Positions 1 to 64,000 of a DNA stretch of 64,000 bases are shown here, one piece after another (position 1 is the first letter of the stretch; each line of letters opens with the position of its first letter). Location: NCBI GenBank assembly GCA_000473305.1, contig CP006772.1, positions 1,984,001 to 2,048,000 on the forward strand, written 5' to 3'. This DNA comes from Bacteroidales bacterium CF. Its GTDB lineage: Bacteria; Bacteroidota; Bacteroidia; Bacteroidales; UBA932. The notes under the pieces were generated by a model that was not told where the DNA came from, made no database searches, and saw only the letters and a list, made by a program, of their open reading frames with translations. A program made the translations under genes and the position numbers.

Positions 1-54
1 ATTAACGAGTTGCTTACCGACCTTAAAGAGTTGAGGGAATATGAAAAAGTTTGA
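1..54 (+). CDS. C-terminal end of an upstream gene (partial)
   Basis: An open frame enters from the left edge and ends at TGA 52-54, encoding 17 residues ending LKELREYEKV. It overlaps the start of the next gene by 14 bases, the usual arrangement for coupled genes here. Too little is present to assign a family; the charged, helix-like tail says nothing specific. Confidence 0.45.
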   Translation: MNELLTDLKELREYEKV

Positions 55-301
55 GAATAAGAGAAAGTTTGAAAGGCGTGATTCCCTGGGGAAAATCGAC
101 AAGCTAATGTCTGTTTTCTTTATAACCGGTTCACTGGTTTTCGGATTATCAGCAATCATACGTGTTTTTCTAATAAAAGACCACAGCTACCCTCTGGCAA
201 TGAATATCCTGCTAATAATAGCCACAATACTTCTACTTATCTCTGCGGGCTGGTGTCTGGGAAGGTGGGTAAATCCGTATGGGATTCTTCTGAAGAAATA
301 A
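41..301 (+). CDS. Small two-helix membrane protein, unknown function
   Basis: An 86-residue protein with a basic N-terminus (many Lys/Arg in residues 2-19) followed by two hydrophobic segments at about residues 22-45 and 53-74, so it probably sits in the inner membrane with both ends in the cytoplasm. I do not recognise a family. The ATG at 41 lies inside the end of the preceding open frame, which suggests co-transcription with whatever lies to the left. It converges on ybaK, and the gap holds palindromic element copy 1, which could end transcription from both sides. It is treated as real because of the coupled start and clean membrane-protein composition. Confidence 0.6.
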   Translation: MKKFENKRKFERRDSLGKIDKLMSVFFITGSLVFGLSAIIRVFLIKDHSYPLAMNILLIIATILLLISAGWCLGRWVNPYGILLKK

Positions 302-307
302 ATATTG

Positions 308-428
308 GTGGCACAGATTTTTGCATTTATCACGAAATGTGTGCGTTAAAAGTCGCACCGGGGCAAAAATCTCTAAGTCGAAAAAAATATATATCAGCAA
401 ATCAGATAAATGCAAAAATCTGTGCCAC
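308..428. repeat. Palindromic intergenic element, copy 1
   Basis: Arms 308-331 and 405-428 are a perfect 24-bp inverted repeat separated by 73 bases. The outer part of each arm, GTGGCACAGATTTTTG, matches copies 2 and 3 (near 11.6 and 25.7 kb) in 14 of 16 positions. The right arm is also the last eight codons of ybaK (VAQIFAFI) directly before its stop, so the left arm is an inverted copy of the gene end. It lies between convergent genes and may act as a bidirectional terminator. No transposase is nearby. Confidence 0.75.
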
Positions 429-869
429 TGCCATCAAATCCTCGGGCGCAAGATAAAGTTGCAAGCCTCGCTTGCCGGCGCTTACGTAAATCTTGTCGAA
501 AGTCTTGCATGAGTGGTGAATGTATGTGGGGAAGTGCTTCTTCATGCCAATCGGGGAACAGGCTCCTCTGATATAACCGGTGACAGAAAGGAGATCCTTC
601 ATCGGAATCAGGTCACACTTTTTGTTACCGGATACCTTTGCAGCTATTTTTAGATCAAGTTCATCCGCTCCGGGTATCACACAAACGAAATAACCGCTTT
701 TATCGCCTTTGAGGACAAGCGTCTTGAATACCTTCTCCACCGGCTCTCCGAGCTGCTTTGCAACATGTACGGCACTAAGATCCTCCTCATCGACCTCGTA
801 GGGGATCAATTCATATTCAATTGCTGCCTTGTCAAGGAGTCTGGCAGCATTTGTCTTCTCAATTTTCAT
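402..869 (-). CDS. ybaK: YbaK/EbsC-type Cys-tRNA(Pro) deacylase
   Basis: A 155-residue single-domain protein of the YbaK/ProX-like editing family, which hydrolyses cysteine mischarged onto tRNA(Pro) by prolyl-tRNA synthetase. The family pattern is visible: VFKTLVLKGDKSGYFVCVIP near residue 47, a central Lys-rich stretch, GYIRGACSPIGMKK near 100 and GKRGLQLYLAPEDL near 132. Length is normal. Its ATG overlaps the end of the cyclase gene by 11 bases, so the two are co-transcribed. The last eight residues, VAQIFAFI, are encoded by the right arm of palindromic element copy 1, so this tail may derive from the element. Function is inferred from family membership. Confidence 0.9.
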   Translation of the reverse strand: MKIEKTNAARLLDKAAIEYELIPYEVDEEDLSAVHVAKQLGEPVEKVFKTLVLKGDKSGYFVCVIPGADELDLKIAAKVSGNKKCDLIPMKDLLSVTGYIRGACSPIGMKKHFPTYIHHSCKTFDKIYVSAGKRGLQLYLAPEDLMAVAQIFAFI

Positions 870-1509
870 GTTTTTTCACCATAGCCACAGCCCTTGCAGG
901 AGATCCGTCACTATCCTTGATTTTCAGAGGCAGACAAATGAATGTGAAAAATTGTCCCATCAATTTATCAAGGTTGCAAAGGTTTTCAATTATAATCATA
1001 TTGCTGCCCAGAAGCAGCTTGTGATTAACCAGATCCTGAGCAGAGACAGGATCTGCAGAGATTGAGTCGTAACCGACACCCTTCAGATTGCGTTGTGTGA
1101 GCCAGATTGCTGCCTCGTGAGTCAATACCGGGAAATTACTGTAGTAATCCTCAGTACCCCATTTTGAATCCCATCCTGAATAAAAAAGAAGAAAATCCAC
1201 CTGAGTAAGCTCCTCCTCATATTGTGCAACAAAAGCCTCATCAATAACACCTCCGGGACAGACACTTACATCTATCACCATAGCATCACCAACGAACTTG
1301 TCGGCCTCAAAATTGTCAAGAGATCTCTTGCCTGCAAGTATGTGACAAGGAGCATCAATATGAGTTCCTGTGTGAGAATAGAAGGTTATGAGCTTCTCTG
1401 CAAACCCCTCCCACTCTACACTTGTGGCCTGTAATATAGTCGGCTGCCCTGTGCCCGGATAAACCGGCATCTCAGACGAAATGGTCTGAGTAAGGTCAAT
1501 TATCTTCAT
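859..1509 (-). CDS. Cyclase-family (kynurenine formamidase-like) metal hydrolase
   Basis: A 216-residue protein of the cyclase/kynurenine-formamidase superfamily. The metal-binding signature HTGTHIDAPCH is at residues 46-56, with His46, His50 and Asp52 as likely ligands of a divalent metal. The N-terminus (IIDLTQTISSEMPVYPG) is typical. Members hydrolyse N-formylkynurenine, related amides or polyketide-type substrates, and the sequence does not say which. No tryptophan catabolism genes are near, so I do not call it KynB. It sits 6 bases after the STAS gene end and overlaps ybaK, so the three are likely one transcript. Confidence 0.85.
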   Translation of the reverse strand: MKIIDLTQTISSEMPVYPGTGQPTILQATSVEWEGFAEKLITFYSHTGTHIDAPCHILAGKRSLDNFEADKFVGDAMVIDVSVCPGGVIDEAFVAQYEEELTQVDFLLFYSGWDSKWGTEDYYSNFPVLTHEAAIWLTQRNLKGVGYDSISADPVSAQDLVNHKLLLGSNMIIIENLCNLDKLMGQFFTFICLPLKIKDSDGSPARAVAMVKKHEN

Positions 1510-1515
1510 TATATT

Positions 1516-1842
1516 CTATTTCACTATAGAGGCTTGATCGGGATAAATCTCAAATATTTTGCTGAACCCGGAGATATCAAAAATCTCTTTAATTGAGTTC
1601 TGCATACCGAAGAGCTTAAACTTGCCTCCTGAGGCCATCATCTTTTTCTGGATAACCAGAAAGACCCTCAGCCCCGAGCTGCTGATGTAGTTCATTTCAG
1701 AGCAATCCATAAGGATTGTCTTTATTTCATCTGTAATAGCGTTATTAACCGAGCTCTCAAATTCCCCGTAATTTGTAGTATCCACCCTTCCCTCGATCTT
1801 TAACAGTACTTCACTACCGTTTTTCTCTGCTGTAAGTTTCAT
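1516..1842 (-). CDS. STAS-domain protein (anti-sigma-factor antagonist type)
   Basis: A 108-residue single STAS domain, the SpoIIAA/RsbV fold that binds anti-sigma kinases or acts as a phospho-switch. The stretch DCSEMNYISSSGLRVFL has the conserved phosphorylatable serine region ahead of GLR. The ATG at 1842 is chosen over an in-frame TTG at 1863 because the TTG falls inside a TATATTTG promoter element. No RsbW-like kinase or PP2C phosphatase gene is in the window, so its partner must be elsewhere. It is followed after 6 bases by the cyclase gene. Confidence 0.85.
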   Translation of the reverse strand: MKLTAEKNGSEVLLKIEGRVDTTNYGEFESSVNNAITDEIKTILMDCSEMNYISSSGLRVFLVIQKKMMASGGKFKLFGMQNSIKEIFDISGFSKIFEIYPDQASIVK

Positions 1843-1860
1843 GTCAGTAAATATTTTATA

Positions 1861-1868
1861 CAAATATA
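1861..1868 (-). promoter_or_regulatory. -7 promoter element TATATTTG
   Basis: The minus strand reads TATATTTG, matching the Bacteroidota housekeeping -7 consensus TAnnTTTG, 18 bases upstream of the STAS start codon in the short gap after the surface peptidase gene. Transcription would begin a few bases before the ATG. The -33 region would lie in the end of the upstream gene and was not clearly seen. Confidence 0.5.
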
Positions 1869-1881
1869 TTTATAAATTCAA

Positions 1882-4827
1882 TCAATCACCCAGTAACTTC
1901 AAAGATAACATAATCTGATCTTTTCCGCCAAATCCCTGCTCAAATCTTCTTGCATAACCGAAAGACCATGTCGTTTTAAGGTAAGAGAACGCAACAATCT
2001 GTATGTCAAACTGCATTCCAGCATTAAACAGATGTCTTATTTTATCGCTCTTATCAAAGTCTGTCATCAGGTGTGTGGTAAAGAGAGATGTTTTTATAAA
2101 TGTCGGGTACAGCCATGTCGTTCCGACATTGTTCAGGCGGATCGGACGGAGGTTCAACTCACCCATAGTCTTGACATAGTTATATGCCGGGACCTCGTCT
2201 ATCTCCGCTCCCGGAAATGCAAGTACATTCCTGTATTGCTCAGATGGTTGCCAATCCACATAGTTATTCCTGAATCCGCCGAAATAAAAATGAGACAAAC
2301 CTGATGAGCGGTCACCGAACGAGAGTCCGAAGCTGTTACGGATCCAGAAGCTGGAGTTACGGATAAATGGTATAAGGAATCCGGCATCCTGACTGGAAAC
2401 TATCGACGGATAAAACTTTTTCTGAGCCAGATATTGCGTAGAGCTGATTTCCCAGCTGTACCCCTTCTCATCCATTACCCCTCCCAGGGTTTTCCTGAAC
2501 TTAGATATGCCGTAGGAGAGTGTGGCTGCCTGCATGCTGCGTATTGGAGTACCCACATTCTGATATTGAGGCAGCACTTCAAGATCTCCGTATGTGTGGA
2601 CTCCGAAACCGTACCAGCTCTTCTTCGGGGATTTGAGTGAACTCTCCTTTTTATAGTCCAGGCCTATCGAGTAACCCGCACGGCTTCTCCTTGTGGGGCC
2701 GAATATGTCGTAGAAGTGGGTTTTGTTATAATTTGCGGTAAGATACCAATTCCAGTATTTCCACTCCAGCATTGCATGTATCTTTTGTTTTGTCTCATAG
2801 TTGCTCCAGGGCGAAACGGCAATAAATATATCAAGATTGCTGATTCCTATCGGATCTCTCCAGTTTATGCGGTAGCCTGCGGCAACTGTCTCCTTGTACC
2901 CGCCAAAATCCGGATACGCACAGGCAAGCCTCATCTGTTTCAACGGGGAATAGATGCCCTCCACAGCATGGATTGTATCGCCGTCAATGCCGGAAGCCGG
3001 AGACAAAGACCATTTCTCAACCATTGGATACTTTTCGTGAATCCTGTTACCCAAAAAAGATATTGCATTTGCATCCTCAATGACCCTTGCCGGGATTATC
3101 CCCGGAACCATACCGTCCCTGTGAAATTTGAGCACAATAAGGGAATCTCTGTTGAGTTGTACCGGCATAAACATTCCTGTCTCAGTATTTGAGAGCAATT
3201 CGAATTTTTTGTCTGTCAAACCGATGCGCCACACATTTGAAACTCCTGTATAGTAAGACGTTCCAATAACAGAGCTGTCGTTGTCCGAAAATTTGAACTG
3301 ACACAGGGTATTATCACTCATAGAATAAATGGTGTCCAGGTGCTGTTTGCCTTTTTCAAGCTCCTTCAGGTCTATCATAACAAGAGACTGTTCTCCCTTA
3401 ACACCTGAAAGAGAGGCAACCATTTTCTCCCCGTTACCGGAGATGTCGAGGTCAAAAAGAGCCTTGCCAAACGGAGCTGTGTACATCGGAACTACCTGGT
3501 TGTACGGTTCGGGAATCCTTACAAGAATTGAATATCCGTTATCGTGCTTAATGCCCCATATGCTCTTGTCAGCCCGGTTGAACACAAGTTCTCCGGTCCT
3601 GGTCACCTCCATCAAGGTCTTTTTTCTGCCTGTTTTAACATCTATCTCAACCAGACTCCTGAATTTTGAATTACTCTCTGTAATAAAAACTCTCTCTCCG
3701 TTCGGGTCGTATGCAAGATGTGTGGTGTAATACAATTCAGGAGAATCCAGAACCGCCAGTTTACGGATTTTTCCGTTAAACCTGTCTATCTCTGCAATCT
3801 GAGAAATGTCTCCGGGATAGTTAACAGCTGCATATATCTTTCCGGTTGAGTTGTTGTATGCAAACCTTGAGACGCTGCCGAGAGGTTTTGATGTTATAGG
3901 GTTAAATTCTGTAAGAGGAAACTCTTTAATTGTCTCAATATTATTTTTTTGAAACTCATTTTCACATTTGCGCCACTCATCCCATACACTTCTGACCGGT
4001 TTTCCATAAACCTTTTTGAATTGTCCTGCATAGAATGCCTTGCTGTCATCACTCCTCCGGTAAAACTGCATCAGCTTGTCCATGCCGTATTTATCGGCAA
4101 GATATGTCACAAAACGGGTCCCGTAGAGGTATGAATTTGCACCGACCTGAAAATCTATGGTCGTGCCCTCTGTCTCAAGCCCTACCAGAGAGTAAAGAGG
4201 TTTCTCCTCATTGATAATGCTGCGGAAATACATCTCGTCATAGTTGCCCATAGCCCTTCCCAGTCCGCCGGACATCCATGTCTCCATGAAGCAGGCAATA
4301 CCCTCGTGATACCACCTCGGTGAGTACCATCTGGGAGCGGTCAGATAACTCCACACTGCCGACAGAGGCATCTCCTCGTCCCTTCTGATCTTTCCCATCA
4401 TATGTCTCCTGAAAAAGAGATCCCGTCTGTTAGGATTATCAGCCATTACAACATGTGTAAGCTCATGATTGAAGAGCCACTGAAATCTCTCGCTTGAGGG
4501 GATTATGCTGAAAGCAAAGCTGTAGGGCTCAATTCCGAGCTGTACCTGGTTGAAAGGAAGTATCAAGGCACCACCATGCCCCATATCCTGAAAATCGTTC
4601 AGTATGACATAAGTAGTAGTATCCTTGTATTCCCACAAATTTGAGTGGAAATTCATGGCATTCCGGTATGTCTGTGACACATGAGGAACAAGATATGAGT
4701 ATCTTTTCCCGAAATATATCAGGTCAAGATTGTCTATCTTGTGTTGCAATATCGTCTGAGCTTGCAACCCTCCTGAGCAGAAGAGGAGGGCTAAAGGCAA
4801 CATAACCTTTAGAGCGGTTTTGTTCAA
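1882..4827 (-). CDS. Exported gluzincin/beta-propeller protein with C-terminal outer-membrane barrel
   Basis: A 981-residue exported protein. A signal peptide covers about residues 1-24 (MNKTALKVMLPLALLFCSGG then LQAQ). A peptidase-MA-like zinc site follows: HELTH at 121-125 and the third-ligand motif HEGIACF with Glu175. About residues 310-600 are WD40/TolB-like propeller repeats. About residues 630-981 alternate aromatic and polar residues like an outer-membrane beta-barrel. The start is taken as TTG at 4827 because the ATG at 4803 would remove the basic n-region of the signal peptide. It lies 21 bases after the preceding gene. It is probably a surface or periplasmic protease; substrate unknown. 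Confidence 0.8.
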   Translation of the reverse strand: MNKTALKVMLPLALLFCSGGLQAQTILQHKIDNLDLIYFGKRYSYLVPHVSQTYRNAMNFHSNLWEYKDTTTYVILNDFQDMGHGGALILPFNQVQLGIEPYSFAFSIIPSSERFQWLFNHELTHVVMADNPNRRDLFFRRHMMGKIRRDEEMPLSAVWSYLTAPRWYSPRWYHEGIACFMETWMSGGLGRAMGNYDEMYFRSIINEEKPLYSLVGLETEGTTIDFQVGANSYLYGTRFVTYLADKYGMDKLMQFYRRSDDSKAFYAGQFKKVYGKPVRSVWDEWRKCENEFQKNNIETIKEFPLTEFNPITSKPLGSVSRFAYNNSTGKIYAAVNYPGDISQIAEIDRFNGKIRKLAVLDSPELYYTTHLAYDPNGERVFITESNSKFRSLVEIDVKTGRKKTLMEVTRTGELVFNRADKSIWGIKHDNGYSILVRIPEPYNQVVPMYTAPFGKALFDLDISGNGEKMVASLSGVKGEQSLVMIDLKELEKGKQHLDTIYSMSDNTLCQFKFSDNDSSVIGTSYYTGVSNVWRIGLTDKKFELLSNTETGMFMPVQLNRDSLIVLKFHRDGMVPGIIPARVIEDANAISFLGNRIHEKYPMVEKWSLSPASGIDGDTIHAVEGIYSPLKQMRLACAYPDFGGYKETVAAGYRINWRDPIGISNLDIFIAVSPWSNYETKQKIHAMLEWKYWNWYLTANYNKTHFYDIFGPTRRSRAGYSIGLDYKKESSLKSPKKSWYGFGVHTYGDLEVLPQYQNVGTPIRSMQAATLSYGISKFRKTLGGVMDEKGYSWEISSTQYLAQKKFYPSIVSSQDAGFLIPFIRNSSFWIRNSFGLSFGDRSSGLSHFYFGGFRNNYVDWQPSEQYRNVLAFPGAEIDEVPAYNYVKTMGELNLRPIRLNNVGTTWLYPTFIKTSLFTTHLMTDFDKSDKIRHLFNAGMQFDIQIVAFSYLKTTWSFGYARRFEQGFGGKDQIMLSLKLLGD

Positions 4828-4848
4828 ATCAGGGAATAATTTAATGAT

Positions 4849-5826
4849 TTACAGATATATAATTCCAAGACTCTCCATGTCATATATTATACCTAATGAC
4901 TCATTGCTCAATACAGCTCCAAGCTTCTCGAAGTCAAAAATCCCAAGATGTTCTATATCCATGACTCCTAAAGCGGAAGCTTCGGTAAATCCGGCGCTCA
5001 GGCTCTCAATATTATCGAATCCCAATTTTTCCTGATCATAGAATGCCGCCCCTAACTGCTCAAAATCTTCTATCTCTATGCCCTTGAGAGATTCCATATC
5101 TTTACGGATGCTTTCGTCCAGGTTTGTGTTACTTGCTGCCGGAAAATCGCTGCCGAACATCTTCTTCTTTTCGAAGTATTTCATCAGTACCTTGTCATGG
5201 AAAACCAGAGCATTACCGACCTGATTTCTCACTAACAGATCGTGAGCAAGCTTAATCTGCTTGTCGGAAGATTTCTCCTTAGCAATATAATCCTCAAGTC
5301 CTGATATTAGATTCAACACAACGTTGTTGCCATAATTCATCTGTGCTATGGCCTCGTTTGCCCTGGTGACAGAGTGTCTCAGAAGTACCGGGTTTACCTC
5401 TTTTGCATTGTTGCAAGTTGCTGCAACCAAAAGGAAATTGGGCTTTGATGTCTCCAGAAATGTCCTGAACTTTTCCACACTTGAAAGCAATTCCTGGTTC
5501 TTAGCTTTGAAATTTTTCTCTTTCTCTATCTCAGCTGAAGCTTGACCTAAAACCGCTGACAACTGTAGTGCCTTCACATACTGCAACTCCATATACTTCA
5601 TAATGTTTCCGGCCATTACTGTATCCGCAGCTATCTGATCCTTAAGGCGAATATCCGCCTCTGAAGCCTTTGCGTTACGATAATTATTTACTTTGCCTAC
5701 TGTTCCTGAAAGTTCATCACTGTTTATCTTAGGATATTCAACAGAAATACCAATCAGAAAACCGGCTGCCAGAGCCAGTAGAATTGCAGATGCAATAAAA
5801 AGGTTACTTTTAGTTTTCATAGACAT
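4849..5826 (-). CDS. Single-pass membrane-anchored protein with C-terminal ExLG repeat, unknown
   Basis: A 325-residue protein I do not recognise. An N-terminal hydrophobic segment at about residues 9-27 is a signal anchor, and about residues 40-240 are alpha-helical and probably periplasmic. From about 250 to the end there is a degenerate repeat of 8-10 residues with the core ExLG (FEQLG, QEKLG, IEHLG, FEKLG, NESLG, MESLG), finishing GIIYL. Its ATG directly follows the stop codon of the PrsW-like gene, so translation is coupled. The pairing makes it a candidate substrate or partner of that protease, which is inference only. Confidence 0.75.
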   Translation of the reverse strand: MSMKTKSNLFIASAILLALAAGFLIGISVEYPKINSDELSGTVGKVNNYRNAKASEADIRLKDQIAADTVMAGNIMKYMELQYVKALQLSAVLGQASAEIEKEKNFKAKNQELLSSVEKFRTFLETSKPNFLLVAATCNNAKEVNPVLLRHSVTRANEAIAQMNYGNNVVLNLISGLEDYIAKEKSSDKQIKLAHDLLVRNQVGNALVFHDKVLMKYFEKKKMFGSDFPAASNTNLDESIRKDMESLKGIEIEDFEQLGAAFYDQEKLGFDNIESLSAGFTEASALGVMDIEHLGIFDFEKLGAVLSNESLGIIYDMESLGIIYL

Positions 5827-6780
5827 TTATTTTAATAAGTTAAGTTTCCATAAATCCCTGTAATTCATACTCAGCAACGGCATCAGTGTAATCTCGCCCA
5901 CCTTCCCTATTCTCTTTTTAAGTGCCTTTAGTTCTGCCAGTTTCAGATCGATATCATCCTCCACAACTACGGGAAAATCATTCTCGCGGAGCATCAGGTT
6001 TCTTTTTGCCTTAATGGAGAGTTCCAGATAAAGCTGTATATAACAATATAAATCCAAAATACTCTCCGGAGGGAAGCTTGTTTTCAGAGAATCAAGATAT
6101 TTCCCGGCCCTGGTCGAGAGCATCTCTCCCCTGTTCATCATGTTTAGCATGGCAACCTCACTGCTGAACTCCACCTCCAGCCAATTATGAAGCCTCTGCT
6201 CGGAGTATCTGAAGATAAGAATGAACAGTGCTGCAAGCAAAACTACTATTCCCAATGTCTGCATGACTGGGTTTATGTAGAAAAGATTGAATGTGTAATG
6301 AATTATAGAAACGGAAATAAAAGCCAGAATCGGAAAAAGGAGACCTTTTTGATCAAGGCTTTTTCCAAAAACAACCAGCATTGCCACAATTGCTGTACAT
6401 CCACCATGCATGAATGCCGTTCCGAATCCTCTGACGATCCAGGTAAGAATTGACGCTTCCGGAATGGCATTGAGATAGAAGAGATTTTCAGCAAGTGCAA
6501 AACCGGCTCCGGATGCAAATCCGTATATTGCAGCATCAATTATAAATCCGGCCTTACCTCTCCTTATAAGATACAGTACAAAAACCGATTTCAGTAACTC
6601 CTCCGCGACAGGTGCAAAAACAGGATGTGAGACATTGAGAAGGTACAACAGTGTTGCCATCAGAACTCCCCACGACAGCGAGGCAAAAAGTACACCTTTG
6701 AATACCAGCTTAAAACTATCCAATAAGAATAAGAATACGAGAAAGACAAGTACCGGTATTACACTGAACAGAATTTCCAT
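5827..6780 (-). CDS. PrsW-type intramembrane protease
   Basis: A 317-residue polytopic protein with PrsW-family signatures: Glu60-Glu61 in PVAEELLKS, Glu98-Asn99 in GAGFALAENLFY, His125 in TAFMHGG and His161 in SIIHYTFN, all within hydrophobic helices. PrsW proteins are glutamic intramembrane proteases; in Bacillus PrsW makes the first cut in the anti-sigma factor RsiW. The last third (about 190-317) is a soluble cytoplasmic tail not needed for the core fold. The next gene starts immediately after its stop. No anti-sigma factor is adjacent, so the substrate is unknown; the coupled single-pass protein is an obvious candidate. Confidence 0.85.
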   Translation of the reverse strand: MEILFSVIPVLVFLVFLFLLDSFKLVFKGVLFASLSWGVLMATLLYLLNVSHPVFAPVAEELLKSVFVLYLIRRGKAGFIIDAAIYGFASGAGFALAENLFYLNAIPEASILTWIVRGFGTAFMHGGCTAIVAMLVVFGKSLDQKGLLFPILAFISVSIIHYTFNLFYINPVMQTLGIVVLLAALFILIFRYSEQRLHNWLEVEFSSEVAMLNMMNRGEMLSTRAGKYLDSLKTSFPPESILDLYCYIQLYLELSIKAKRNLMLRENDFPVVVEDDIDLKLAELKALKKRIGKVGEITLMPLLSMNYRDLWKLNLLK

Positions 6781-6864
6781 ATATCCATTTTACACAATAA
6801 ATATAAGGAGAATCTATCACTTGTCAAGATTTTACTTTTGATTTATTAAAAATATCTCACAATG

Positions 6865-7647
6865 TCAAAGGGATAACTTTTCCTTCAGGAACTTGTAGCC
6901 GGTTGTACTTGCCTTTAGGGTGTTACCATCTTTGAGATAAACATTGTAGCTCTCTTTTCCGAAGAGCTCAACCCTTGCGATAACCTCTGAATTCACAATG
7001 CATGAGCGGTGTATTCTCACAAAAGTAGCCGGAAGGTGTGATTCGAAGTATTTCATTGTCTGCTCCTTAATATACCGGCCCTTTGCTGTGATAAGTATCA
7101 CGTAATCCCCGTAGGCCTGAATATAATGAAGCTCCTCAACGTGAACTATGTGTATCTGAGTCCCCTCCTTTACCGATATTCTCGAGATCAGATCCTCCTC
7201 AGAAGATGGAGTGACAGCCTCCTTGAGCTCCTGTTCCACTTCGTTCATTTGAGATTTTCCTACTAACTGGCCGTACCACATAAGCAGGATAACCCAACCG
7301 AAAATGCCATAGACAACCATAAGCGGAATCTGTACCAGAAAGTGCTTAGGCTGCTCTATCCCGCACAACAGGAGGGCCAGAAAAGCCCCGGCCAGGCTTA
7401 CAAGCAGTACCAGAATTGTCATAACTACCTTACCCGGAATCGACGAGATGTAGCTGTTTATGTACCAGTACATGTACCCGGCGGCGGCCTGTATGAGGCC
7501 GAAAGTCATGCCGGCCGCCGCCGCACTGCACAATGAGAGACCACCGTAATAGAAGAGAAGGAACGAGAGCAGCAACGCAGACAAAACCGCTATTGCCACT
7601 CCGGATTCCCTCCTGATCATTGTTTCCGTTAAAGGGTGTTGACTCAT
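6865..7647 (-). CDS. Membrane-bound LytTR-domain transcription regulator
   Basis: A 260-residue protein with four hydrophobic segments in the first half (about residues 15-36, 38-62, 72-95 and 104-128) and a LytTR DNA-binding domain at about 160-258 (VEELHYIQAYGDYVILIT, then FVRIHRSCIVN). There is no receiver domain, so it is a one-component membrane sensor rather than a classical response regulator. It follows the LiaF-like gene by 17 bases, and the pair is likely one operon. In Firmicutes LiaF-type proteins restrain a regulator responding to envelope stress; a comparable role is plausible here but unproven. Confidence 0.88.
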   Translation of the reverse strand: MSQHPLTETMIRRESGVAIAVLSALLLSFLLFYYGGLSLCSAAAAGMTFGLIQAAAGYMYWYINSYISSIPGKVVMTILVLLVSLAGAFLALLLCGIEQPKHFLVQIPLMVVYGIFGWVILLMWYGQLVGKSQMNEVEQELKEAVTPSSEEDLISRISVKEGTQIHIVHVEELHYIQAYGDYVILITAKGRYIKEQTMKYFESHLPATFVRIHRSCIVNSEVIARVELFGKESYNVYLKDGNTLKASTTGYKFLKEKLSL

Positions 7648-7664
7648 TCTTTTTCTTTAATATA

Positions 7665-8417
7665 TCAGCTTTTGATCTCTATCCCGCCAAAGGTATTGCT
7701 TCCCCTGATTATCAGCTTGTGCTCAAAATCGATGTTCTCCCTTGAGGTGAAACGTTTGTCATCACTGCCACCGGCAACATTGCTGGTCTTGATCTCTACG
7801 AACCATGAAGATGGTACATATATCTCGATGCCTCCGAATGTGCTGTCAAGGTCAATGTAGGTCTCAGGTGCAGCAAGGGATGTACGTCTGAGGTCCAGAA
7901 CTGTTCCGCCGAATGTGTTTGAAAGCTTGGCTCCTTTGAAAACAGGGTCAAGGACAATCTGGCGTACCGATCCGAATGTGTTTGAAGAGGTGACAAAACC
8001 ATCCTCGTTTCTTGAAACTCCTCCGCCACTGTTGTGAGACCTGTCTCTCCTGTAAACTCCGCCGCAGTTGCCGCTCTTACCTATGTTGAACAGCAATCCG
8101 ACACCGACAATTACAAAGATTACAGGCCAGTATGTACCGAGCCAGTCATGAGGATAGCCGATGACTCTCGGCAGAAGGAAAAATGCTCCGATGCCCACCA
8201 GAATAAATCCTGCTGTGTCATTTCTCTTGATAAATTGCCCGATTCCTATTACAATAAGCAACATCTGCCATGATATCAATATACGGAAGAGGTTGTAATC
8301 CACCAGACCCATATTTTTGCCGATGAGAAGGACTCCTACGGCAATAAAGCATAAGGCGACAAGTAAGGGGTTCAGCCATCCCTGGTTAAATCTCCTTGGT
8401 TTTTCAATTACATGCAT
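7665..8417 (-). CDS. LiaF/YvqF-like membrane protein
   Basis: A 250-residue protein. About residues 10-120 contain four hydrophobic helices (DUF5668-like transmembrane region). After a Gly/Ser/Arg-rich linker near 125-145, the C-terminus (about 150-250) has repeated SNTFGG, STFGG and NVAGG turns typical of the LiaF/YvqF cell-wall-antibiotic-response fold, a right-handed beta structure. The start at ATG 8417 is preferred to an upstream in-frame TTG because a TAATTTTG promoter element lies at 8444-8451. It is transcribed with the LytTR regulator downstream and probably modulates it. Confidence 0.85.
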   Translation of the reverse strand: MHVIEKPRRFNQGWLNPLLVALCFIAVGVLLIGKNMGLVDYNLFRILISWQMLLIVIGIGQFIKRNDTAGFILVGIGAFFLLPRVIGYPHDWLGTYWPVIFVIVGVGLLFNIGKSGNCGGVYRRDRSHNSGGGVSRNEDGFVTSSNTFGSVRQIVLDPVFKGAKLSNTFGGTVLDLRRTSLAAPETYIDLDSTFGGIEIYVPSSWFVEIKTSNVAGGSDDKRFTSRENIDFEHKLIIRGSNTFGGIEIKS

Positions 8418-8443
8418 AATCGTGTTTGTTTTAAAGTTTGATG

Positions 8444-8451
8444 CAAAATTA
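8444..8451 (-). promoter_or_regulatory. -7 promoter element TAATTTTG
   Basis: The minus strand reads TAATTTTG, a match to TAnnTTTG, 26 bases ahead of the LiaF-like ATG in the divergent gap with the cupin gene. It would drive the LiaF-like/LytTR operon. Confidence 0.5.
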
Positions 8452-8589
8452 TCCCCCGTTGCTCCCCGTGACAATACTTTCTCGTCATTTTACGGCAAAA
8501 AATCGTTGAATCGCCGGATTTTCCCGATAAAAATAGAAAATTAAATGGTACTTTTAGCATTCAAAATCACAATTAACAGACACAATCAG

Positions 8590-9003
8590 ATGAAGAGGGC
8601 CATATTTACCATTGCAGCCATATTGTTATGCCTTACACTTAAGGCACAATACAACAAAGAGATTATCAGGCAGGTATTAATGCAGGGAGATACAACCTAC
8701 TCAGGTCAGAACATTAACTTTCCCGCAGGAAACGCCGCAATCTCGATAACTAAAGTTATAATCCCCAAAGGTACCTCAACAGGATGGCATAAACATGAAA
8801 ACCATGTTTTTGCTTATGTGCAGCAGGGTACCCTTACACTCGAGCTTGAAAACGGGTACAGCAGGGAGTTCAAAAAAGATTCCACCATCGCTGAGGTTGT
8901 GAACACTCAGCACAACGGAGCGAACAAAGGCAAAGAGGATGTCGTGCTGATTGTATTCCAGACATTGCCGGGTAAAAACCAGACGTTGCCGGGTAAGAAA
9001 TAG
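8590..9003 (+). CDS. Exported cupin-domain protein
   Basis: A 137-residue protein with a signal peptide (MKRAIFTIAAILLCLTLKAQ) and a single cupin barrel. The metal-type motif is GTSTGWHKHENHVFAYVQQG, with two His and one Glu/His as likely ligands. The start at 8590 is chosen over the in-frame ATG at 8545 because it places the signal peptide at the N-terminus. Substrate unknown; small periplasmic cupins of this kind are often annotated only by fold. The C-terminus is an exact doubling of a seven-residue unit (QTLPGKN then QTLPGKK) coming from a 21-bp tandem duplication. Confidence 0.82.
   Translation: MKRAIFTIAAILLCLTLKAQYNKEIIRQVLMQGDTTYSGQNINFPAGNAAISITKVIIPKGTSTGWHKHENHVFAYVQQGTLTLELENGYSREFKKDSTIAEVVNTQHNGANKGKEDVVLIVFQTLPGKNQTLPGKK
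8959..9000 (+). repeat. 21-bp tandem duplication at the 3' end of the cupin gene
   Basis: Units 8959-8979 and 8980-9000 match in 18 of 21 positions and encode QTLPGKN and QTLPGKK, directly before the stop. The reading frame is kept. It looks like a recent slippage event. Confidence 0.85.
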
Positions 9004-9005
9004 TC

Positions 9006-10367
9006 TCACACTAATTTATCCACCCACTTTTTCTTAGAGTCTGTATAAGGGGGATATTTTAAATCAAACTCTCCCTTGTTGGGTTTCTCGAAAACCGGTT
9101 TCTGGTGAGAAAATGCCATAAATCCAAACTTCCCGTGGTAGTTTCCTATTCCTGAATTTCCGACTCCTCCGAACGGAAGTTTATCGTTTGCAATATGCAT
9201 TATTGTATCATTGATGCACCCTCCGCCGAATGATAATTTGTTCACAAAACTGCTTTTCTGCTTTTCTTCATTTGAAAAAAGATAGGCAGACAGGGGCTTC
9301 TCGAAGGAGAGTATTTTATCAAGGACCTCCTCGAAATCTGTAAAGCCTATAACCGGCAAAAGAGGACCGAATATCTCCTCCTGCATTACTGCGTCACTCC
9401 ACCCTACATTATCCATTATGGTAGGCTGGATATAAAGCGTCTCCTGATTGAATCCTCCGCCGTAAACGACCTTTGTGCTGTCAATCATTTTAACTACCCT
9501 TTCAAAATTACGCTTGTTTATTATTTTCACGTAGTTCTCAGAGCCGTCCACATAATTGGAACTCTCAATCCTCTCCGTTATCAGATCCAGCAGCCTCTCT
9601 CTCACGCACTCCTCCACCAGCAGATAGTCAGGAGCAATGCAGGTCTGCCCGGCATTGAGGAACTTACCCCAGACAATCCTTTTCGCAGCAATCCTGAGGT
9701 CAGCACTCTTTGCAACAATGACGGGAGACTTTCCCCCAAGCTCCAGAGTAACAGGAGTCAGATTCCTCGCCGCTGCCTCATATACTATTCTGCCAACTTT
9801 AGTACTTCCGGTAAAAAATATCTTGTCATAGGGGAATTTCAGCAACTCTGTGGTCTCCTCAACCCCACCCTGAACGACATAGAGGAATTCGGGCGGGAAA
9901 TTGTCGTTGATTATCTCCGCCATGACCCTCATTGTATTGGCCGGGAGCTCACTCGGCTTGATAATGCATGTATTTCCCGCAGCCACGGCAGTTATCACAG
10001 GTAAAAGCGTAAGCTGATATGGATAATTCCATGCCCCAATTATCAGCGTACAACCCAACGGTTCATAATAGATCCTGCTTTTGCCCGGGAAATTAATCAT
10101 ATTGGTCTTTATCTTCTCCTGCTTGCTCAATCTTGAGATATTCTTAAGAAAATACTCTATCTCTGAGTACATAATACTGAGCTCCGTTGTATATGTGTCA
10201 AATTTAGATTTAGCAAAATCTTCATATATAGCCCCATACAGCTTCTCCTCATTAGCCTTAAGCAGCCCCTTCAGCTTCAGAAGCTGCCTCTTTCTAAAAT
10301 CTATATCTTTTGTTTGCTGTGATCTGAAAAAAGCCTGCTGCGATTGAAATAATGACTGAAGATTCAT
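9006..10367 (-). CDS. Aldehyde dehydrogenase (class 3-like)
   Basis: A 453-residue NAD(P)-dependent aldehyde dehydrogenase oxidising aldehydes to acids. The catalytic Cys243 is in GQTCIAPDYLL and the general base Glu209 in ELGGKSPVIVA; the nucleotide-binding turn FFTGSTKVGR is just before. The length and Cys/Glu positions fit the shorter ALDH3 type (fatty or aromatic aldehydes) rather than the 480-500 residue ALDH1/2 type. It ends 3 bases from the convergent cupin gene. It may detoxify aldehydes or recycle long-chain fatty aldehyde; the sequence does not fix the substrate. Confidence 0.93.
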   Translation of the reverse strand: MNLQSLFQSQQAFFRSQQTKDIDFRKRQLLKLKGLLKANEEKLYGAIYEDFAKSKFDTYTTELSIMYSEIEYFLKNISRLSKQEKIKTNMINFPGKSRIYYEPLGCTLIIGAWNYPYQLTLLPVITAVAAGNTCIIKPSELPANTMRVMAEIINDNFPPEFLYVVQGGVEETTELLKFPYDKIFFTGSTKVGRIVYEAAARNLTPVTLELGGKSPVIVAKSADLRIAAKRIVWGKFLNAGQTCIAPDYLLVEECVRERLLDLITERIESSNYVDGSENYVKIINKRNFERVVKMIDSTKVVYGGGFNQETLYIQPTIMDNVGWSDAVMQEEIFGPLLPVIGFTDFEEVLDKILSFEKPLSAYLFSNEEKQKSSFVNKLSFGGGCINDTIMHIANDKLPFGGVGNSGIGNYHGKFGFMAFSHQKPVFEKPNKGEFDLKYPPYTDSKKKWVDKLV

Positions 10368-10405
10368 TTTTTATTTTTTATTAATTCAAAAAACTTTAAC
10401 AATAT

Positions 10406-11530
10406 CTATTCCGCAATCACTATGACCGGATTTGAAAACTCGTCGAGACTCTCTGTGTTTTTGCACCCCTTGGAGGCAAGAAACCGGGCAAATGCCGTTC
10501 TTGTACTATCCTGATTATTTTTTGTATAATTCATATTAGAAATATCGACAAAATCTATGAATGCATCACCGCTTACCCATTTCGGGTAAAATATAAGATT
10601 AAGACCTTCGGTATAACGGAAGTCTGCCTTGTAACACGAGTCATCTTGTTTGGAAATAATATACATCTCGTGTCTGGCAGTATCTATATAAATATCAAGA
10701 TAGATAAAATTCCCATCTTCCAAATAGTTGTATATCACAACCAACCCCTTGGTCTTATTTCCCACATCGGAAAAAACCTCTTCAATGGACACTTTCCTGT
10801 CAAAATCAAATGAATATCTGTAATCCAGTTCGTGAGTCTGTGGGTTGTAGGTAAAGATAGTATCCTGAAATTGCTGTTGATAAATGACATCTTTACCATA
10901 CTTGATAAAAGACTTATAAACCGGGAAAAAAACCGGATTCTCAGAATTAAAGAAAAAGTTGTTCTTATTTGTGGCCAAGGTGTCTCCCTCTTGAGAAATC
11001 TCTGCAAGACGCAACTTTTCAATTCCCTGAACGGCTTGCTTACTGAGTAACACATTGTTGTTCTGAAGCAGTATTCCATTATTGAAGCAAGGTATATGTG
11101 ATATATCCTTAATATGATTACCATCCAGATCAAATAACATTATTTTAAACAAATCAAATAAGACCAGCAAGTTCTTATCTTCTTCAATAAAGAGTTGCCT
11201 TACTGAAAAGAACTCTCCGGGGCCTCTGCCGCAATTTGATATCTTTTTTAAAAATTTTCCATTTTTCGAAAACACAAATACATTATCAGGATTTGCCGAA
11301 ACGATATAGATACGCTCCTTTGTCTGGCTGATGCATGAAATTAAGCCCACCTGAGCTTCCTGCGTCGTCTCTAACGGAATAAATTTCAACGTTTTTCCAA
11401 TTTGATCCAATGTAATTGTCTTCTTTGTACTCTTTATCTCATCATATAGAAAAGCTCTCTTGCCTGTTTTGCTTTCACGACAAGAAATAATGGATAATAA
11501 ACAAATGGTTATTACGACAAATCTTTTCAT
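10406..11530 (-). CDS. 6-bladed beta-propeller lipoprotein
   Basis: A 374-residue protein with a lipoprotein signal: basic start, hydrophobic core and the lipobox IISC with Cys17. The body repeats propeller-blade patterns (DNVFVFSKNGKFLKKISNCG, KIMLFDLDGNHIKDI) of the 6-bladed beta-propeller family common in Bacteroidales. Such proteins are usually outer-membrane or periplasmic lipoproteins of unknown ligand. It is a single gene, divergent from the S9 peptidase; the divergent region contains palindromic element copy 2. Confidence 0.82.
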   Translation of the reverse strand: MKRFVVITICLLSIISCRESKTGKRAFLYDEIKSTKKTITLDQIGKTLKFIPLETTQEAQVGLISCISQTKERIYIVSANPDNVFVFSKNGKFLKKISNCGRGPGEFFSVRQLFIEEDKNLLVLFDLFKIMLFDLDGNHIKDISHIPCFNNGILLQNNNVLLSKQAVQGIEKLRLAEISQEGDTLATNKNNFFFNSENPVFFPVYKSFIKYGKDVIYQQQFQDTIFTYNPQTHELDYRYSFDFDRKVSIEEVFSDVGNKTKGLVVIYNYLEDGNFIYLDIYIDTARHEMYIISKQDDSCYKADFRYTEGLNLIFYPKWVSGDAFIDFVDISNMNYTKNNQDSTRTAFARFLASKGCKNTESLDEFSNPVIVIAE

Positions 11531-11592
11531 ATTTTAAGTTCTAATGTATCAGCTTGGTTTTTAATTTATTGCAATATAAGTATATTTTTATT

Positions 11593-11711
11593 TTTAGTGG
11601 CACTGATTTTTCTATATTTCTCGTAATCTACAAGATAGATATATCACACAAATACCCTCCATTCTGTATATACCTATTTATCAACAATATAGAAAAATCA
11701 GTGCCACTAAA
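11593..11711. repeat. Palindromic intergenic element, copy 2
   Basis: Arms 11593-11618 and 11686-11711 are a perfect 26-bp inverted repeat with a 67-base spacer. The outer sequence TTTAGTGGCACTGATTTTTC is shared with copy 3, and the match with copy 3 runs further left into a TTTTTATTTT stretch. The spacer contains CACACAAATAC, also present in copy 3. It sits between divergent genes, 32 bases before the S9 peptidase ATG, with the right arm reaching the -33 region of the presumed promoter. Confidence 0.85.
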
Positions 11712-11719
11712 GAAATCCT

Positions 11720-11727
11720 TATATTTG
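11720..11727 (+). promoter_or_regulatory. -7 promoter element TATATTTG
   Basis: TATATTTG matches the TAnnTTTG consensus and lies 16 bases ahead of the S9 peptidase ATG. The expected -33 position falls in the right arm of palindromic element copy 2, where no clear TTTG is seen, so the repeat may supply or alter the upstream promoter half. Confidence 0.5.
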
Positions 11728-11743
11728 CATCAAATTTCTAAAA

Positions 11744-14353
11744 ATGAAAAAGAGCCCCACTTTCGCTAAAATGCTGCTTTCTGCAGCACTCTTAATTCCG
11801 GCCACATTTATAAACAATAGTAACCTTAAGGCTCAGAGCAAACAGCTTGACAGTACGGTATTTGACACATGGAGAACTTGTGAATCGCTCGCAATCTCTG
11901 ACGATGCTTCCTGGAGTATTGCCACATATAAAAACAAGAAGGACGGGACAATTCTTGTTGTCAAGATTGACAAACTCAGGTTAAAAAAGGAGATCAAAGG
12001 TGGTAAAGATATTGAGATGTTTGACGGGCAGAGGTCTGCAATATTTTTTGTAAAGGATTCTCTATACTGTATTAATGGTATTAACGGAAAAATTGATACG
12101 TTGGGGAAGACCAAAAATGCTGTTGTAGACAAGAAATCTCCATTTATAACTTATATTAAAGGCAACACCCTCTATCTGAAAAACACTACGGACGGAAGGA
12201 TTGACTCCGTGCAACACACCAGAACCAGAGTATTTGCGACTTCTGAATTGCTGGTTGCCGTTACCGGTCAAAACGGAACTACTACAATAACAGGTCTCAA
12301 TCTTAAAGGGAAGAACGGAATTGAAAGGGTTACTCTTTACAGCGGAGATTTATATATAGACGGCATCTCGTGTGACAAGAGCGGAAAGCGGTTGGTATTC
12401 TATTCCGGTAAAGATTCCCTTTTCAGCAATCCTCAGATTTCGGCTCTTGATATAAAGACTAAATCCCTGACCAATTTCAATATTGAGAGAAGTCTGCTTC
12501 CTCAGGACAGAAAGTTCAACGTAAAGAAGGGGGTTGAGTTCTCCTCTGACGGGAGTTATCTGAAATTTGAAATTGAATTGGCGACCGATTCGTTGGCAAA
12601 GCCTAAAGGAAAGGTTGCCAAACCAGCCTTCGAGTACGAATTGTGGAGATGGAACGACACACTTATTCCACTTAAGCAGAAAAAGGGGCCCACTCAGTTT
12701 GCCAAGAGCCTGAAATGTGTCTACTATCCTCAGACAGGAAAATTTATTCAGCTTTCAAAAGGAAAAGGTGTCTACCTGCAGGTCGAGGATGATTCACCTT
12801 ATGGATTTGAATTTGACGAGACTCCCTACATGATGACCTCTGATTGGGAGGATCCTACTCCAAGAGATATTTTATGCACTGACGTTAAAACAGGTGAGAG
12901 AAAGACTCTTCTCCGCAAGTTCAAGGGCAATTTCACTGTATCTCCGAGGACGCCGCATATTTTCATATTCGACTCTGATGCTGCGGCTTGGTTCATAATA
13001 GATATCAAAAGCGGAGAGCGGGTATGTATATCGGATCTTCTGCCATACCCTGTAATCAACGAGGAGTTTGATCAGCCGCAGCCGGCAGGAAGTTACGGAC
13101 AGGGCGGACTGACAAATGACAACCAGTATTTCATTGTCTATGACAAGTATGACGTTTGGGCGCTTCCCGCTTCCGGAATTGGAGAACCCATAGCCATCAC
13201 AAACGGATACGGCAGGAAAAACAATATCAGGTTCAAAGTACTGAAACTCGAGGATAAAGGTGATAAGAAGATTGGAGTAAATCTTAAAGAAGATATCCTG
13301 CTTGAATCCACTAATCTTGGAAACATGCACAGCGGTTTTTACAAAGTCAGCATAGGTAAAGATCCAATAAAACTGCTCGAGGAGGCATGCAAGTTTTCAT
13401 TTAACAGGAATCTGGGCAAGAGCAATTATGTGATAAAGCGCGAACGTTTTGAAGAGGCTCCGGATTTCTGGCTTGCTGACAAGAATTTCAGACTTCTCAT
13501 GAGGCTTACGGATCTGAACGAGCAAACCAGGGATTTCGCGATAGGGACCTCTGAGGTGATATCATGGAAGGACAGTGCCGACGTGGAGCAGAGAGGCGTT
13601 CTCTACACTCCGGAGGGGTATGATTCCTCTAAAAGATACCCTGTTATTGTCTATTTTTATGAGACAATGACCCAGGATGCATTTAAATTTTATGTCCCGG
13701 AGCCTACCGAGTCCACAATAAATCCAATAATGTTCGTAAGCCGCGGATATGTGGTCTTTATGCCTGATATTCATTATGAAATCGGATGGCCAGGAAAAAG
13801 CTGCGTGAATGCAGTTGTCAGTGGTACAGAATACATCATCAGCAAAGGCATTGCCGATCCTGAAAGAATAGGAGTACAAGGTCACAGCTGGGGAGGGTAT
13901 CAGGTTGCATATCTGATTACCCAGTCTGATATTTTCAAATGTGCCTGCTCGGAGGCTGCAGTTTCAAATATGACCTCAGCCTACACTGGCATAAGAAGTA
14001 CAGCCGGGGCACCGAGGATGTTTATGTACGAATGCACACAGAGCCGTATCGGTGGCACACTTTGGGAAAAACAGGAGAACTATATAAAGAATTCGGCCAC
14101 ATTCTATCTGGATCAGGTTACAACCCCGCTTCTCTCGAGACATTGTGATGCAGACGAGGCTGTCCCTTATTCTCAGGGGCTTGAGCTTTTCCTTGGCCTC
14201 AAGAGGCTTGGCAAACAAGTCTGGATGTTCAACTACAAGGGTGTAGGACACAACATTCGCCCATGGGAGGTCAAAATGGACTGGTCAAGAAGGATGGATG
14301 AATACTTTGACTACTATTTGATGGATAAGCGGAAACCATCCTGGATGAAGTGA
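11744..14353 (+). CDS. S9-family (prolyl oligopeptidase-type) exported serine peptidase
   Basis: An 869-residue protein with a signal peptide at about 1-31 and a divergent beta-propeller over about 40-590. The alpha/beta-hydrolase domain at about 600-860 has Ser715 in GVQGHSWGGY, Asp802 or Asp804 in HCDADEAVPYSQG, and His836 in GVGHNIR, so the catalytic triad is intact. The family cleaves short peptides, often after proline or releasing dipeptides, and here probably works in the periplasm. It is monocistronic by context, with a TATATTTG element at 11720 and palindromic element copy 2 upstream. Confidence 0.92.
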   Translation: MKKSPTFAKMLLSAALLIPATFINNSNLKAQSKQLDSTVFDTWRTCESLAISDDASWSIATYKNKKDGTILVVKIDKLRLKKEIKGGKDIEMFDGQRSAIFFVKDSLYCINGINGKIDTLGKTKNAVVDKKSPFITYIKGNTLYLKNTTDGRIDSVQHTRTRVFATSELLVAVTGQNGTTTITGLNLKGKNGIERVTLYSGDLYIDGISCDKSGKRLVFYSGKDSLFSNPQISALDIKTKSLTNFNIERSLLPQDRKFNVKKGVEFSSDGSYLKFEIELATDSLAKPKGKVAKPAFEYELWRWNDTLIPLKQKKGPTQFAKSLKCVYYPQTGKFIQLSKGKGVYLQVEDDSPYGFEFDETPYMMTSDWEDPTPRDILCTDVKTGERKTLLRKFKGNFTVSPRTPHIFIFDSDAAAWFIIDIKSGERVCISDLLPYPVINEEFDQPQPAGSYGQGGLTNDNQYFIVYDKYDVWALPASGIGEPIAITNGYGRKNNIRFKVLKLEDKGDKKIGVNLKEDILLESTNLGNMHSGFYKVSIGKDPIKLLEEACKFSFNRNLGKSNYVIKRERFEEAPDFWLADKNFRLLMRLTDLNEQTRDFAIGTSEVISWKDSADVEQRGVLYTPEGYDSSKRYPVIVYFYETMTQDAFKFYVPEPTESTINPIMFVSRGYVVFMPDIHYEIGWPGKSCVNAVVSGTEYIISKGIADPERIGVQGHSWGGYQVAYLITQSDIFKCACSEAAVSNMTSAYTGIRSTAGAPRMFMYECTQSRIGGTLWEKQENYIKNSATFYLDQVTTPLLSRHCDADEAVPYSQGLELFLGLKRLGKQVWMFNYKGVGHNIRPWEVKMDWSRRMDEYFDYYLMDKRKPSWMK

Positions 14354-14379
14354 TTTTTTACTGTTTGATAAATAAATAG

Positions 14380-14408
14380 TTGATTGTGGATTTATTGTCG
14401 TACCTTTG
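14380..14408 (+). promoter_or_regulatory. Promoter of the DEAD-box helicase gene
   Basis: TTG at 14380-14382 and TACCTTTG at 14401-14408 are separated by 18 bases, a good fit to the Bacteroidota -33/-7 promoter. Transcription would start near 14414, giving a 5' leader of about 50 bases before the helicase ATG at 14466, longer than elsewhere in this window. Confidence 0.6.
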
Positions 14409-14465
14409 CGGCCTATACAAAAAGGCCGGTGTTTCTATACGGCTGAATATTTCCAAAAATCATAA

Positions 14466-15590
14466 ATGACATTTAACGAACTGAACATTATTGAGCCGAT
14501 TTTAAAGGCTCTCACCGTAGAGGGTTATACTACCCCTACACCAATCCAGGAACAGGCTATTCCAATTATTCTAAATAATTCCGACATATTAGGCTGCGCT
14601 CAGACAGGAACAGGAAAGACCGCGGCATTTTCTATCCCGATTTTACAAAAGCTCTACAGAAATGTAAAGCAGGGAAGAGACAAAGAGATCAAGGCACTCG
14701 TACTTACTCCGACGAGAGAACTAGCAATACAGATAGGAGAAAGCTTTGAAGCTTACGGCAAATACACCTCACTTAAACACACCGTGATATTCGGAGGTGT
14801 AGGCCAAAGACCGCAGACAGATGCCATAAGAAACGGCGTTGACATTTTGATAGCAACACCCGGAAGGCTTCTTGACCTGATAAACCAGGGCTACATAAAT
14901 CTCAAAAAGATTGACTTCTTTGTCCTTGACGAGGCCGACAGAATGCTTGACATGGGTTTTATCCATGATATCAAGAGAATTCTTCCGCTGCTCCCGTCAA
15001 ACAAGCAGACACTCTTCTTCTCGGCAACCATGCCGCCTGAGATTGCTTCACTTGCAAACTCTATATTGAAAAACCCGAAGAAGGTGGCAGTAACTCCGGT
15101 ATCATCAACTGTTGACACAATTGACCAGTACCTGCTCTATGCCGGAAAAAAGGAGAAAACGGCATTATTGATTGACCTTCTTAAAGACAAAAGCAAAAAG
15201 TCTGTTTTGGTATTCTCCCGCACAAAGCATGGTGCTGATAAAATTGCAAAGTCACTCTGCAATGCAGGGATAGGCACTGCAGCTATTCACGGCAACAAGT
15301 CCCAGAACGCAAGGCAAAGTGCACTGCTCAATTTCAAGAGTCACAAGACCCGCGTTTTAATTGCCACAGACATTGCGGCACGCGGTATTGACATAGACCA
15401 CCTCTCACATGTCATCAACTACGATCTCCCGGAGGTCCCTGAGACCTATGTACACAGAATCGGCAGGACAGGCAGGGCCGGCAATAGCGGTATTGCAATG
15501 TCATTCTGCGATCCGCAGGAGGAGATAAGCAGACTTAAGGATATACAGAAACTTATTGGCAGGAAGATTCCTGTGCTTGCTGACAGGTAA
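14466..15590 (+). CDS. rhlE: DEAD-box RNA helicase, RhlE type
   Basis: A 374-residue two-domain helicase core with a Q motif (PTPIQEQAIP), Walker A AQTGTGKT at 45-52, PTRELAIQ, DEAD in VLDEADRMLDMGF, SAT in FFSATMP, RGIDID and HRIGRTGR. It ends soon after the core, without the long basic tail of many RhlE or CsdA proteins. It unwinds RNA using ATP, probably in ribosome assembly or RNA decay. The unusually long leader is in keeping with cold- or RNA-level regulation but that is not shown. It converges with the STN-CPD gene, with only 8 bases between them. Confidence 0.92.
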   Translation: MTFNELNIIEPILKALTVEGYTTPTPIQEQAIPIILNNSDILGCAQTGTGKTAAFSIPILQKLYRNVKQGRDKEIKALVLTPTRELAIQIGESFEAYGKYTSLKHTVIFGGVGQRPQTDAIRNGVDILIATPGRLLDLINQGYINLKKIDFFVLDEADRMLDMGFIHDIKRILPLLPSNKQTLFFSATMPPEIASLANSILKNPKKVAVTPVSSTVDTIDQYLLYAGKKEKTALLIDLLKDKSKKSVLVFSRTKHGADKIAKSLCNAGIGTAAIHGNKSQNARQSALLNFKSHKTRVLIATDIAARGIDIDHLSHVINYDLPEVPETYVHRIGRTGRAGNSGIAMSFCDPQEEISRLKDIQKLIGRKIPVLADR

Positions 15591-15598
15591 TCTACCTC

Positions 15599-17146
15599 TC
15601 ACCTCTCATAAGAGAAATCATATTTTCTTATAAGCTCTACCAGAGATTTTTCCGGGATCAGTGTATTGAACTGACCCCAGAATTTCTCGTCATAGACATA
15701 AGATTGCTCAGAGAAGAAGTCTCTTGTCGGGACCCTCTCCTCTGCTGTAAATCTTTTTACATTTACGGTATCTGTCTCACAGTTAGCCATTTCAAACCAG
15801 ACATGAACATTTGAGCCGAAAATCTTTCCTCTTTTCTTCATTCTCAATTCCAGATCGGCTCTGACGTGACTCAGATAGTATTTACCACTATACGGAGCAT
15901 AGGAGACCTCATACCTGGCGCTTAACGGTGTTGCTCTTATGTGCCGGCTCTGCCTGAGTACCAAAGTCTCCGCAGATTTGTGCACATAAGAGGGGTTAAT
16001 CTCAAAGGTAGCCTTGAGTAATGCGTAATTCTCGGCGTCCACGTATAATTTCCCGGTAAACAGAGGATCTGTAACCTCCTCCTTTTGTACGAAAGAGAAT
16101 ACCCAAACCCTTCTGTTGTCCAGTACAGTTATGTCTGTATGGGTGAAATCATAGTAATGGTTGTACTGCAGATCCAGAAAATCGGGCAGGTTTTTTATTA
16201 AATCGAGCATCTGACAAGAGTTGATGCTTGACTTTAGCCTTGTCACTAATGTGTCATTGTAACCGGGAGATGTAAGCCTGCGCATCTTCAATATCTTCAC
16301 CTGTTCACTGGAAAGGGATGCCTGAATGCCGGTCTTGTATATCCTAAGAACCGCCTCGGTCAGGTTGAATCCACTCTTGTTATCCACCCCCTCACGGAAG
16401 AAAGTAGTCATATGGACAGGTGAGAGCTGATTGTTTTCCTCCCTGCGCCTGAGCATCTCACGAAGTGCTGCTTTAGGATCAATAATCCGGACAACAATCT
16501 CCTGAAGCGGTATGACCTTCTGGTCAAGAAATATATCGATATTACGACCCGCAATTAATGATGCATCAATGAGTCGGTTCAGATATCCCATATGAGATAT
16601 CCGTATCAGGGCAGTAGAGAGTGAATCGGGAATCTTAAGCATGAACTCTCCGTTTCGGTTTGAGAGAGCGGCCATGGAACTCCCTTCGACATTTACTGTA
16701 CCATAAATTACCGGCTCTCCGGTTATTCGATCCAGTAACTTTCCCCTTATCACAAGCATGCTGTCAACCTGAATCACCGGTTCGGCAACGGGTTCAGTAT
16801 TACTCTTCACATAAGGAAGATAGATCAGGAGATAGCTCCCCTGTATCCTCAACTCAATATTTCCGTTACCTGTAATCTTCCGGACAAGGTCCCGCAGATG
16901 ATAGTCTCCGGGAACCACCCTGACTTTTTTCTCATTATCTACAAGCTCGCTGTCATAAATGAAATAATATCCTGTCAGATCTGAAACCCTGTTGATCATT
17001 TGGTATACTGTCCCCTTTTTCATGTCAAAGCGGACACTAATCTGAGAAGGGTCCGGAGCTGTCTGCTCCTGTGCCCGCAGGATTTGCGGGTAACACTGCA
17101 TAGCGAAGCATATAAGCAAGACAATCAGGATATATTTTTTACTCAT
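15599..17146 (-). CDS. STN-domain plus carboxypeptidase-regulatory-like exported protein
   Basis: A 515-residue exported protein: signal peptide about 1-25; an STN (secretin/TonB short N-terminal) domain about 36-110 (GTVYQMINRVSDLTGYYFIY, YHLRDLVRKI); a CarboxypepD_reg-like domain about 130-215 (LVIRGKLLDRITGEPVIYG); then about 290 residues of unnamed domain. No TonB plug or 22-strand barrel follows. The C-terminal part is paralogous to the protein at 18582-19844, sharing FFRE/FYRE, IYKT, SP..(N/D)DTL and YDE.FW. The gene overlaps fecR by 8 bases. STN domains normally signal to FecR proteins, so this is probably the sensor of the module. Confidence 0.85.
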   Translation of the reverse strand: MSKKYILIVLLICFAMQCYPQILRAQEQTAPDPSQISVRFDMKKGTVYQMINRVSDLTGYYFIYDSELVDNEKKVRVVPGDYHLRDLVRKITGNGNIELRIQGSYLLIYLPYVKSNTEPVAEPVIQVDSMLVIRGKLLDRITGEPVIYGTVNVEGSSMAALSNRNGEFMLKIPDSLSTALIRISHMGYLNRLIDASLIAGRNIDIFLDQKVIPLQEIVVRIIDPKAALREMLRRREENNQLSPVHMTTFFREGVDNKSGFNLTEAVLRIYKTGIQASLSSEQVKILKMRRLTSPGYNDTLVTRLKSSINSCQMLDLIKNLPDFLDLQYNHYYDFTHTDITVLDNRRVWVFSFVQKEEVTDPLFTGKLYVDAENYALLKATFEINPSYVHKSAETLVLRQSRHIRATPLSARYEVSYAPYSGKYYLSHVRADLELRMKKRGKIFGSNVHVWFEMANCETDTVNVKRFTAEERVPTRDFFSEQSYVYDEKFWGQFNTLIPEKSLVELIRKYDFSYER

Positions 17147-17993
17147 ATATCAATATAGCATCCTCTTTGGTCTCAAATTTCAAATTCAGGGCTATACAAA
17201 TCATTTGTGCTATCGATTCCGGTGAGTTGTCGGTAAATGTTGCAGTCAGCCTGCGCTCTTCGAGCGTTTTGTCAACGGAGATCGTTATCCCCTGGGCACC
17301 GCTGTTTGTCATTCGGTTTATGACATTAATCACATCAGCAAGTCTCTCGTCCTTGAAATGTATCTGATCGGAATATCTTGAAAATTGTGTTATGTCAATT
17401 GTAGGTACTACTTTAAGAGACTTCTCCTTAACCGTTGCTGTCTCTCCTGCTGCAACCCTTCCGCTTGTCCCTCCTGACCTGAGAGTTACCTGTACAAGAC
17501 CTGTCCTTACGGAGAGTGACGGGGCCAGTGTGTCAGCCGTCCTGACATTGAACGATGTCCCGAGAACCTTAATCTCCATAACGTTTGCATCTATTATAAA
17601 AGGCGCATTCTTGTCTTTTGCAACCTCAAAAAAAGCATCTCCACTGAGTTTTATCTCTCTTTTATTTTTATCAAATTTCGATGGATATGTAATCTGCGAG
17701 CCTGAGGCCAGATATACTACGGACCCGTCTGCAAGAGTCTTAACCAGTGTTGTGCTTTCACTGTTACTTAGTATCATCATCTCCCTCTTTGAACCGGAGA
17801 GACCGGACAGAATATAAATTGTTGCACAGGCTATCAGAACCAGGGAGGCTGCCAGGCTGAGAGCAAATCTTCCATTGAATGAGGTAATCTCTCCCCTCAC
17901 AGCATTATCATCCAACAGACCGTCCCTCTCAAGTCGATCATGAAGCTTGTTCCATGCAAGGTCTGCCATTCTTTTGTTTTCTGCTGAGTTCAT
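17139..17993 (-). CDS. FecR-family anti-sigma factor
   Basis: A 284-residue protein: a cytoplasmic N-terminus of about 42 residues that would bind the sigma factor, one transmembrane helix at about 43-64, a periplasmic FecR domain at about 75-185 (GDAFFEVAKDKNAPFIID) and a C-terminal STN-like DUF4974 domain at about 205-284. Such proteins hold or activate ECF sigma factors according to a signal from an outer-membrane partner's STN domain. The ATG overlaps the sigma stop codon (ATGA), and its own end overlaps the STN-CPD gene, so sigma, FecR and sensor are made together. Confidence 0.92.
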   Translation of the reverse strand: MNSAENKRMADLAWNKLHDRLERDGLLDDNAVRGEITSFNGRFALSLAASLVLIACATIYILSGLSGSKREMMILSNSESTTLVKTLADGSVVYLASGSQITYPSKFDKNKREIKLSGDAFFEVAKDKNAPFIIDANVMEIKVLGTSFNVRTADTLAPSLSVRTGLVQVTLRSGGTSGRVAAGETATVKEKSLKVVPTIDITQFSRYSDQIHFKDERLADVINVINRMTNSGAQGITISVDKTLEERRLTATFTDNSPESIAQMICIALNLKFETKEDAILIYE

Positions 17994-18538
17994 AATAATT
18001 CCGTATGTAATTCTATCTCTTTCCGTATTGTCTTGAGAGCTTTGGTTATCTCTGCCTCTATGGTCTTTACCGAGAGTGAGAGTGCCTCGGCAATCTCTGT
18101 ATATTTTTTATTTTCGAAACGATGCATCCTGAATATCTCAACTCTTCTGCGGGGCATCTTTGTCATGCTTTTTTTGAGTATCTCCTCCAGTTCTCTCAGC
18201 TCCAGCATCTCCTGACCATCCGGCCGGCTGTCATATCCCCACACCTCGTTTCTCCCTTTAAATCTTTCATCAACCTTTTCATGTTCCAGGTATTGAAGAG
18301 AGCGGTTTTTCACCGATCTGTAGAGGTATCCCTTTAACGAGTGCATTATCTGCAGACTCTCCCTCTCCTTCCAGATGTAGTAGAAAAGATCCTGTATTAT
18401 CTCCTCCGACACATCTCTTCTTCCTGTGATTCCTGCTGAATAAAGGAGAAGAGGGGTATAGACTGACTTGAAAAGTGTCTCGAAAGTCGCAATATCCCCC
18501 TCCTTTATTCTCTTTATGATGAACAGTTCCTGAACCAT
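17990..18538 (-). CDS. ECF-type RNA polymerase sigma factor
   Basis: A 182-residue sigma-70-family factor with only regions 2 and 4. Region 2 lies at about 10-80 (DVSEEIIQDLFYYIWKERES) and region 4 at about 120-175 (MPRRRVEIFRMHRFENKKY, then the helix-turn-helix TEIAEALSLSVKTIEAEITK). It is the usual FecI-like sigma of Bacteroidota FecR systems. The probable regulon includes its own operon and perhaps the paralogous CPD gene just upstream. A TATATTTG element lies 22 bases before the ATG. Confidence 0.93.
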   Translation of the reverse strand: MVQELFIIKRIKEGDIATFETLFKSVYTPLLLYSAGITGRRDVSEEIIQDLFYYIWKERESLQIMHSLKGYLYRSVKNRSLQYLEHEKVDERFKGRNEVWGYDSRPDGQEMLELRELEEILKKSMTKMPRRRVEIFRMHRFENKKYTEIAEALSLSVKTIEAEITKALKTIRKEIELHTELL

Positions 18539-18559
18539 TTTGAATTAGTAAAACTTACT

Positions 18560-18567
18560 CAAATATA
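18560..18567 (-). promoter_or_regulatory. -7 promoter element TATATTTG before the sigma gene
   Basis: The minus strand reads TATATTTG in the 43-base gap between the CPD paralogue and the sigma gene. It suggests the sigma-fecR-sensor operon can be transcribed from its own housekeeping promoter. No clear -33 element was seen. Confidence 0.45.
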
Positions 18568-18581
18568 CAAAAAGGAACTGT

Positions 18582-19844
18582 TTAATTCTTAATTGACTTT
18601 CTCAGTTTGTTTACAGCGCTTTCAAGTGACTGTTCAGGCTCAATGATGTTGTAGTCTTCCCAGAAGTTCTCGTCATAGAAATTGTCTACCTTATCTGATA
18701 GAGAGTATGCGTCATTGAAAGCATATTTTCTTGGTGCCTTGAGAAGAAGCTTGTCAGATCTCTTTGTTACTACAGTCTCTGAGACAATAGTATAGTTTGT
18801 TGAGAATAAACGTCTCTTCCAGTCGCATTTGAAGCGAAGCTCACTTCTTATATAGTTCAGATAGCTCTTGTCACCCATTCGCTTGTAGCTAACCATGAAG
18901 GATACCTCCTCCGGTTTGAATCTCAGGCTGAATGGTTTCTTTTTTAAAATCATCTGTGTTGCCTTGTTCTTGTCGTCCATGCTGAGGCTGAACTCCACTC
19001 TTGAGAATGTCAGTGTCTCCCTGTCTATGTAATACTTACCGAAATATAGAGGGTAAGGAAGTACAACCTGCGGCTCAAAGCTGACTACGTAGTGAGGTCT
19101 GTCGTCTATCATTACAGGTAGCTCCATCCTGTAGTAATAGTCGTTCATGTTCATGTTGGTGAGCATCAGATCAGGATTCTTCACAGCGTCAATATATATG
19201 GAGAGGTTCGGACCTCCAAGGAGTTTAACCAGAAGGGTATCATCCATTTTTGGAGATATGATTCTCCTGCCTTTGTAAATCTGTACCAGATCTCCCTCAA
19301 GTCTCTGGTCATCGTATTTGGTCTTGTATATCTCAACTATTGCCTCAGCAACATTGACGAATGTGCTTCTCTTCTTGATGGTCTCTCTGTAAAAACCTGA
19401 GAGAAGGTTGTCCCCGTTACTGTAGTTGTCCCCTATCTTGCCAATTGCCTCCTGCACAAGCTCGGCAGGATCTTTTCCAAGAATTGTTATGGCCTCAAGT
19501 ATATTATCCTTCGGAGTAAGATAGACAACCAACTTGTCAATCCTGACACCATTTACCGGAATCACCTCGGTCTTGTAACCGATACGTGATACCTCAATAG
19601 ATTCGGCTTTAATGTCGTTTTTAATCTTAATTGAAAACTCTCCGTCCTTGTTAGCAACGGTTCCAATGTTTGTACCGGTTATCGAGACATTTGCATACTC
19701 GAGAATCCTGTTTGTTGTTTTGTCCTTTACAATACCCTTTACCACATAAAAATCTTTATCGGCTTGGGCCCAGGCTGGTGTAATTATAGAGATGGACAAT
19801 GCTACCAACATTAGCCTGAAGAAAAGATTAAATCTTGTTTTCAT
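18582..19844 (-). CDS. Carboxypeptidase-regulatory-like exported protein, paralogue of the STN-CPD sensor
   Basis: A 420-residue exported protein: signal peptide about 1-27, CarboxypepD_reg-like domain about 30-115 (VKDKTTNRILEYANVSITG), and a C-terminal domain about 125-420 that parallels the protein at 15599-17146 (GFYRETIKKRSTFVNVAEAI; ending YDENFWEDYNIIEPEQSL). It has no STN domain and no barrel. The ATG at 19844 is chosen because it puts the signal peptide first. It lies directly upstream of the sigma gene in the same direction, so it may be a target or co-sensor of that system. Molecular function unknown. Confidence 0.82.
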   Translation of the reverse strand: MKTRFNLFFRLMLVALSISIITPAWAQADKDFYVVKGIVKDKTTNRILEYANVSITGTNIGTVANKDGEFSIKIKNDIKAESIEVSRIGYKTEVIPVNGVRIDKLVVYLTPKDNILEAITILGKDPAELVQEAIGKIGDNYSNGDNLLSGFYRETIKKRSTFVNVAEAIVEIYKTKYDDQRLEGDLVQIYKGRRIISPKMDDTLLVKLLGGPNLSIYIDAVKNPDLMLTNMNMNDYYYRMELPVMIDDRPHYVVSFEPQVVLPYPLYFGKYYIDRETLTFSRVEFSLSMDDKNKATQMILKKKPFSLRFKPEEVSFMVSYKRMGDKSYLNYIRSELRFKCDWKRRLFSTNYTIVSETVVTKRSDKLLLKAPRKYAFNDAYSLSDKVDNFYDENFWEDYNIIEPEQSLESAVNKLRKSIKN

Positions 19845-19937
19845 ATTTGTCTGAATTAAAGTTTGCAATCCGTTTACACATTAAAGACCGGCAACTGAAG
19901 AAATACCCTATTACTTTTTGACATTTTTTTTCGATTT

Positions 19938-19980
19938 TGCAATCGTGTAATTATTTTATTAAATTTACTACAATATTGCA
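19938..19980. promoter_or_regulatory. Imperfect dyad in the divergent region upstream of the hydrogenase operon
   Basis: The left half TGCAATCGTGTAATTA (19938-19953) and the reverse complement of the right half (19965-19980) agree in 12 of 16 positions, with TGCAAT..TGTA shared. The spacing and position, about 100 bases before hydC, fit an operator for a dimeric regulator. It does not match the Rex consensus well, so I do not name the regulator. The rest of this 239-base gap shows no clear TAnnTTTG element. Confidence 0.3.
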
Positions 19981-20083
19981 TGTGTTGTTTGATGTGCCGG
20001 GATAATGCCGTATGATTACCTTCATGCACCGCTTTCCTACAAGAATATTCTGTACCAGATATTATAAACTAACACACAATTCG

Positions 20084-20620
20084 ATGGACACTAATGCTGA
20101 AATTCTTGTCGATAAAAGAACTATCGATGAGATTATTTCCAGAAATGAGGGAAAGCCGGGAAAGCTGCTCACCGCCATGGAAGAGATTCAGGAGGCCAAT
20201 GAGTACAAATTCCTAGACCCTCAGAGTATGGATTACCTCTCCTCCCGGACAAAGGTGCCGCTTTCTCAGATCTACAGCGTGGCTACCTTCTACTCTTTTT
20301 TCAACCTGAAACCTCAGGGCAAGCATACCATAATTGTGTGCAGAGGCACAGCCTGTCACACAAAGGGCTCTAAGGTTCTACTTGACGACCTGGATGCGCT
20401 TCCGGGCTGCAAGGAGGCTTTTGAAGCAGGTGAAACCTGTTTCACTACTGAAGACAGACAAATAACAGTCAAAACCGTTGCCTGTTTCGGACAGTGTGCG
20501 CTGGCACCTGTTGTGGCAGTAGACGGCATTATCTACAGTAATGTTACATCAGAGAAAATTTTGAAACTATTACAAAACCTTAGGGAGGACAAAAAAGATG
20601 AAAATATCAGACTTTGCTAG
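20084..20620 (+). CDS. hydC: [FeFe] hydrogenase subunit HydC (NuoE-like)
   Basis: A 178-residue thioredoxin-like [2Fe-2S] protein related to NuoE. The cluster ligands are Cys86 and Cys91 (CRGTAC), Cys134 and Cys138 (CFGQC). The N-terminal helical region (RNEGKPGKLLTAMEEIQEAN) is the usual NuoE cap. It passes electrons between HydB and the rest of the hydrogenase complex in the cytoplasm. The ATG at 20084 is chosen over an in-frame ATG at 20012 because it matches the family N-terminus. It overlaps hydB by 23 bases. The start has no visible Shine-Dalgarno, unlike the two following genes. Confidence 0.93.
   Translation: MDTNAEILVDKRTIDEIISRNEGKPGKLLTAMEEIQEANEYKFLDPQSMDYLSSRTKVPLSQIYSVATFYSFFNLKPQGKHTIIVCRGTACHTKGSKVLLDDLDALPGCKEAFEAGETCFTTEDRQITVKTVACFGQCALAPVVAVDGIIYSNVTSEKILKLLQNLREDKKDENIRLC
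20582..20589 (+). promoter_or_regulatory. Strong Shine-Dalgarno site of hydB
   Basis: AGGGAGGA ends 8 bases before the hydB ATG at 20598, within the hydC coding sequence. Sites this strong are rare in the window and fix the hydB start. Confidence 0.65.
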
Positions 20621-23600
20621 TTTGGACGGCATCCGCAAAAAGGCAGCCGCCAAAATTCTTCCTGACAAGCCATATATCGCTATCGGTATGGGAACTTGTG
20701 GTATAGGAAGAGGTGCCGAGGTCCTCTATGACAGTTTTGAACGAATAATAAAAGAGAGAGGTCTTGACATAATCCTTAAAAAGACAGGTTGTTTCGGCTT
20801 TTGTGCCGAAGAGCCTCTTGTAAACGTTTACATTCCGGGTAAACCTCTTGTTATTTTGCACAGGGTATCCGAGGTGGATGTTATTCCTGTAATTTCAGGC
20901 ATTCAGAAGGGTATAATGCCTTTTAGAAATGTTCTTTGCCGTATCGAGGAGTGGGACTTTATTACAGGCAAATTTGAGTTCGGGAAGGGGCTTCCCGAGC
21001 ATCCGCTCTGGAACGAGATACCTTTCTTCAAATGGCAGAAAAAGATTGTACTCCGGAATTGCGGGCTGATAGTTCCGGATGATATAGAGGAGTACATAGC
21101 TGTAGGCGGATATTTTCCGTTATATAGTGTGCTTACTGGCAAATCTCCCAAAGATGTGATTGAGGAGGTGAAGATTTCCAAACTCCGTGGCCGAGGAGGA
21201 GCCGGTTTCCCTACCGGACAGAAATGGGAGCTTATGGCAAAAGTCAATGCTGAACAAAAGTATGTGATCTGCAATGCCGACGAGGGTGACCCGGGAGCTT
21301 TCATGAACAGGAATGAGATTGAGAGCGACCCGTTCATGCTTCTTGAAGGTATGACAATAGGTGCATACGCTATGGGGGCATCAAAAGGAGTGGTATATAT
21401 CAGAGCCGAGTATCCGCTTGCAGTCAAGCGTCTGAAGGGAGCCATCGATCAGGCTAAGTCTCTCGGTCTTCTTGGACATAACATTATGGGTACCGGATTC
21501 AACTTTGAGATTGATATTGTGGAAGGGGCCGGAGCTTTTGTCTGCGGAGAGGAGACAGCTCTTATACGCAGTATAGAGGGCAGGGCGGGAAGGCCGACTC
21601 CAAGACCGCCTTATCCGGCTGCCAAGGGTGTATTCGGATTCCCTACCAACATAAATAATGTTGAAACATGGTGTAATATTCCTGTTGTAATGTCAAAAGG
21701 CGGTGCCTGGTTCACAGAGACTGGAACTGAAAAAAGCGCAGGGACAAAGGTATTCTCGCTTGTAGGCAAGGTGAAGAACACAGGGCTGGTGGAACTTCCG
21801 CTGGGATCAACCCTGGAGACGATTGTCTTCAGAATCGGCGAAGGCACCGGCAGTCAGAAAAGGGTGAAGGCTGTACAGAGCGGAGGCCCTTCCGGAGGTT
21901 GTATTCCTATAGATTATCTTAAGACTCCGGTGGATTATGAGTCTCTTAATGCACTCGGGGCAATCATGGGTTCAGGAGGTATGGTTGTTATGGATCAGGA
22001 CAACTGTATGGTCGATGTTGCCCGCTATTTTACCGAGTTCTCGAACTCGGAGTCCTGCGGGAAATGCACCCCTTGCCGTGAAGGTCTGGCCCAGACCCTT
22101 GAGATACTCAAGAAATTTACAAACGGGACAGCTGTTGCTCAAGATATCAGTACACTTGAAGAGCTGGGTAAGGTAATAAAGGCTACCGCTCTCTGCGGTC
22201 TGGGCCAGACTGCCCCGAATCCTGTGCTCACAACCCTGAGATACTTCAAGGATGAGTATGACCATCACATGATTGAGAAGAAGTGTGAGCCAGGAATCTG
22301 CCAGGACCTCTTTACTGCTCTCTGCGAGAACAGTTGCCCGATGCACATGAATATTCCGCAATACCTGCAGCTTCTCAAAGAGGATAAGCTGGAGGAGGCA
22401 TTTGAATCAACTCTGAGAGACAATCCGCTACCTTCGACTATTGGGCGAATATGTCACTTCCACTGTCAGATGAAGTGCCGCAGAGAAGGCATCGATGCCC
22501 CTGTGTCACAGGGTGAGATTCACCGTTACATCTCTGACACAATCTATGCAGAAGGCAAGACCAGAAAGATATATGACAGGATTATCAGTGAAAAGATGCC
22601 ACCTACCTATAAGAAAATTGCAGTCATCGGAGGTGGCCCGGCAGGGCTTACTGCTGCCTACTACCTTGTAAGGCTCGGACATGATGTGACTGTATATGAT
22701 TCCGAAACAGAGGCGGGAGGTATACTCAGATGGGGTATTCCTAAGTACAGGCTTCCTCTTGATGTCCTTCAACGGGAGATAGAGTTTATCAGAGAGCTGG
22801 GAGTCAATTTCGTTTTCAACACTGCTGTCGGGAAAGATATTTCAATGGAGCAGCTCGAACATGACAATCATGCCGTAATAATTGCAGTCGGTGCAAATAA
22901 AGACACCGAACTTCAGATACCTGGCTGTAAGCTGAGCGGAGTAATATCCGGCATGGAGTTCCTGAAGGATGTATCACTGGGTAAGAAACCTGAGCTGGGA
23001 CACCATGTTGTTATAGTCGGTGCCGGCAATGTGGCAATCGATGCAGCCCGTACAGCTCAGAGATTCGGAGCCGAGGTGACTGTCGTATACAGGAGGCTCA
23101 AGGCTGACATGCCTGCAAATAAGGATGAGATTAAGGAGGCCGAGAATGAGGGCGTTAACTTCCTCTTCCTCTGCAATCCTGACGAAATCCTTGCTGATGC
23201 AAATGACAAGGTCAGGGGAATCAGTCTGATGAAGATGGCATGCGGTGAGATTGATCTCTCTAACAGACGCAAACCTGTTCCTACAGGTGAAAGCTTCACA
23301 ATAAGCTGCGACACTGTAATTATGGCCATCGGAGAAGAGGTTGAAGCCGGATTTGCAAAGGATCACGGCATCAAGACTCTGAGCAATGGCAATGTCTATG
23401 TAGATCACTTCACTCAGGAGACATCCCGACCTAAATTCTATGCAATAGGTGATGCAACTACCGGTCCGGCAACAGCTGCCGAGGCGATGGGTCTTGCAAA
23501 GAAGGCTGCTGAGGTTATCGATTACAAACTGATGGACAAGAGACGTTTCCACAGACTCTTCAGAGAGTTTGAATACAGCGACGAGGTTCCTCTCAAACCG

Positions 23601-23762
23601 GAAGGCGGAAACCGCCATTACTCAGTCAAACGGCCGCTGGAAGAGAGGATTGGCAACTTCAACGAGATCAGTCTCGGTTACACACCGGCACAAGCCTATG
23701 CCGAGGCAGCAAGGTGCCTGCGCTGCGATGTCCGTACCACAGTCAAAACAGAGGAGGAATAA
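20598..23762 (+). CDS. hydB: HydB: NuoF-like hydrogenase subunit fused to a GltD/NfnB-like flavoprotein
   Basis: A 1054-residue protein. About 1-110 is a thioredoxin-like [2Fe-2S] domain (GTCGIGRG; GCFGFC). About 140-560 is the NuoF/HydB core with FMN/NAD(H) motifs (GRGGAGFPTGQKW, NADEGDPGAFMNR, GAGAFVCGEETAL) and a [4Fe-4S] site at Cys487, Cys490, Cys493 and Cys533. About 570-1054 is a complete GltD-like unit: iron-sulphur Cys at 576, 580, 619, 623 and 627, an FAD site GGGPAG from 678 and an NAD(P)H site GAGNVAIDAAR from 808. The double-ferredoxin tail of classical bifurcating HydB is not present. It adds a second flavin and pyridine-nucleotide site to the hydrogenase. Confidence 0.93.
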   Translation: MKISDFASLDGIRKKAAAKILPDKPYIAIGMGTCGIGRGAEVLYDSFERIIKERGLDIILKKTGCFGFCAEEPLVNVYIPGKPLVILHRVSEVDVIPVISGIQKGIMPFRNVLCRIEEWDFITGKFEFGKGLPEHPLWNEIPFFKWQKKIVLRNCGLIVPDDIEEYIAVGGYFPLYSVLTGKSPKDVIEEVKISKLRGRGGAGFPTGQKWELMAKVNAEQKYVICNADEGDPGAFMNRNEIESDPFMLLEGMTIGAYAMGASKGVVYIRAEYPLAVKRLKGAIDQAKSLGLLGHNIMGTGFNFEIDIVEGAGAFVCGEETALIRSIEGRAGRPTPRPPYPAAKGVFGFPTNINNVETWCNIPVVMSKGGAWFTETGTEKSAGTKVFSLVGKVKNTGLVELPLGSTLETIVFRIGEGTGSQKRVKAVQSGGPSGGCIPIDYLKTPVDYESLNALGAIMGSGGMVVMDQDNCMVDVARYFTEFSNSESCGKCTPCREGLAQTLEILKKFTNGTAVAQDISTLEELGKVIKATALCGLGQTAPNPVLTTLRYFKDEYDHHMIEKKCEPGICQDLFTALCENSCPMHMNIPQYLQLLKEDKLEEAFESTLRDNPLPSTIGRICHFHCQMKCRREGIDAPVSQGEIHRYISDTIYAEGKTRKIYDRIISEKMPPTYKKIAVIGGGPAGLTAAYYLVRLGHDVTVYDSETEAGGILRWGIPKYRLPLDVLQREIEFIRELGVNFVFNTAVGKDISMEQLEHDNHAVIIAVGANKDTELQIPGCKLSGVISGMEFLKDVSLGKKPELGHHVVIVGAGNVAIDAARTAQRFGAEVTVVYRRLKADMPANKDEIKEAENEGVNFLFLCNPDEILADANDKVRGISLMKMACGEIDLSNRRKPVPTGESFTISCDTVIMAIGEEVEAGFAKDHGIKTLSNGNVYVDHFTQETSRPKFYAIGDATTGPATAAEAMGLAKKAAEVIDYKLMDKRRFHRLFREFEYSDEVPLKPEGGNRHYSVKRPLEERIGNFNEISLGYTPAQAYAEAARCLRCDVRTTVKTEEE
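23751..23758 (+). promoter_or_regulatory. Shine-Dalgarno site of hydA
   Basis: GAGGAGGA, in the last codons of hydB, lies 6 bases before the hydA ATG at 23765 and decides that start over an in-frame upstream alternative at 23714. Confidence 0.6.
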
Positions 23763-23764
23763 TC

Positions 23765-25537
23765 ATGGAAAATAATAATGTGAATATAACCGTAGACGGC
23801 AGGGGATATCAGGTACCGGCCGGTTCTACTATACTTGAGGCCTGTCGTGGCATAGGGATACAAATACCGTCTCTTTGCTATATGAAAGATGTCTCTCACA
23901 ATGCATCGTGCGCTATATGCGTGGTTGAGGTAAAGGGAGCAAAAGCCCTTGTAAGGTCATGCATAAGCAATGTTGCTGAAGGGATGGAGATAAAGACCCA
24001 CTCCCCTCTTGTGGATCAGGCCAGGAAAATCAATCTTGAGCTCATACTAGCCAACCACCCGAAAGACTGCCTTATTTGCGAGAGGAACGGCAACTGTGAA
24101 TTGCAGGATCTTACAGCAACCATAGGAATAAAGGAGACTGTATTTACAAGAACAAAACCGGCCGGCAAGGTGGATGACACATCAGTCTCACTTCTCAGGA
24201 CTCCCGAAAAGTGTATATTATGTGGCAGATGCGTTGCTGTCTGTTCTCAGGTGCAGACTGTACATGCAATCGATTTTACAGGAAGGGGGCTGAAGACTAA
24301 AATATCCACCTATCTGGACAAAGGTCTCGGCAATGTTGCCTGCACAAACTGTGGTCAATGTGCCCTTGTGTGCCCTACGGCTGCAATTACAGAAAAAGAT
24401 GAGTCAAGGAGTGTCTTCGACGAGATATACAACGAGAACAAATATGTTATTGTGCAAACAGCCCCGGCAATCCGTGTAGGTATTGGTGAGGCAATGGGTA
24501 TGGAATATGGAGCTCTTGTTACAGGCAAAATGGTTGCAGCTCTTCGCAGGGTGGGATTTGACAAGGTTTTCGACACCCAATTCACTGCCGACCTTACAAT
24601 CATGGAGGAGGGATTCGAGCTAATACACAGAATTAAAAACAAAGGTGTTTTACCTATGGTTACATCCTGCTCTCCGGGGTGGATAAAATTCATAGAACAC
24701 TTCTTCCCGAAATCCCTTGACCACCTTTCAACATGCAAATCACCTCAGCAGATGTTCGGAGCCGTTGCAAAGACATACTATGCAGAAAAGCTTGGAATTG
24801 ATCCGAGGAAGATTGTCGTTGTCTCAATCATGCCTTGTACCGCCAAAAAGTTCGAGTGCAAGAGACCTGAGATGAAGTCTGCATTTGAGTTCTGGAAAGA
24901 GAAGATGGGACTCAGTGAAAGCGAGTCATTCTTCGATGTTGACTACGTGCTTACAACCAGAGAGCTCGCAAGAATGTTCAGACAATCCGGAATAGATTTC
25001 AAGAATCTTCCTGAAGAGGAGTTTGACGAGCCACTTGGAATATCTACCGGTGCCGGCGTTATTTTCGGTGCCACAGGAGGTGTGATGGAGGCTGCCGTTC
25101 GTACCGCCTATGAGGTTCTGACCGGTAAACCTCTTCCTAAGATAGACCTCAATGCTGTCAGAGGGTTCGAGGGTATTAAAGAGGCAGAACTTGACATCGA
25201 TGGCCTGAAACTAAAGATTGCCGTAGCACACACTCTCAAAAATGCCCGCACATTGCTGGATCAGATTGAGGAGGGAAAATCCCCCTATGCCTTCATTGAG
25301 GTCATGACCTGCCCGGGAGGATGTCTCGGAGGAGGCGGACAATCAATTCCTACGACATGGGAGATCCGGCAAAAGAGAGCCGACTCTATTTACAAGGAGG
25401 ACTCTCTCAAACCGATCCGTAAATCGCATGAAAATCCGGCCATTAAAGCTATTTATGATGAATTCCTAAAAGAGCCTCTTGGCCATCACTCTCACGAACT
25501 GCTCCATACCAAGTATACTGAGCGTGGAATATTCTGA
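23765..25537 (+). CDS. hydA: [FeFe] hydrogenase catalytic subunit HydA
   Basis: A 590-residue enzyme for reversible H2 formation. Domains in order: [2Fe-2S] ferredoxin-like (IPSLCYMKDVSHNASCAIC), a His/Cys [4Fe-4S] site (HPKDCLICERNGNC), two [4Fe-4S] motifs (CILCGRCVAVC, CTNCGQCALVC), the H-cluster domain and a small-subunit region near the end. H-cluster ligands are Cys302 (TSCSPGW), Cys358 (MPCTAKK), Cys516 and Cys520 (TCPGGCLGGGG), all intact. It lies 2 bases after hydB in one operon, so it should form the HydABC complex exchanging electrons with NAD(P)H and ferredoxin. The maturases HydE, HydF and HydG are not in this window. Confidence 0.96.
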   Translation: MENNNVNITVDGRGYQVPAGSTILEACRGIGIQIPSLCYMKDVSHNASCAICVVEVKGAKALVRSCISNVAEGMEIKTHSPLVDQARKINLELILANHPKDCLICERNGNCELQDLTATIGIKETVFTRTKPAGKVDDTSVSLLRTPEKCILCGRCVAVCSQVQTVHAIDFTGRGLKTKISTYLDKGLGNVACTNCGQCALVCPTAAITEKDESRSVFDEIYNENKYVIVQTAPAIRVGIGEAMGMEYGALVTGKMVAALRRVGFDKVFDTQFTADLTIMEEGFELIHRIKNKGVLPMVTSCSPGWIKFIEHFFPKSLDHLSTCKSPQQMFGAVAKTYYAEKLGIDPRKIVVVSIMPCTAKKFECKRPEMKSAFEFWKEKMGLSESESFFDVDYVLTTRELARMFRQSGIDFKNLPEEEFDEPLGISTGAGVIFGATGGVMEAAVRTAYEVLTGKPLPKIDLNAVRGFEGIKEAELDIDGLKLKIAVAHTLKNARTLLDQIEEGKSPYAFIEVMTCPGGCLGGGGQSIPTTWEIRQKRADSIYKEDSLKPIRKSHENPAIKAIYDEFLKEPLGHHSHELLHTKYTERGIF

Positions 25538-25617
25538 CCCTATTAACCCAAAATAAGCTCCAAATACTAATCTTTTAAAGCAATCGGTAAAAACGATTGA
25601 AAAGAACGAGTGGAAGC

Positions 25618-25648
25618 AAGGTGGCAAAAATTTATTTTTTGCCACCTT
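25618..25648 (+). terminator. Rho-independent terminator after the hydrogenase operon
   Basis: A perfect 13-bp stem (25618-25630 with 25636-25648, AAGGTGGCAAAAA) with a 5-base loop, followed by a T-rich run, 80 bases after hydA. It ends 5 bases before palindromic element copy 3 and itself contains GTGGCA, as the element does. Confidence 0.8.
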
Positions 25649-25653
25649 TTTAT

Positions 25654-25759
25654 TTTTAGTGGCACTGATTTTTCTAACTCACAGAAATACACACAAATAC
25701 ATCCCGCCTAATTATAAGTGTTGATAATGTGTGAGTTAGAAAAATCAGTGCCACTAAAA
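25654..25759. repeat. Palindromic intergenic element, copy 3
   Basis: Arms 25654-25683 and 25730-25759 are a perfect 30-bp inverted repeat with a 46-base spacer. The outer arm is identical to copy 2 for 21 bases, and the spacer shares CACACAAATAC with copy 2. It lies between tandem genes, after the hydrogenase terminator and 50 bases before the SIMPL gene. No target-site duplication is obvious. Confidence 0.85.
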
Positions 25760-25809
25760 TAACATGGTATAATTTATGTAATCAGAAAATCAACCAAAAC
25801 ATCACAATC

Positions 25810-26511
25810 ATGAAGAAGATATTGACCGCAATCGCAATTTTGATTGCAACTACCACTCTTTCTGCCCAGGAGAAGAACTTTATAGATCAAAACTACATAG
25901 AGATCTCAGCCTCAGCTACTAAGGAGGTTTCCCCGGATGAGATCTTCATAAGTATCACCATTGAAGAGAAGGACAATAAGAACAAGTCACTGGAAAAGCA
26001 GGAGAAGGAGATGTTTGCAAGGTTGAAGGCACTGGGGATAGACCTGGAAAAAGATATGCTTGTAAAAGATATGGCTACTCAGATGCAGGAGTATATACTG
26101 AAAAAAAATACAGTTGTCACCTCAAAATCATACCAGCTAAAGATAACAAATACCGACCTGCTTATAAAGGTTTTCAAAGAGCTTGAAAAACTCTCTATTC
26201 CTAATGTTTCCATTGTCAAGACAGACGTCTCTGACAAGGAGAAGGTAAAAAATGAGGTTATGATAATGGCAACAGAAAAGGCAAAAAACAGGGCTGAGAT
26301 TCTTGCAAATACCTTGGGAAGAAAACTCGGCAAGGCTATCTATATTCAACACAACGAAGGATATCAAAGAGACATTGTTATAAGAGGATTGGCTTCATTC
26401 GGAGCTAAGATGGAGGACGCAAATGTGGCTGAGGAGTATGCAGGGCCGGATCTTTCCTTCGGCAAAATCAGCTTCACACAGAATATCTTTATCCGATTCT
26501 CTCTGGAATAA
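25810..26511 (+). CDS. SIMPL-domain (DUF541) exported protein
   Basis: A 233-residue protein with a signal peptide at about 1-19 (MKKILTAIAILIATTTLSAQ) and one SIMPL/DUF541 domain: IEISASATKEVSPDEIFISI at the start, VKNEVMIMATEKAKNRAEIL near 155 and ISFTQNIFIRF at the end. Family members are periplasmic, sometimes linked to oxidative stress or kinase signalling, with no known catalytic activity. It is probably transcribed alone, from the gap after palindromic element copy 3. Confidence 0.88.
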   Translation: MKKILTAIAILIATTTLSAQEKNFIDQNYIEISASATKEVSPDEIFISITIEEKDNKNKSLEKQEKEMFARLKALGIDLEKDMLVKDMATQMQEYILKKNTVVTSKSYQLKITNTDLLIKVFKELEKLSIPNVSIVKTDVSDKEKVKNEVMIMATEKAKNRAEILANTLGRKLGKAIYIQHNEGYQRDIVIRGLASFGAKMEDANVAEEYAGPDLSFGKISFTQNIFIRFSLE

Positions 26512-26518
26512 CCCTCCA

Positions 26519-26591
26519 TTTTTCACTATTCACTATTCACTTTTTCACTCTTAATTTTTCACTCTTCACTTTTCACTTTTAACTCTTCACT
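26519..26591 (+). repeat. Degenerate TTCACT-rich tract upstream of the serine hydrolase
   Basis: Eight copies of TTCACT spaced by short T/C runs in 73 bases, almost pure pyrimidine except for the A of each unit. It fills the whole gap between the SIMPL stop and the serine hydrolase ATG at 26598, so it would be the 5' leader of that gene. Spacing is irregular (6 to 17 bases). Confidence 0.75.
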
Positions 26592-26597
26592 AAATAA

Positions 26598-27956
26598 ATG
26601 ACCTCCAGAAGAAGACGCCGCCACCCGGTCAAAATATCCGGGCTTATACTTGCTTTCATTATTGTCACCGCTCTCCTTTTATTTACAAAATCACTACTTA
26701 CAAAAGAGCAGAGCAGTGAGAAACCTAAATACAACGAGCCACTGTTTGCCCTTAATCATCTTTTATCAAATGAGAAATCCGAGTTGCCGGAGACGAAGAA
26801 GCTGGATGGCTATATCAGGCAGTTCATGCGCCAGTGGGGTATTAAGGGGGCATCTGTTGCCATAATGAAGGATGAGCGTCTCATCTATGCAAAGGGATAC
26901 GGATGGGCAGATGAGGAGGACTCCGTAAAAACAGAGGTTCGCCACATTTTCCGAATTGCATCGGTCTCAAAGCTGATTACCGGGGCAACTGTTATGAAGC
27001 TCGTTGAAAAGGGTATTCTCTCTCTGGACCAGAAGCCTTTTGCTAAGGGAGGGCTTATGGATATACCCGAATTCAGCGAGATTAAGGATAAACGTGTCAG
27101 AGATATAACAATTGAACAACTTCTTAGACATCGTGGAGGTTTCTCTCGAAGAGGCGGTGACCCAATGTTTATTCCAAACATTATCCGTATCAGGATGAAT
27201 TTAGACTCAGCTCCCAAAACAGATGACATTATACGCTATGTCCTCAGCAGGGATCTCAGTTACCAGCCTGGAAGCGGAACTAAATACTCAAATTTCGGAT
27301 ATGTCCTGCTTTCCAGGATAATTGAACAGGCTACCGGGATTCCATATGAATCTTATGTAAAGAATGTAATCCTTGCTCCGATTGGCATATATGACATGCA
27401 CATTGCACGCAATTTCCACGAACATAAATTTCCTAACGAGGTGAGGTATTATGAGCCTCACGACGAGTTGATGGTTGAGTCATTTGACGGGAGCGGTGTG
27501 ATGCGCCCTAAATGTTATGGTGGAAATGATGTTGCAGGATTGCTGGGTGCAGGCGGGTGGGTTGCCTCCCCTAGCGAGCTCATCCGGTTCATTGCATCAA
27601 TTGATGGCAAACCTGAAATACCGGACATATTATCTCCGGAGAGCATAAAAATCATGATGACAGCTGATCCGCAACATTTACCGATAGGCTGGGCTAAAGC
27701 CCGCCCGAACGGTGACTGTACAAGGACCGGCACTCTTTCTGGTATAAGCGCAATGCTGAAATGTCAGAAAGATGGGTTGACATGGGTATTTCTTGCAAAC
27801 ACCAGTTCATGGAAAGGAGCTCGCTTCCCGAGAATAGTAGAGGGAATGTTCAACAAGGCTTTTTCCAGAATAGACTCACTTCCTCAAAGAGATCTTTTCG
27901 GAGTTACCTCTGATGAGTTGTCTGAAACAGATCTCCAATCAGAAGGTGAAGAGTAA
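26598..27956 (+). CDS. Membrane-anchored serine hydrolase, class C beta-lactamase family
   Basis: A 452-residue protein. A very basic N-terminus (MTSRRRRRHPVK) precedes one hydrophobic helix at about 14-31, so the protein is held in the inner membrane with the catalytic domain outside. The penicillin-binding-type active site is present: Ser122-x-x-Lys125 in ASVSKLITG and Tyr230-Ser-Asn232. The third motif is probably near RTGTLSG at about 377. Family members include AmpC, DD-peptidases and esterases; a resistance role cannot be assumed. Its 3' end overlaps the convergent tolC-like gene by 53 bases. Confidence 0.88.
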   Translation: MTSRRRRRHPVKISGLILAFIIVTALLLFTKSLLTKEQSSEKPKYNEPLFALNHLLSNEKSELPETKKLDGYIRQFMRQWGIKGASVAIMKDERLIYAKGYGWADEEDSVKTEVRHIFRIASVSKLITGATVMKLVEKGILSLDQKPFAKGGLMDIPEFSEIKDKRVRDITIEQLLRHRGGFSRRGGDPMFIPNIIRIRMNLDSAPKTDDIIRYVLSRDLSYQPGSGTKYSNFGYVLLSRIIEQATGIPYESYVKNVILAPIGIYDMHIARNFHEHKFPNEVRYYEPHDELMVESFDGSGVMRPKCYGGNDVAGLLGAGGWVASPSELIRFIASIDGKPEIPDILSPESIKIMMTADPQHLPIGWAKARPNGDCTRTGTLSGISAMLKCQKDGLTWVFLANTSSWKGARFPRIVEGMFNKAFSRIDSLPQRDLFGVTSDELSETDLQSEGEE

Positions 27957-29223
27957 TCTCTGATATCTTAGCCTGATAGACCGCCTCCAGCATTCTGTCG
28001 GATGCATCAAGATATGAGAGCTGAATGTCACGGAATTCAATACCCGAGAGACCTCCCAGACGGTATTTCTCCATTGCTGCCTCAAGGTTGAAATATGCTG
28101 TCTCCTTGTTCTCTCTCTCAAATTCAACCATCCTGATATTATTTATATAGAGATTGTAAAGCGAACGTAATTGACTTTCAAGATCACGCTTCTCTCTCTC
28201 GAGATTAAGTCTGGCATTCTCCTCTAGTATTTTCGCATTTTTAATCTTTCTGTTTATCTCCAGCCCATCGAAAATTGGGATAGAGAGGTTCAGACCAAAA
28301 TTATATCCATTGTAGCGATCGAATTTTGAGGGGAAATAGTTATTGTTATAAAGGTTATAGTTGTACCCTGCTGACAGATCCAGTACAGGATACCTGGACG
28401 ATCTGGCAATCTTCAGATCCAGACCTGCCACCCTCTCCCCTATCTTGGCTGCGAGTACGGATGTATTGTTCTCCATACCTCTGACAAGAAGATAGTCAAG
28501 ATTCATCACCGGTTCGGGCAAAATTGTGTCTTTTATAATGTATTTAGAAGCGGTTGGAACATTCATCAGTCTGTAAAGCTCAATATAGGCGTTCTTGAGA
28601 TTTTCCCTCTGCAGCAGCAGCTGAGAAGAGTCGCTGTTCAGATTTATCTTTGCTTGCTTGTACTCAAGTCCGGAGTCCTTGCCTATTCTGTACCTTGTCA
28701 AAGCCTGATTGTACCTGATGTCTGAAATTCCCAGCAGTTCATCAAGTAACTTCACCTGATTCTGGAGACTAATTATTTTGTAGTACTGCGCCGAGACATC
28801 CATTACAAGATTCTCAACCACAGAACGGAATGCATACTCACCCTTCCTCAAGAGTTCAACCTGTTTGTCTCTCTCGGCAAACATCGAGAATCCGTCAAAC
28901 AATCTCCAGTTCAATGTTGCACTGCTGAGAATGGTTGTTGATTTTGATATTCCTTCAGAAACCGAGCCCTGTTGATTGTATGACCTTTCATTGAGCTCCG
29001 TTGTCGTCTGCTTTGACCCGAGTGTCACAGAGGGCAGAAAAGGGGCAAGAGTCACGTTATTCTTTGATATCTCCAGTTCGTTTGAGGAGATTATAACTGA
29101 GTAGTTGTCCTTGAGGGCAACTGCTATGCACTGTTGCAATGTTACAGGCTCCGGCTCCTGAGCCCCGGCTGTAAGGCCAAGAATCAACACAGTGGCGAGA
29201 GTTATGTATCTTTTTCTATTCAT
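27904..29223 (-). CDS. TolC-family outer-membrane efflux protein
   Basis: A 439-residue protein with a signal peptide at about 1-21 (MNRKRYITLATVLILGLTAG) and two outer-membrane efflux repeats of long helices (DVSAQYYKIISLQNQVKLLD; REKRDLESQLRSLYNLYINN), the TolC fold. It is the last gene of the RND operon, overlapping the pump gene by 8 bases, and would form the exit duct. Its 3' end runs 53 bases into the convergent serine hydrolase gene. Confidence 0.92.
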   Translation of the reverse strand: MNRKRYITLATVLILGLTAGAQEPEPVTLQQCIAVALKDNYSVIISSNELEISKNNVTLAPFLPSVTLGSKQTTTELNERSYNQQGSVSEGISKSTTILSSATLNWRLFDGFSMFAERDKQVELLRKGEYAFRSVVENLVMDVSAQYYKIISLQNQVKLLDELLGISDIRYNQALTRYRIGKDSGLEYKQAKINLNSDSSQLLLQRENLKNAYIELYRLMNVPTASKYIIKDTILPEPVMNLDYLLVRGMENNTSVLAAKIGERVAGLDLKIARSSRYPVLDLSAGYNYNLYNNNYFPSKFDRYNGYNFGLNLSIPIFDGLEINRKIKNAKILEENARLNLEREKRDLESQLRSLYNLYINNIRMVEFERENKETAYFNLEAAMEKYRLGGLSGIEFRDIQLSYLDASDRMLEAVYQAKISEITLHLLIGDLFQTTHQR

Positions 29224-32200
29224 TTATATCTTTAAGATCTTTTGAGGATGAAATGTAGGAGTACATCGCAGGAATAATGTATAGTGTGAAGAATGTCGCA
29301 AATACAAGACCACCGGCAACTGCAATACCCATCGCCACACGGCTCTCCGCTCCTGCTCCTGTAGCGTATACCATAGGAAGTATACCGAGTATTGTGGATA
29401 GACTGGTCATAAGTATCGGCCTGAAACGTGATGCCGAAGACTCGAGTATAGCCTTATGTTTATCTATACCGGCAATCCTTCTTTGATTTGCAAATTCAAC
29501 AATAAGGATTCCATTCTTTGAGACAAGCCCGATTAGCATTATGAGTCCTATCTCACTAAATATGTTCATTGTCTGGGAAGCAAGCTTCATACATAAAAGT
29601 GCTCCGACAAGAGCCAGAGGAACAGTGAGCATTATGACAAGAGGGTCTCTGAAACTTTCAAACTGTGCCGAGAGAACGAGATATATCAACACGAGAGCAA
29701 GTACGAAAGCAAAAAAGAGGCTGGATGTACTCTCGACAAAATCTTTTGACTGTCCTGACAATGCTGTTGAGAAACTGTCCGGATTAAGCACCTTATGAGC
29801 AATCCTGTCCATCTCCTCTATGCCCTGGCCTAAGGTGTAGCCATGTTCCAGGGATGCTGAGACAGTAGCAGCAACAAAACGGTTATATCTGTACAATTGA
29901 GGCGGCATGCTGCTCTCCTCCATCCTGATGAGATTATCGAGAGGTATTAGATCTCCAGTATCATTCCTTACAAAGATGTTTGCCATATCTAGCGGCTTGT
30001 TCCTGTCACTCTGGTTTATCTCGCTCAATATCTGGTACTGCTTCCCGTTCCTTATGAAATAACCGATTCTCTGCTCACTCATGGTCAATTGGAGAGTCTG
30101 GGCTATGTTCTGAATAGAAATCCCCATTAACGAGGTCTTATCCCTGTCAATCGATATGCTCAGCTCCGGTTTGGTAAACCTCAGGTTAACATCTGAATTT
30201 GAAAAGACATCACTCTGGGCGACTTCAGACATGAATACCGGCAGTGCACTCTTGAGCGAGTCAAGATTCTTCGCCTGGATCACATATTGAACCGGCATGC
30301 CGCCTCTTCTTCCTCCGAAAGTCTGCTGTTGTGTAACAAAACTCTTTGCCCCTGTCATCCTGGCTACCTTAGGAGAGAGTTCATCAGCTATATCTTGCTG
30401 CTTTCTTGTTCTTTTATCCGGTTGCACCAAAGAAAGCTGGAAGTTTGACCTGTTTGACCCGCCCATTCCTACCATCTGCAGAGCCATCTCCTTCTCCGGA
30501 ACCGATGCATCAATCATGTTCCACATCTGGTCAGAATAATCCAGCATATAGTCGAAAGTTGCACCCTCCTGCGCCGTACTCGAGACTGTTATCATAGATC
30601 TGTCCTCAAGCGGAGCCATCTCAGACGGGATTTTGACCCATAACCAGACTATAATTCCTGTTGTAATCAGGAGGAACAGCGGAGCGAGCCACCTTCTTGA
30701 CATAAACGACTGCAGTGAACTTCTGTATGCTCCATTTAACCAGATAAAGAATGGTTCTGTCTTTCTATAGAATGCACCTTCATTGACACCTGCCTTTATC
30801 ATCCTTGAAGTGATCATCGGCGTGAATGTAAGTGCAACAAAGCATGATATAAGCACCGACCCGGCTATGACCACCGAGAACTCCCTGAACAGACGTCCGG
30901 TCACACCCTGCAGGAATACAATCGGGAAGAAGACAGAAACCAGTGTAATGGTTGTTGCAATAATAGCGAAGAAAATCTCTTTTGATCCCTCTATGCTTGC
31001 CTCTTTCGGAGAGACTCCCCGTTCAATCTTTGTGTAAATATTCTCCATAACCACTATCGCATCATCCACGACAAGGCCTATTGAAAGCACTATGGCAAGC
31101 AAGGTGAGGATATTTATGGAGAAACCGGCGAGGTACATTATAAAGAAAACTCCTATCAATGATATAGGAATTGCCAGCACCGGTATAAGTGTGGTTCTCC
31201 AGTTCCTCAGGAAAAGGAATATGATCAGCACCACCAGGAAGAAAGCCTCCATGATGGTTGATTTCACCTCACGTATCGAATCCCTTATAAAGATTGTATT
31301 ATCAAAACCTACTCCTACCTCTATATCCTCGGGCAGCGACTTTTTAAGCTCATCAATTGCCTTTTCTGCATCATCCACTATGTTTATATAGTTGGCTCCG
31401 GGCTGAGGAATCAGCACGCAGGCAACCATAGGGACACCGTTTCTCTTTAGTATTGATCTTGTATTCTCGGCATCTACCTCTGCAACTCCGATATCTGAAA
31501 AGCGTACTATCCTGCCCTCATTTTTGGAAATGATCAGGTTGTTGAAATCTTCAATGGTCTTCAGACGTCCCAATGTCCTTACGGTAAGCTCCATTGTCGA
31601 CCCCATTATGGTTCCTGAAGGCAGTTCTACATTCTCCCTGTTAACAGCAGTTCTGACATCAAGGGGAGTTACCTTATAGGCGGCCAACAAAAGTGGATCC
31701 ATCCTCAGTCTGACCGAATATCTCTTTGAACCCCAAACAGTTACACTACTCACACCACTTATTGTCTGAAGCCTCTCCTTAAAGTTTACCTCCGCATATT
31801 CGCTGAGATCTATTATATCCCGGGTTTGGCTCTGCAAAGTAACAGAGTAGATAGGCTGAGCATCTGCATCGGATTTTTCCACAACAGGAGCATCTATATC
31901 CTGGGGCAGTCTCCTCATTGCTCCCGAGACCTTATCTCTGACATCATTTGCAGCAGTCTCAAGATCAACCTCGAGATTAAACTCAATATTTATTGAGCTT
32001 TGACCATCCCGGCTTGTGCTGGAGATAGCGCGTATGCCCGGGATTCCGTTGACTGCCGCCTCCAGCGGCTCTGTAATCTGAGTCTCAATAACGTCTGCAT
32101 TAGCGCCCGGAAAGGAGCATCTGACAGATATCACCGGGTTGTCCACACTAGGGTAATCCCTTACTCCCAGCGACACATACCCGATAGCCCCGAAGATCAT

Positions 32201-32263
32201 GATCACGAGGCTCATTACGGTTGTCAATACCGGTCTTTTGATGGAGGTAGTGGATAGACTCAT
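29216..32263 (-). CDS. RND efflux pump, inner-membrane transporter (AcrB/MexB family)
   Basis: A 1015-residue proton-driven exporter. It has the standard layout: N-terminal helix (MSLSTTSIKRPVLTTVMSLV), a first periplasmic loop (about 35-330), a helix bundle with GLVVDDAIVVMENIY near 400, a second loop (about 550-840) and a final bundle ending in KDLKDINE. The Asp pair in the fourth helix, needed for proton relay, is present. Substrates are not deducible. It starts with an ATGA overlap after the adaptor gene and overlaps the TolC gene. Confidence 0.95.
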   Translation of the reverse strand: MSLSTTSIKRPVLTTVMSLVIMIFGAIGYVSLGVRDYPSVDNPVISVRCSFPGANADVIETQITEPLEAAVNGIPGIRAISSTSRDGQSSINIEFNLEVDLETAANDVRDKVSGAMRRLPQDIDAPVVEKSDADAQPIYSVTLQSQTRDIIDLSEYAEVNFKERLQTISGVSSVTVWGSKRYSVRLRMDPLLLAAYKVTPLDVRTAVNRENVELPSGTIMGSTMELTVRTLGRLKTIEDFNNLIISKNEGRIVRFSDIGVAEVDAENTRSILKRNGVPMVACVLIPQPGANYINIVDDAEKAIDELKKSLPEDIEVGVGFDNTIFIRDSIREVKSTIMEAFFLVVLIIFLFLRNWRTTLIPVLAIPISLIGVFFIMYLAGFSINILTLLAIVLSIGLVVDDAIVVMENIYTKIERGVSPKEASIEGSKEIFFAIIATTITLVSVFFPIVFLQGVTGRLFREFSVVIAGSVLISCFVALTFTPMITSRMIKAGVNEGAFYRKTEPFFIWLNGAYRSSLQSFMSRRWLAPLFLLITTGIIVWLWVKIPSEMAPLEDRSMITVSSTAQEGATFDYMLDYSDQMWNMIDASVPEKEMALQMVGMGGSNRSNFQLSLVQPDKRTRKQQDIADELSPKVARMTGAKSFVTQQQTFGGRRGGMPVQYVIQAKNLDSLKSALPVFMSEVAQSDVFSNSDVNLRFTKPELSISIDRDKTSLMGISIQNIAQTLQLTMSEQRIGYFIRNGKQYQILSEINQSDRNKPLDMANIFVRNDTGDLIPLDNLIRMEESSMPPQLYRYNRFVAATVSASLEHGYTLGQGIEEMDRIAHKVLNPDSFSTALSGQSKDFVESTSSLFFAFVLALVLIYLVLSAQFESFRDPLVIMLTVPLALVGALLCMKLASQTMNIFSEIGLIMLIGLVSKNGILIVEFANQRRIAGIDKHKAILESSASRFRPILMTSLSTILGILPMVYATGAGAESRVAMGIAVAGGLVFATFFTLYIIPAMYSYISSSKDLKDINE

Positions 32264-33369
32264 TCTGCCTTCAGATTTGTGGGGGTTATTGAGATTCCTT
32301 CACGTAGCTGCATGAGTCCTGTTGTTATAACCGTGTCTCCCTTTTCAATTCCGGAAATAATCTCCATCATATCAACAGTCCTGAGGCCTGTCCTAACCTG
32401 TATCATTGCAGCTTTGCCCTCTCTGAGCAACCATACCGAATGTCCTTTGACTCCTGAGACTACAGACTGATTAGGAACATAGACACTCAGTGCGTTTTTC
32501 TGTGAGCTTAAACTCACCTTTGCATACATGCCCGGTCTGAGTAATCCGCGGCGGTTGTCAAATCTTGCTCTCAACATCAAAGTACGAGTCTTGACATCAA
32601 CCTCGGGATCCATAGCATAAACCAGTGCGTGAAAAGGCTCACTCATACCTTCTATAGTGAAGTTCACGGTTGTGCCGATAAGCTTGTTTCTTACATATTT
32701 CTCAGGAACCGAGAACTCGAGTATCATGTGGGCAACATCAACTATTGTGGCAACCTTTGAGTTCTGAACCAACATCGCTCCCAAACTTATATTTCTGAAT
32801 CCGATAACCCCGTCAAAGGGAGCCCTTATCTTCATCTTCTCAATCTTTATCTTCAATTGTTCAATATCCTGTTTGAGCACATTAAACTCTGTCGATACCT
32901 GATCATAATCCTCCCTGCTGACAGCCTCCTTGCTGAGAAGGATCTTCTGCCTCTCAAGCTTTTCCGACAAAAGTGTCTGCTGATACTCGGCTCTCAATAG
33001 CTGTGCCTGCAGTTCATCATCGTTTAGCCTGACCAGAACCTCCCCTCTGCGGACAAACTGCCCCTCCTTGAAATTGATGCTTACAACCCTGCCTGTAAGT
33101 TCACTTGCCATCTCCACTCTCTCCCGGGCTACAAGAGTACCCGGAAGTGTAAGTCCGTCCTCGGATTTTTGCAGGTCTGCAATATATACCGAAACCGGAA
33201 GAGACTTTTTATCACCTCCGCCCCTTTTAGACTTTTCTCCCTTTGGACCGGAAGAAATAGCATCATCACCCATTTTTACATCTGAGTAAAATGAGTTATA
33301 AACAACAATCGCTAAAACTAGTAAAACGGGAATACTGATATAAGTTATATACCTCTGCCTCTTTTTCAT
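32260..33369 (-). CDS. RND efflux periplasmic adaptor protein
   Basis: A 369-residue membrane-fusion protein: one N-terminal hydrophobic anchor at about 7-26, a lipoyl half (about 60-120; LTGRVVSINFKEGQFVRRGE), a coiled-coil hairpin (about 120-180) and beta-barrel/membrane-proximal domains to about 340 (GLLRPGMYAKVSL). A Gly/Lys/Ser-rich linker (SSGPKGEKSKRGGGDKK) near 40-56 separates anchor and body. ATG 33369 is used in place of a TTG one codon upstream. It is the first gene of the three-gene efflux operon. Confidence 0.93.
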   Translation of the reverse strand: MKKRQRYITYISIPVLLVLAIVVYNSFYSDVKMGDDAISSGPKGEKSKRGGGDKKSLPVSVYIADLQKSEDGLTLPGTLVARERVEMASELTGRVVSINFKEGQFVRRGEVLVRLNDDELQAQLLRAEYQQTLLSEKLERQKILLSKEAVSREDYDQVSTEFNVLKQDIEQLKIKIEKMKIRAPFDGVIGFRNISLGAMLVQNSKVATIVDVAHMILEFSVPEKYVRNKLIGTTVNFTIEGMSEPFHALVYAMDPEVDVKTRTLMLRARFDNRRGLLRPGMYAKVSLSSQKNALSVYVPNQSVVSGVKGHSVWLLREGKAAMIQVRTGLRTVDMMEIISGIEKGDTVITTGLMQLREGISITPTNLKAE

Positions 33370-33439
33370 CAAAACAATATATTAGTGTTGTATTTGACAA
33401 TAAAGATAGCAAATGGTTTAAAGATTCCGCCACAACATT

Positions 33440-33610
33440 TTACTTGGCGTGAGAGCCGTCACACCAAGGTTTGTTGCCTGATTTGCCGCATCTGCAAATA
33501 TAACAGTTACTTTTCTGCTCCTCCTTACCGTCAGGATGGATTACCACAACTGTTCCCTCGACCTTGAGGGGACCGTTCTGGATTAATTTCAGTTTAACAT
33601 CTGTACTCAT
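33440..33610 (-). CDS. Small CDGSH iron-sulphur domain protein
   Basis: A 56-residue protein starting MSTDVKLKLIQNG. The CDGSH signature is complete: Cys39 and Cys41 (CRCGKSGNKP), Cys50 and His54 in WCDGSH, which together ligate a [2Fe-2S] cluster with three Cys and one His. The single-domain form is smaller than mitoNEET-type proteins and lacks a membrane helix, so it is probably cytoplasmic and redox- or cluster-transfer related. Its likely promoter is one half of the palindrome at 33640-33655, shared head-to-head with the methyltransferase gene. It is separated from the RND operon by 70 bases with no evident terminator. Confidence 0.88.
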   Translation of the reverse strand: MSTDVKLKLIQNGPLKVEGTVVVIHPDGKEEQKSNCYICRCGKSGNKPWCDGSHAK

Positions 33611-33639
33611 AGTCGTAGAAATTTTTGAGGTTAAATCCC

Positions 33640-33655
33640 TATATTTGCAAATATA
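33640..33655. promoter_or_regulatory. Head-to-head -7 elements forming a 16-bp palindrome
   Basis: The sequence TATATTTGCAAATATA is a perfect palindrome. Read on the plus strand, TATATTTG (33640-33647) is the -7 element for the TrmH-type gene at 33665; on the minus strand the other half is the -7 element for the CDGSH gene at 33610. The two polymerases would compete for the same site. Confidence 0.55.
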
Positions 33656-33664
33656 ATAATAAAA

Positions 33665-34216
33665 ATGTTCAGAAAACTAAAAGTTTACGAACTCGGGAGG
33701 CTATCCGGAGAGGAGTTTAAGAGTGCTCCCAAAAGCCCGATAGTTATTGTTTTAGACAATATACGAAGCCAACACAATATAGGTGCGGCATTCCGTACTG
33801 CTGACGCATTTGCGGCGGAGCAGATTATACTTTGCGGTATATGTGCAACCCCGCCTAATGCTGAGATTCATAAGTCCGCACTTGGAGCAGAGGATACTGT
33901 CGCATGGAGCTATGAGAAGGATGCAGTAATGGTCGTGAAGGAGCTGAAAGAGCAGGGTTACATCATTCTTACGGCTGAACAGACAGAGAACTCCACTTCA
34001 CTTGAAGATCTCAGGGTAGAAGGTTCAAAAAAATATGCTATTGTTTTCGGAAACGAAGTAAAAGGTGTACAGCAGGAGGTTGCAGACCTCAGCGATATGG
34101 TTGTTGAGATACCGCAGGAAGGGACAAAGCACTCGCTTAATGTATCAGTCAGTATTGGAATTATTCTTTGGGAGCTATTCAGTCAGATCCGTGCTACGGC
34201 CAGAAAGAGAGAGTGA
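33665..34216 (+). CDS. TrmH/SpoU-family RNA 2'-O-methyltransferase
   Basis: A 183-residue enzyme with the SPOUT trefoil-knot motifs: motif 1 LDNIRSQHNIGAAFRTADAF, motif 2 IVFGNEVKGVQ and motif 3 IPQEGTKHSLNVSVSIGI. It methylates a ribose 2'-OH in tRNA or rRNA using S-adenosylmethionine. It has only the catalytic domain and a short N-terminal region, no L30e-like RNA-binding domain, as in TrmH- and TrmL-type enzymes; the exact target is not deducible. Its 3' end overlaps the convergent ferredoxin gene by 34 bases. Confidence 0.9.
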   Translation: MFRKLKVYELGRLSGEEFKSAPKSPIVIVLDNIRSQHNIGAAFRTADAFAAEQIILCGICATPPNAEIHKSALGAEDTVAWSYEKDAVMVVKELKEQGYIILTAEQTENSTSLEDLRVEGSKKYAIVFGNEVKGVQQEVADLSDMVVEIPQEGTKHSLNVSVSIGIILWELFSQIRATARKRE

Positions 34217-35172
34217 AGCGAGACTGTGATAATTATCCATAACTTTTCCGACACCTCCGGTGAGAGCCCGGCAAAATGGTATCCGAGACCATTATGGCGG
34301 CAATAGTTGAGACAATCACCGCAATATGTACATGTCAAACCCAACTTGCCTGCTTTTACAATTCTTTCATTCAAAGCCATATAGCTGCAACTTTTTATAC
34401 ATGCATTACACTTTGTACAGTTGGAGGTGAATCCGAACCTGAAGGGAGATATGTATTTGATGTGGTTGACAATTGTACCGATAGGGCAATAGTGGGTACA
34501 ATGGAACATTGCCCCTTTTCTCAGTGAAATCAACGAAATGACCAGAAGAGCCGCAACTCCGGTAAGGATTGCCAAAAGTGTTGCAGTTCCGGCAGAGGCC
34601 CTTGCAATTCTCAAAACCAAGGCAACTATAACTATTATCAGCAATATTGAGTACTTAACAACCGGAATTACCCCGGTTTGCCCCTTCCTCTTCTCAGCTC
34701 CGGCTCTTCTTGACGCAACAGCGTCCAGAGAGCCGAAATAACAGAGATGGCTGCACCATGCAGGACCGGCTATCAAGACTGTACTGAAGAAGAGTATTAT
34801 CATAAACCATGAGCTGAATCTGTAAAGCGGACCTGCCAGTATCATAGCTGGAACGGGGACATGCAGCTTGCCTGTCAAAAGGAAGAGAGAGTCGGCACAA
34901 AGGCCCAACACCAACTGCGAGTAAAAGACGACTGTGAATATCATCCATGAATAGATTCTCCATTTGCTCCTGCGGTCTCTGAACTGCATATTATAGGAGA
35001 GAATGAAACTGTAAAGAGTGATAACAAACACCTGTATCCACCCCCCATTATGGATAAACCGCTCTGCAAGCAGTAGCGGTTTATCCGGGATGGCCTGAAC
35101 AATCGTCAGAAGAGAAAGGACAACTAATCCGACAATTGCTGGTATTTGTATTTTATGATTACTTATCCGCAC
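34183..35172 (-). CDS. NapH/NosR-like membrane [4Fe-4S] protein
   Basis: A 329-residue polytopic protein with several hydrophobic helices and four Cys clusters: CSHLCYFG, CTHYCPIG, CTKCNACIKSC and CTYCGDCLNYC. This is the NapH/MauN/NosR layout, in which a quinol- or flavin-linked membrane protein carries two [4Fe-4S] clusters. The partner is unknown, and no nitrate, nitrous oxide or methylamine genes are close. The start is a GTG at 35172 inside the end of the zinc protease gene (14-base overlap); the next in-frame Met is over 60 residues in. It may feed electrons to an unidentified periplasmic enzyme. Confidence 0.82.
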   Translation of the reverse strand: MRISNHKIQIPAIVGLVVLSLLTIVQAIPDKPLLLAERFIHNGGWIQVFVITLYSFILSYNMQFRDRRSKWRIYSWMIFTVVFYSQLVLGLCADSLFLLTGKLHVPVPAMILAGPLYRFSSWFMIILFFSTVLIAGPAWCSHLCYFGSLDAVASRRAGAEKRKGQTGVIPVVKYSILLIIVIVALVLRIARASAGTATLLAILTGVAALLVISLISLRKGAMFHCTHYCPIGTIVNHIKYISPFRFGFTSNCTKCNACIKSCSYMALNERIVKAGKLGLTCTYCGDCLNYCRHNGLGYHFAGLSPEVSEKLWIIITVSLHSLFLAVARI

Positions 35173-37657
35173 TCAAAATCTTCTCCATATAGCGGGTCAG
35201 ATAAGCATAGTGTGCATCAGAGAGATAATCACCTGTCTTTATACTCTTGATATGTTTTAGAGTCTTGACTATCTGGCTGTATGCGATACCCGACGCCTCT
35301 GTCATGTCCTTTGGATTTGAAGTGATTACAGGAGGACCTCCAAAAGAGAATGAATTGGCTCCTGTGAAAAGATCGCAAAGACCTATTACATATGCTTTCT
35401 GAAGTATCCTGTCATATGAATCGGTAACTCTATTTTTCCACACAACTTTGTCAAGAGAAGAGAACATATCCTCAGCTGTGTAGGCAGATTTTCCATACTT
35501 TCTTTCAGCAGAGGCAAGGTTCATTATAACCCTTTTGCTTAACATTGATCCCAAAGCGGCATTGTAAGCACGCTCAATATATACTTCCGGACGGCTTACA
35601 AACTTATCCATATAATTATCAGGGATTAGCCAAACCGGTGCATTTTCAAAAAGATTCCTGTTAAGGAAATCCATAGCCTCCTGTTGTCTCTTCTTTTCCA
35701 CAACTCTGTACACATCTCCCTCCATCTCAACAGTCTTAGGATCTTCATAAACACCACCTATCCATTTTGCAACATGACCGATGTAACGGCGGAACTGGTT
35801 GGCTACCTCTCCCTGCATTGTTCTGAGATTGGTGTAATCTTCATTTGGCTCTTTTGTCCACTCTGCAAGACCATTCATCACAAACTTCAGATTTTTTATT
35901 CCGAGTTCGTTTGCCTTCATCTGGTTTTCACCAAGATCCTCACTCTGCAGTCTCGGGTCATTCTGACTTGATTCTGTTCCAAAGAGATAATAAGGATTCT
36001 TTGTCTTTTCAATTATCCATTTATTAATATGTGGAAGCTCCTTCTCAGGATTGTCAAAATCCGGGAATCTTCTGTAGCCCCACTCGATAGCCCATAGATC
36101 ATAATGGCTTATTCTTGGGAACAGCAGGTTTCTGTCAAGCTTGTCCTCTGGTTGTGCAACATAGTTGAATCTTGAATAGTCCATGATAGATGTTGTATGT
36201 CCGTTTGCCTTGAGGAATTCAGGGTCTCTGAGCTGTTCAACTGTATAGTGGCTTGTACCACCGAAGTTGTGTCTCAACCCGAGAGTGTGTCCAACTTCAT
36301 GAGATGATACGAATCTTATTAGCTGTCCCATAAGTTCTGTATCAAACTCCATCTTTCTTGCAGATGGGTCAACAGGTCCGCACTGAAGCATATACCAGTT
36401 CCTTACAAGTGACATAACGTTGTGGTACCAGTTTACGTGGCTCTCGATAATCTCGCCTGAACGCGGGTCACTTACGTGAGGGCCGCTGGCATTAGGAGTT
36501 GCAGAGGCTTTGTAGACAATTGCACAATATCTTGCATCTTCCAGTGACCATGTCGAATCCTGCTCCTTTGTAGGGGCAACCTTGCCCATAATCGCATTCT
36601 TGAAACCGGCTTTTTCAAATGCCTCCTGCCAATCATTAACACCCTGTATAAGATATGGAACCCACTCCTTAGGTGTGGCTGGGTCAATATAGTATATTAT
36701 TGGCTTTGCAGGTTCTACCAGCTCGCCTCTCTTATACTTTTCAAGATCTTCTGGTTTTGGCTCAAGTCTGAAGCGGGTTATGAGTGAAACTTTCTCAACA
36801 CCCTGTGGATTCTTGTCAAAATCAGTGTAGTTCTCGGTAAAGTAGCCCACCCTGTTGTCTGCATATCTGGCAACCATAGGGACCTTAGGAAGAAGCACAA
36901 ATGAATTGTTTATCTCAAATGTAGCGTTATCTCCTCCGCTGGTTTTCTGATATGTCTTTACACTCTTGATCTCGGTGTTTATCGGATAGGTCCTGACAGC
37001 CGAGAGGTAAGAGGTCTCCTTCTGTATACCTCCCAACTTGAACTCTGTTTTTGCCATCTTTGTGAAGAACAGCATCTCAGAGTCACCATTGAAGAAATCT
37101 GTTATATCAATTATATTATCCTTTTTGTCTTCAGATTGAGCCTTGATCTCAAATGCTGCAGCTATCGGCTCTGTATTTGATTTGACAACTGATACAAACA
37201 TTGAGCTCGAACTGTCTGAACGCTCTCTGTTCAGTACCTTCCTGAGAAAAATCTTGTTATTGGGACCCTTTTCAAAACGATAGACACCCTCGTTTATCTG
37301 GTCACCGGCGTAACCCTCGAAATCTGTGCGTACTCCGGAAGCGCCAAGTGATAGTCTTGTTACCATCATAAGGTCTCTTCCCAGGATTGAATCATTTATA
37401 TTGATAAAGAATTTATTATCCTGACTGTAGACTGTTGTCATACCCTTCATTATACGGGCATCAGATTTTACAAACTTATCAATTGTCTGAGGTGTTTTTT
37501 CGGGGCCCTTTTTTGTAGAGTCGGCAGCCGGAGTTTTCACCTCTGTCTGCTGTAGCTTTGCAATACTTCCCTTAGTCTTCTGGGCAGGGAGAGTTGTGCT
37601 CAGACACACTATAAGTGCGAAAGTGAGCAATGTTCTTAATGAAATGGTTTTTGGCAT
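35159..37657 (-). CDS. Exported zinc-dependent metalloprotease (DUF5117/DUF4953 type)
   Basis: An 832-residue protein with a signal peptide at about 1-25 (MPKTISLRTLLTFALIVCLS). N-terminal DUF5117/DUF5118-like regions cover about 60-400. A metzincin-like zinc site HEVGHTLGLRHN begins at His453, with Glu454 catalytic, followed by the structural Met in TSIMDYSRFNYV. The C-terminal half is a DUF4953-type helical domain. Large proteins of this set are frequent in Bacteroidota and thought to be periplasmic or outer-membrane-associated endopeptidases; the substrate is unknown. It is preceded by the TPR gene and overlaps the ferredoxin-type gene. Confidence 0.9.
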   Translation of the reverse strand: MPKTISLRTLLTFALIVCLSTTLPAQKTKGSIAKLQQTEVKTPAADSTKKGPEKTPQTIDKFVKSDARIMKGMTTVYSQDNKFFININDSILGRDLMMVTRLSLGASGVRTDFEGYAGDQINEGVYRFEKGPNNKIFLRKVLNRERSDSSSSMFVSVVKSNTEPIAAAFEIKAQSEDKKDNIIDITDFFNGDSEMLFFTKMAKTEFKLGGIQKETSYLSAVRTYPINTEIKSVKTYQKTSGGDNATFEINNSFVLLPKVPMVARYADNRVGYFTENYTDFDKNPQGVEKVSLITRFRLEPKPEDLEKYKRGELVEPAKPIIYYIDPATPKEWVPYLIQGVNDWQEAFEKAGFKNAIMGKVAPTKEQDSTWSLEDARYCAIVYKASATPNASGPHVSDPRSGEIIESHVNWYHNVMSLVRNWYMLQCGPVDPSARKMEFDTELMGQLIRFVSSHEVGHTLGLRHNFGGTSHYTVEQLRDPEFLKANGHTTSIMDYSRFNYVAQPEDKLDRNLLFPRISHYDLWAIEWGYRRFPDFDNPEKELPHINKWIIEKTKNPYYLFGTESSQNDPRLQSEDLGENQMKANELGIKNLKFVMNGLAEWTKEPNEDYTNLRTMQGEVANQFRRYIGHVAKWIGGVYEDPKTVEMEGDVYRVVEKKRQQEAMDFLNRNLFENAPVWLIPDNYMDKFVSRPEVYIERAYNAALGSMLSKRVIMNLASAERKYGKSAYTAEDMFSSLDKVVWKNRVTDSYDRILQKAYVIGLCDLFTGANSFSFGGPPVITSNPKDMTEASGIAYSQIVKTLKHIKSIKTGDYLSDAHYAYLTRYMEKILSADK

Positions 37658-37668
37658 AATATTTTTTA

Positions 37669-37944
37669 TCAGGGATTCATCAGATCTGTATTCTGAAAAC
37701 TCAGAATCTCATAAATGGAGTCTATAGCATAGGCCGCAGGGCCTGTAGGATTGAGGAATTTAGCCTTGTTCAGGGCGTTTATGGCCTCTCCCCACAATTG
37801 TTCTCTTCTCAACAATCCGCCTAACATATACCAGGCGACGTCGTTTTCAGGTTCTCTCTCCAGGAATTCCAGCAACTCTTCGTGTGCCTTCTGGAGGCTT
37901 CCCTCTCTGAGGGTTTGTTCAATTTCGAGCAAACTCTTTTTCAT
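37669..37944 (-). CDS. Small TPR-like protein
   Basis: A 91-residue protein of two to three helical hairpins of TPR type (LEIEQTLREGSLQKAHEELL; NDVAWYMLGGLLRREQLWGE; INALNKAKFLNPTG). Probably an adaptor; the partner is unknown. It lies 20 bases after rnfA and 11 before the zinc protease, in the same direction, and may belong to the rnf transcript. Confidence 0.75.
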   Translation of the reverse strand: MKKSLLEIEQTLREGSLQKAHEELLEFLEREPENDVAWYMLGGLLRREQLWGEAINALNKAKFLNPTGPAAYAIDSIYEILSFQNTDLMNP

Positions 37945-37964
37945 GATTTTAATTTTTAGGGCAA

Positions 37965-38564
37965 CTATACCAACCCTGCAAAACCCATGAATGCAAGGGC
38001 AAGTATGCTTGCGGTAATAAGTGCGATTGGTGTACCTTTGAAAGCCTTGGGAACATTGTTGAGTTCAAGTTGTTCCCTCAGACCGGCAAAGAGTACCATT
38101 GCTAAACCAAATCCAACTGCACTGGCTGTTGAATAAACCACAGACTCAGCTAAATTTAACATATGCGGATCTCCACCAAATGCGAATTCCTTAGAAACTA
38201 CAATGATTGCAAGGCCCAACACACAACAGTTGGTTGTTATTAACGGAAGAAAAATACCTAATGCCTGATACAAAGAGGGGCTTATTTTTTTGAGAATTAT
38301 CTCAACCATCTGTACGAGGGCTGCAATAACAAGTATAAAAGCCACGGTCTGCATGAACTCAATGCCAAGAGGAATCAGGACATAGTATTGAAGCAGGTAA
38401 GTTACAAGAGTAGATAGTGCTATTACAAATACTACAGCACCGGACATACCGGCTGCTGTGCTGATTTTATTAGATACTCCAAGAAAAGGGCATATACCCA
38501 GAAATTGCGATAGTAGTACGTTGTTAACGAATACGGCTGCTATTATTATAATTATGTATTCCAT
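37965..38564 (-). CDS. rnfA: Rnf complex subunit A
   Basis: A 199-residue six-helix membrane protein ([33 protein letters not shown]) of the RnfA/NqrE family. In the Rnf complex (ferredoxin:NAD+ oxidoreductase, sodium- or proton-pumping) RnfA and RnfE form the membrane core carrying an intramembrane iron site; NCC in TTNCCVLG holds the expected Cys. It is the last of six contiguous rnf genes, 5 bases after rnfE. Confidence 0.96.
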
Positions 38565-38569
38565 ACTCT

Positions 38570-39163
38570 TTACTTATCTGTGAATTTTGATTTGTACATA
38601 TTAAACAGAACCATCAGATATCCAAGAACCATAAAAGCACCCGGTGCAAGGACAAAAGCAAGCATTCCGTCACCATCTATTAGTTTGAAACCGAATATTG
38701 ACGCTGTACCCAGAAGCTCTCTGACAGCTCCTAATACTGTAAGAGACAATGTAAAACCCAGCCCGATTCCAATGCCGTCGAGTGCAGAATCCAAAACCGT
38801 ATTCTTTGAAGCAAAGGCTTCTGCCCGTCCTAATACTATACAGTTAACAACAATAAGAGGTATGAATATTCCCAATGTCTGGTATAGTCCTGGTGTGTAT
38901 GCCTGCATCAGCAGTTGAAGTACTGTAACCACAGCAGCGATGAGGACAATGTATACCGGAATTCTAACCTTGTCAGGAACCTGTTTTGCCACAAGAGAGA
39001 TCAGAACGTTTGAGAAGATCAACACGAAGGTTGTAGCCACTCCCATACCCAATCCGTTAATTGCCGAAGTTGTAGTCGCAAGTGTAGGGCACATACCCAG
39101 CACTAAAACGAATGTAGGATTGTCTTTTACAAATCCTTTTGTTATAAGGCTTAACTTACTCAT
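38570..39163 (-). CDS. rnfE: Rnf complex subunit E
   Basis: A 197-residue six-helix protein of the RnfE/NqrD family, a paralogue of RnfA with inverse topology. [19 protein letters not shown] and [15 protein letters not shown] give the conserved Cys residues. It overlaps rnfG by 8 bases and precedes rnfA by 5. Confidence 0.95.
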
Positions 39164-39758
39164 TTACTGCCTCCTTTTCTGTTTTGTCTGCCACACATAA
39201 TTTAAACACCTCATATGCAGATGTCATTGCTCCGCAAAAAGCCCTCGAGGATATTGTCGAAGCTGTGATTGCATCAACATCGCCACCGTCTTTCTTAACG
39301 GATAGTTTGAAATCAGCTGGATTCTTTCCGTTAAACTGCAGGCTGAAATCGCTTTTACCTGCTACCATCTTGTCTCCCAGGCCCGGGGTTTCGGAGTGTG
39401 TGAGGACAACTGTATTTATAATTGTACCATCCATGCTGAATCCGACCATCAGAGTGACTCTACCGCCAAATCCGGCATTTGAGAATGTCTCTACGGCATA
39501 ACCTACTGTCTCTCCCCCCTTTATGGCAGGATACACTTTATATTGAGAGCCGTTGTACTCTTTTGTGAAAGCCTCTCCGTTAGGGTCGTTGTCAAAAGGT
39601 GGAACCACACCGGCTATCGATTGGTTTATCTTTGCCAGCTGTGCAGCCTCAATCGGCTCTTTTGTCAGAACATATGCCCCGCCCAGCAGAGCAGATGATG
39701 CAAGACAGATAAGTGTAAGCACCATCACCATATTCTTTAATGTAGACTCTCTAGCCAT
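39156..39758 (-). CDS. rnfG: Rnf complex subunit G (covalent FMN subunit)
   Basis: A 200-residue protein with one N-terminal helix at about 9-30 and a periplasmic FMN-binding domain. GVVPPFDNDPNGEAFTKEYN near 46 and VVLTHSETPGLGDKMVAG near 117 are typical of RnfG/NqrC. The expected ApbE-type FMN attachment motif Dxx[ST]GA[ST] appears as DAITASTISS, with Gly replaced by Ala and Ala by Ser; the threonine to be flavinylated is kept. It overlaps rnfD and rnfE by 8 bases each. Confidence 0.94.
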   Translation of the reverse strand: MARESTLKNMVMVLTLICLASSALLGGAYVLTKEPIEAAQLAKINQSIAGVVPPFDNDPNGEAFTKEYNGSQYKVYPAIKGGETVGYAVETFSNAGFGGRVTLMVGFSMDGTIINTVVLTHSETPGLGDKMVAGKSDFSLQFNGKNPADFKLSVKKDGGDVDAITASTISSRAFCGAMTSAYEVFKLCVADKTEKEAVNE

Positions 39759-40752
39759 TCTTTACCTCCTTTCCGAAATATGCCGGTTTCATGAACTTGT
39801 TGATCAGTGGTACAAAAGCATTCATAATAAGGATTGCGAACGATATCCCCTCAGGATATGATCCGAAGTACCTTATCAGGACTGTGATTATTCCTATTCC
39901 CACTCCATATAGTATCATACCTTTCTTGCTCATAGGAGATGTCACATAGTCTGTGGCCATAAATATGGAGCCTAACAATATACCTCCTGAGAGGATATTA
40001 AAGAGAGGATCTGTGTACTGTTCCGGATTGACAACCCAGAAGATACCTGTGAACAGTGCTACTGTAATTATGATTGATAGAGGAATATGTACTGAAATCA
40101 CCCTTCTGTATAGAAGATATGCAAAACCGATTAGCAGTGCCAGTGCCGATACCTCGCCGACAGAACCTCCTATCTTACTGAAGAGCATCTGAATATAAGA
40201 GAAATTGTGTGTCTGGAATATCTGTTCCAATGACAAGCCTTGTGCAAGTCCCTCTTTTACAATTGAAAGAGCCGTTGCCCCTGAGGAGGCATCTATACCC
40301 TCCCTGAACCATGATGCCGGTATTGTCCAGTCCGTCATTAGCACCGGAAAGGATACCAGGAGGAAAACTCGGCCGACGAGCGCGGGATTGAACAGGTTCT
40401 GGCCAAGTCCGCCGAATGTAAGTTTGGCAACACCTATGGCAACTATTGAGCCGATAAGCATAAGCCACCATGGGGAGTTGGGAGGCAGGTTCAGTGCCAA
40501 GAGCAATCCTGTTACCGCTGCCGAATAATCACCAATCGTAACAGTACACTTTATTAGATATCTCTGAATTACATATTCAACTGCAACACATGTCACAACT
40601 CCGACAAGGGCCAGTTTTATTGCCGAGAATCCGAAGAAATATATGGATACCAGCAATGAGGGCACCAGGGCGATGATGACATCTCTCATAAGGCTCTTGG
40701 TGGTCTGTGGACCATGTATGTGGGGAGCCGGAGATACAAGTAATTTTTTCAT
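39751..40752 (-). CDS. rnfD: Rnf complex subunit D (covalent FMN subunit)
   Basis: A 333-residue polytopic protein of the NqrB/RnfD family. The start (MKKLLVSPAPHIHGPQTTKS) and the helices are typical, and DASSGATALS keeps the Dxx-SGAT motif for covalent FMN attachment to threonine. It lies 33 bases after rnfC and overlaps rnfG. Confidence 0.96.
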   Translation of the reverse strand: MKKLLVSPAPHIHGPQTTKSLMRDVIIALVPSLLVSIYFFGFSAIKLALVGVVTCVAVEYVIQRYLIKCTVTIGDYSAAVTGLLLALNLPPNSPWWLMLIGSIVAIGVAKLTFGGLGQNLFNPALVGRVFLLVSFPVLMTDWTIPASWFREGIDASSGATALSIVKEGLAQGLSLEQIFQTHNFSYIQMLFSKIGGSVGEVSALALLIGFAYLLYRRVISVHIPLSIIITVALFTGIFWVVNPEQYTDPLFNILSGGILLGSIFMATDYVTSPMSKKGMILYGVGIGIITVLIRYFGSYPEGISFAILIMNAFVPLINKFMKPAYFGKEVKNG

Positions 40753-40785
40753 CCGTAAATTATTAAATTATCCAATCCTTATTCT

Positions 40786-42123
40786 CTACTTTTTTGGTCT
40801 GCTTCTCATGATTTTCAAGACCTTAGCCTTGGAGAGCCTTATTGTGTCCAAAAGTGGTATGTTTGCCGGACAAGAATAGAGGCAACATCCGCATTCAATA
40901 CAATCCTGGACCATATTCTCCTCGAGTTCTTCCATCCTGTCGGCCCTTGCAAGCCTGTTGAGCAGATATGGCTGCAGCCCCATCGGACAAGCTTCAACAC
41001 ACTTAGCACACCTGATACAGTTTCTTTCAGGGCCTCTTTTTGTCTCCTCTTCTGTCAACAAAAGAAGTCCGGATGTACTCTTTACTGATGCGGCATCCAT
41101 ACAGGCAACAGCTTTTCCCATCATAGGACCGCCGCTGATAAGCTTGACAGCATCTTTCGGGAATCCTCCGATTGCAAACATCATTGTATCAAAGGTTGTC
41201 CCAACCCTGAGCCTGAAGTTACGCTGTTCAGTCATACATTTTCCTGTAACTGTGACTATTCCGTCAATAAGCGGTTTGTTTTTCTGAACTGCTTCATATA
41301 CTGCAAGAGCTGTTCCCACATTCTGAACAACTGCTCCCGTGTCTATAGGTAAACCCATTGATGGAACTCTTCGGCTGGTCACTGCATCAATAAGCTGTTT
41401 TTCTCCGCCTTGAGGGTATCTCTTTTTTAATGGGACAATCTTTATATCTGTATAACTCTTTTCAGCAACGCTCTTCATGCTCTTTATGGCCTTCGGCTTG
41501 TTCTCCTCAATGCCTACATATGCCTTAGAGACACCAAGCGCCTTCATCATTATTCTCACACCAATGAGTATCTCCTCAGGATTTTCCAGCATAATCCTGT
41601 AGTCTGATGTAAGATAAGGCTCACATTCGGATCCGTTGATAAGTAGCACGTCTGCAACTTTCCCGGGAGGGGGTGTCAGCTTAATATGGGTCGGAAAGGC
41701 AGCTCCTCCCAGACCAACAACACCACACTCTGCTATTCTCTTTATTATCTCCTCTTTGCTGAGTTTTATATCTCTTAAAATCTCATTGCTTCTGTCTATT
41801 GTATCAACCCATTCATCTCCCTCAACATCTATAACGACATGTTGCACTTGGTTTCCTGCCAGATCAGGTAACAACTCAACCGATCTTACCGTTCCTGATA
41901 CCGATGAATGTATATTGGCTGAAATAAAGCCGGAAGCCTTAGCAATCAACTGTCCTGCCTTTACTTTGTCACCTTTGGCCACTATTGGCTCAGCAGGCGC
42001 ACCAAGATGCTGAGACATAGAAATATACGCTGTCTCCACTAACGGGAAATTCTCGATAGCTGCATCTTTGGATATTTTATTGTCGTGAGGATGAATTCCT
42101 CCTATTGAAAATGTTTTGCTCAT
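40786..42123 (-). CDS. rnfC: Rnf complex subunit C (NADH-binding, FMN and iron-sulphur)
   Basis: A 445-residue peripheral subunit with a NuoF-like FMN/NAD(H) fold and a C-terminal double [4Fe-4S] domain (CIRCAKCVEACPMG; CIECGCCLYSCPAN). The glycine-rich stretch GGAAFPTHIKL near 140 is the nucleotide/FMN region. ATG 42123 is used, not the in-frame TTG at 42144, because AGAGAGG sits properly before the ATG. It links NAD(H) to the membrane core. Confidence 0.96.
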   Translation of the reverse strand: MSKTFSIGGIHPHDNKISKDAAIENFPLVETAYISMSQHLGAPAEPIVAKGDKVKAGQLIAKASGFISANIHSSVSGTVRSVELLPDLAGNQVQHVVIDVEGDEWVDTIDRSNEILRDIKLSKEEIIKRIAECGVVGLGGAAFPTHIKLTPPPGKVADVLLINGSECEPYLTSDYRIMLENPEEILIGVRIMMKALGVSKAYVGIEENKPKAIKSMKSVAEKSYTDIKIVPLKKRYPQGGEKQLIDAVTSRRVPSMGLPIDTGAVVQNVGTALAVYEAVQKNKPLIDGIVTVTGKCMTEQRNFRLRVGTTFDTMMFAIGGFPKDAVKLISGGPMMGKAVACMDAASVKSTSGLLLLTEEETKRGPERNCIRCAKCVEACPMGLQPYLLNRLARADRMEELEENMVQDCIECGCCLYSCPANIPLLDTIRLSKAKVLKIMRSRPKK

Positions 42124-42133
42124 ATCCTCTCTA

Positions 42134-42991
42134 TTACTGTTCAACCAACGGAGAAACCTCTTTTTTTGGAACCCTTACAGGGAAGTTCACCTCCCATATG
42201 GCATGAGTCGGGCACTCGACTACACATTTACGGCAAAGTTTGCATTTATTATAGTCTATGTAAGCAAGGTTTGATGTTATGGTGATTGCGTCGTAGGCAC
42301 ACACCTTCTGGCACTTCGTACAACCGATACATGCAACAGCACAAGCCTTCTTGGCAACTCCTCCCTTATCCTTATTTACGCAGGATACAAAAATACGCCT
42401 GCTCTTTATACCCTTATTTCTCAGCTCGATGATCATCTTAGGGCAAGCCTTGACACAAGCCCCGCATGCAGTACACTTACTCTCGTCAACCTCCGGAAGG
42501 CCGGTTCTTGGATCCATTTTAATTGCATCAAACTGACAAGAGAGGACACAGTCACCATGACCAAGGCATCCGTACTTACATGCTGTGTCTCCTGAATAGA
42601 ATGAAGCCATAACTGCACATGATGAAAAGCCATCGTAGTTGTTTGTCTTGGGCCTGTTGTCACATGTTCCGTTACATCTTACAACTGCAACCTGGGGTGT
42701 CTTTTCTGCCACCTCCATCCCGAGATACTGCGCAACCTGTTTCATCACATCGTTTCCACCTACAGGGCAGAAATTTTTTTCAAGATTGTCAGCCTTGACA
42801 CATGATTCTGCAAAAGCCCTGCAGCCGGCATAACCGCAACCTCCGCAGTTGGCACCGGGGAGAATTGCCTGAACATCATCAATCCTTGGGTCTTCCTCAA
42901 CCTTGAACTTCTGAGCGACAAAATAGAGTATCAGCGCCAGAAGGATGCCGAGAATACTTAAGGACAAGATCGTAAACAATACAGTATTCAT
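42134..42991 (-). CDS. rnfB: Rnf complex subunit B (multi-cluster ferredoxin)
   Basis: A 285-residue protein: one N-terminal helix (about 5-27), a Cys-rich [4Fe-4S] region (NCGGCGYAGCRAFAESC), then further Cys clusters (CKYGCLGHGDCVLSC; CTACGACVKACP; CIGCTKCQKVC; CKLCRKCVVECP). It takes electrons from soluble ferredoxin. It is the first rnf gene and overlaps the rseC end by one base (TAATG). Confidence 0.96.
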   Translation of the reverse strand: MNTVLFTILSLSILGILLALILYFVAQKFKVEEDPRIDDVQAILPGANCGGCGYAGCRAFAESCVKADNLEKNFCPVGGNDVMKQVAQYLGMEVAEKTPQVAVVRCNGTCDNRPKTNNYDGFSSCAVMASFYSGDTACKYGCLGHGDCVLSCQFDAIKMDPRTGLPEVDESKCTACGACVKACPKMIIELRNKGIKSRRIFVSCVNKDKGGVAKKACAVACIGCTKCQKVCAYDAITITSNLAYIDYNKCKLCRKCVVECPTHAIWEVNFPVRVPKKEVSPLVEQ

Positions 42992-43422
42992 TATTTATCT
43001 AATTTCTCTAAAGTAAATACAAATTCCTTTTTTATTCTATCCTTTAGAAAGTAAATGATTAAAAAGTAGAAGGCTAAGGCACCAATAATGGACAAACCTA
43101 TTAGTATCTCCGAAACTTTAAAAGTTGACAAAAGTAGCAATAAAATCAAAAGAATGATCAAAGGAATCAAATAAGATAGCCATAGCGCTTTAAATCCCAG
43201 ACTCCTTTTCAGAACCACCTTCACCCTCTCTCCCTTCTCATATAAATCAAATCCGTTTGCCGGAACCTGAATGATACCACTCTCCGAATCTGACGCACTG
43301 CACATTCCTTTTGCCCCGCAAGATGAACACGCGGATTGACGCACCATCTCCACAGAGACAAAATCCTGATCGACGTCAATTACAACGCCTTCATGTTCAA
43401 CATTATCATTTTTATTACTCAT
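42991..43422 (-). CDS. rseC: RseC/MucC-family protein
   Basis: A 143-residue protein: a Cys-rich cytoplasmic N-terminus (ACSSCGAKGMCS near 33) and two helices at about 77-97 and 101-120. RseC-type proteins accompany rnf genes and have been linked to SoxR reduction and sigma-E control in gammaproteobacteria; here it leads the rnf cluster, so a role in Rnf assembly or activity is likely. It overlaps the DUF3108 gene (ATGA) and rnfB. Confidence 0.9.
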   Translation of the reverse strand: MSNKNDNVEHEGVVIDVDQDFVSVEMVRQSACSSCGAKGMCSASDSESGIIQVPANGFDLYEKGERVKVVLKRSLGFKALWLSYLIPLIILLILLLLLSTFKVSEILIGLSIIGALAFYFLIIYFLKDRIKKEFVFTLEKLDK

Positions 43423-44219
43423 TTTATCTTGCTTTTTAATGGATATTTCAAATTTGAAAATTCTGTAAGTCTTGCCATTACATTTCCCACCTGGATTGGT
43501 GTCTCAATCTGGAGCGGAACCCTGTTTTCGTCTGCCGACAGCCAGATGGCAATGTTCTCACTACCCTTGAACACATTACCGGATGCTGGGGAAACCTCAA
43601 TCTTGTATGTATTGAACACACCAAGCCCACTTACCTTTTTTATCTCTCTACCGATATATGTGTACTTAATTGTATATAATTTGCCGTCAATAGCGAAACT
43701 TGCCTTAGAGATCTCACCATAACTTTTTGCCGAAAAACTCTCATTTCTAATGGCATATATGAGAGAAAGCAGGTCGTATGTCTTTGTCTGCACTTTATGA
43801 AGGGTATCCCTGAAGGGAGCCTCTCTCCTTTTATAAGAGGCCTTTATAGTGTTATCCTTAAGGAAAAAGATATGATTCTTCATTTTATACTTACCCTCCA
43901 GGACATCTCTGTGAAAATAGACGGGAACCACACCTTCAGGATAGAAACGGGATTCGTAATAATCCCTTACTTTAAAGAAAATATCATAGAATTTGAAACT
44001 TTTCCCATTTACCCTGGCCACATAATATTGACCCGAGCTGTCTTTCATCTGATTAATTGTAAATATGGCATCACCAACATCAGTATTAATCGAGGCCCAT
44101 TGATATCTCAACAGGTACCTCAATCTCTCCCCGGGGCCGAATGCCTGAAGACTCTCCTTTTGCGCAAAACCCTCTAGATTGAGGAGGAGTATGACAATCA
44201 ATGAGAGGAGCCTTTTCAT
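43419..44219 (-). CDS. DUF3108-family exported protein
   Basis: A 266-residue protein with a signal peptide at about 1-20 (MKRLLSLIVILLLNLEGFAQ) and a beta-rich DUF3108 domain (GERLRYLLRYQWASINTDVG; GLGVFNTYKIEVSPASG). Family function is unknown; it is periplasmic by signal. It sits between dnaB (adjacent stop/start) and rseC, all in one direction, so dnaB, this gene and the rnf cluster could share transcription. Confidence 0.85.
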   Translation of the reverse strand: MKRLLSLIVILLLNLEGFAQKESLQAFGPGERLRYLLRYQWASINTDVGDAIFTINQMKDSSGQYYVARVNGKSFKFYDIFFKVRDYYESRFYPEGVVPVYFHRDVLEGKYKMKNHIFFLKDNTIKASYKRREAPFRDTLHKVQTKTYDLLSLIYAIRNESFSAKSYGEISKASFAIDGKLYTIKYTYIGREIKKVSGLGVFNTYKIEVSPASGNVFKGSENIAIWLSADENRVPLQIETPIQVGNVMARLTEFSNLKYPLKSKIK

Positions 44220-45722
44220 CTAGAAATCTTTGTCAAATTCAGAGTTTGACATAAACTCGGCACCATTCATCTTTGAAGAGAAGGTCTCTATTCTGTCATT
44301 TGAAAAGACATCCATATCAAGCTTTGCATCGGTGGAATCGACAAACCTCACCTCAGAATGGCGGAATTTCATCTGCACATCCCTTACTTCACCATTTCTG
44401 TGCTTTGCTATGATAATGTCTGTCAAACCGACCAGCTCCGGATGCTCTTCAGAAGATGCATAATAATCCGGCCTGTGTATGAACATTACAATATCGGCAT
44501 CCTGTTCGATAGCGCCCGACTCACGCAGGTCACTCAACTGAGGCCTTTTGGTTCCGCCTCTTGTCTCTACGGCACGGCTCAGCTGAGAAAGTGCTATTAT
44601 AGGTATGTTAAGTTCCTTCGCTATTGCTTTGAGAGAGCGTGAAATTGCGGAAACCTCCTGCTCCCTCATTCCCTTCAATTCGGGAGGTCCTGTCATGAGC
44701 TGAAGGTAGTCAATTATAATCATCTTTACCCCTGCATTAGCTACCAGTCTCCTTGCCTTTGAACGGAACTCGTAAATTGAGAGTGAAGGGGTATCATCTA
44801 TATAAAGAGGAGCCTTAACCAACTTGTTAAGCTTTGTGTTCAACTGCTCCCACTCATAGTCCTCCAGTTTCTTACCTCCCTTTATCTTGTCAGGCTCCAG
44901 ACCTGTCTCACTTATCATCAACCTCTTTGCAAGAAGCAGGGATGACATCTCAAGAGAGAAAAAGGCAACCGGGACATTATGCTCAACAGCCATATTCCTT
45001 GCCATTGTTAGCACAAATGCAGTCTTACCCATTGAAGGTCGGGCGGCAACAATAACAAGGTCGGAAGGCTGCCAGCCTAATGTAACTCTGTCAATTGAGG
45101 TATAGCCAGAAGGAACGCCGCTAAGTCCGTTTGCCTGGGTCTGTGTGTTCTGCAGATCCTCAATAGCTTCAGAAATAATATATTGAATAGCCTGCGTATC
45201 CCTCTTCATATTCCTGTCGGATAGAGTGAATATCTTCTGCTGGGTCGAATCAAGCAGGTCATCCACAGGCAGTGTATCATCGAATGAATCCCTCTGTATC
45301 TGGTATGAGATTGATATGAGCTCTCTCTGGATATATTTCTGGAGCAGTATTTTCGAGTGGTAGTCAATATGGGCTGCAGCTCCAATCTTCATGCTGAGCT
45401 GGCTCAGGTAAAGCGTGCCCCCTACAGCATCAAGCTCACCGGTTTTGTTGAGCTCCTCGGATACAGTGAAAATGTCCACAGGAGCATGCCTTGTAGCGAG
45501 AGCGACTATTGCAGTGAAAATCTTCCTGTTGCTCTCTTTGTAGAAACACTCCGGAATAAGTGTGTCCACCACATCAGTCACAGCATCCGGCTCAAGCATC
45601 AATGCACCGAGCACTGCCTCCTCTATGTCTATGGCCTGAGGTGGTTTCTTTCCCATCTCAAGACTTAGTACATCTATGCCTTTATCGGGGTTCTCCTTTT
45701 TTTTGAACTGTGTTTTAGCCAT
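44220..45722 (-). CDS. dnaB: Replicative DNA helicase DnaB
   Basis: A 500-residue hexameric helicase: N-terminal DnaB domain about 30-135 (AIDIEEAVLGALMLEPDAVT), then a RecA-like domain with Walker A ARPSMGKTAF, Walker B IIIDYLQLMTG and the RSLKAIAKELNIPIIALSQL region. No intein is seen and the length is normal. Unwinds DNA at the replication fork. Confidence 0.97.
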   Translation of the reverse strand: MAKTQFKKKENPDKGIDVLSLEMGKKPPQAIDIEEAVLGALMLEPDAVTDVVDTLIPECFYKESNRKIFTAIVALATRHAPVDIFTVSEELNKTGELDAVGGTLYLSQLSMKIGAAAHIDYHSKILLQKYIQRELISISYQIQRDSFDDTLPVDDLLDSTQQKIFTLSDRNMKRDTQAIQYIISEAIEDLQNTQTQANGLSGVPSGYTSIDRVTLGWQPSDLVIVAARPSMGKTAFVLTMARNMAVEHNVPVAFFSLEMSSLLLAKRLMISETGLEPDKIKGGKKLEDYEWEQLNTKLNKLVKAPLYIDDTPSLSIYEFRSKARRLVANAGVKMIIIDYLQLMTGPPELKGMREQEVSAISRSLKAIAKELNIPIIALSQLSRAVETRGGTKRPQLSDLRESGAIEQDADIVMFIHRPDYYASSEEHPELVGLTDIIIAKHRNGEVRDVQMKFRHSEVRFVDSTDAKLDMDVFSNDRIETFSSKMNGAEFMSNSEFDKDF

Positions 45723-45740
45723 CTAATACTCCTTTATCTT

Positions 45741-46946
45741 TCAAAATACCATTATATCCAAAACCCGTAAAATCTTTTCAACGGCAAAATCGATCTCTTC
45801 CTCCGATATACAGAGAGGCGGGGCAATTCTGAATGCCGTGTCGCTCGAGAGAAACCAATCAGTCATGATATCCTCCTCCAAAAGCAGTCTTACAGCCCTC
45901 TCTCCTGCCCCAGGACGGCCAAGCTCAACCGCCATCAATAGACCTGAAGACCTTATCTCCCTGACAGCAGGGTGTGTTTTAATCTTTTCAGCAAACCTCA
46001 GCGATTTCTCCTCAACCCTCTCAATCCACCCTTCACGCAACAATACCCTCAACGATGCAAGAGCCGCAGCACATGAGACGGGATGACCTCCAAATGTGGT
46101 TATATGCCCCAACGCCGGGTTGTATTGCCACTTCTCCATCAACTCCCCGGATGCGACAAGCGCACCCAACGGCATGCCGCCACCCAATGCTTTTGCTAAG
46201 GTAATAATATCCGGTATAATTCCATACTTCTGGAAAGCAAAAAGTCGTCCGCAGCGGCCGAACCCGGTCTGTATCTCATCGAAAATAAGGAGAGCACCAA
46301 CCTCGTCACATCTTTTCCTCAACGCTTCCAGGTATCCCGACTCAGGCGGAATTATACCAGCCTCTCCCTGTACAGGTTCAATTATTACTGCAGCTGTCCT
46401 TGTGTTTATGGATTTTAGATCATCTACGCTGTTGAATCTTATATGACTTACACCCGGTATAAGAGGCCTGAAGGAGCGTTTCAACTCCTCATCCGTCATC
46501 AGGCTCATAACTCCCTGGGTACTTCCGTGATAGCAGTTATAGCAGCTAATGATCTCACCTCTGCCCGTAGCTCGTTTCGCCAGTTTTATTGCCGCTTCGT
46601 TGGCTTCGCTTCCCGAATTGACATAATATACACTGTTCAGGCTTTCGGGCAATAATGAAGTCAGCAGGGTTGCATGTTCAACCTGAGGTGCCTGTATGAC
46701 CTCCCCGTAGACCATAAGGTGCATATGGCTCTCTACCTGACGTACCACAGCATCCATAACCTCTCTGTTCGCGTGCCCTATGTTGGATACCGCCACACCC
46801 GAGACAAGATCAAGGATTTTCCGTCCATCAGTGCTGTACAAAAAAACGCCCTCTGCCCTATTGATCTCAAGACCAAAAGGAGAGGGGGACGTTTGAGCTA
46901 TATGCCTGAAAAAAAGTTCCCTTAAAGTATAGGGCATCAGTGACAT
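45741..46946 (-). CDS. Class III (acetylornithine/ornithine-type) aminotransferase
   Basis: A 401-residue PLP enzyme of the class III aminotransferase group. The PLP region has YVNSGSEANEAAIKLAKRAT, CYHGSTQGVMSL, IFDEIQTGFGRCGRLFAF and the Schiff-base Lys in TLAKALGGGMPLGA. It could be an ornithine, acetylornithine or other omega-aminotransferase; no arginine genes are adjacent, so no symbol is given. Its start follows the zinc-ribbon gene stop without a gap. Confidence 0.92.
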   Translation of the reverse strand: MSLMPYTLRELFFRHIAQTSPSPFGLEINRAEGVFLYSTDGRKILDLVSGVAVSNIGHANREVMDAVVRQVESHMHLMVYGEVIQAPQVEHATLLTSLLPESLNSVYYVNSGSEANEAAIKLAKRATGRGEIISCYNCYHGSTQGVMSLMTDEELKRSFRPLIPGVSHIRFNSVDDLKSINTRTAAVIIEPVQGEAGIIPPESGYLEALRKRCDEVGALLIFDEIQTGFGRCGRLFAFQKYGIIPDIITLAKALGGGMPLGALVASGELMEKWQYNPALGHITTFGGHPVSCAAALASLRVLLREGWIERVEEKSLRFAEKIKTHPAVREIRSSGLLMAVELGRPGAGERAVRLLLEEDIMTDWFLSSDTAFRIAPPLCISEEEIDFAVEKILRVLDIMVF

Positions 46947-47762
46947 TTATTCCTTCTCGTAGTCTGCACTAACGAGAATCCTTCCACAATACTCACAAAC
47001 GATTATCTTCTTGCTGGAAGCGATATCCATCTGCCTTTGAGGTGGTATCTTATTGAAACAGCCTGCACATGCATCCCTTCTTACAGTAACCACTGCAAGT
47101 CCGTTCCTTGCATTTGAACGTACCTTTTTGTAAGCGGCAAGCATCCTTACATCTATCTGAGCGGCAATCTCATCTGATTTTTTTACAAGCTCCTTCTCCT
47201 CCTTGGATGTTTCTGCAATAATTGAATCAAGCTCACTCTTCTTGTTCTCAAGATCTATGGCTCTCTCCTTTATTGCCTCCTGTGCAGCAGCAACGGCCTC
47301 TTTCTTCTCTGCCAGCGCCAGTGTCTTCTCCTTAATAATCTTTTCAGCATGCTGAACTTCAAGGCCCTGATACTCTATCTCCTTTGTAAGAGAATCATAT
47401 TCACGGTTGTTCTTAACATTGTTTTGCTGACTTGTGTATTTTTCAATAAGAGATTTTGAATTATCCAGATCAATCTTTTTCTGGGAAACCAGCTTCTCAA
47501 TCTCCTTCAGCTCAGCCTGAAGATTATCAAGCCTTGTCTTGAGTCCCTGAATATCATCCTCCAGATCCTGAACCTCAAGTGGAAGCTCTCCCCTAAGAAG
47601 ATGTATCTTATCTATCTTACTGTCTGTCTGTTGCAGATCGTATAAAAGACGCAGCTTTGTCTCCATACTGAGGTCACCCTCATTGGAAGTCTTCTGCAAA
47701 GAAATGAAAGTTCCTCCGTCCAGAGGGGTTTCAATAGTGATTTTTGGTTTAGCTGTTGCCAT
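46947..47762 (-). CDS. Coiled-coil protein with C4 zinc ribbon
   Basis: A 271-residue protein: a long coiled coil over about 35-200 (LRGELPLEVQDLEDDIQGLK and following heptads) and a C-terminal zinc ribbon with two CxxC pairs (CAGC; CEYC) over about 228-262. This is the widespread CT398/CdsZ-like type found beside nif3-like genes, suspected to act in transcription, translation or secretion quality control; the role is unsettled. The N-terminal about 33 residues precede the usual conserved start, so an internal start at METKLRLLYDLQ is possible. Confidence 0.88.
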   Translation of the reverse strand: MATAKPKITIETPLDGGTFISLQKTSNEGDLSMETKLRLLYDLQQTDSKIDKIHLLRGELPLEVQDLEDDIQGLKTRLDNLQAELKEIEKLVSQKKIDLDNSKSLIEKYTSQQNNVKNNREYDSLTKEIEYQGLEVQHAEKIIKEKTLALAEKKEAVAAAQEAIKERAIDLENKKSELDSIIAETSKEEKELVKKSDEIAAQIDVRMLAAYKKVRSNARNGLAVVTVRRDACAGCFNKIPPQRQMDIASSKKIIVCEYCGRILVSADYEKE

Positions 47763-47771
47763 AATCTATTA

Positions 47772-48548
47772 TTAAAAGTAGTGTATGGGATTATTATTTT
47801 TCGCTGCAATGCGAACTGCAAATGTAGGCATTTTTTTTAAAAGAATATCTTTTATCACTTCGAGTACACCCGTCTCGCTTTCATAATGACCGATATCCAT
47901 GATTGCAAAGCCCTTTTCCGTGAAAAAGAGATGATAGGAGATATCTCCTGTGATATATACCTGAGCTCCGGAGTTGAGGGCATCATCTGCAAACGAAGCG
48001 CCGCTCCCTCCGCAAAGTGCTACTCTGCTTACCTTTTCCACAGGAACAGCGGAACTTTTTATACATTTCACACTGAACTCTCTTTTTACTTTTGCCACAA
48101 GTTCGCTATATGACATTGGTTGCGGCAGATTCCCGACCAGACCGGTACCTGTCTCCCCTGAAGGATCAGCTTTAAGGAATGAAATATCCTCCAGACCCAG
48201 TTTCTGTGCCATTTTTCCGCTTACGCCGCTGATTATTTTATCCATATTTGTATGGAGCGAGTATATCACAAGATCTTCCTTTATCGCTTTGATGAGCATC
48301 CTTCCTGTATTGGTATCCGGGGTTATCTGTTTTACACCCCTGAAAATTAAAGGGTGATGTGTAATAATCATATTTGCTCCGGTCTCGACTGCCTCGTCAA
48401 TTACCTCTTCAGTACAATCAAGGGCGAGTATGGCGGATTTAACATCCGTCCCTGTGTCTCCCACTGAGAGTCCGGAATTATCCCAACTCTCCTGTATGGC
48501 TGGCGGTGCAACAGATTCAAGCACCTCTATAATTTTTCCGGCCCTCAT
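47772..48548 (-). CDS. NIF3-like dinuclear metal protein
   Basis: A 258-residue protein of the NIF3/YbgI family. The metal site residues are in ITHHPLIFRGVKQI near 60-72, LHTNMD near 98 and GDISYHLFF near 208. It forms a toroidal hexamer binding two metal ions, but the reaction is not settled (GTP cyclohydrolase-like activity has been suggested for some). It lacks the PII-like insertion seen in longer homologues. Start ATG 48548 is used, not the GTG just before; it overlaps the MerR stop (TGATG). Confidence 0.9.
   Translation of the reverse strand: MRAGKIIEVLESVAPPAIQESWDNSGLSVGDTGTDVKSAILALDCTEEVIDEAVETGANMIITHHPLIFRGVKQITPDTNTGRMLIKAIKEDLVIYSLHTNMDKIISGVSGKMAQKLGLEDISFLKADPSGETGTGLVGNLPQPMSYSELVAKVKREFSVKCIKSSAVPVEKVSRVALCGGSGASFADDALNSGAQVYITGDISYHLFFTEKGFAIMDIGHYESETGVLEVIKDILLKKMPTFAVRIAAKNNNPIHYF
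47819..47826 (-). promoter_or_regulatory. -7 promoter element TACATTTG inside the NIF3-like gene end
   Basis: The minus strand reads TACATTTG 57 bases before the zinc-ribbon gene ATG, within the last codons of the NIF3-like gene. It could give the zinc-ribbon gene and the following aminotransferase their own promoter. Confidence 0.35.
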
Positions 48549-48886
48549 CACAACGAATCTGCAATCTCTGTCAATCTTGCCTTTATGCTGTTCAGAGAGG
48601 TTATAACATCGACTCTTCTGTCGACACCGCTTTTGTTGTCCTTCATCCTGCTGGCAGCACCTTCCAGTGTCATGCCACGCTCCTTTACAAGATAATGGAT
48701 AACTTTAAAATTTGAAACATCGTCAGCAGTGAAGAGCCTGTTTCCCTTTTTGTTCCTTGCCGGTCTTATATACTCCGGGAACTTCTGTGCCCAAAACCTT
48801 ACAAGAGATGTATTCTCATCAAGGATTTCAGCCACTTCACCTATTGTGTAGTACAGCTTCTCTACTTTGAATTCTTTGTACGGCAT
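48548..48886 (-). CDS. MerR-family transcriptional regulator
   Basis: A 112-residue winged-helix protein of MerR type (KLYYTIGEVAEILDENTSLV at the start; SNFKVIHYLVKERGMTLEGA). It has only the DNA-binding part and a short helix, without an effector domain, as in the Bacteroidales MerR next to M23 peptidases and alaS. The target is unknown. It follows the M23 gene by 19 bases. Confidence 0.9.
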   Translation of the reverse strand: MPYKEFKVEKLYYTIGEVAEILDENTSLVRFWAQKFPEYIRPARNKKGNRLFTADDVSNFKVIHYLVKERGMTLEGAASRMKDNKSGVDRRVDVITSLNSIKARLTEIADSL

Positions 48887-48905
48887 GGTTGAAAATTTTA
48901 AATTA

Positions 48906-49862
48906 CTAATCCAGAGACTGACCGCTGCTCATGGCTATGACCTTCATCTCTCTGTACTCCTCGGGAGAGAGGTCCGCAAAGAAATAATCCACAGGGTCCA
49001 TTATATCATCGTTATGTAATACTTCATAATGAAGGTGAGGAGCGAATGAGAGCCCGCTGTTTCCAACACGGGCCACAACGGTTCCCTGTTTTACAGGCTG
49101 TCCCTTTCTCACCAGAATATCTCCCAGGTGTGCGTATTTTGTAATGTAACCGTTCTGATGTGTTATAATGAGTACATTTCCTCTGCCCTTATCACCGGTC
49201 TTTGTAATATCCTTTACAATACCATCTGCTGTCGCCACTACCTGAGCTCCCAAAGATGCAAGCAGATCAAGTCCTGTGTGCTCGACAGAAGTCTTGAAAA
49301 AGGGATGTATTCTTTTTCCTACTCCCGCTCCCGTCTGAGAAACATCCATCCCTCTTACCGGGAGGATAGATGGAATAGATTTTACGGCCGGATTGTTTTT
49401 AAGGACATTTTTTATTGCCTCTATCTTTGCATCCTGCTGTACAAGAAGGCTCTCTGCGTTCTTAACCTTTGAAGTGGTCAGTTTAACCAGTCGGATATCA
49501 GACGATGAATCCAGCTGTGCATAAAGACTTGCCCTGTTTTTTACCGGGAATATATCCGGTGGTTCAGACTTGAAAATACTCTGATATATCTCCTTATCTC
49601 TCTCCTCAAGGTTTGAGATGACATTATCAAGGACCTCCATCTTCTCCACAGCCTTTTTGTATTCCTGAGCCTTGAGCTCGTTCTCCTTTACAAGAAGTTC
49701 CTCCTTGGAAGTGTTGAAAAAGAGCGCAATGATCAAATAATAGAATACGGCAAGAAGAATACTTATCAACACATAGTTCAGCACAACACGAATCTTTCCC
49801 GTGATGCCCAACCTATCCTCAACAAATTTTAACTGATCTTTATTGAATTTGTACTTACTCAT
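48906..49862 (-). CDS. M23-family metallopeptidase, membrane anchored
   Basis: A 318-residue protein: a short cytoplasmic part, a helix at about 25-47, a coiled coil at about 55-90 and a LytM/M23 domain at about 185-300 (HPFFKTSVEHTGLDL; YAHLGDI; APHLHYEV). The zinc ligands His-x3-Asp and HxH are intact, so it may cut peptidoglycan cross-links; similar proteins can also act as activators of other hydrolases. It lies 6 bases after the similar gene upstream, a tandem paralogue. Confidence 0.9.
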   Translation of the reverse strand: MSKYKFNKDQLKFVEDRLGITGKIRVVLNYVLISILLAVFYYLIIALFFNTSKEELLVKENELKAQEYKKAVEKMEVLDNVISNLEERDKEIYQSIFKSEPPDIFPVKNRASLYAQLDSSSDIRLVKLTTSKVKNAESLLVQQDAKIEAIKNVLKNNPAVKSIPSILPVRGMDVSQTGAGVGKRIHPFFKTSVEHTGLDLLASLGAQVVATADGIVKDITKTGDKGRGNVLIITHQNGYITKYAHLGDILVRKGQPVKQGTVVARVGNSGLSFAPHLHYEVLHNDDIMDPVDYFFADLSPEEYREMKVIAMSSGQSLD

Positions 49863-49868
49863 AACAAT

Positions 49869-50834
49869 CTATTGTCCCTTAGGTGTCACCATGGCAAGGA
49901 ACTCATCGGGATTAATATCTCTGTTATAGTAATTCAAAGGATTTACAGGTCGTCCCTGATAGATTACCTCATAGTGGAGATGTGGTCCCTTTGACCTGCC
50001 GGTATTTCCCATCAATGCAATCTGCTCTCCTCTCCTTACCTGTCTGCCCATCACGACAAGACTCGCCTTCAGGTGGGCATAGCGCGTTTTATATCCAAAT
50101 CCATGGTCAACAAGAATAAAGTTCCCGTATCCAAAGAAGTCGTATCCAATTTCAACAACCTTGCCGTTTCCTGTTGCATAAACAGGTTCTCCGACAGGTC
50201 CTGAAAGATCTATTCCTGAGTGCATCCTGTAACGGCCGTTGAAAGGATCAGGACGATATCCGAAGCTGCTTGAGAAACGTATTCTGTGCCCGGCAATATT
50301 AACAGGAGGCATTGCGGGGACACTCAGTGCCAGCTTGTCTGCATTCTTTGCCTGAATCACCACCTCATCGAAAGATTTTGACTGAACGAATGCCTTTTTG
50401 TACAGAACATCCATATTTTCGGCTGTTCTGGTCAGAATCCCCGAATTGTCAATGTTCTTGAGATAGGAGTATCTGTCAACACCTCCGAAGCCTGCATCGC
50501 GCACCTCCTGCGGAATCTCCTCCATACCGAAAATAGGCCTGTAGATATAGTTGTCCCTCATCTGTAATGAGAGCAGAGAGTTGTTAGCCTCCTTAAACCT
50601 TTTGTTCATAAGGTCGAGCTTGTTTGTAAGCTCCTCTGACTCCCTCAAAAGAGTCATCATCTTAGGTGTTTCCAGCCCGAAGTACCTCGTATAAACCAGA
50701 TAATAGACTGAACTGGTAAGTATACTGAGTAGAAATATTATAAAACCCTTTGAAAACTTGGCGCGTAACGGTATCTTGTGAATCTCGTATGCCAACGTCT
50801 CCGGATTGAATTTATATCTACGTTTTTTGGGCAT
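49869..50834 (-). CDS. M23-family metallopeptidase, membrane anchored (tandem paralogue)
   Basis: A 321-residue protein starting MPKKRRYKFNPETLAYEI: one helix at about 28-48, a coiled coil at about 55-90, and an M23 domain with MHSGIDLSG, TRYAHLKAS and GPHLHYEVIY, zinc ligands intact. It parallels the following M23 gene in layout. The ATG at 50834 is chosen because the in-frame TTG upstream falls in the promoter element at 50859-50866. It acts in the periplasm on peptidoglycan or regulates such enzymes. It is divergent from alaS. Confidence 0.9.
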   Translation of the reverse strand: MPKKRRYKFNPETLAYEIHKIPLRAKFSKGFIIFLLSILTSSVYYLVYTRYFGLETPKMMTLLRESEELTNKLDLMNKRFKEANNSLLSLQMRDNYIYRPIFGMEEIPQEVRDAGFGGVDRYSYLKNIDNSGILTRTAENMDVLYKKAFVQSKSFDEVVIQAKNADKLALSVPAMPPVNIAGHRIRFSSSFGYRPDPFNGRYRMHSGIDLSGPVGEPVYATGNGKVVEIGYDFFGYGNFILVDHGFGYKTRYAHLKASLVVMGRQVRRGEQIALMGNTGRSKGPHLHYEVIYQGRPVNPLNYYNRDINPDEFLAMVTPKGQ

Positions 50835-50848
50835 ATAAAAATTGAGGC

Positions 50849-50866
50849 TAAATTTGTGCAAATTTA
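50849..50866. promoter_or_regulatory. Head-to-head -7-like elements between the M23 and alaS genes
   Basis: TAAATTTG (50849-50856, plus strand) and its reverse complement (50859-50866) are separated by two bases and form a palindrome. The minus-strand half is well placed for the M23 gene at 50834. The plus half would give an alternative start for alaS with a longer leader. Confidence 0.45.
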
Positions 50867-50886
50867 AATAATTTTAAATAAAAACC

Positions 50887-50894
50887 TATTTTTG
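50887..50894 (+). promoter_or_regulatory. -7 promoter element TATTTTTG of alaS
   Basis: TATTTTTG matches TAnnTTTG and lies 24 bases before the alaS ATG, so the leader would be under 20 bases and too short for a T-box or attenuator. Confidence 0.5.
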
Positions 50895-50918
50895 TGGTCC
50901 ATTTAGAACCAACCAAAT

Positions 50919-53537
50919 ATGACATCAAAAGAAATCCGAGATAAATTTCTGACGTTTTTTGCAAGCAAACATCACGCCATAGTACCATCAGCACCGATGG
51001 TTGTTAAGAACGACCCGACGCTAATGTTCACAAATGCCGGTATGAACCAGTTCAAAGACTGGTTTTTGGGGAACTCCCCGGCTAAACACACAAGAGTGAC
51101 AGACTCCCAGAAATGCCTTCGTGTAAGCGGCAAGCACAACGACCTTGAGGAGGTTGGACACGACAGCTATCACCACACAATGTTCGAGATGCTCGGCAAC
51201 TGGAGCTTCGGCGACTATTTCAAGAAAGAGGCAATCGAGTGGGCGTGGGAACTGCTCTATAATGTTTATGGAATTGATAAAGACCGGCTTTACGTCACAG
51301 TCTTTGAGGGAAGTACGGAAGACAAGATATCTGCTGATGATGAGGCCAGGAACTTCTGGCTGCAGTATCTTCCTGCCGAGAGAATAATAAACGGGAACAA
51401 GAAGGATAACTTCTGGGAGATGGGCGATACAGGTCCATGCGGCCCTTGCAGCGAGATACACGTGGATATCCGAAACGAAGAGGACAGAAAAAAAATTGAT
51501 GGGGCATCTCTTGTCAACAAGGGCAATCCTTTGGTAATTGAGATATGGAATCTCGTTTTCATCCAGTATAACAGAAAAGCAAGCGGAGAACTTGTACAGC
51601 TTCCGCAAAAACATGTTGACACAGGAATGGGGCTAGAGAGATTGTGCATGGTGCTTCAGGGGAAACAGAGCAACTATGACACCGATCTCTTCACAAATAT
51701 GATTTCATCTATTTCCCGTCTTTGCGGGAAAAGTTATCTTGAATCACCGCAGATATCTGTTGCAATGAGGGTTATAGCAGACCATATCAGAGCTATAAGC
51801 TTCTCAATCGCAGACGGACAACTTCCGTCAAATGTCAAGGCCGGATATGTGATAAGAAGAATCCTGCGTAGAGCAGTGCGTTATTCATACACCTTCCTCG
51901 ATATGGATCAACCGTTCCTCTGCAGGCTTGTTCCGACCCTTGTGGATGATCTCGGCTCTGCATATCCAGAATTGTTGAAGCAACAGCAACTCATAGAGAA
52001 GGTAATCAGAGAGGAGGAGGAGGCATTCCTCAGGACACTGGACAAGGGCATCCGACTCATGGACACTTTGATGGAGAAAAGCAAGGAGACCAAACTAATA
52101 TCGGGAGAAGAGGCCTTTACGCTATACGACACTTATGGTTTCCCGATCGACCTCAGCGAATTGATTGCCAAGGAACACGGTTACAAGATTGATCTGACAG
52201 CATTTGAAAACGAATTGGCAAAACAGAAAGAGAGGAGCCGCAATGCAACCTCCACAGAAGAGGGAGACTGGATTGACGTTCATCCTTACAACGGGGTAAT
52301 CTTTGTTGGTTACGACAAGAGTGAGGAGCAGATAAAGATTGTAAGATACAGGAAAGTAAAGGCTAAGAACAAGGAGTACTACCAGCTTGTATTTGACAAG
52401 AGTCCATTTTACGCTGAAAGCGGAGGACAGATAGGTGATACAGGATACATCGAATCTCCTGACGGAACAAGGACAGCTATCACCAACACCATTAAGGAGA
52501 ACAATCTCATAATACATATTTCAGACACTCTTCCGGCTTCACTGGAATCCACATTCACTGCCAGGATTGATCTGAAAAAGAGAGAGACCACTGCAAACAA
52601 CCATACAGCGACCCACTTGCTTCACAAGGCGTTGAGAGAGTTGCTCGGAACACATATCGAACAAAAGGGATCACTTGTCAACTTTAACTATTTCAGGTTT
52701 GACTTCTCTCACTATGAAAAGATTGACGATGCAATGATCCGTCGCGTGGAAAACCGTGTGAATGAGCTTATCAGGGAGAATGCGCAGAAAAATGAGATGA
52801 GAGAGATTCCGGTTGATGAGGCAAGGAAGATGGGGGCTATGGCACTCTTTGGAGAAAAGTACGGAGACAAGGTAAGAGTCATACGTTTCAACGACTCTAT
52901 CGAACTCTGCGGAGGCACACACACCTCAGCCACCGGAAACATCGGTTATTTCAAGATTCTTTCAGAATCGGCAATTGCTGCAGGGGTTCGAAGAATTGAG
53001 GCCACAACAGGTGAGTATGCCGAAAAGATAATGGAACAGCAGGAGGATATTATCAGGACCATCAAAGGTTTGCTGAACAACAATCCAAATCCTGTATCGA
53101 GCATCCAGAAGCTTGTTGAGGAGAATGAGGCTTTGCGCAAGAGTCTGGAAGAGGAGATGAGGGAGAAGGCAAAACGCGTGAAGGATGCCCTTGTCGCCGG
53201 TGCCACTACGATTAATGGAATGAATATTGTAACAATGTCGGGGGTTTACCCTGCAGACTTCGTCAAGAATATTGCCTTCATGATTCACAAAGAGATGACT
53301 AAGACAGTTTTTGTCGCAGGGTGCGAATTTGAAGGAAAGGCAAACCTCTCACTGATGTACACTGATGACCTTATCGCCTTGGGATATAATGCCTCAAAAG
53401 ATATAAGAGAGGCTGCCCCACTGATCAACGGCGGAGGCGGGGGCCAAAACTTCTTCGCCAGTGCGGGAGGAAAAAAACCTGAGGGACTGGCAGCCGCCAT
53501 CTCCAAATTAACAGAACTGGCTACACAACGCAAGTGA
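50919..53537 (+). CDS. alaS: Alanyl-tRNA synthetase
   Basis: An 872-residue class II synthetase charging tRNA(Ala). The N-terminal catalytic domain has FTNAGMNQFKDWFLG and WEMGDTGPCGPCSEIHVD. The editing domain carries the zinc ligands His562, His566, Cys664 and His668 (HTATH; CGGTH). A C-Ala region follows to the end (GGGGGQNFFASAGG). Length and order are normal. Its stop overlaps the following permease start (GTGA). Confidence 0.97.
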   Translation: MTSKEIRDKFLTFFASKHHAIVPSAPMVVKNDPTLMFTNAGMNQFKDWFLGNSPAKHTRVTDSQKCLRVSGKHNDLEEVGHDSYHHTMFEMLGNWSFGDYFKKEAIEWAWELLYNVYGIDKDRLYVTVFEGSTEDKISADDEARNFWLQYLPAERIINGNKKDNFWEMGDTGPCGPCSEIHVDIRNEEDRKKIDGASLVNKGNPLVIEIWNLVFIQYNRKASGELVQLPQKHVDTGMGLERLCMVLQGKQSNYDTDLFTNMISSISRLCGKSYLESPQISVAMRVIADHIRAISFSIADGQLPSNVKAGYVIRRILRRAVRYSYTFLDMDQPFLCRLVPTLVDDLGSAYPELLKQQQLIEKVIREEEEAFLRTLDKGIRLMDTLMEKSKETKLISGEEAFTLYDTYGFPIDLSELIAKEHGYKIDLTAFENELAKQKERSRNATSTEEGDWIDVHPYNGVIFVGYDKSEEQIKIVRYRKVKAKNKEYYQLVFDKSPFYAESGGQIGDTGYIESPDGTRTAITNTIKENNLIIHISDTLPASLESTFTARIDLKKRETTANNHTATHLLHKALRELLGTHIEQKGSLVNFNYFRFDFSHYEKIDDAMIRRVENRVNELIRENAQKNEMREIPVDEARKMGAMALFGEKYGDKVRVIRFNDSIELCGGTHTSATGNIGYFKILSESAIAAGVRRIEATTGEYAEKIMEQQEDIIRTIKGLLNNNPNPVSSIQKLVEENEALRKSLEEEMREKAKRVKDALVAGATTINGMNIVTMSGVYPADFVKNIAFMIHKEMTKTVFVAGCEFEGKANLSLMYTDDLIALGYNASKDIREAAPLINGGGGGQNFFASAGGKKPEGLAAAISKLTELATQRK

Positions 53538-54979
53538 AAAAGATTGACCAATTCATACTGAAATCATTTTTAGGACCTTTTGTCCTGACATTTTTGATAG
53601 TCACCTTCGCTCTGCTATTACAATTCCTTTGGTTGTACATAGACGAGCTTGTGGGAAAAGGTCTCGGTTTTGGTGTGATTGCCGAGTTTCTTGGATGGGG
53701 TGCGGCAACATTGATTCCACTTGCACTTCCGCTTGCGACATTGTTCGCATCAATCATGACAATGGGTGGATTCGGGGAGAACAGCGAGCTGCTAGCAATG
53801 AAAGCAGCCGGTATCTCATTGCCGAGAATCCTTTCACCGCTGATTGTTCTCTCCTTCTTCATAAGTATCGGAGCCTTCTTTGCAGCAAACAACCTTATCC
53901 CGGTGGCATACAACAATATATATGCACTCAGGGATGATATCGGGAAGACAAAGGAGGAGATCAGGATTCCGACCGGAGTATTTTATGATGGCATTGAGGG
54001 TTACAACATCAGGATAGACAGAAGGGATAAAAAAAGCGGCAACATATACGGGGTCATGGTTTATAACCATGCATCCAGAAGCAGTAACAGTCTCACAATA
54101 GCAGACTCCGGATCTATAAAACTAACAACAGACAAGGCAAATCTGATCTTTACACTTCACAACGGATACTCATACGAGGAGCCATACCACAATATGTCAG
54201 ATACCGCCTATGCCCTTCAAAGAATAGGTTTCAACAAGCAGGAGCTGATCATCTCTCTGGAGAATTATGCTTTCAAGCGCTCTGATGCAAACAGGTTCAG
54301 CAAAGAGGTGATGTCGCAGAATCTGAAGCAACTCTCCCATGCAAGAGACTCTCTTGACTCTGCATATGTGATAGTTAAAGGAAGGCAATTACAGGACCTT
54401 CTTGCATCAGGAGGCCTTACCACGCCTAGTCAGCTGGATTCCTCTCAGTTCAAACAATACCAGGCAGAGTTTGATATTGACTCTCTGGGTAAATTCAAGA
54501 CCCTGTACGATGAGCAATTGGCACTTGAGGGAGCACTCTCTGCAACGCTTGAGGCAACCTCTGTACTGGACAATTACCAGCTTGACGAGTACCGCTACTC
54601 ATATCCTCTGAGAAAAGTAAGAGTGGAGCGTTTCAGGAAGTTCACACTCTCCTTTGCATGTTTCATTTTCTTCTTCATCGGGGCTCCTCTCGGGGCGATT
54701 ATCCGTAAAGGAGGGCTGGGAACTCCGGTTGTTGTTTCAATGTTCTTCTTTGTCTTCTACTGGGTAGTTGACATAAGCGGTAAAAAACTTGCGACGGACG
54801 GTGTTGTTACTCCGGCAATGGGAACGCTTATCTCAACCTTTGTCCTGCTTCCTATGGGTGTATATCTGACATGGAAATCCACAAAAGACTCATCACTGTT
54901 CAACGCAGAGATATATAAGAACTTCTTCAAACGACTTGTCCGGTTAAACTTTAAGAAAGAGAGATATGATGAAGAGTGA
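53534..54979 (+). CDS. LptF/LptG-family LPS export permease
   Basis: A 481-residue permease: three helices at about 10-105 (FLGPFVLTFLIVTFALLLQF), a periplasmic jellyroll over about 120-370 and three more helices at about 375-465. It would pair with a second family member (59948-61042) and LptB to extract LPS from the inner membrane. The GTG start overlaps the alaS stop, and its end overlaps fmt by 14 bases. Which member is LptF and which LptG is not decided here. Confidence 0.92.
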   Translation: MKKIDQFILKSFLGPFVLTFLIVTFALLLQFLWLYIDELVGKGLGFGVIAEFLGWGAATLIPLALPLATLFASIMTMGGFGENSELLAMKAAGISLPRILSPLIVLSFFISIGAFFAANNLIPVAYNNIYALRDDIGKTKEEIRIPTGVFYDGIEGYNIRIDRRDKKSGNIYGVMVYNHASRSSNSLTIADSGSIKLTTDKANLIFTLHNGYSYEEPYHNMSDTAYALQRIGFNKQELIISLENYAFKRSDANRFSKEVMSQNLKQLSHARDSLDSAYVIVKGRQLQDLLASGGLTTPSQLDSSQFKQYQAEFDIDSLGKFKTLYDEQLALEGALSATLEATSVLDNYQLDEYRYSYPLRKVRVERFRKFTLSFACFIFFFIGAPLGAIIRKGGLGTPVVVSMFFFVFYWVVDISGKKLATDGVVTPAMGTLISTFVLLPMGVYLTWKSTKDSSLFNAEIYKNFFKRLVRLNFKKERYDEE

Positions 54980-55934
54980 TTTAAAGATAGTCTTCATGGG
55001 CACACCCAGGTTCGCTGTGGCTCAGTTGGAAAAGATACTGGAGAACGGATATAACGTAGTGGCCGTTGTTACGGCCCCCGACAAACCGGCCGGCAGAGGC
55101 ATGGCACTCTCCAGCAGCGAGGTGAAAAAGTATGCCCTTACCAGAGATATCCCCGTTCTTCAGCCACTATCCCTAAAGAGCGATGAGTTTATTGAAACCC
55201 TGAAATCATATCAGGGGGATCTTTTTATAGTTGTCGCATTCCGTATGCTTCCCAAGGTTGTGTGGTCCATGCCCGCTTTGGGAACATTTAACCTGCACGC
55301 CTCACTCCTGCCCGATTACCGCGGCGCAGCCCCGATAAATCATGCAATAATAAACGGTGAGACAAGGACTGGTGTCACAACCTTTATGCTTGACGAGGAG
55401 ATAGACACAGGAGAGCTGCTCAACAGAAAGGAGTGTGAGATAGAACCGGATGACAATTTCGGGACCCTCCATGACAAGCTGATGCAAATCGGAGGCGAAC
55501 TGATAATAAAGACAATCGAAGATATCATTGATGGCCGTACAGAGCCAATACTGCAGTCATCTGTTGAGGCCCGGATGGGAGATGTACATACAGCACCCAA
55601 GCTTAACAAGGAGAATTGCCGGATTAACTGGGAAGATCCGTCGCAACGTGTACACAACCTTGTGAGAGGGTTGAGCCCATATCCGACGGCGCACACAGTC
55701 ATTTCGGGTAAGGGGCAGGAGATTCCGGTAAAGATATTCAGGACATCTTACGACGATCAGTCACACGGATTGAAGCACGGGACAATAGTCTCCGACGGCA
55801 AGCAGGAGCTTAAGGTCGCATGCGGAAGTGGATTTGTCTACATACTCGAGCTCCAGGTTGCCGGCAAGAAAAGAATGACAATCAAAGAGTTCCTGGCAGG
55901 CTTCAGAGATTCTGAACTCTATATGTTCATCTGA
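54966..55934 (+). CDS. fmt: Methionyl-tRNA formyltransferase
   Basis: A 322-residue enzyme that formylates initiator Met-tRNA with 10-formyl-THF. The N-terminal hydrolase-like domain has MGTPRFAV, TAPDKPAGRG and the signature HASLLPDYRGAAPINHAI with catalytic Asn/His/Asp context; the C-terminal domain starts near 215. Two adjacent ATGs are possible (54966, 54969). It overlaps the thiamine pyrophosphokinase start. Confidence 0.96.
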   Translation: MMKSDLKIVFMGTPRFAVAQLEKILENGYNVVAVVTAPDKPAGRGMALSSSEVKKYALTRDIPVLQPLSLKSDEFIETLKSYQGDLFIVVAFRMLPKVVWSMPALGTFNLHASLLPDYRGAAPINHAIINGETRTGVTTFMLDEEIDTGELLNRKECEIEPDDNFGTLHDKLMQIGGELIIKTIEDIIDGRTEPILQSSVEARMGDVHTAPKLNKENCRINWEDPSQRVHNLVRGLSPYPTAHTVISGKGQEIPVKIFRTSYDDQSHGLKHGTIVSDGKQELKVACGSGFVYILELQVAGKKRMTIKEFLAGFRDSELYMFI

Positions 55935-56554
55935 TGAAAACTTACGTCATACTGGCAGACGGAGACTTTCCAAAACACCCTGCAGCAGTTGAATTACTCA
56001 GGAGTGCATCCGGAATTGTGTGTTGTGACGGAGCTGCAGAAAAGTTAATAGAAAATGGTTTTGTCCCGGATGCTATTGTTGGCGACATGGACAGCCTGAG
56101 CACCGATTTCCAGAATCAATACCGGAACATTATTCATCGCGACCCCGACCAGGAGACAAATGACCTGACAAAAGCATTTGACTACACCCTGACCCTATCT
56201 CCCGACAAAATATACATACTTGGTGCAACAGGACTCAGAGAAGACCACACCTTGGGAAACATATCCCTTCTGACATCCTACAGCGAAAAAACAGGGGTAC
56301 CTGTCGAGATGTGTACAGACTACGGGAAATTCCTATCTATTGAAGGAGACGTGGAAATTTCCATGAAAAAAGGGGATCAGATCTCCCTCTTTGCACTGGA
56401 TCCACAGACCAGAATCATATCTGAAGGGCTTAAATTTCCTCTCAAGGAGGTGATTTTTGACAGTTGGTGGAAAGGTACTCTGAACGAAGCCTCTTCCGAC
56501 ACAGTGAGGCTAAGGATAAACATGGGAAAAGTCATCGTTTTTCAGCCGTATTAA
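55934..56554 (+). CDS. Thiamine pyrophosphokinase
   Basis: A 206-residue enzyme transferring pyrophosphate from ATP to thiamine to give TPP. Motifs are IVCCDGAAEKL, AIVGDMDSL, DQETNDLTKAF and LGATGLREDHTLGN, the typical TPK catalytic set, followed by a beta-sandwich thiamine-binding domain. No other thiamine genes are near and no TPP riboswitch is possible, because the start overlaps fmt. Confidence 0.93.
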   Translation: MKTYVILADGDFPKHPAAVELLRSASGIVCCDGAAEKLIENGFVPDAIVGDMDSLSTDFQNQYRNIIHRDPDQETNDLTKAFDYTLTLSPDKIYILGATGLREDHTLGNISLLTSYSEKTGVPVEMCTDYGKFLSIEGDVEISMKKGDQISLFALDPQTRIISEGLKFPLKEVIFDSWWKGTLNEASSDTVRLRINMGKVIVFQPY

Positions 56555-56557
56555 AAT

Positions 56558-56589
56558 AAAAGAGGGCATCAATATTGATACCCTCTTTT
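56558..56589. terminator. Bidirectional terminator between the thiamine and HU genes
   Basis: AAAAGAGGG (56558-56566) pairs with CCCTCTTTT (56581-56589), and the inner ATCAAT/ATTGAT pairs further, giving a nearly continuous stem with A tracts on one side and T tracts on the other, suitable for ending transcription from both convergent genes. Confidence 0.8.
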
Positions 56590-56612
56590 CAATTACCTAT
56601 CGGATGTGATTT

Positions 56613-56882
56613 TTAGACAAGTTTGTTAAGGTCTGCACCTGCTTTAAACCTTACAACATTCTTTGCTGCAATTTTAATATTCTTGCCTGTACGAGGGTTC
56701 CTGCCATTTCTGGCGTTTCTCTTAACTACTGAGAATGAGCCGAAACCAACAAGTGTCAGTCTCTCCCCTTTCTTCATAGTTTCTCCGGCTGCGTCTACAA
56801 ATGCATCCAATGCTTTTCTGGCATCAACTTTAGTGATGTTTGCCTTACCAGCGATTGCTGAAATTAATTCTGCTTTATTCAT
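56613..56882 (-). CDS. hup: HU-family DNA-binding protein
   Basis: An 89-residue HU/IHF-like protein (MNKAELISAIAGKANITKVD; GFGSFSVVKRNARNGRNPRT; NVVRFKAGADL), with the beta-arm RNPRTG intact. It binds and bends DNA as a nucleoid protein. The longer Bacteroidota-specific HU domain is absent; this is the short classical form. Promoter elements lie at 56922-56952, and the terminator at 56558-56589 follows. Confidence 0.96.
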   Translation of the reverse strand: MNKAELISAIAGKANITKVDARKALDAFVDAAGETMKKGERLTLVGFGSFSVVKRNARNGRNPRTGKNIKIAAKNVVRFKAGADLNKLV

Positions 56883-56921
56883 AATTTAGTTATTAGGTTG
56901 TTGAATTCCTTGGGGTTGTTG

Positions 56922-56952
56922 CAAATTTAGTTTTTTAATTTTTAAAAAACAA
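56922..56952 (-). promoter_or_regulatory. Promoter of the HU gene
   Basis: The minus strand shows TTG (56952-56950), a 20-base A/T-rich spacer, then TAAATTTG (56929-56922), an excellent Bacteroidota -33/-7 pair, 40 bases before the ATG. The A/T-run spacer may add curvature. Confidence 0.65.
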
Positions 56953-56969
56953 TAGGATTTTCCAGATAG

Positions 56970-57905
56970 TTACAAAATTCTTTGATTGAGAAGTTGCGTT
57001 ACAACTCCCTCTAGATGCGACATTTCTGATTTAAACTTTTCGAAAGAATCACTTTTTGGGAAAAAAGGGCGATGGTTTTTCATCTCATTCAGCTTACCGA
57101 TCATATCCATCAACTCACCATCCTTAAGATCAACAATGTGCCCTCTGAAGAGTTCCCAGATATAGTCAACTGCCTGTTGCGACGGGTGCAACATGTCCTC
57201 TGCATAGAAACGATAATCCCTTAACTCATCCATAAACACCTCGTATGCAGGAAAATACAAAACATTGGAAAAATTCTTTCTCATCTCCTCGATAGCAAGA
57301 AGCAGAGTTGCCTTACTTAACTGATTCTCATGTGCACCATCCTTCCAATGCCTTACAGGACTCACCGTAAACAGCCATTTTTTATCTGGATTTGCCTCTA
57401 TGAATGGAGATAAGAGACCCGCCGTTTCACCGATTGAAAGTTGCTCCCTGCCAAACTCATTTCCCGGAAGTTTATGGCAATTACTCACTAAAATATTTTT
57501 GCTTTTTAACCTGTAAACCCATCTTGTCCCAAGAGTAATCATCACCCATTGTGACGAAATAAAGTGTTCCGAGCTCTTTTTTAGCGAAGAATTGATGCTT
57601 TCAAGAAGCCCATCTTCTGTATAATCGGCAAATTGAGAGCTGTGATAAAGACTTTTCCACACATCCCCGTCCACAATTAGGTCACCTTTATCGAACTTCC
57701 TGCCGGTAGTCAGACGGTCCAGAGCCGATGCCACTGAAGCAGGATTGTAGAGTACACCAAAAGGATTAACACAAATATTGAAACGCAGTGACTCCATTCT
57801 TGAACCTATCTCATCGGAAAAGCAGGAGCCGAGGGAAATTATATTATCTCTGTATGATATCTTCTGTTCGAAATCCTCTATCGGAACCTTGGTTGAAAAT
57901 TTCAT
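56970..57905 (-). CDS. GSCFA-domain protein
   Basis: A 311-residue protein of the GSCFA family, with the naming motif GSCFSDEIGSRM near 28, NPFGVLYNPASVA near 48 and FTVSPVRHWKDG near 180. The fold is SGNH-hydrolase-like, with Ser28 and the late DMLHPSQ (Asp, His) as the probable triad, so an esterase or acyl-transfer role is likely; no family member's substrate is known to me. Its ATG overlaps the queG stop (ATGA). Confidence 0.88.
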   Translation of the reverse strand: MKFSTKVPIEDFEQKISYRDNIISLGSCFSDEIGSRMESLRFNICVNPFGVLYNPASVASALDRLTTGRKFDKGDLIVDGDVWKSLYHSSQFADYTEDGLLESINSSLKKSSEHFISSQWVMITLGTRWVYRLKSKNILVSNCHKLPGNEFGREQLSIGETAGLLSPFIEANPDKKWLFTVSPVRHWKDGAHENQLSKATLLLAIEEMRKNFSNVLYFPAYEVFMDELRDYRFYAEDMLHPSQQAVDYIWELFRGHIVDLKDGELMDMIGKLNEMKNHRPFFPKSDSFEKFKSEMSHLEGVVTQLLNQRIL

Positions 57906-58849
57906 GTCGAAATTAGTTTCTCTAAGTTATTTTTTATTTTTGAAATTCCTGCCCTTTTTAGCGGGGAATTTTTAAATATCTCCTTAAAATCATCCTCGCA
58001 TAAACCAGCCCAATCTTCAGGCGAAAATTCAACCATTTTTTTATCATGTCCGGGAGAGTATAGCGGAGAGAATTCAGGCCATGTTGTATACCGGCCCTTG
58101 TTTACCCATGGGCAGGCCTCTATGCAAGCGTCACAACCGAAAATATAGCCGGAATGAGTCACCTTGAACTCCTCCTCTTCATATACTCTCTTACTCTCTA
58201 TTGTCTGATAAGAGATACATCTTCTCGCATCCATTATATAAGGTGCAGTCAGGGCACCTGTCGGGCAGCCATCCAGACATTGCCTGCATTTGCCGCATCC
58301 ATCCCTGACAATACTCCCGGAATATTTCATCTCAACATTGACTAGAATAATTCCAATCAGATTGTGCACACCCTGTTTTTTACTTATTAGAAGCCCGTTT
58401 TTTCCGATAAATCCAAGCCCTGCCTCCCTTGCCCACAACCTTTCGAGCAGAGGGGCAGAATCGGTGAAAACCCTTGCCTCCAGCTCCGGAATCTCAATCT
58501 TCATCCTGCGGACAATCTCTCTGAGTTTTTTCTTTATTACATCATGATAATCCTCCCCCCAGGCATAACTTGCAACAGAAGGGCATCCCGGCTGCTTTTT
58601 TTCGCTCTGTCTGTATGGTGCCAGGAGGCAAATGACAGACTTGACCCCCGGCAATAACAGTGAAGGATCCTCCCGTATATCCTGGTTTTTTTCAAGATAA
58701 GCCATATCTCCGTGAAAACCCCTATTTATAGACTCCCTGAAATCCCTCATGGCATCAGTCATAGTGTGAGCCTTTGCCACTCCACAATCTGCAAAACCCA
58801 GCTCTTCAGCCCATCTTAATAGTAACTCGTCAATACAAAGAGTTGTCAT
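57902..58849 (-). CDS. queG: Epoxyqueuosine reductase QueG
   Basis: A 315-residue cobalamin-dependent iron-sulphur enzyme for the last step of queuosine synthesis on tRNA (epoxyqueuosine to queuosine). The C-terminal double [4Fe-4S] domain has CGKCRQCLDGCPTGAL and CDACIEACP, and GFIGKNGLLISKKQG near 150 is the conserved cobalamin-domain segment. The later tgt gene belongs to the same pathway. Confidence 0.95.
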   Translation of the reverse strand: MTTLCIDELLLRWAEELGFADCGVAKAHTMTDAMRDFRESINRGFHGDMAYLEKNQDIREDPSLLLPGVKSVICLLAPYRQSEKKQPGCPSVASYAWGEDYHDVIKKKLREIVRRMKIEIPELEARVFTDSAPLLERLWAREAGLGFIGKNGLLISKKQGVHNLIGIILVNVEMKYSGSIVRDGCGKCRQCLDGCPTGALTAPYIMDARRCISYQTIESKRVYEEEEFKVTHSGYIFGCDACIEACPWVNKGRYTTWPEFSPLYSPGHDKKMVEFSPEDWAGLCEDDFKEIFKNSPLKRAGISKIKNNLEKLIST

Positions 58850-58914
58850 AGAATGATTATTTTCATTTTTATTGAAAAAATGTAATCAAAATGCAAGATT
58901 TACTATAAATTTTA

Positions 58915-58922
58915 TACATTTG
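58915..58922 (+). promoter_or_regulatory. -7 promoter element TACATTTG
   Basis: TACATTTG, matching TAnnTTTG, 38 bases before the threonine dehydrogenase ATG in the divergent gap with queG. No clear -33 was seen. Confidence 0.5.
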
Positions 58923-58960
58923 CCTACTTTTTTCTTACAGCATTCTTTAAACACAAAGAT

Positions 58961-59908
58961 ATGAAAATCTTAGTAGTCGGAGCAGGTGGACAGATTGGAA
59001 CGGAACTTATCCCCCATCTTCAGAAAACATATGGTGAAGATAACATTATTGCAGCAGATCTGAAAAGCGACATAGTCGAAAGGCTTTCAAAGTCTTCACG
59101 GGCTGTCATGCTTGACGCAACTGATGCCGGTGCTTATTCCGAAGTAATCAGAGAGCAAAAGATCAACCGCATATACAATCTTGTTGCGCTGTTGTCAGCT
59201 ACAGGGGAGAAAAACCCTCAGATAGCATGGAAGATCAACATGGGAGCTCTTCTTAACTCGCTCGAAATATCAAAGGAGTACGGATGTGCTCTGTTCACTC
59301 CCAGCTCTATCGGAGCTTTCGGAGAGTCGACACCTCACACAAAAACACCTCAGGACACCGTCATGAGACCAAATACAATGTACGGAGTATGCAAGGTCTC
59401 CGGCGAACTTCTCAGCGATTACTACTATCACAGATTCGGAGTTGATACAAGAAGCGTGAGATTTCCGGGCATTATATCCAACGGAGCTTTACCCGGCGGC
59501 GGTACTACAGACTACGCAGTAGAGGTATTTTACGAAATTGTGAAAATCGGGAACTTTACATGTCCTATTCCTGAAAATTCTTTTATGGACATGTTATATA
59601 TGCCCGATGCACTGAGGGCGTGCACCGAGCTCATGGATGCAGATCCTGCAAAGCTTAGGCACAGGAACAGTTTCAATGTTACAGCCATGAGTTTCTCTCC
59701 CGAGATACTTTTTGCTGAAATCAAAAAACATGTACCCGGGGCAAATTTCAATTACGACATAGACCCGGTTAAAGCAGCAATAGCTGACTCGTGGCCAGAC
59801 TCTCTTGACGACACTTGCGCCAGGGAGGAGTGGGGATGGAAACCTGAATGGGATCTATCCGGCATGGTTCAGGATATGCTGAAAGCTATCAGGGTCAAAC
59901 TGGCCTGA
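58961..59908 (+). CDS. L-threonine 3-dehydrogenase, short-chain (epimerase-like) type
   Basis: A 315-residue NAD-binding protein of the extended SDR type: GAGGQIGTELIPHL (Rossmann glycines), LVALLSATGEKNP, FTPSSIGAFGESTP and the catalytic Tyr/Lys in MYGVCKVSGELL. The sequence resembles the NAD-epimerase-type threonine dehydrogenases of Bacteroidota and Flavobacterium, which oxidise threonine to 2-amino-3-ketobutyrate. A 2-amino-3-ketobutyrate ligase gene would support this but is not in the window. Confidence 0.85.
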   Translation: MKILVVGAGGQIGTELIPHLQKTYGEDNIIAADLKSDIVERLSKSSRAVMLDATDAGAYSEVIREQKINRIYNLVALLSATGEKNPQIAWKINMGALLNSLEISKEYGCALFTPSSIGAFGESTPHTKTPQDTVMRPNTMYGVCKVSGELLSDYYYHRFGVDTRSVRFPGIISNGALPGGGTTDYAVEVFYEIVKIGNFTCPIPENSFMDMLYMPDALRACTELMDADPAKLRHRNSFNVTAMSFSPEILFAEIKKHVPGANFNYDIDPVKAAIADSWPDSLDDTCAREEWGWKPEWDLSGMVQDMLKAIRVKLA

Positions 59909-59947
59909 CAGCTTCCGCTAATCTGATTCACCAAAATTCTGAATGTT

Positions 59948-61042
59948 CTATTTCGGGGCAATCCTGTACAGATAGTACGCGATAAAACCAAATGTTATGT
60001 TTGGCACCCACAATGCAAGCCATGGAGGCATTACGCCCGAATGGACAAACATCTGGCTGAATCGCAGGAAAAGAATATAGACAAAGCTCAGGGCTATACC
60101 GACTCCCAGATTCATACCAATACCTCCGCGTCTCTTTCTCGAAGAGAGCGAGACACCCATAATTGTCAGTATAAATGCGGAAAATGGTATGGCAAAACGA
60201 GTATGCTTCTCTATCTGGGCATACTTCACCCTCATGTCCCCTCTCATCTTTTGCGTCTTGATATACTCATCGAGTTCAAAAATGTTGTACGACTCAACAA
60301 TGTTTGTCCTCTGATTGAGGTCAGTAAGCTTTAGACTGAGTACAGTATCAATCTGATTGCCTGCAACAATCTTCTCCCTCCCGTCCTGGCTTGTCCTGAG
60401 GTAGTAGTTACTCAAAACCCAGCACTGCTTTGTAGTATCCCACTGTGCGCTTTCAGCATTCAACCTTGACTTTAGAGAGTGCCCCTCTATTGTCTCAAGG
60501 GTAAAGTTCGACGCCCGGTTGTCAACGGTATTGAAAGATTGTATGTAGACATAGGTTCCCGGATGAAGCTGCAGGTGAATATTACTCCCCGCCACATAAG
60601 GCTTGTCCTTGAGGTATTTGTTCTGGAACTCGAGTCTGACTCTGTTGGCCGGAGGAATAATAAAGAGGTTCATCGAGAGACTAAGCATTGCGATACAGAA
60701 AGCTGAAATAAGATAGGGATACAACATTCTGTTAAAACTTATACCTCCGGCAAGAATAGCTACAATCTCACTGTTTGAGGCCATCTTGGATGTAAAGAAT
60801 ATAACAGAGATGAAAACCAGCAGAGGGCTGAACAGATTGATATAGTATGGGACCATATTCCCGTAATAGTTGAAGATAATAGCCTTCAGAGGGGCCTCTT
60901 TTTCAACCAGGTTATCTATCTTCTCACTTATATCGAATATTATAATAATAGCTATTATGACGGCAAGTATAAAGAGATATGTGCCAATAAATTTCTTTAT
61001 TATATACTTGTCAATCTTGACAATATGATAGTTTGCCTTCAT
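59948..61042 (-). CDS. LptF/LptG-family LPS export permease (second member)
   Basis: A 364-residue permease with three N-terminal helices (about 15-115), a periplasmic domain (about 120-260) and three C-terminal helices (about 270-360). It is shorter than the member at 53534-54979 but in the same family; the pair is probably LptG/LptF of one transporter. It follows tgt with a one-base overlap (TGATG). Confidence 0.92.
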   Translation of the reverse strand: MKANYHIVKIDKYIIKKFIGTYLFILAVIIAIIIIFDISEKIDNLVEKEAPLKAIIFNYYGNMVPYYINLFSPLLVFISVIFFTSKMASNSEIVAILAGGISFNRMLYPYLISAFCIAMLSLSMNLFIIPPANRVRLEFQNKYLKDKPYVAGSNIHLQLHPGTYVYIQSFNTVDNRASNFTLETIEGHSLKSRLNAESAQWDTTKQCWVLSNYYLRTSQDGREKIVAGNQIDTVLSLKLTDLNQRTNIVESYNIFELDEYIKTQKMRGDMRVKYAQIEKHTRFAIPFSAFILTIMGVSLSSRKRRGGIGMNLGVGIALSFVYILFLRFSQMFVHSGVMPPWLALWVPNITFGFIAYYLYRIAPK

Positions 61043-62172
61043 CAGAGTCTGGTCTCAAGTTTTTTTACCATAGAATTTTTCCAGGTCACAAAATCCCCCG
61101 CTTTTATGTGCAGACGGGCCTGATCGACCAGCCAGAGATAAAATGCCAGATTGTGCTCGCTAGCTATCTGTGCACCCAATATCTCGGAAGAGATGAAGAG
61201 ATGCCTCAGATAAGACCTGGAATAGCATTTGTCAACAAAAGATGTTCCATTCTCGTCAATCGGAGAAAAATCGTCAGCCCACTTTTTATTTCTGATATTG
61301 ATTATCCCCCCGGATGTGAAAAGCATACCATTGCGGGCATTCCTTGTGGGCATAACGCAATCAAACATGTCAACACCCCTTGCTATTCCCTCAAGAATAT
61401 TTGCGGGTGTCCCCACTCCCATCAGATATCTTGGCTTGTCCTTCGGAAGAATGGGGTCAAGCACCTCCAGCATCTGATACATCTGTTCCGTCGGCTCTCC
61501 TACCGAGAGGCCTCCGATTGCATACCCTTCCCTGTCAAGAGAGACTGCATGTTCGGCGGCTTCTACCCGCAGGTCCGGATAGACACAACCCTGCACAATC
61601 GGGAAAAATGACTGACTATAACCGTAGAGTGGTTCCGTCTTGTCAAAATGTACAACACCCCTTTCAAGCCACTGTTTGGTGAGCTGAAGAGAGGATTTTG
61701 CGTATTTGTGATCTGAATCTCCGGGAGGGCACTCATCGAGAGCCATGATAATATCGGCTCCAATAAGCCTTTGTATCTCAACAACATTTTCCGGTGTAAA
61801 GAGATGCTTTGAACCATCAATGTGAGATCTGAATGTGCAACCGTCATGGGTGAGCTTTCTGTTTTCCGCCAGGGAGAATACCTGATACCCTCCGCTATCG
61901 GTCAGAATCGGTCTGTCCCATGAGATGAACTTGTGAAGTCCTCCCGCCTTGTTTATTATATCTGTTCCAGGTCTCAGATAGAGATGGTATGTGTTTCCCA
62001 ATATTATCTGAGCCTTTATATCCTCCTTGAGATCCCTGTGGTAAACGGCTTTTACTGTTCCGGCCGTACCGACCGGCATAAAAATCGGGGTCTCAATAAC
62101 GCCGTGATCGGTGTGAAGCAATCCACACGAGGCAGAACTCTCCTGATCCCTGGCTATCTTTTCATATCTCAT
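61042..62172 (-). CDS. tgt: tRNA-guanine transglycosylase (queuine/preQ1)
   Basis: A 376-residue enzyme exchanging guanine-34 of tRNA for preQ1. DSGGYQVFSLAENRKLTHDG holds a catalytic Asp, and YAIGGLSVGEPTEQMYQMLE, YLMGVGTPANILEGIARGVD and FDCVMPTRNARNG follow the usual order. The C-terminal zinc motif CxCxxC is not present: the three Cys positions are Gly309, Ser311 and Asp314 (NGTSFVDKCYSR), with a Cys at 316 only. The later His in ASEHNLAFY remains. ATGA overlap with the MFS gene. Confidence 0.94.
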   Translation of the reverse strand: MRYEKIARDQESSASCGLLHTDHGVIETPIFMPVGTAGTVKAVYHRDLKEDIKAQIILGNTYHLYLRPGTDIINKAGGLHKFISWDRPILTDSGGYQVFSLAENRKLTHDGCTFRSHIDGSKHLFTPENVVEIQRLIGADIIMALDECPPGDSDHKYAKSSLQLTKQWLERGVVHFDKTEPLYGYSQSFFPIVQGCVYPDLRVEAAEHAVSLDREGYAIGGLSVGEPTEQMYQMLEVLDPILPKDKPRYLMGVGTPANILEGIARGVDMFDCVMPTRNARNGMLFTSGGIINIRNKKWADDFSPIDENGTSFVDKCYSRSYLRHLFISSEILGAQIASEHNLAFYLWLVDQARLHIKAGDFVTWKNSMVKKLETRL

Positions 62173-63419
62173 TTCTGCGGTGCTGGTTGTATATTGTGCT
62201 TATATCTGAAGAACAGTGCGAAAAGGATGCCTATAGCAAGTGCATATCCGGCAAATACAAACCAGATCGTTGTCCAGTCCTTCATTCCGTCTGCAGATGT
62301 GAAAAGGTCCACAACCCATCCCGAGGTCAGCCCGCCGACAGTAGCGCCGACACCATTGGTCATGACCATAAAGAGTCCCTGTGCACTTGCTCTGATTTCC
62401 GGTTTTGTCTCAGTCTCCTGCTCTATAAACAGAGAGCCGGAAATATTGAAGAAGTCAAACGCAATACCGTAGACAATCATAGAAAGAATGAGGAATACAA
62501 GACCTTCTGAAGGATTTCCGATACCAAAGAGTCCGAACCTGAGAACCCAGGCAAACATGCTCATGAGCACCACTGTCTTAATCCCGAATCGTTTAAGGAA
62601 AAATGGTATTGCAAGTATGAAAAGTGTCTCTGACATCTGTGAAACCGACATTAATATTCCCGGGTGAGTAACAGCAAAGGAGTCCATAAAGCGTGAATCC
62701 TTGGCAAAATCCTGAAGGAACGGAGATCCGAATGTATTTGTTATCTGCAGCGCTGCACCAAGGAGCATAGAGAACAGGAAAAAAACGGCTGTCTTCTGCT
62801 GTTTGAAAAGCACGAGTGCATCCAGTCCGAGTGCCGATACAATGGAACGCTTGCGCTCTGTCTTGACAGGTGGACAAGCAGGCATTGTAAATGCATAAAC
62901 TCCAAGGAAGAGTGATGCGATTGAGCCTATATATAACTGAGTCGGACTGAGAGTCCACCCGCCCAGATCAACAACCCACATGGCAATGATGAAACCTATT
63001 GTACCCCAAACCCTGATAGGAGGAAAATCCTTTATGACATCCATTTTTTTCTGTCCCATGATATTATAGGAGACAGTATTGTTCAGAGCTATTGTTGGCA
63101 TGAAGACAAGGCTGTTTACAAGCATTACCCAGTACATCTGGTCGGGATCGGTTATTGTCGACGCCAGATAGAGAAATACTGCACCAAGTATGTGGCATAT
63201 ACCGAGGAGTCTCTCTGAATTCACCCAGCGGTCAGCAACAATTCCCAGTAACGCCGGCATAAAAAGAGAAGCCATTCCCATAGTTGCATATACTGCCCCG
63301 ACGGTACCACCAGTAAAACCAAGCTTCTGTATCATATATCCCCCAAGGGAGATAAGCCATGTACCCCAAATGAAGAACTGCAGGAAGTTCATCAGTGTAA
63401 GGCGAAGTTTTATACTCAT
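62169..63419 (-). CDS. Nucleoside permease, MFS (NupG/XapB-like)
   Basis: A 416-residue twelve-helix transporter of the nucleoside:H+ symporter group (LTLMNFLQFFIWGTWLISLG at the start; PALLGIVADRWVNSERLLGI). It imports nucleosides with protons. It is first in the transport/tgt/lpt series and overlaps tgt. The neighbouring -7 element lies at 63449-63456. Confidence 0.9.
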   Translation of the reverse strand: MSIKLRLTLMNFLQFFIWGTWLISLGGYMIQKLGFTGGTVGAVYATMGMASLFMPALLGIVADRWVNSERLLGICHILGAVFLYLASTITDPDQMYWVMLVNSLVFMPTIALNNTVSYNIMGQKKMDVIKDFPPIRVWGTIGFIIAMWVVDLGGWTLSPTQLYIGSIASLFLGVYAFTMPACPPVKTERKRSIVSALGLDALVLFKQQKTAVFFLFSMLLGAALQITNTFGSPFLQDFAKDSRFMDSFAVTHPGILMSVSQMSETLFILAIPFFLKRFGIKTVVLMSMFAWVLRFGLFGIGNPSEGLVFLILSMIVYGIAFDFFNISGSLFIEQETETKPEIRASAQGLFMVMTNGVGATVGGLTSGWVVDLFTSADGMKDWTTIWFVFAGYALAIGILFALFFRYKHNIQPAPQK

Positions 63420-63435
63420 AATAGTTGTTCTATAA

Positions 63436-64000
63436 TTAATTTTGATTGCAAATATAAGAATATTCAGCCATTAAAGATTTATGTAGATATTCGGTTGTGC
63501 CGATTTTATAGCCTTGCGAGTGAAAGATTATCTCACCCTTCTCATTGACTATGAATATCAGTGGATAATCATCCTTGAAAGTAATTTTTGAGGAGTTCAC
63601 AAATGATTTTAACAATGTTTCGCTATCCTTCGTGACAAAACCGAATTTCCCGGGCAGGCCCTTATATTTTTCCGGATTAAATGAACTGGAATTTTTACTG
63701 CCGGGCACAACAAATAAGAAACGGCCCCTCCATTTGTCAAACTCACCTTTTAATGCCGGAAATTCATTCATCAGGTGCTTGGTAGGCTCTTTGTCAGGAT
63801 CAATAAAACAAATAACCAGACCGTTATCATTATATAGCTTACTATCAACAGCCCCCTTTACAGAACCGAAAACCACTCGTGTCATCTCAAGTGCTCTGGT
63901 TTTGAGCACCTTTTTCACAGTTGCCCCTCCGACAACATTGAAATAGTCACTGCGGACCAGTACACGGCCGTCTTGATATCTATTACCTGTACAAATCCTG
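63436..64000 (-). CDS. C-terminal part of a larger protein with thioredoxin-like tail (partial)
   Basis: The reading frame is open from the right edge to the stop at 63436, at least 187 residues. The first part (RICTGNRYQDGRVLVRSDYF then NVVGGAT) looks like the C-terminal beta-region of transglutaminase-like Bacteroidales proteins. The rest (GLVICFIDPDKEPTKHLMNE; RFLFVVPGSK; YPLIFIVNEKGEIIFHSQGY) looks like a thioredoxin-like fold without a CxxC pair, hence not redox-active. The N-terminus, including any catalytic Cys, is outside the window, so identity is tentative. Confidence 0.6.
   Translation of the reverse strand, partial: RICTGNRYQDGRVLVRSDYFNVVGGATVKKVLKTRALEMTRVVFGSVKGAVDSKLYNDNGLVICFIDPDKEPTKHLMNEFPALKGEFDKWRGRFLFVVPGSKNSSSFNPEKYKGLPGKFGFVTKDSETLLKSFVNSSKITFKDDYPLIFIVNEKGEIIFHSQGYKIGTTEYLHKSLMAEYSYICNQN
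63449..63456 (-). promoter_or_regulatory. -7 promoter element TATATTTG near the MFS gene
   Basis: The minus strand reads TATATTTG 30 bases before the nucleoside permease ATG, inside the last codons of the upstream gene, so the permease-tgt-lpt group could have its own promoter. Confidence 0.45.

What the first reader, a model, noticed from the sequence alone, without database searches (positions are those of the whole stretch)
20598..23762. HydB fused to a complete GltD/NfnB-like flavoprotein
One 1054-residue chain joins a NuoF-like FMN/NAD(H) module to a GltD-like module with iron-sulphur Cys, FAD and a second NAD(P)H site, in place of the double-ferredoxin tail of classical bifurcating HydB. 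With HydA and HydC this would have two flavins and two nucleotide sites, so it could couple H2 with both NADH and NADPH or bifurcate at FAD. GltD-linked [FeFe] hydrogenases have been noted in hydrogenase classifications (group A2), but the function of the covalent fusion is, to my knowledge, not settled.
Basis: partly seen in the sequence, partly recalled or inferred. Interest (0 to 1): 0.75.

Follow-up and report, generated by a model that had tools for sequence, protein, structure and literature searches.

The report
Hydrogenase with NADPH module replacing ferredoxin
A bacterial hydrogen enzyme carries, in the place where its relatives hand electrons to the small iron-sulphur protein ferredoxin, a complete module of the kind that uses the coenzyme NADPH, which suggests an untested way of coupling two coenzymes to hydrogen.

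Summary
One uninterrupted 1054-aa ORF (20598-23762) joins a HydB core (FMN/NAD, clusters B1 and B2) to a complete GltD-type flavoprotein (two [4Fe-4S] sites, FAD, NADP-type site), between hydC and hydA. The double-ferredoxin tail is absent. Eighty further loci, seven phyla by record title, carry the same fusion; the Cys and His ligands of B1, B2 and both GltD clusters are invariant wherever the row is not cut, and the C-x4-C-x7-C-x3-C-P junction is identical in 81 of 81 rows. A second HydB lineage has the same fusion in the same register. Bifurcation at the FAD is not supported: the module is StnC-like, with an invariant His where NfnB has Glu and StnC has Lys. It fails the HydDB rule for group A2, and the genome has no glutamate synthase large subunit. 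Best reading: a Bfu-type hydrogenase in which NADP(H) replaces ferredoxin as exit from cluster B2, so NADH plus NADPH make H2, reversibly. The wiring is inferred; coupling is untested. The architecture is not unknown: a 2018 genome paper notes one such HydB in Vallitalea and guesses a link to glutamate. The spread, ligands, junction and mechanism were not found in print. New variant of a known kind.

The parts
20084..20620 (+). hydC: NuoE-like [2Fe-2S] subunit (ORF opens at 20012; likely start 20084)
   Evidence: PF01257 E 9e-38; C-x4-C...C-x3-C in 79 of 79 HydC rows; homologues align from residue 25
20598..22301 (+). HydB core of the fusion, residues 1-568: thioredoxin-like domain with 3 of 4 Cys, FMN/NAD domain, B1 cluster (C487 C490 C493 C533), B2 cluster (C470, T508, H557, C563, C568)
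   Evidence: Pfam; ligands carried over on the alignment to 7t2r_B with residue numbers of PMC9304861; conservation
22302..22322 (+). 7-residue junction between the last B2 Cys (C568) and the first GltD cluster Cys (C576)
   Evidence: same length in 81 of 81 rows; same register in the class II and III fusions
22323..23759 (+). GltD/StnC-like module, residues 576-1054: distal cluster C576 C580 C1040 C1043, proximal cluster C619 C623 C627 + H642 (His as ligand inferred), FAD site GGGPAG 678-683, NADP site GAGNVA...YRR 808-833
   Evidence: Pfam Fer4_20 and Pyr_redox_2; PDB alignments; conservation; slot comparison
23765..25537 (+). hydA: H-cluster subunit with [2Fe-2S], NuoG-type and 2x[4Fe-4S] domains; L1 TSCSPGW, L2 MPCTAKKFE, L3 EVMTCPGGCLGGGGQ
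   Evidence: PF02906, PF02256, PF13510, PF10588, PF12838; NF040763 group A6 879 bits, cut-off 765; 7q4v_A A. woodii HydA 611 bits, with the same TSCSPGW

Best explanation
It is a Bfu/HydABC-type [FeFe] hydrogenase in which NADP(H) takes the place of ferredoxin. HydA makes or oxidises H2; its clusters lead to B1 and the FMN/NAD(H) site of the HydB core. The second branch, which in classical HydB runs FMN/C1 - B2 - B3 - B4 - ferredoxin, here runs C1 - B2 - distal [4Fe-4S] - proximal [4Fe-4S] - FAD - NADP(H) inside one chain. In the likely direction NADH + NADPH + 2 H+ give 2 H2 + NAD+ + NADP+; the reverse would split electrons of H2 between NAD+ and NADP+. Shown: domain make-up, conserved ligands, operon, absence of the ferredoxin tail, predicted folds. 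Inferred: electron path, nucleotide specificity, coupling and direction.
For: B1 ligands and B2 ligands C470, H557, C563, C568 are present in 81 of 81 rows; the Thr slot is T 73, S 6, C 1, V 1. PMC9304861 (section 6 part 1) says the B2 His is missing in 8 of 1558 BfuB and not present in non-bifurcating homologues. GltD cluster Cys and NADP motif R832 R833 are invariant where the row is not cut. The distal GltD Cys pair begins 7 residues after the last B2 Cys in 81 of 81, where 7 of 7 unfused HydB have the B3 motif 11-12 residues after it. The same junction register occurs in class II and III fusions; the class II HydB half belongs to another lineage (AU p 0.003). Losey markers A234, M236 and GGPSG are of the bifurcating type in 81 of 81. 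HydA has the H-cluster motifs and the genome has HydG, 519 bits. AF2 model mean pLDDT 83.7, pTM 0.70; Foldseek matches one half to Nfn-ABC/Stn/HydB chains (9bov_B TMt 0.94) and the other to NfnB (5jca_L TMt 0.82) and StnC-type chains.
Against: No biochemical datum. NADPH (about -380 mV, PMC9304861 Table 1) is a weaker reductant than ferredoxin, so the gain is modest: equilibrium H2 of 3 Pa for NADH, 100-147 Pa for NADH+NADPH, 15.7 kPa for NADH+ferredoxin. Y339 (60 Y, 21 F) is of the non-bifurcating type in most rows. The N-terminal [2Fe-2S] lacks one Cys, though StnB and HndC lack that cluster and bifurcate (PMC7483475 passages). Retained B2 could be a mere wire. The genome also has a classical HydABC and an NfnAB-like pair, so this enzyme is not the only link between the pools.
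Confidence: 0.5

Rival explanations
1. Uncoupled dual-nucleotide hydrogenase: NADH and NADPH each exchange electrons with H2 through one shared wire, so the enzyme only equilibrates H2, NAD(H) and NADP(H), a hydrogenase plus transhydrogenase without bifurcation.
For: The ferredoxin tail that receives the low-potential electrons is gone. Y339 is the residue that Losey 2020 finds in non-bifurcating HydB, in 60 of 81 rows. NADP(H) and H2 potentials are close.
Against: B2 with its His, A234, M236 and GGPSG are invariant; non-bifurcating homologues lack clusters B2-B5 (PMC9304861 passage). Tyr also stands at this place in 9n5u_B, from the T. sibiricus enzyme that PMC9304861 reports as bifurcating.
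Confidence: 0.28
2. Ferredoxin is still used, docking at the GltD clusters or at HydA, and NADP(H) is an added fourth partner (a Stn-like activity merged with a hydrogenase).
For: In Nfn the GltD-like NfnB has both the NADP(H) and the ferredoxin site (PMC10482914 passage). Nfn-ABC and StnB chains are among the closest solved HydB chains.
Against: In Stn ferredoxin is reduced at the C-terminus of StnB (PMC10482914), a domain that is missing here; the distal cluster is tethered to B2 (inference from the 7-residue junction).
Confidence: 0.12
3. Bifurcation takes place at the FAD of the GltD part, as in NfnAB.
For: An Arg of the motif Y-R-L-P (R718), which I take as the counterpart of NfnB R201 by position in the printed alignment, is invariant.
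Against: StnC keeps the corresponding Arg (R239) without bifurcating at FAD. The proximal cluster is C-x3-C-x3-C plus His, not C-x5-C-x3-C plus Glu as in 4 of 4 NfnB rows, one of them from the same genome. No NfnA gene in the operon.
Confidence: 0.05
4. Glutamate-linked enzyme (group A2 of HydDB; also the guess made for Vallitalea in PMC6163223): H2 coupled to glutamate synthesis or oxidation.
For: GltD homology. One divergent fusion (class III, L122) lies beside a glutamate-synthase-like gene (PF01645 57.6 bits), but that locus has no H-cluster subunit next to it.
Against: PF01645 finds only two partial matches in this genome, 20.9 and 20.5 bits, nominally over the 20.4-bit cut-off; the proteins are a nitronate monooxygenase type (162.6 bits) and an IMP dehydrogenase (370.4 bits). 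HydDB's A2 rule is not met.
Confidence: 0.03

Closest known systems
Second trimeric hydrogenase of Vallitalea guaymasensis L81 (PMC6163223, section 3.9 and a discussion passage)
   Same: HydB enlarged by a GltD domain after the FMN/NADH domain in place of the two-[4Fe-4S] domain; H-cluster HydA and HydC; the authors suggest a second NAD(P)H site
   Different: Its sequence was not compared here; the authors say its HydB keeps the N-terminal [2Fe-2S], unlike this one, and suggest a link to glutamate. No ligand, junction or distribution analysis in the parts seen
HydABC of Acetobacterium woodii (7q4v) and other Bfu-type [FeFe] hydrogenases
   Same: hydC, hydB and hydA together; H-cluster HydA (611 bits to 7q4v_A); FMN, B1 and B2 ligands
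   Different: HydB tail with two [4Fe-4S] (B3, B4) is replaced by a GltD module; N-terminal [2Fe-2S] lacks one Cys
StnABC / Nfn-ABC (Sporomusa ovata 8oh5, Caldicellulosiruptor 9bov, Thermococcus sibiricus 9n5u)
   Same: HydBC-like core plus GltD-like NADP(H) module with C-x3-C-x3-C proximal cluster; N-terminal [2Fe-2S] of the HydB homologue lost in StnB
   Different: There the GltD sits in the NuoG-like chain and feeds electrons in through B1; no H-cluster; ferredoxin tail kept; Lys at the cluster slot
NfnAB
   Same: GltD fold with two [4Fe-4S] clusters, FAD, NADP(H)
   Different: C-x5-C loop, Glu slot and an NfnA partner; none here
Group A2 (HydDB), 'glutamate synthase-linked (putative)'
   Same: A GltD domain next to an [FeFe] hydrogenase
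   Different: A2 excludes NuoF in the neighbouring protein; here GltD and NuoF are one chain

Membership tests
Bfu family (PMC9304861) | BfuB FMN/NAD domain and B1 cluster | tested here: met
Bfu family (PMC9304861) | B2 cluster ligands including His | tested here: met
   C470, H557, C563, C568 81 of 81; Thr slot T or S in 79 of 81
Bfu family (PMC9304861) | C-terminal 4Fe-4S ferredoxin domain in BfuB (IPR017896; B3, B4) | tested here: not met
   no Fer4 family apart from Fer4_20 in the fusion at E 0.001 with Pfam; present in the unfused HydB of the same genome. InterPro itself could not be run
Bfu family (PMC9304861) | N-terminal [2Fe-2S] of BfuB (B5) | tested here: not met
   first Cys slot is V 65, I 14, 2 rows cut; StnB also lacks it
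Bfu family (PMC9304861) | BfuC (NuoE-like) and BfuA partners | tested here: met
Bfu family (PMC9304861) | bifurcation with NAD(H) and ferredoxin | not testable with these tools
   needs enzyme assay
Stn / Nfn-Bfu | GltD domain in a NuoG-like chain without H-cluster | tested here: not met
   GltD is fused to HydB; HydA has an H-cluster
Stn / Nfn-Bfu | Lys at the proximal-cluster slot (K170 of StnC) | tested here: not met
   His in 81 of 81 class I rows
NfnAB | C-x5-C-x3-C with Glu slot and adjacent NfnA | tested here: not met
   operon
HydDB group A2 | protein downstream of HydA has GltD but not NuoF | tested here: not met
   rule; gene order
Non-bifurcating NADH-dependent [FeFe] hydrogenase (Losey 2020) | T/S at 232, K/S/A at 234, Y at 367 of TmHydB, no GGPSG | tested here: not met
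   one of four markers (Y339, 60 of 81) agrees; A234, M236 and GGPSG are of the bifurcating type in 81 of 81. Positions matched by motif, not by an alignment to TmHydB
[FeFe] hydrogenase group A, NCBIfam A6 | NF040763 score over cut-off | tested here: met
   879 bits, cut-off 765; the classical HydA of the same genome also passes, 883.5 bits, so the label does not separate them

The most novel reading that the evidence does not exclude
A ferredoxin-free electron-bifurcating hydrogenase: a natural domain swap, present on at least two HydB lineages in exactly the same register, in which cluster B2 drives NADP+ instead of ferredoxin through a [4Fe-4S] cluster with a His ligand, so that NADH and NADPH are confurcated to H2.
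Probability: 0.4. Interest if true: 0.8.

Novelty: new variant of a known kind. Interest (0 to 1): 0.57.

Why it matters
The HydBC core is held to bifurcate to NAD+ and ferredoxin by a mechanism still described as hypothetical (PMC9304861). A family in which the ferredoxin exit is replaced by an NADP(H) module while the B1 and B2 ligands are kept is a natural experiment: it tests whether B2 is the branch point and whether the low-potential branch can serve another acceptor. It would also give bacteria of several phyla a direct route from NADPH to H2, at a pressure about 30-50 times that reachable with NADH alone, and would change how such hydrogenases are annotated.

Tried and rejected
Group A2 / glutamate synthase: rejected for this genome. 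NfnB-like bifurcating FAD: rejected on cluster slot and loop. Separate proteins: no split version among the 80 loci, but these were found with this protein as query, so split relatives could have been missed. Local oddity: rejected. A single origin for class I and II fusions: rejected on the HydB half (AU p 0.003), not on the GltD half (p 0.34); the groups were named after seeing the tree and the references are few, so independent fusion and domain exchange both stay open. The distance between B2 and the GltD cluster could not be measured (no model coordinates; VIA library absent).

Literature. Searches of the held open-access library. Four other listed papers opened at the same time show no HydB-GltD fusion in the passages seen. 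Subscription papers and preprints are not in that library.
Full report
Observation. The window lies in a 2.66 Mb single-contig genome; its closest named relatives are Bacteroidales MAGs. ORF 20598-23762 is open over 1054 codons. Residues 1-568 are a HydB/NuoF core and residues 576-1043 a GltD-type flavoprotein. Upstream is a NuoE-like gene whose end overlaps the fusion's start; downstream, two bases after the stop codon and behind an AGAGGAGG, is an [FeFe] hydrogenase HydA. HydG is encoded elsewhere in the genome.

Conservation. The scan of genome contigs matched 180 stretches, of which 170 encode relatives and the best 80 were kept: Bacteroidota 49, Omnitrophota 11, Ignavibacteriota 7, Spirochaetota 6, Lentisphaerota 2, Verrucomicrobiota 2, FCPU426 1, two not assigned. 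The names are those of the records, nearly all of them MAGs. Of these 80, hydC lies upstream in 78, hydA downstream in 76, both in 74; the six misses are two proteins cut by a contig end and four whose contig ends within 580 bases. The gap to hydA is at most 232 bases in 72 of the 76 and 541-1073 in four. Of 395 genomes drawn evenly from the phylum, 11, own genome included, have a match at E 1e-250, four of them divergent at 44-47% identity. In one search, 2 of 24 genomes of the genus and 15 of 16 of other families of the order show no fusion. So it is widespread but patchy.

Cofactors. In the alignment of the window protein with the 80 others the B1 ligands C487, C490, C493, C533 and the B2 ligands C470, H557, C563, C568 are present in 81 of 81. 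The B2 assignment uses residues of PMC9304861 (section 6, part 1 of 2) carried over on the alignment to 7t2r_B. That paper says the B2 His is missing in 8 of 1558 BfuB and not present in non-bifurcating homologues. In the GltD half C576, C580, C619, C623, C627 are present in 81 of 81 and C1040, C1043 in 80 of 80 rows that reach them. [quoted passage not shown] StnB and HndC lack that cluster and belong to bifurcating enzymes (PMC7483475, passages). HydA rows (window and 76 loci): L1 in 72 of 77, L2 in 70 of 77, L3 in 65 of 77 with the strict pattern; of the twelve rows with a miss, eight end before L3 and four have GGAGQ for GGGQ with both Cys kept.

A distinctive cluster. The residue aligned with the fourth ligand of the FAD-proximal cluster is Glu in NfnB and Lys170 in StnC (PMC10482914, passages). 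In this family it is His642 in 81 of 81. In the 33 rows the slot is His in 18 class I rows, Lys in 11 (Stn/Nfn-ABC type, class II, class III and two other GltD proteins) and Glu in 4 NfnB, one from the same genome. That the His is a ligand is inferred.

Junction. C568, the last B2 ligand, is followed after exactly seven residues by C576, the first Cys of the GltD distal cluster, in 81 of 81 rows. In 7 of 7 unfused HydB from Bacteroidales genomes the B3 motif starts 11-12 residues after the same Cys. So the GltD cluster occupies the place of B3 in the chain. A structure prediction from 46 of the 81 rows gave mean pLDDT 83.7, pTM 0.70; Foldseek matches the halves to Nfn-ABC/Stn/HydB chains and to StnC-type and NfnB chains.

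Recurrence. Three of the divergent hits (L119-L121, class II) have a HydB half that groups with A. woodii HydB and the genome's own classical HydB, a Lys slot, and a HydA at about 50% identity downstream; a fourth (L122, class III) has no H-cluster subunit but a short NuoG-like gene and a glutamate-synthase-like gene. All four share the C-x4-C-x7-C-x3-C-P junction. The HydB tree rejects one clade of class I and II (p 0.003); the GltD tree does not (p 0.34). Either the fusion arose more than once in the same register or a fused GltD moved between HydB lineages; both suggest that the register matters. Reference rows were few and partly hand-copied.

How it most likely works. Shown: parts, ligands, order. 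Inferred: H2 - HydA clusters - B1 - FMN/NAD(H) on one side, and B2 - distal cluster - proximal cluster - FAD - NADP(H) in place of B2 - B3 - B4 - ferredoxin. With the potentials of PMC9304861 Table 1 (passage) the equilibrium H2 pressure is about 3 Pa for NADH alone, 147 Pa for NADH plus NADPH at -380 mV (100 Pa at -370 mV) and 15.7 kPa for NADH plus ferredoxin. The enzyme would drain NADPH and NADH together to H2 at low H2 pressure. The genome has a glucose-6-phosphate dehydrogenase, an NfnAB-like pair, an RnfC-type protein inside the window, and no PntB match. It also has a second, classical HydABC with the ferredoxin tail, so the two hydrogenases could serve different pools.

Against it. 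Coupling is not shown; an uncoupled enzyme that equilibrates H2 with both nucleotides is the main rival. Y339, of the type that Losey 2020 (section 17) finds in non-bifurcating HydB, stands in 60 of 81 rows, though the other three markers are of the bifurcating type.

Known or new. A genome paper on Vallitalea guaymasensis L81 (PMC6163223, section 3.9 read, discussion passage seen; [quoted passage not shown] So the architecture is in print, and it occurs outside the phyla listed above. Not found in the searches made: the spread, the conserved B2, the fixed junction, the His slot, the second backbone, or the idea that NADP(H) replaces ferredoxin. Schut 2022 defines BfuB by a C-terminal 4Fe-4S domain, so a fusion without it would fall outside that survey. 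HydDB's A2 rule excludes it. Papers seen: PMC9304861 abstract, sections 4 and 6 (part 1 of 2 each) and passages; PMC7311640 section 17 and passages; PMC10482914 section 7 and passages; PMC6163223 section 14 and passages; PMC7483475, PMC5037454, PMC4478896, PMC4967309, PMC7382037, PMC7768429, PMC6405883, PMC10327494, PMC8097209, PMC10134865, PMC5736913 passages; all others listings only.

Noticed in passing
L119-L121 (class II fusions): A second kind of HydB-GltD fusion with HydA downstream, on an A. woodii-like HydB backbone with intact N-terminal C-x4-C and C-x3-C and Lys at the cluster slot; same junction register.
   Followed up: partly
L122:2163-8502: HydB-GltD fusion without an H-cluster subunit beside it, next to a 237-aa NuoG-like protein and a 536-aa glutamate-synthase-like protein (PF01645 57.6 bits): possibly an NAD/NADP-linked glutamate synthase or another Bfu-like enzyme.
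   Followed up: partly
L106:1960-6016 (same genome): A classical HydC/HydA/HydB cluster with double-ferredoxin HydB tail; the genome also has a monomeric group B-type [FeFe] hydrogenase (L107:6933-8363, 501 bits) and two further PF02906 proteins.
   Followed up: partly
L113 and L114: In L113 HydC-like, HydB, a molybdopterin-type BfuA-like protein, an NfnA-like and an NfnB-like gene stand in a row; L114 looks alike by length and sequence starts.
   Followed up: no
L116:2498-4855: HydC and HydB in one 786-aa chain (two thioredoxin-like stretches), next to a 529-aa ORF that was not identified.
   Followed up: no
window 40786-42144 (-): RnfC-type protein (PF13375 106.7 bits) in a run of same-strand ORFs 37965-42991; the other Rnf subunits were not checked.
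   Followed up: no
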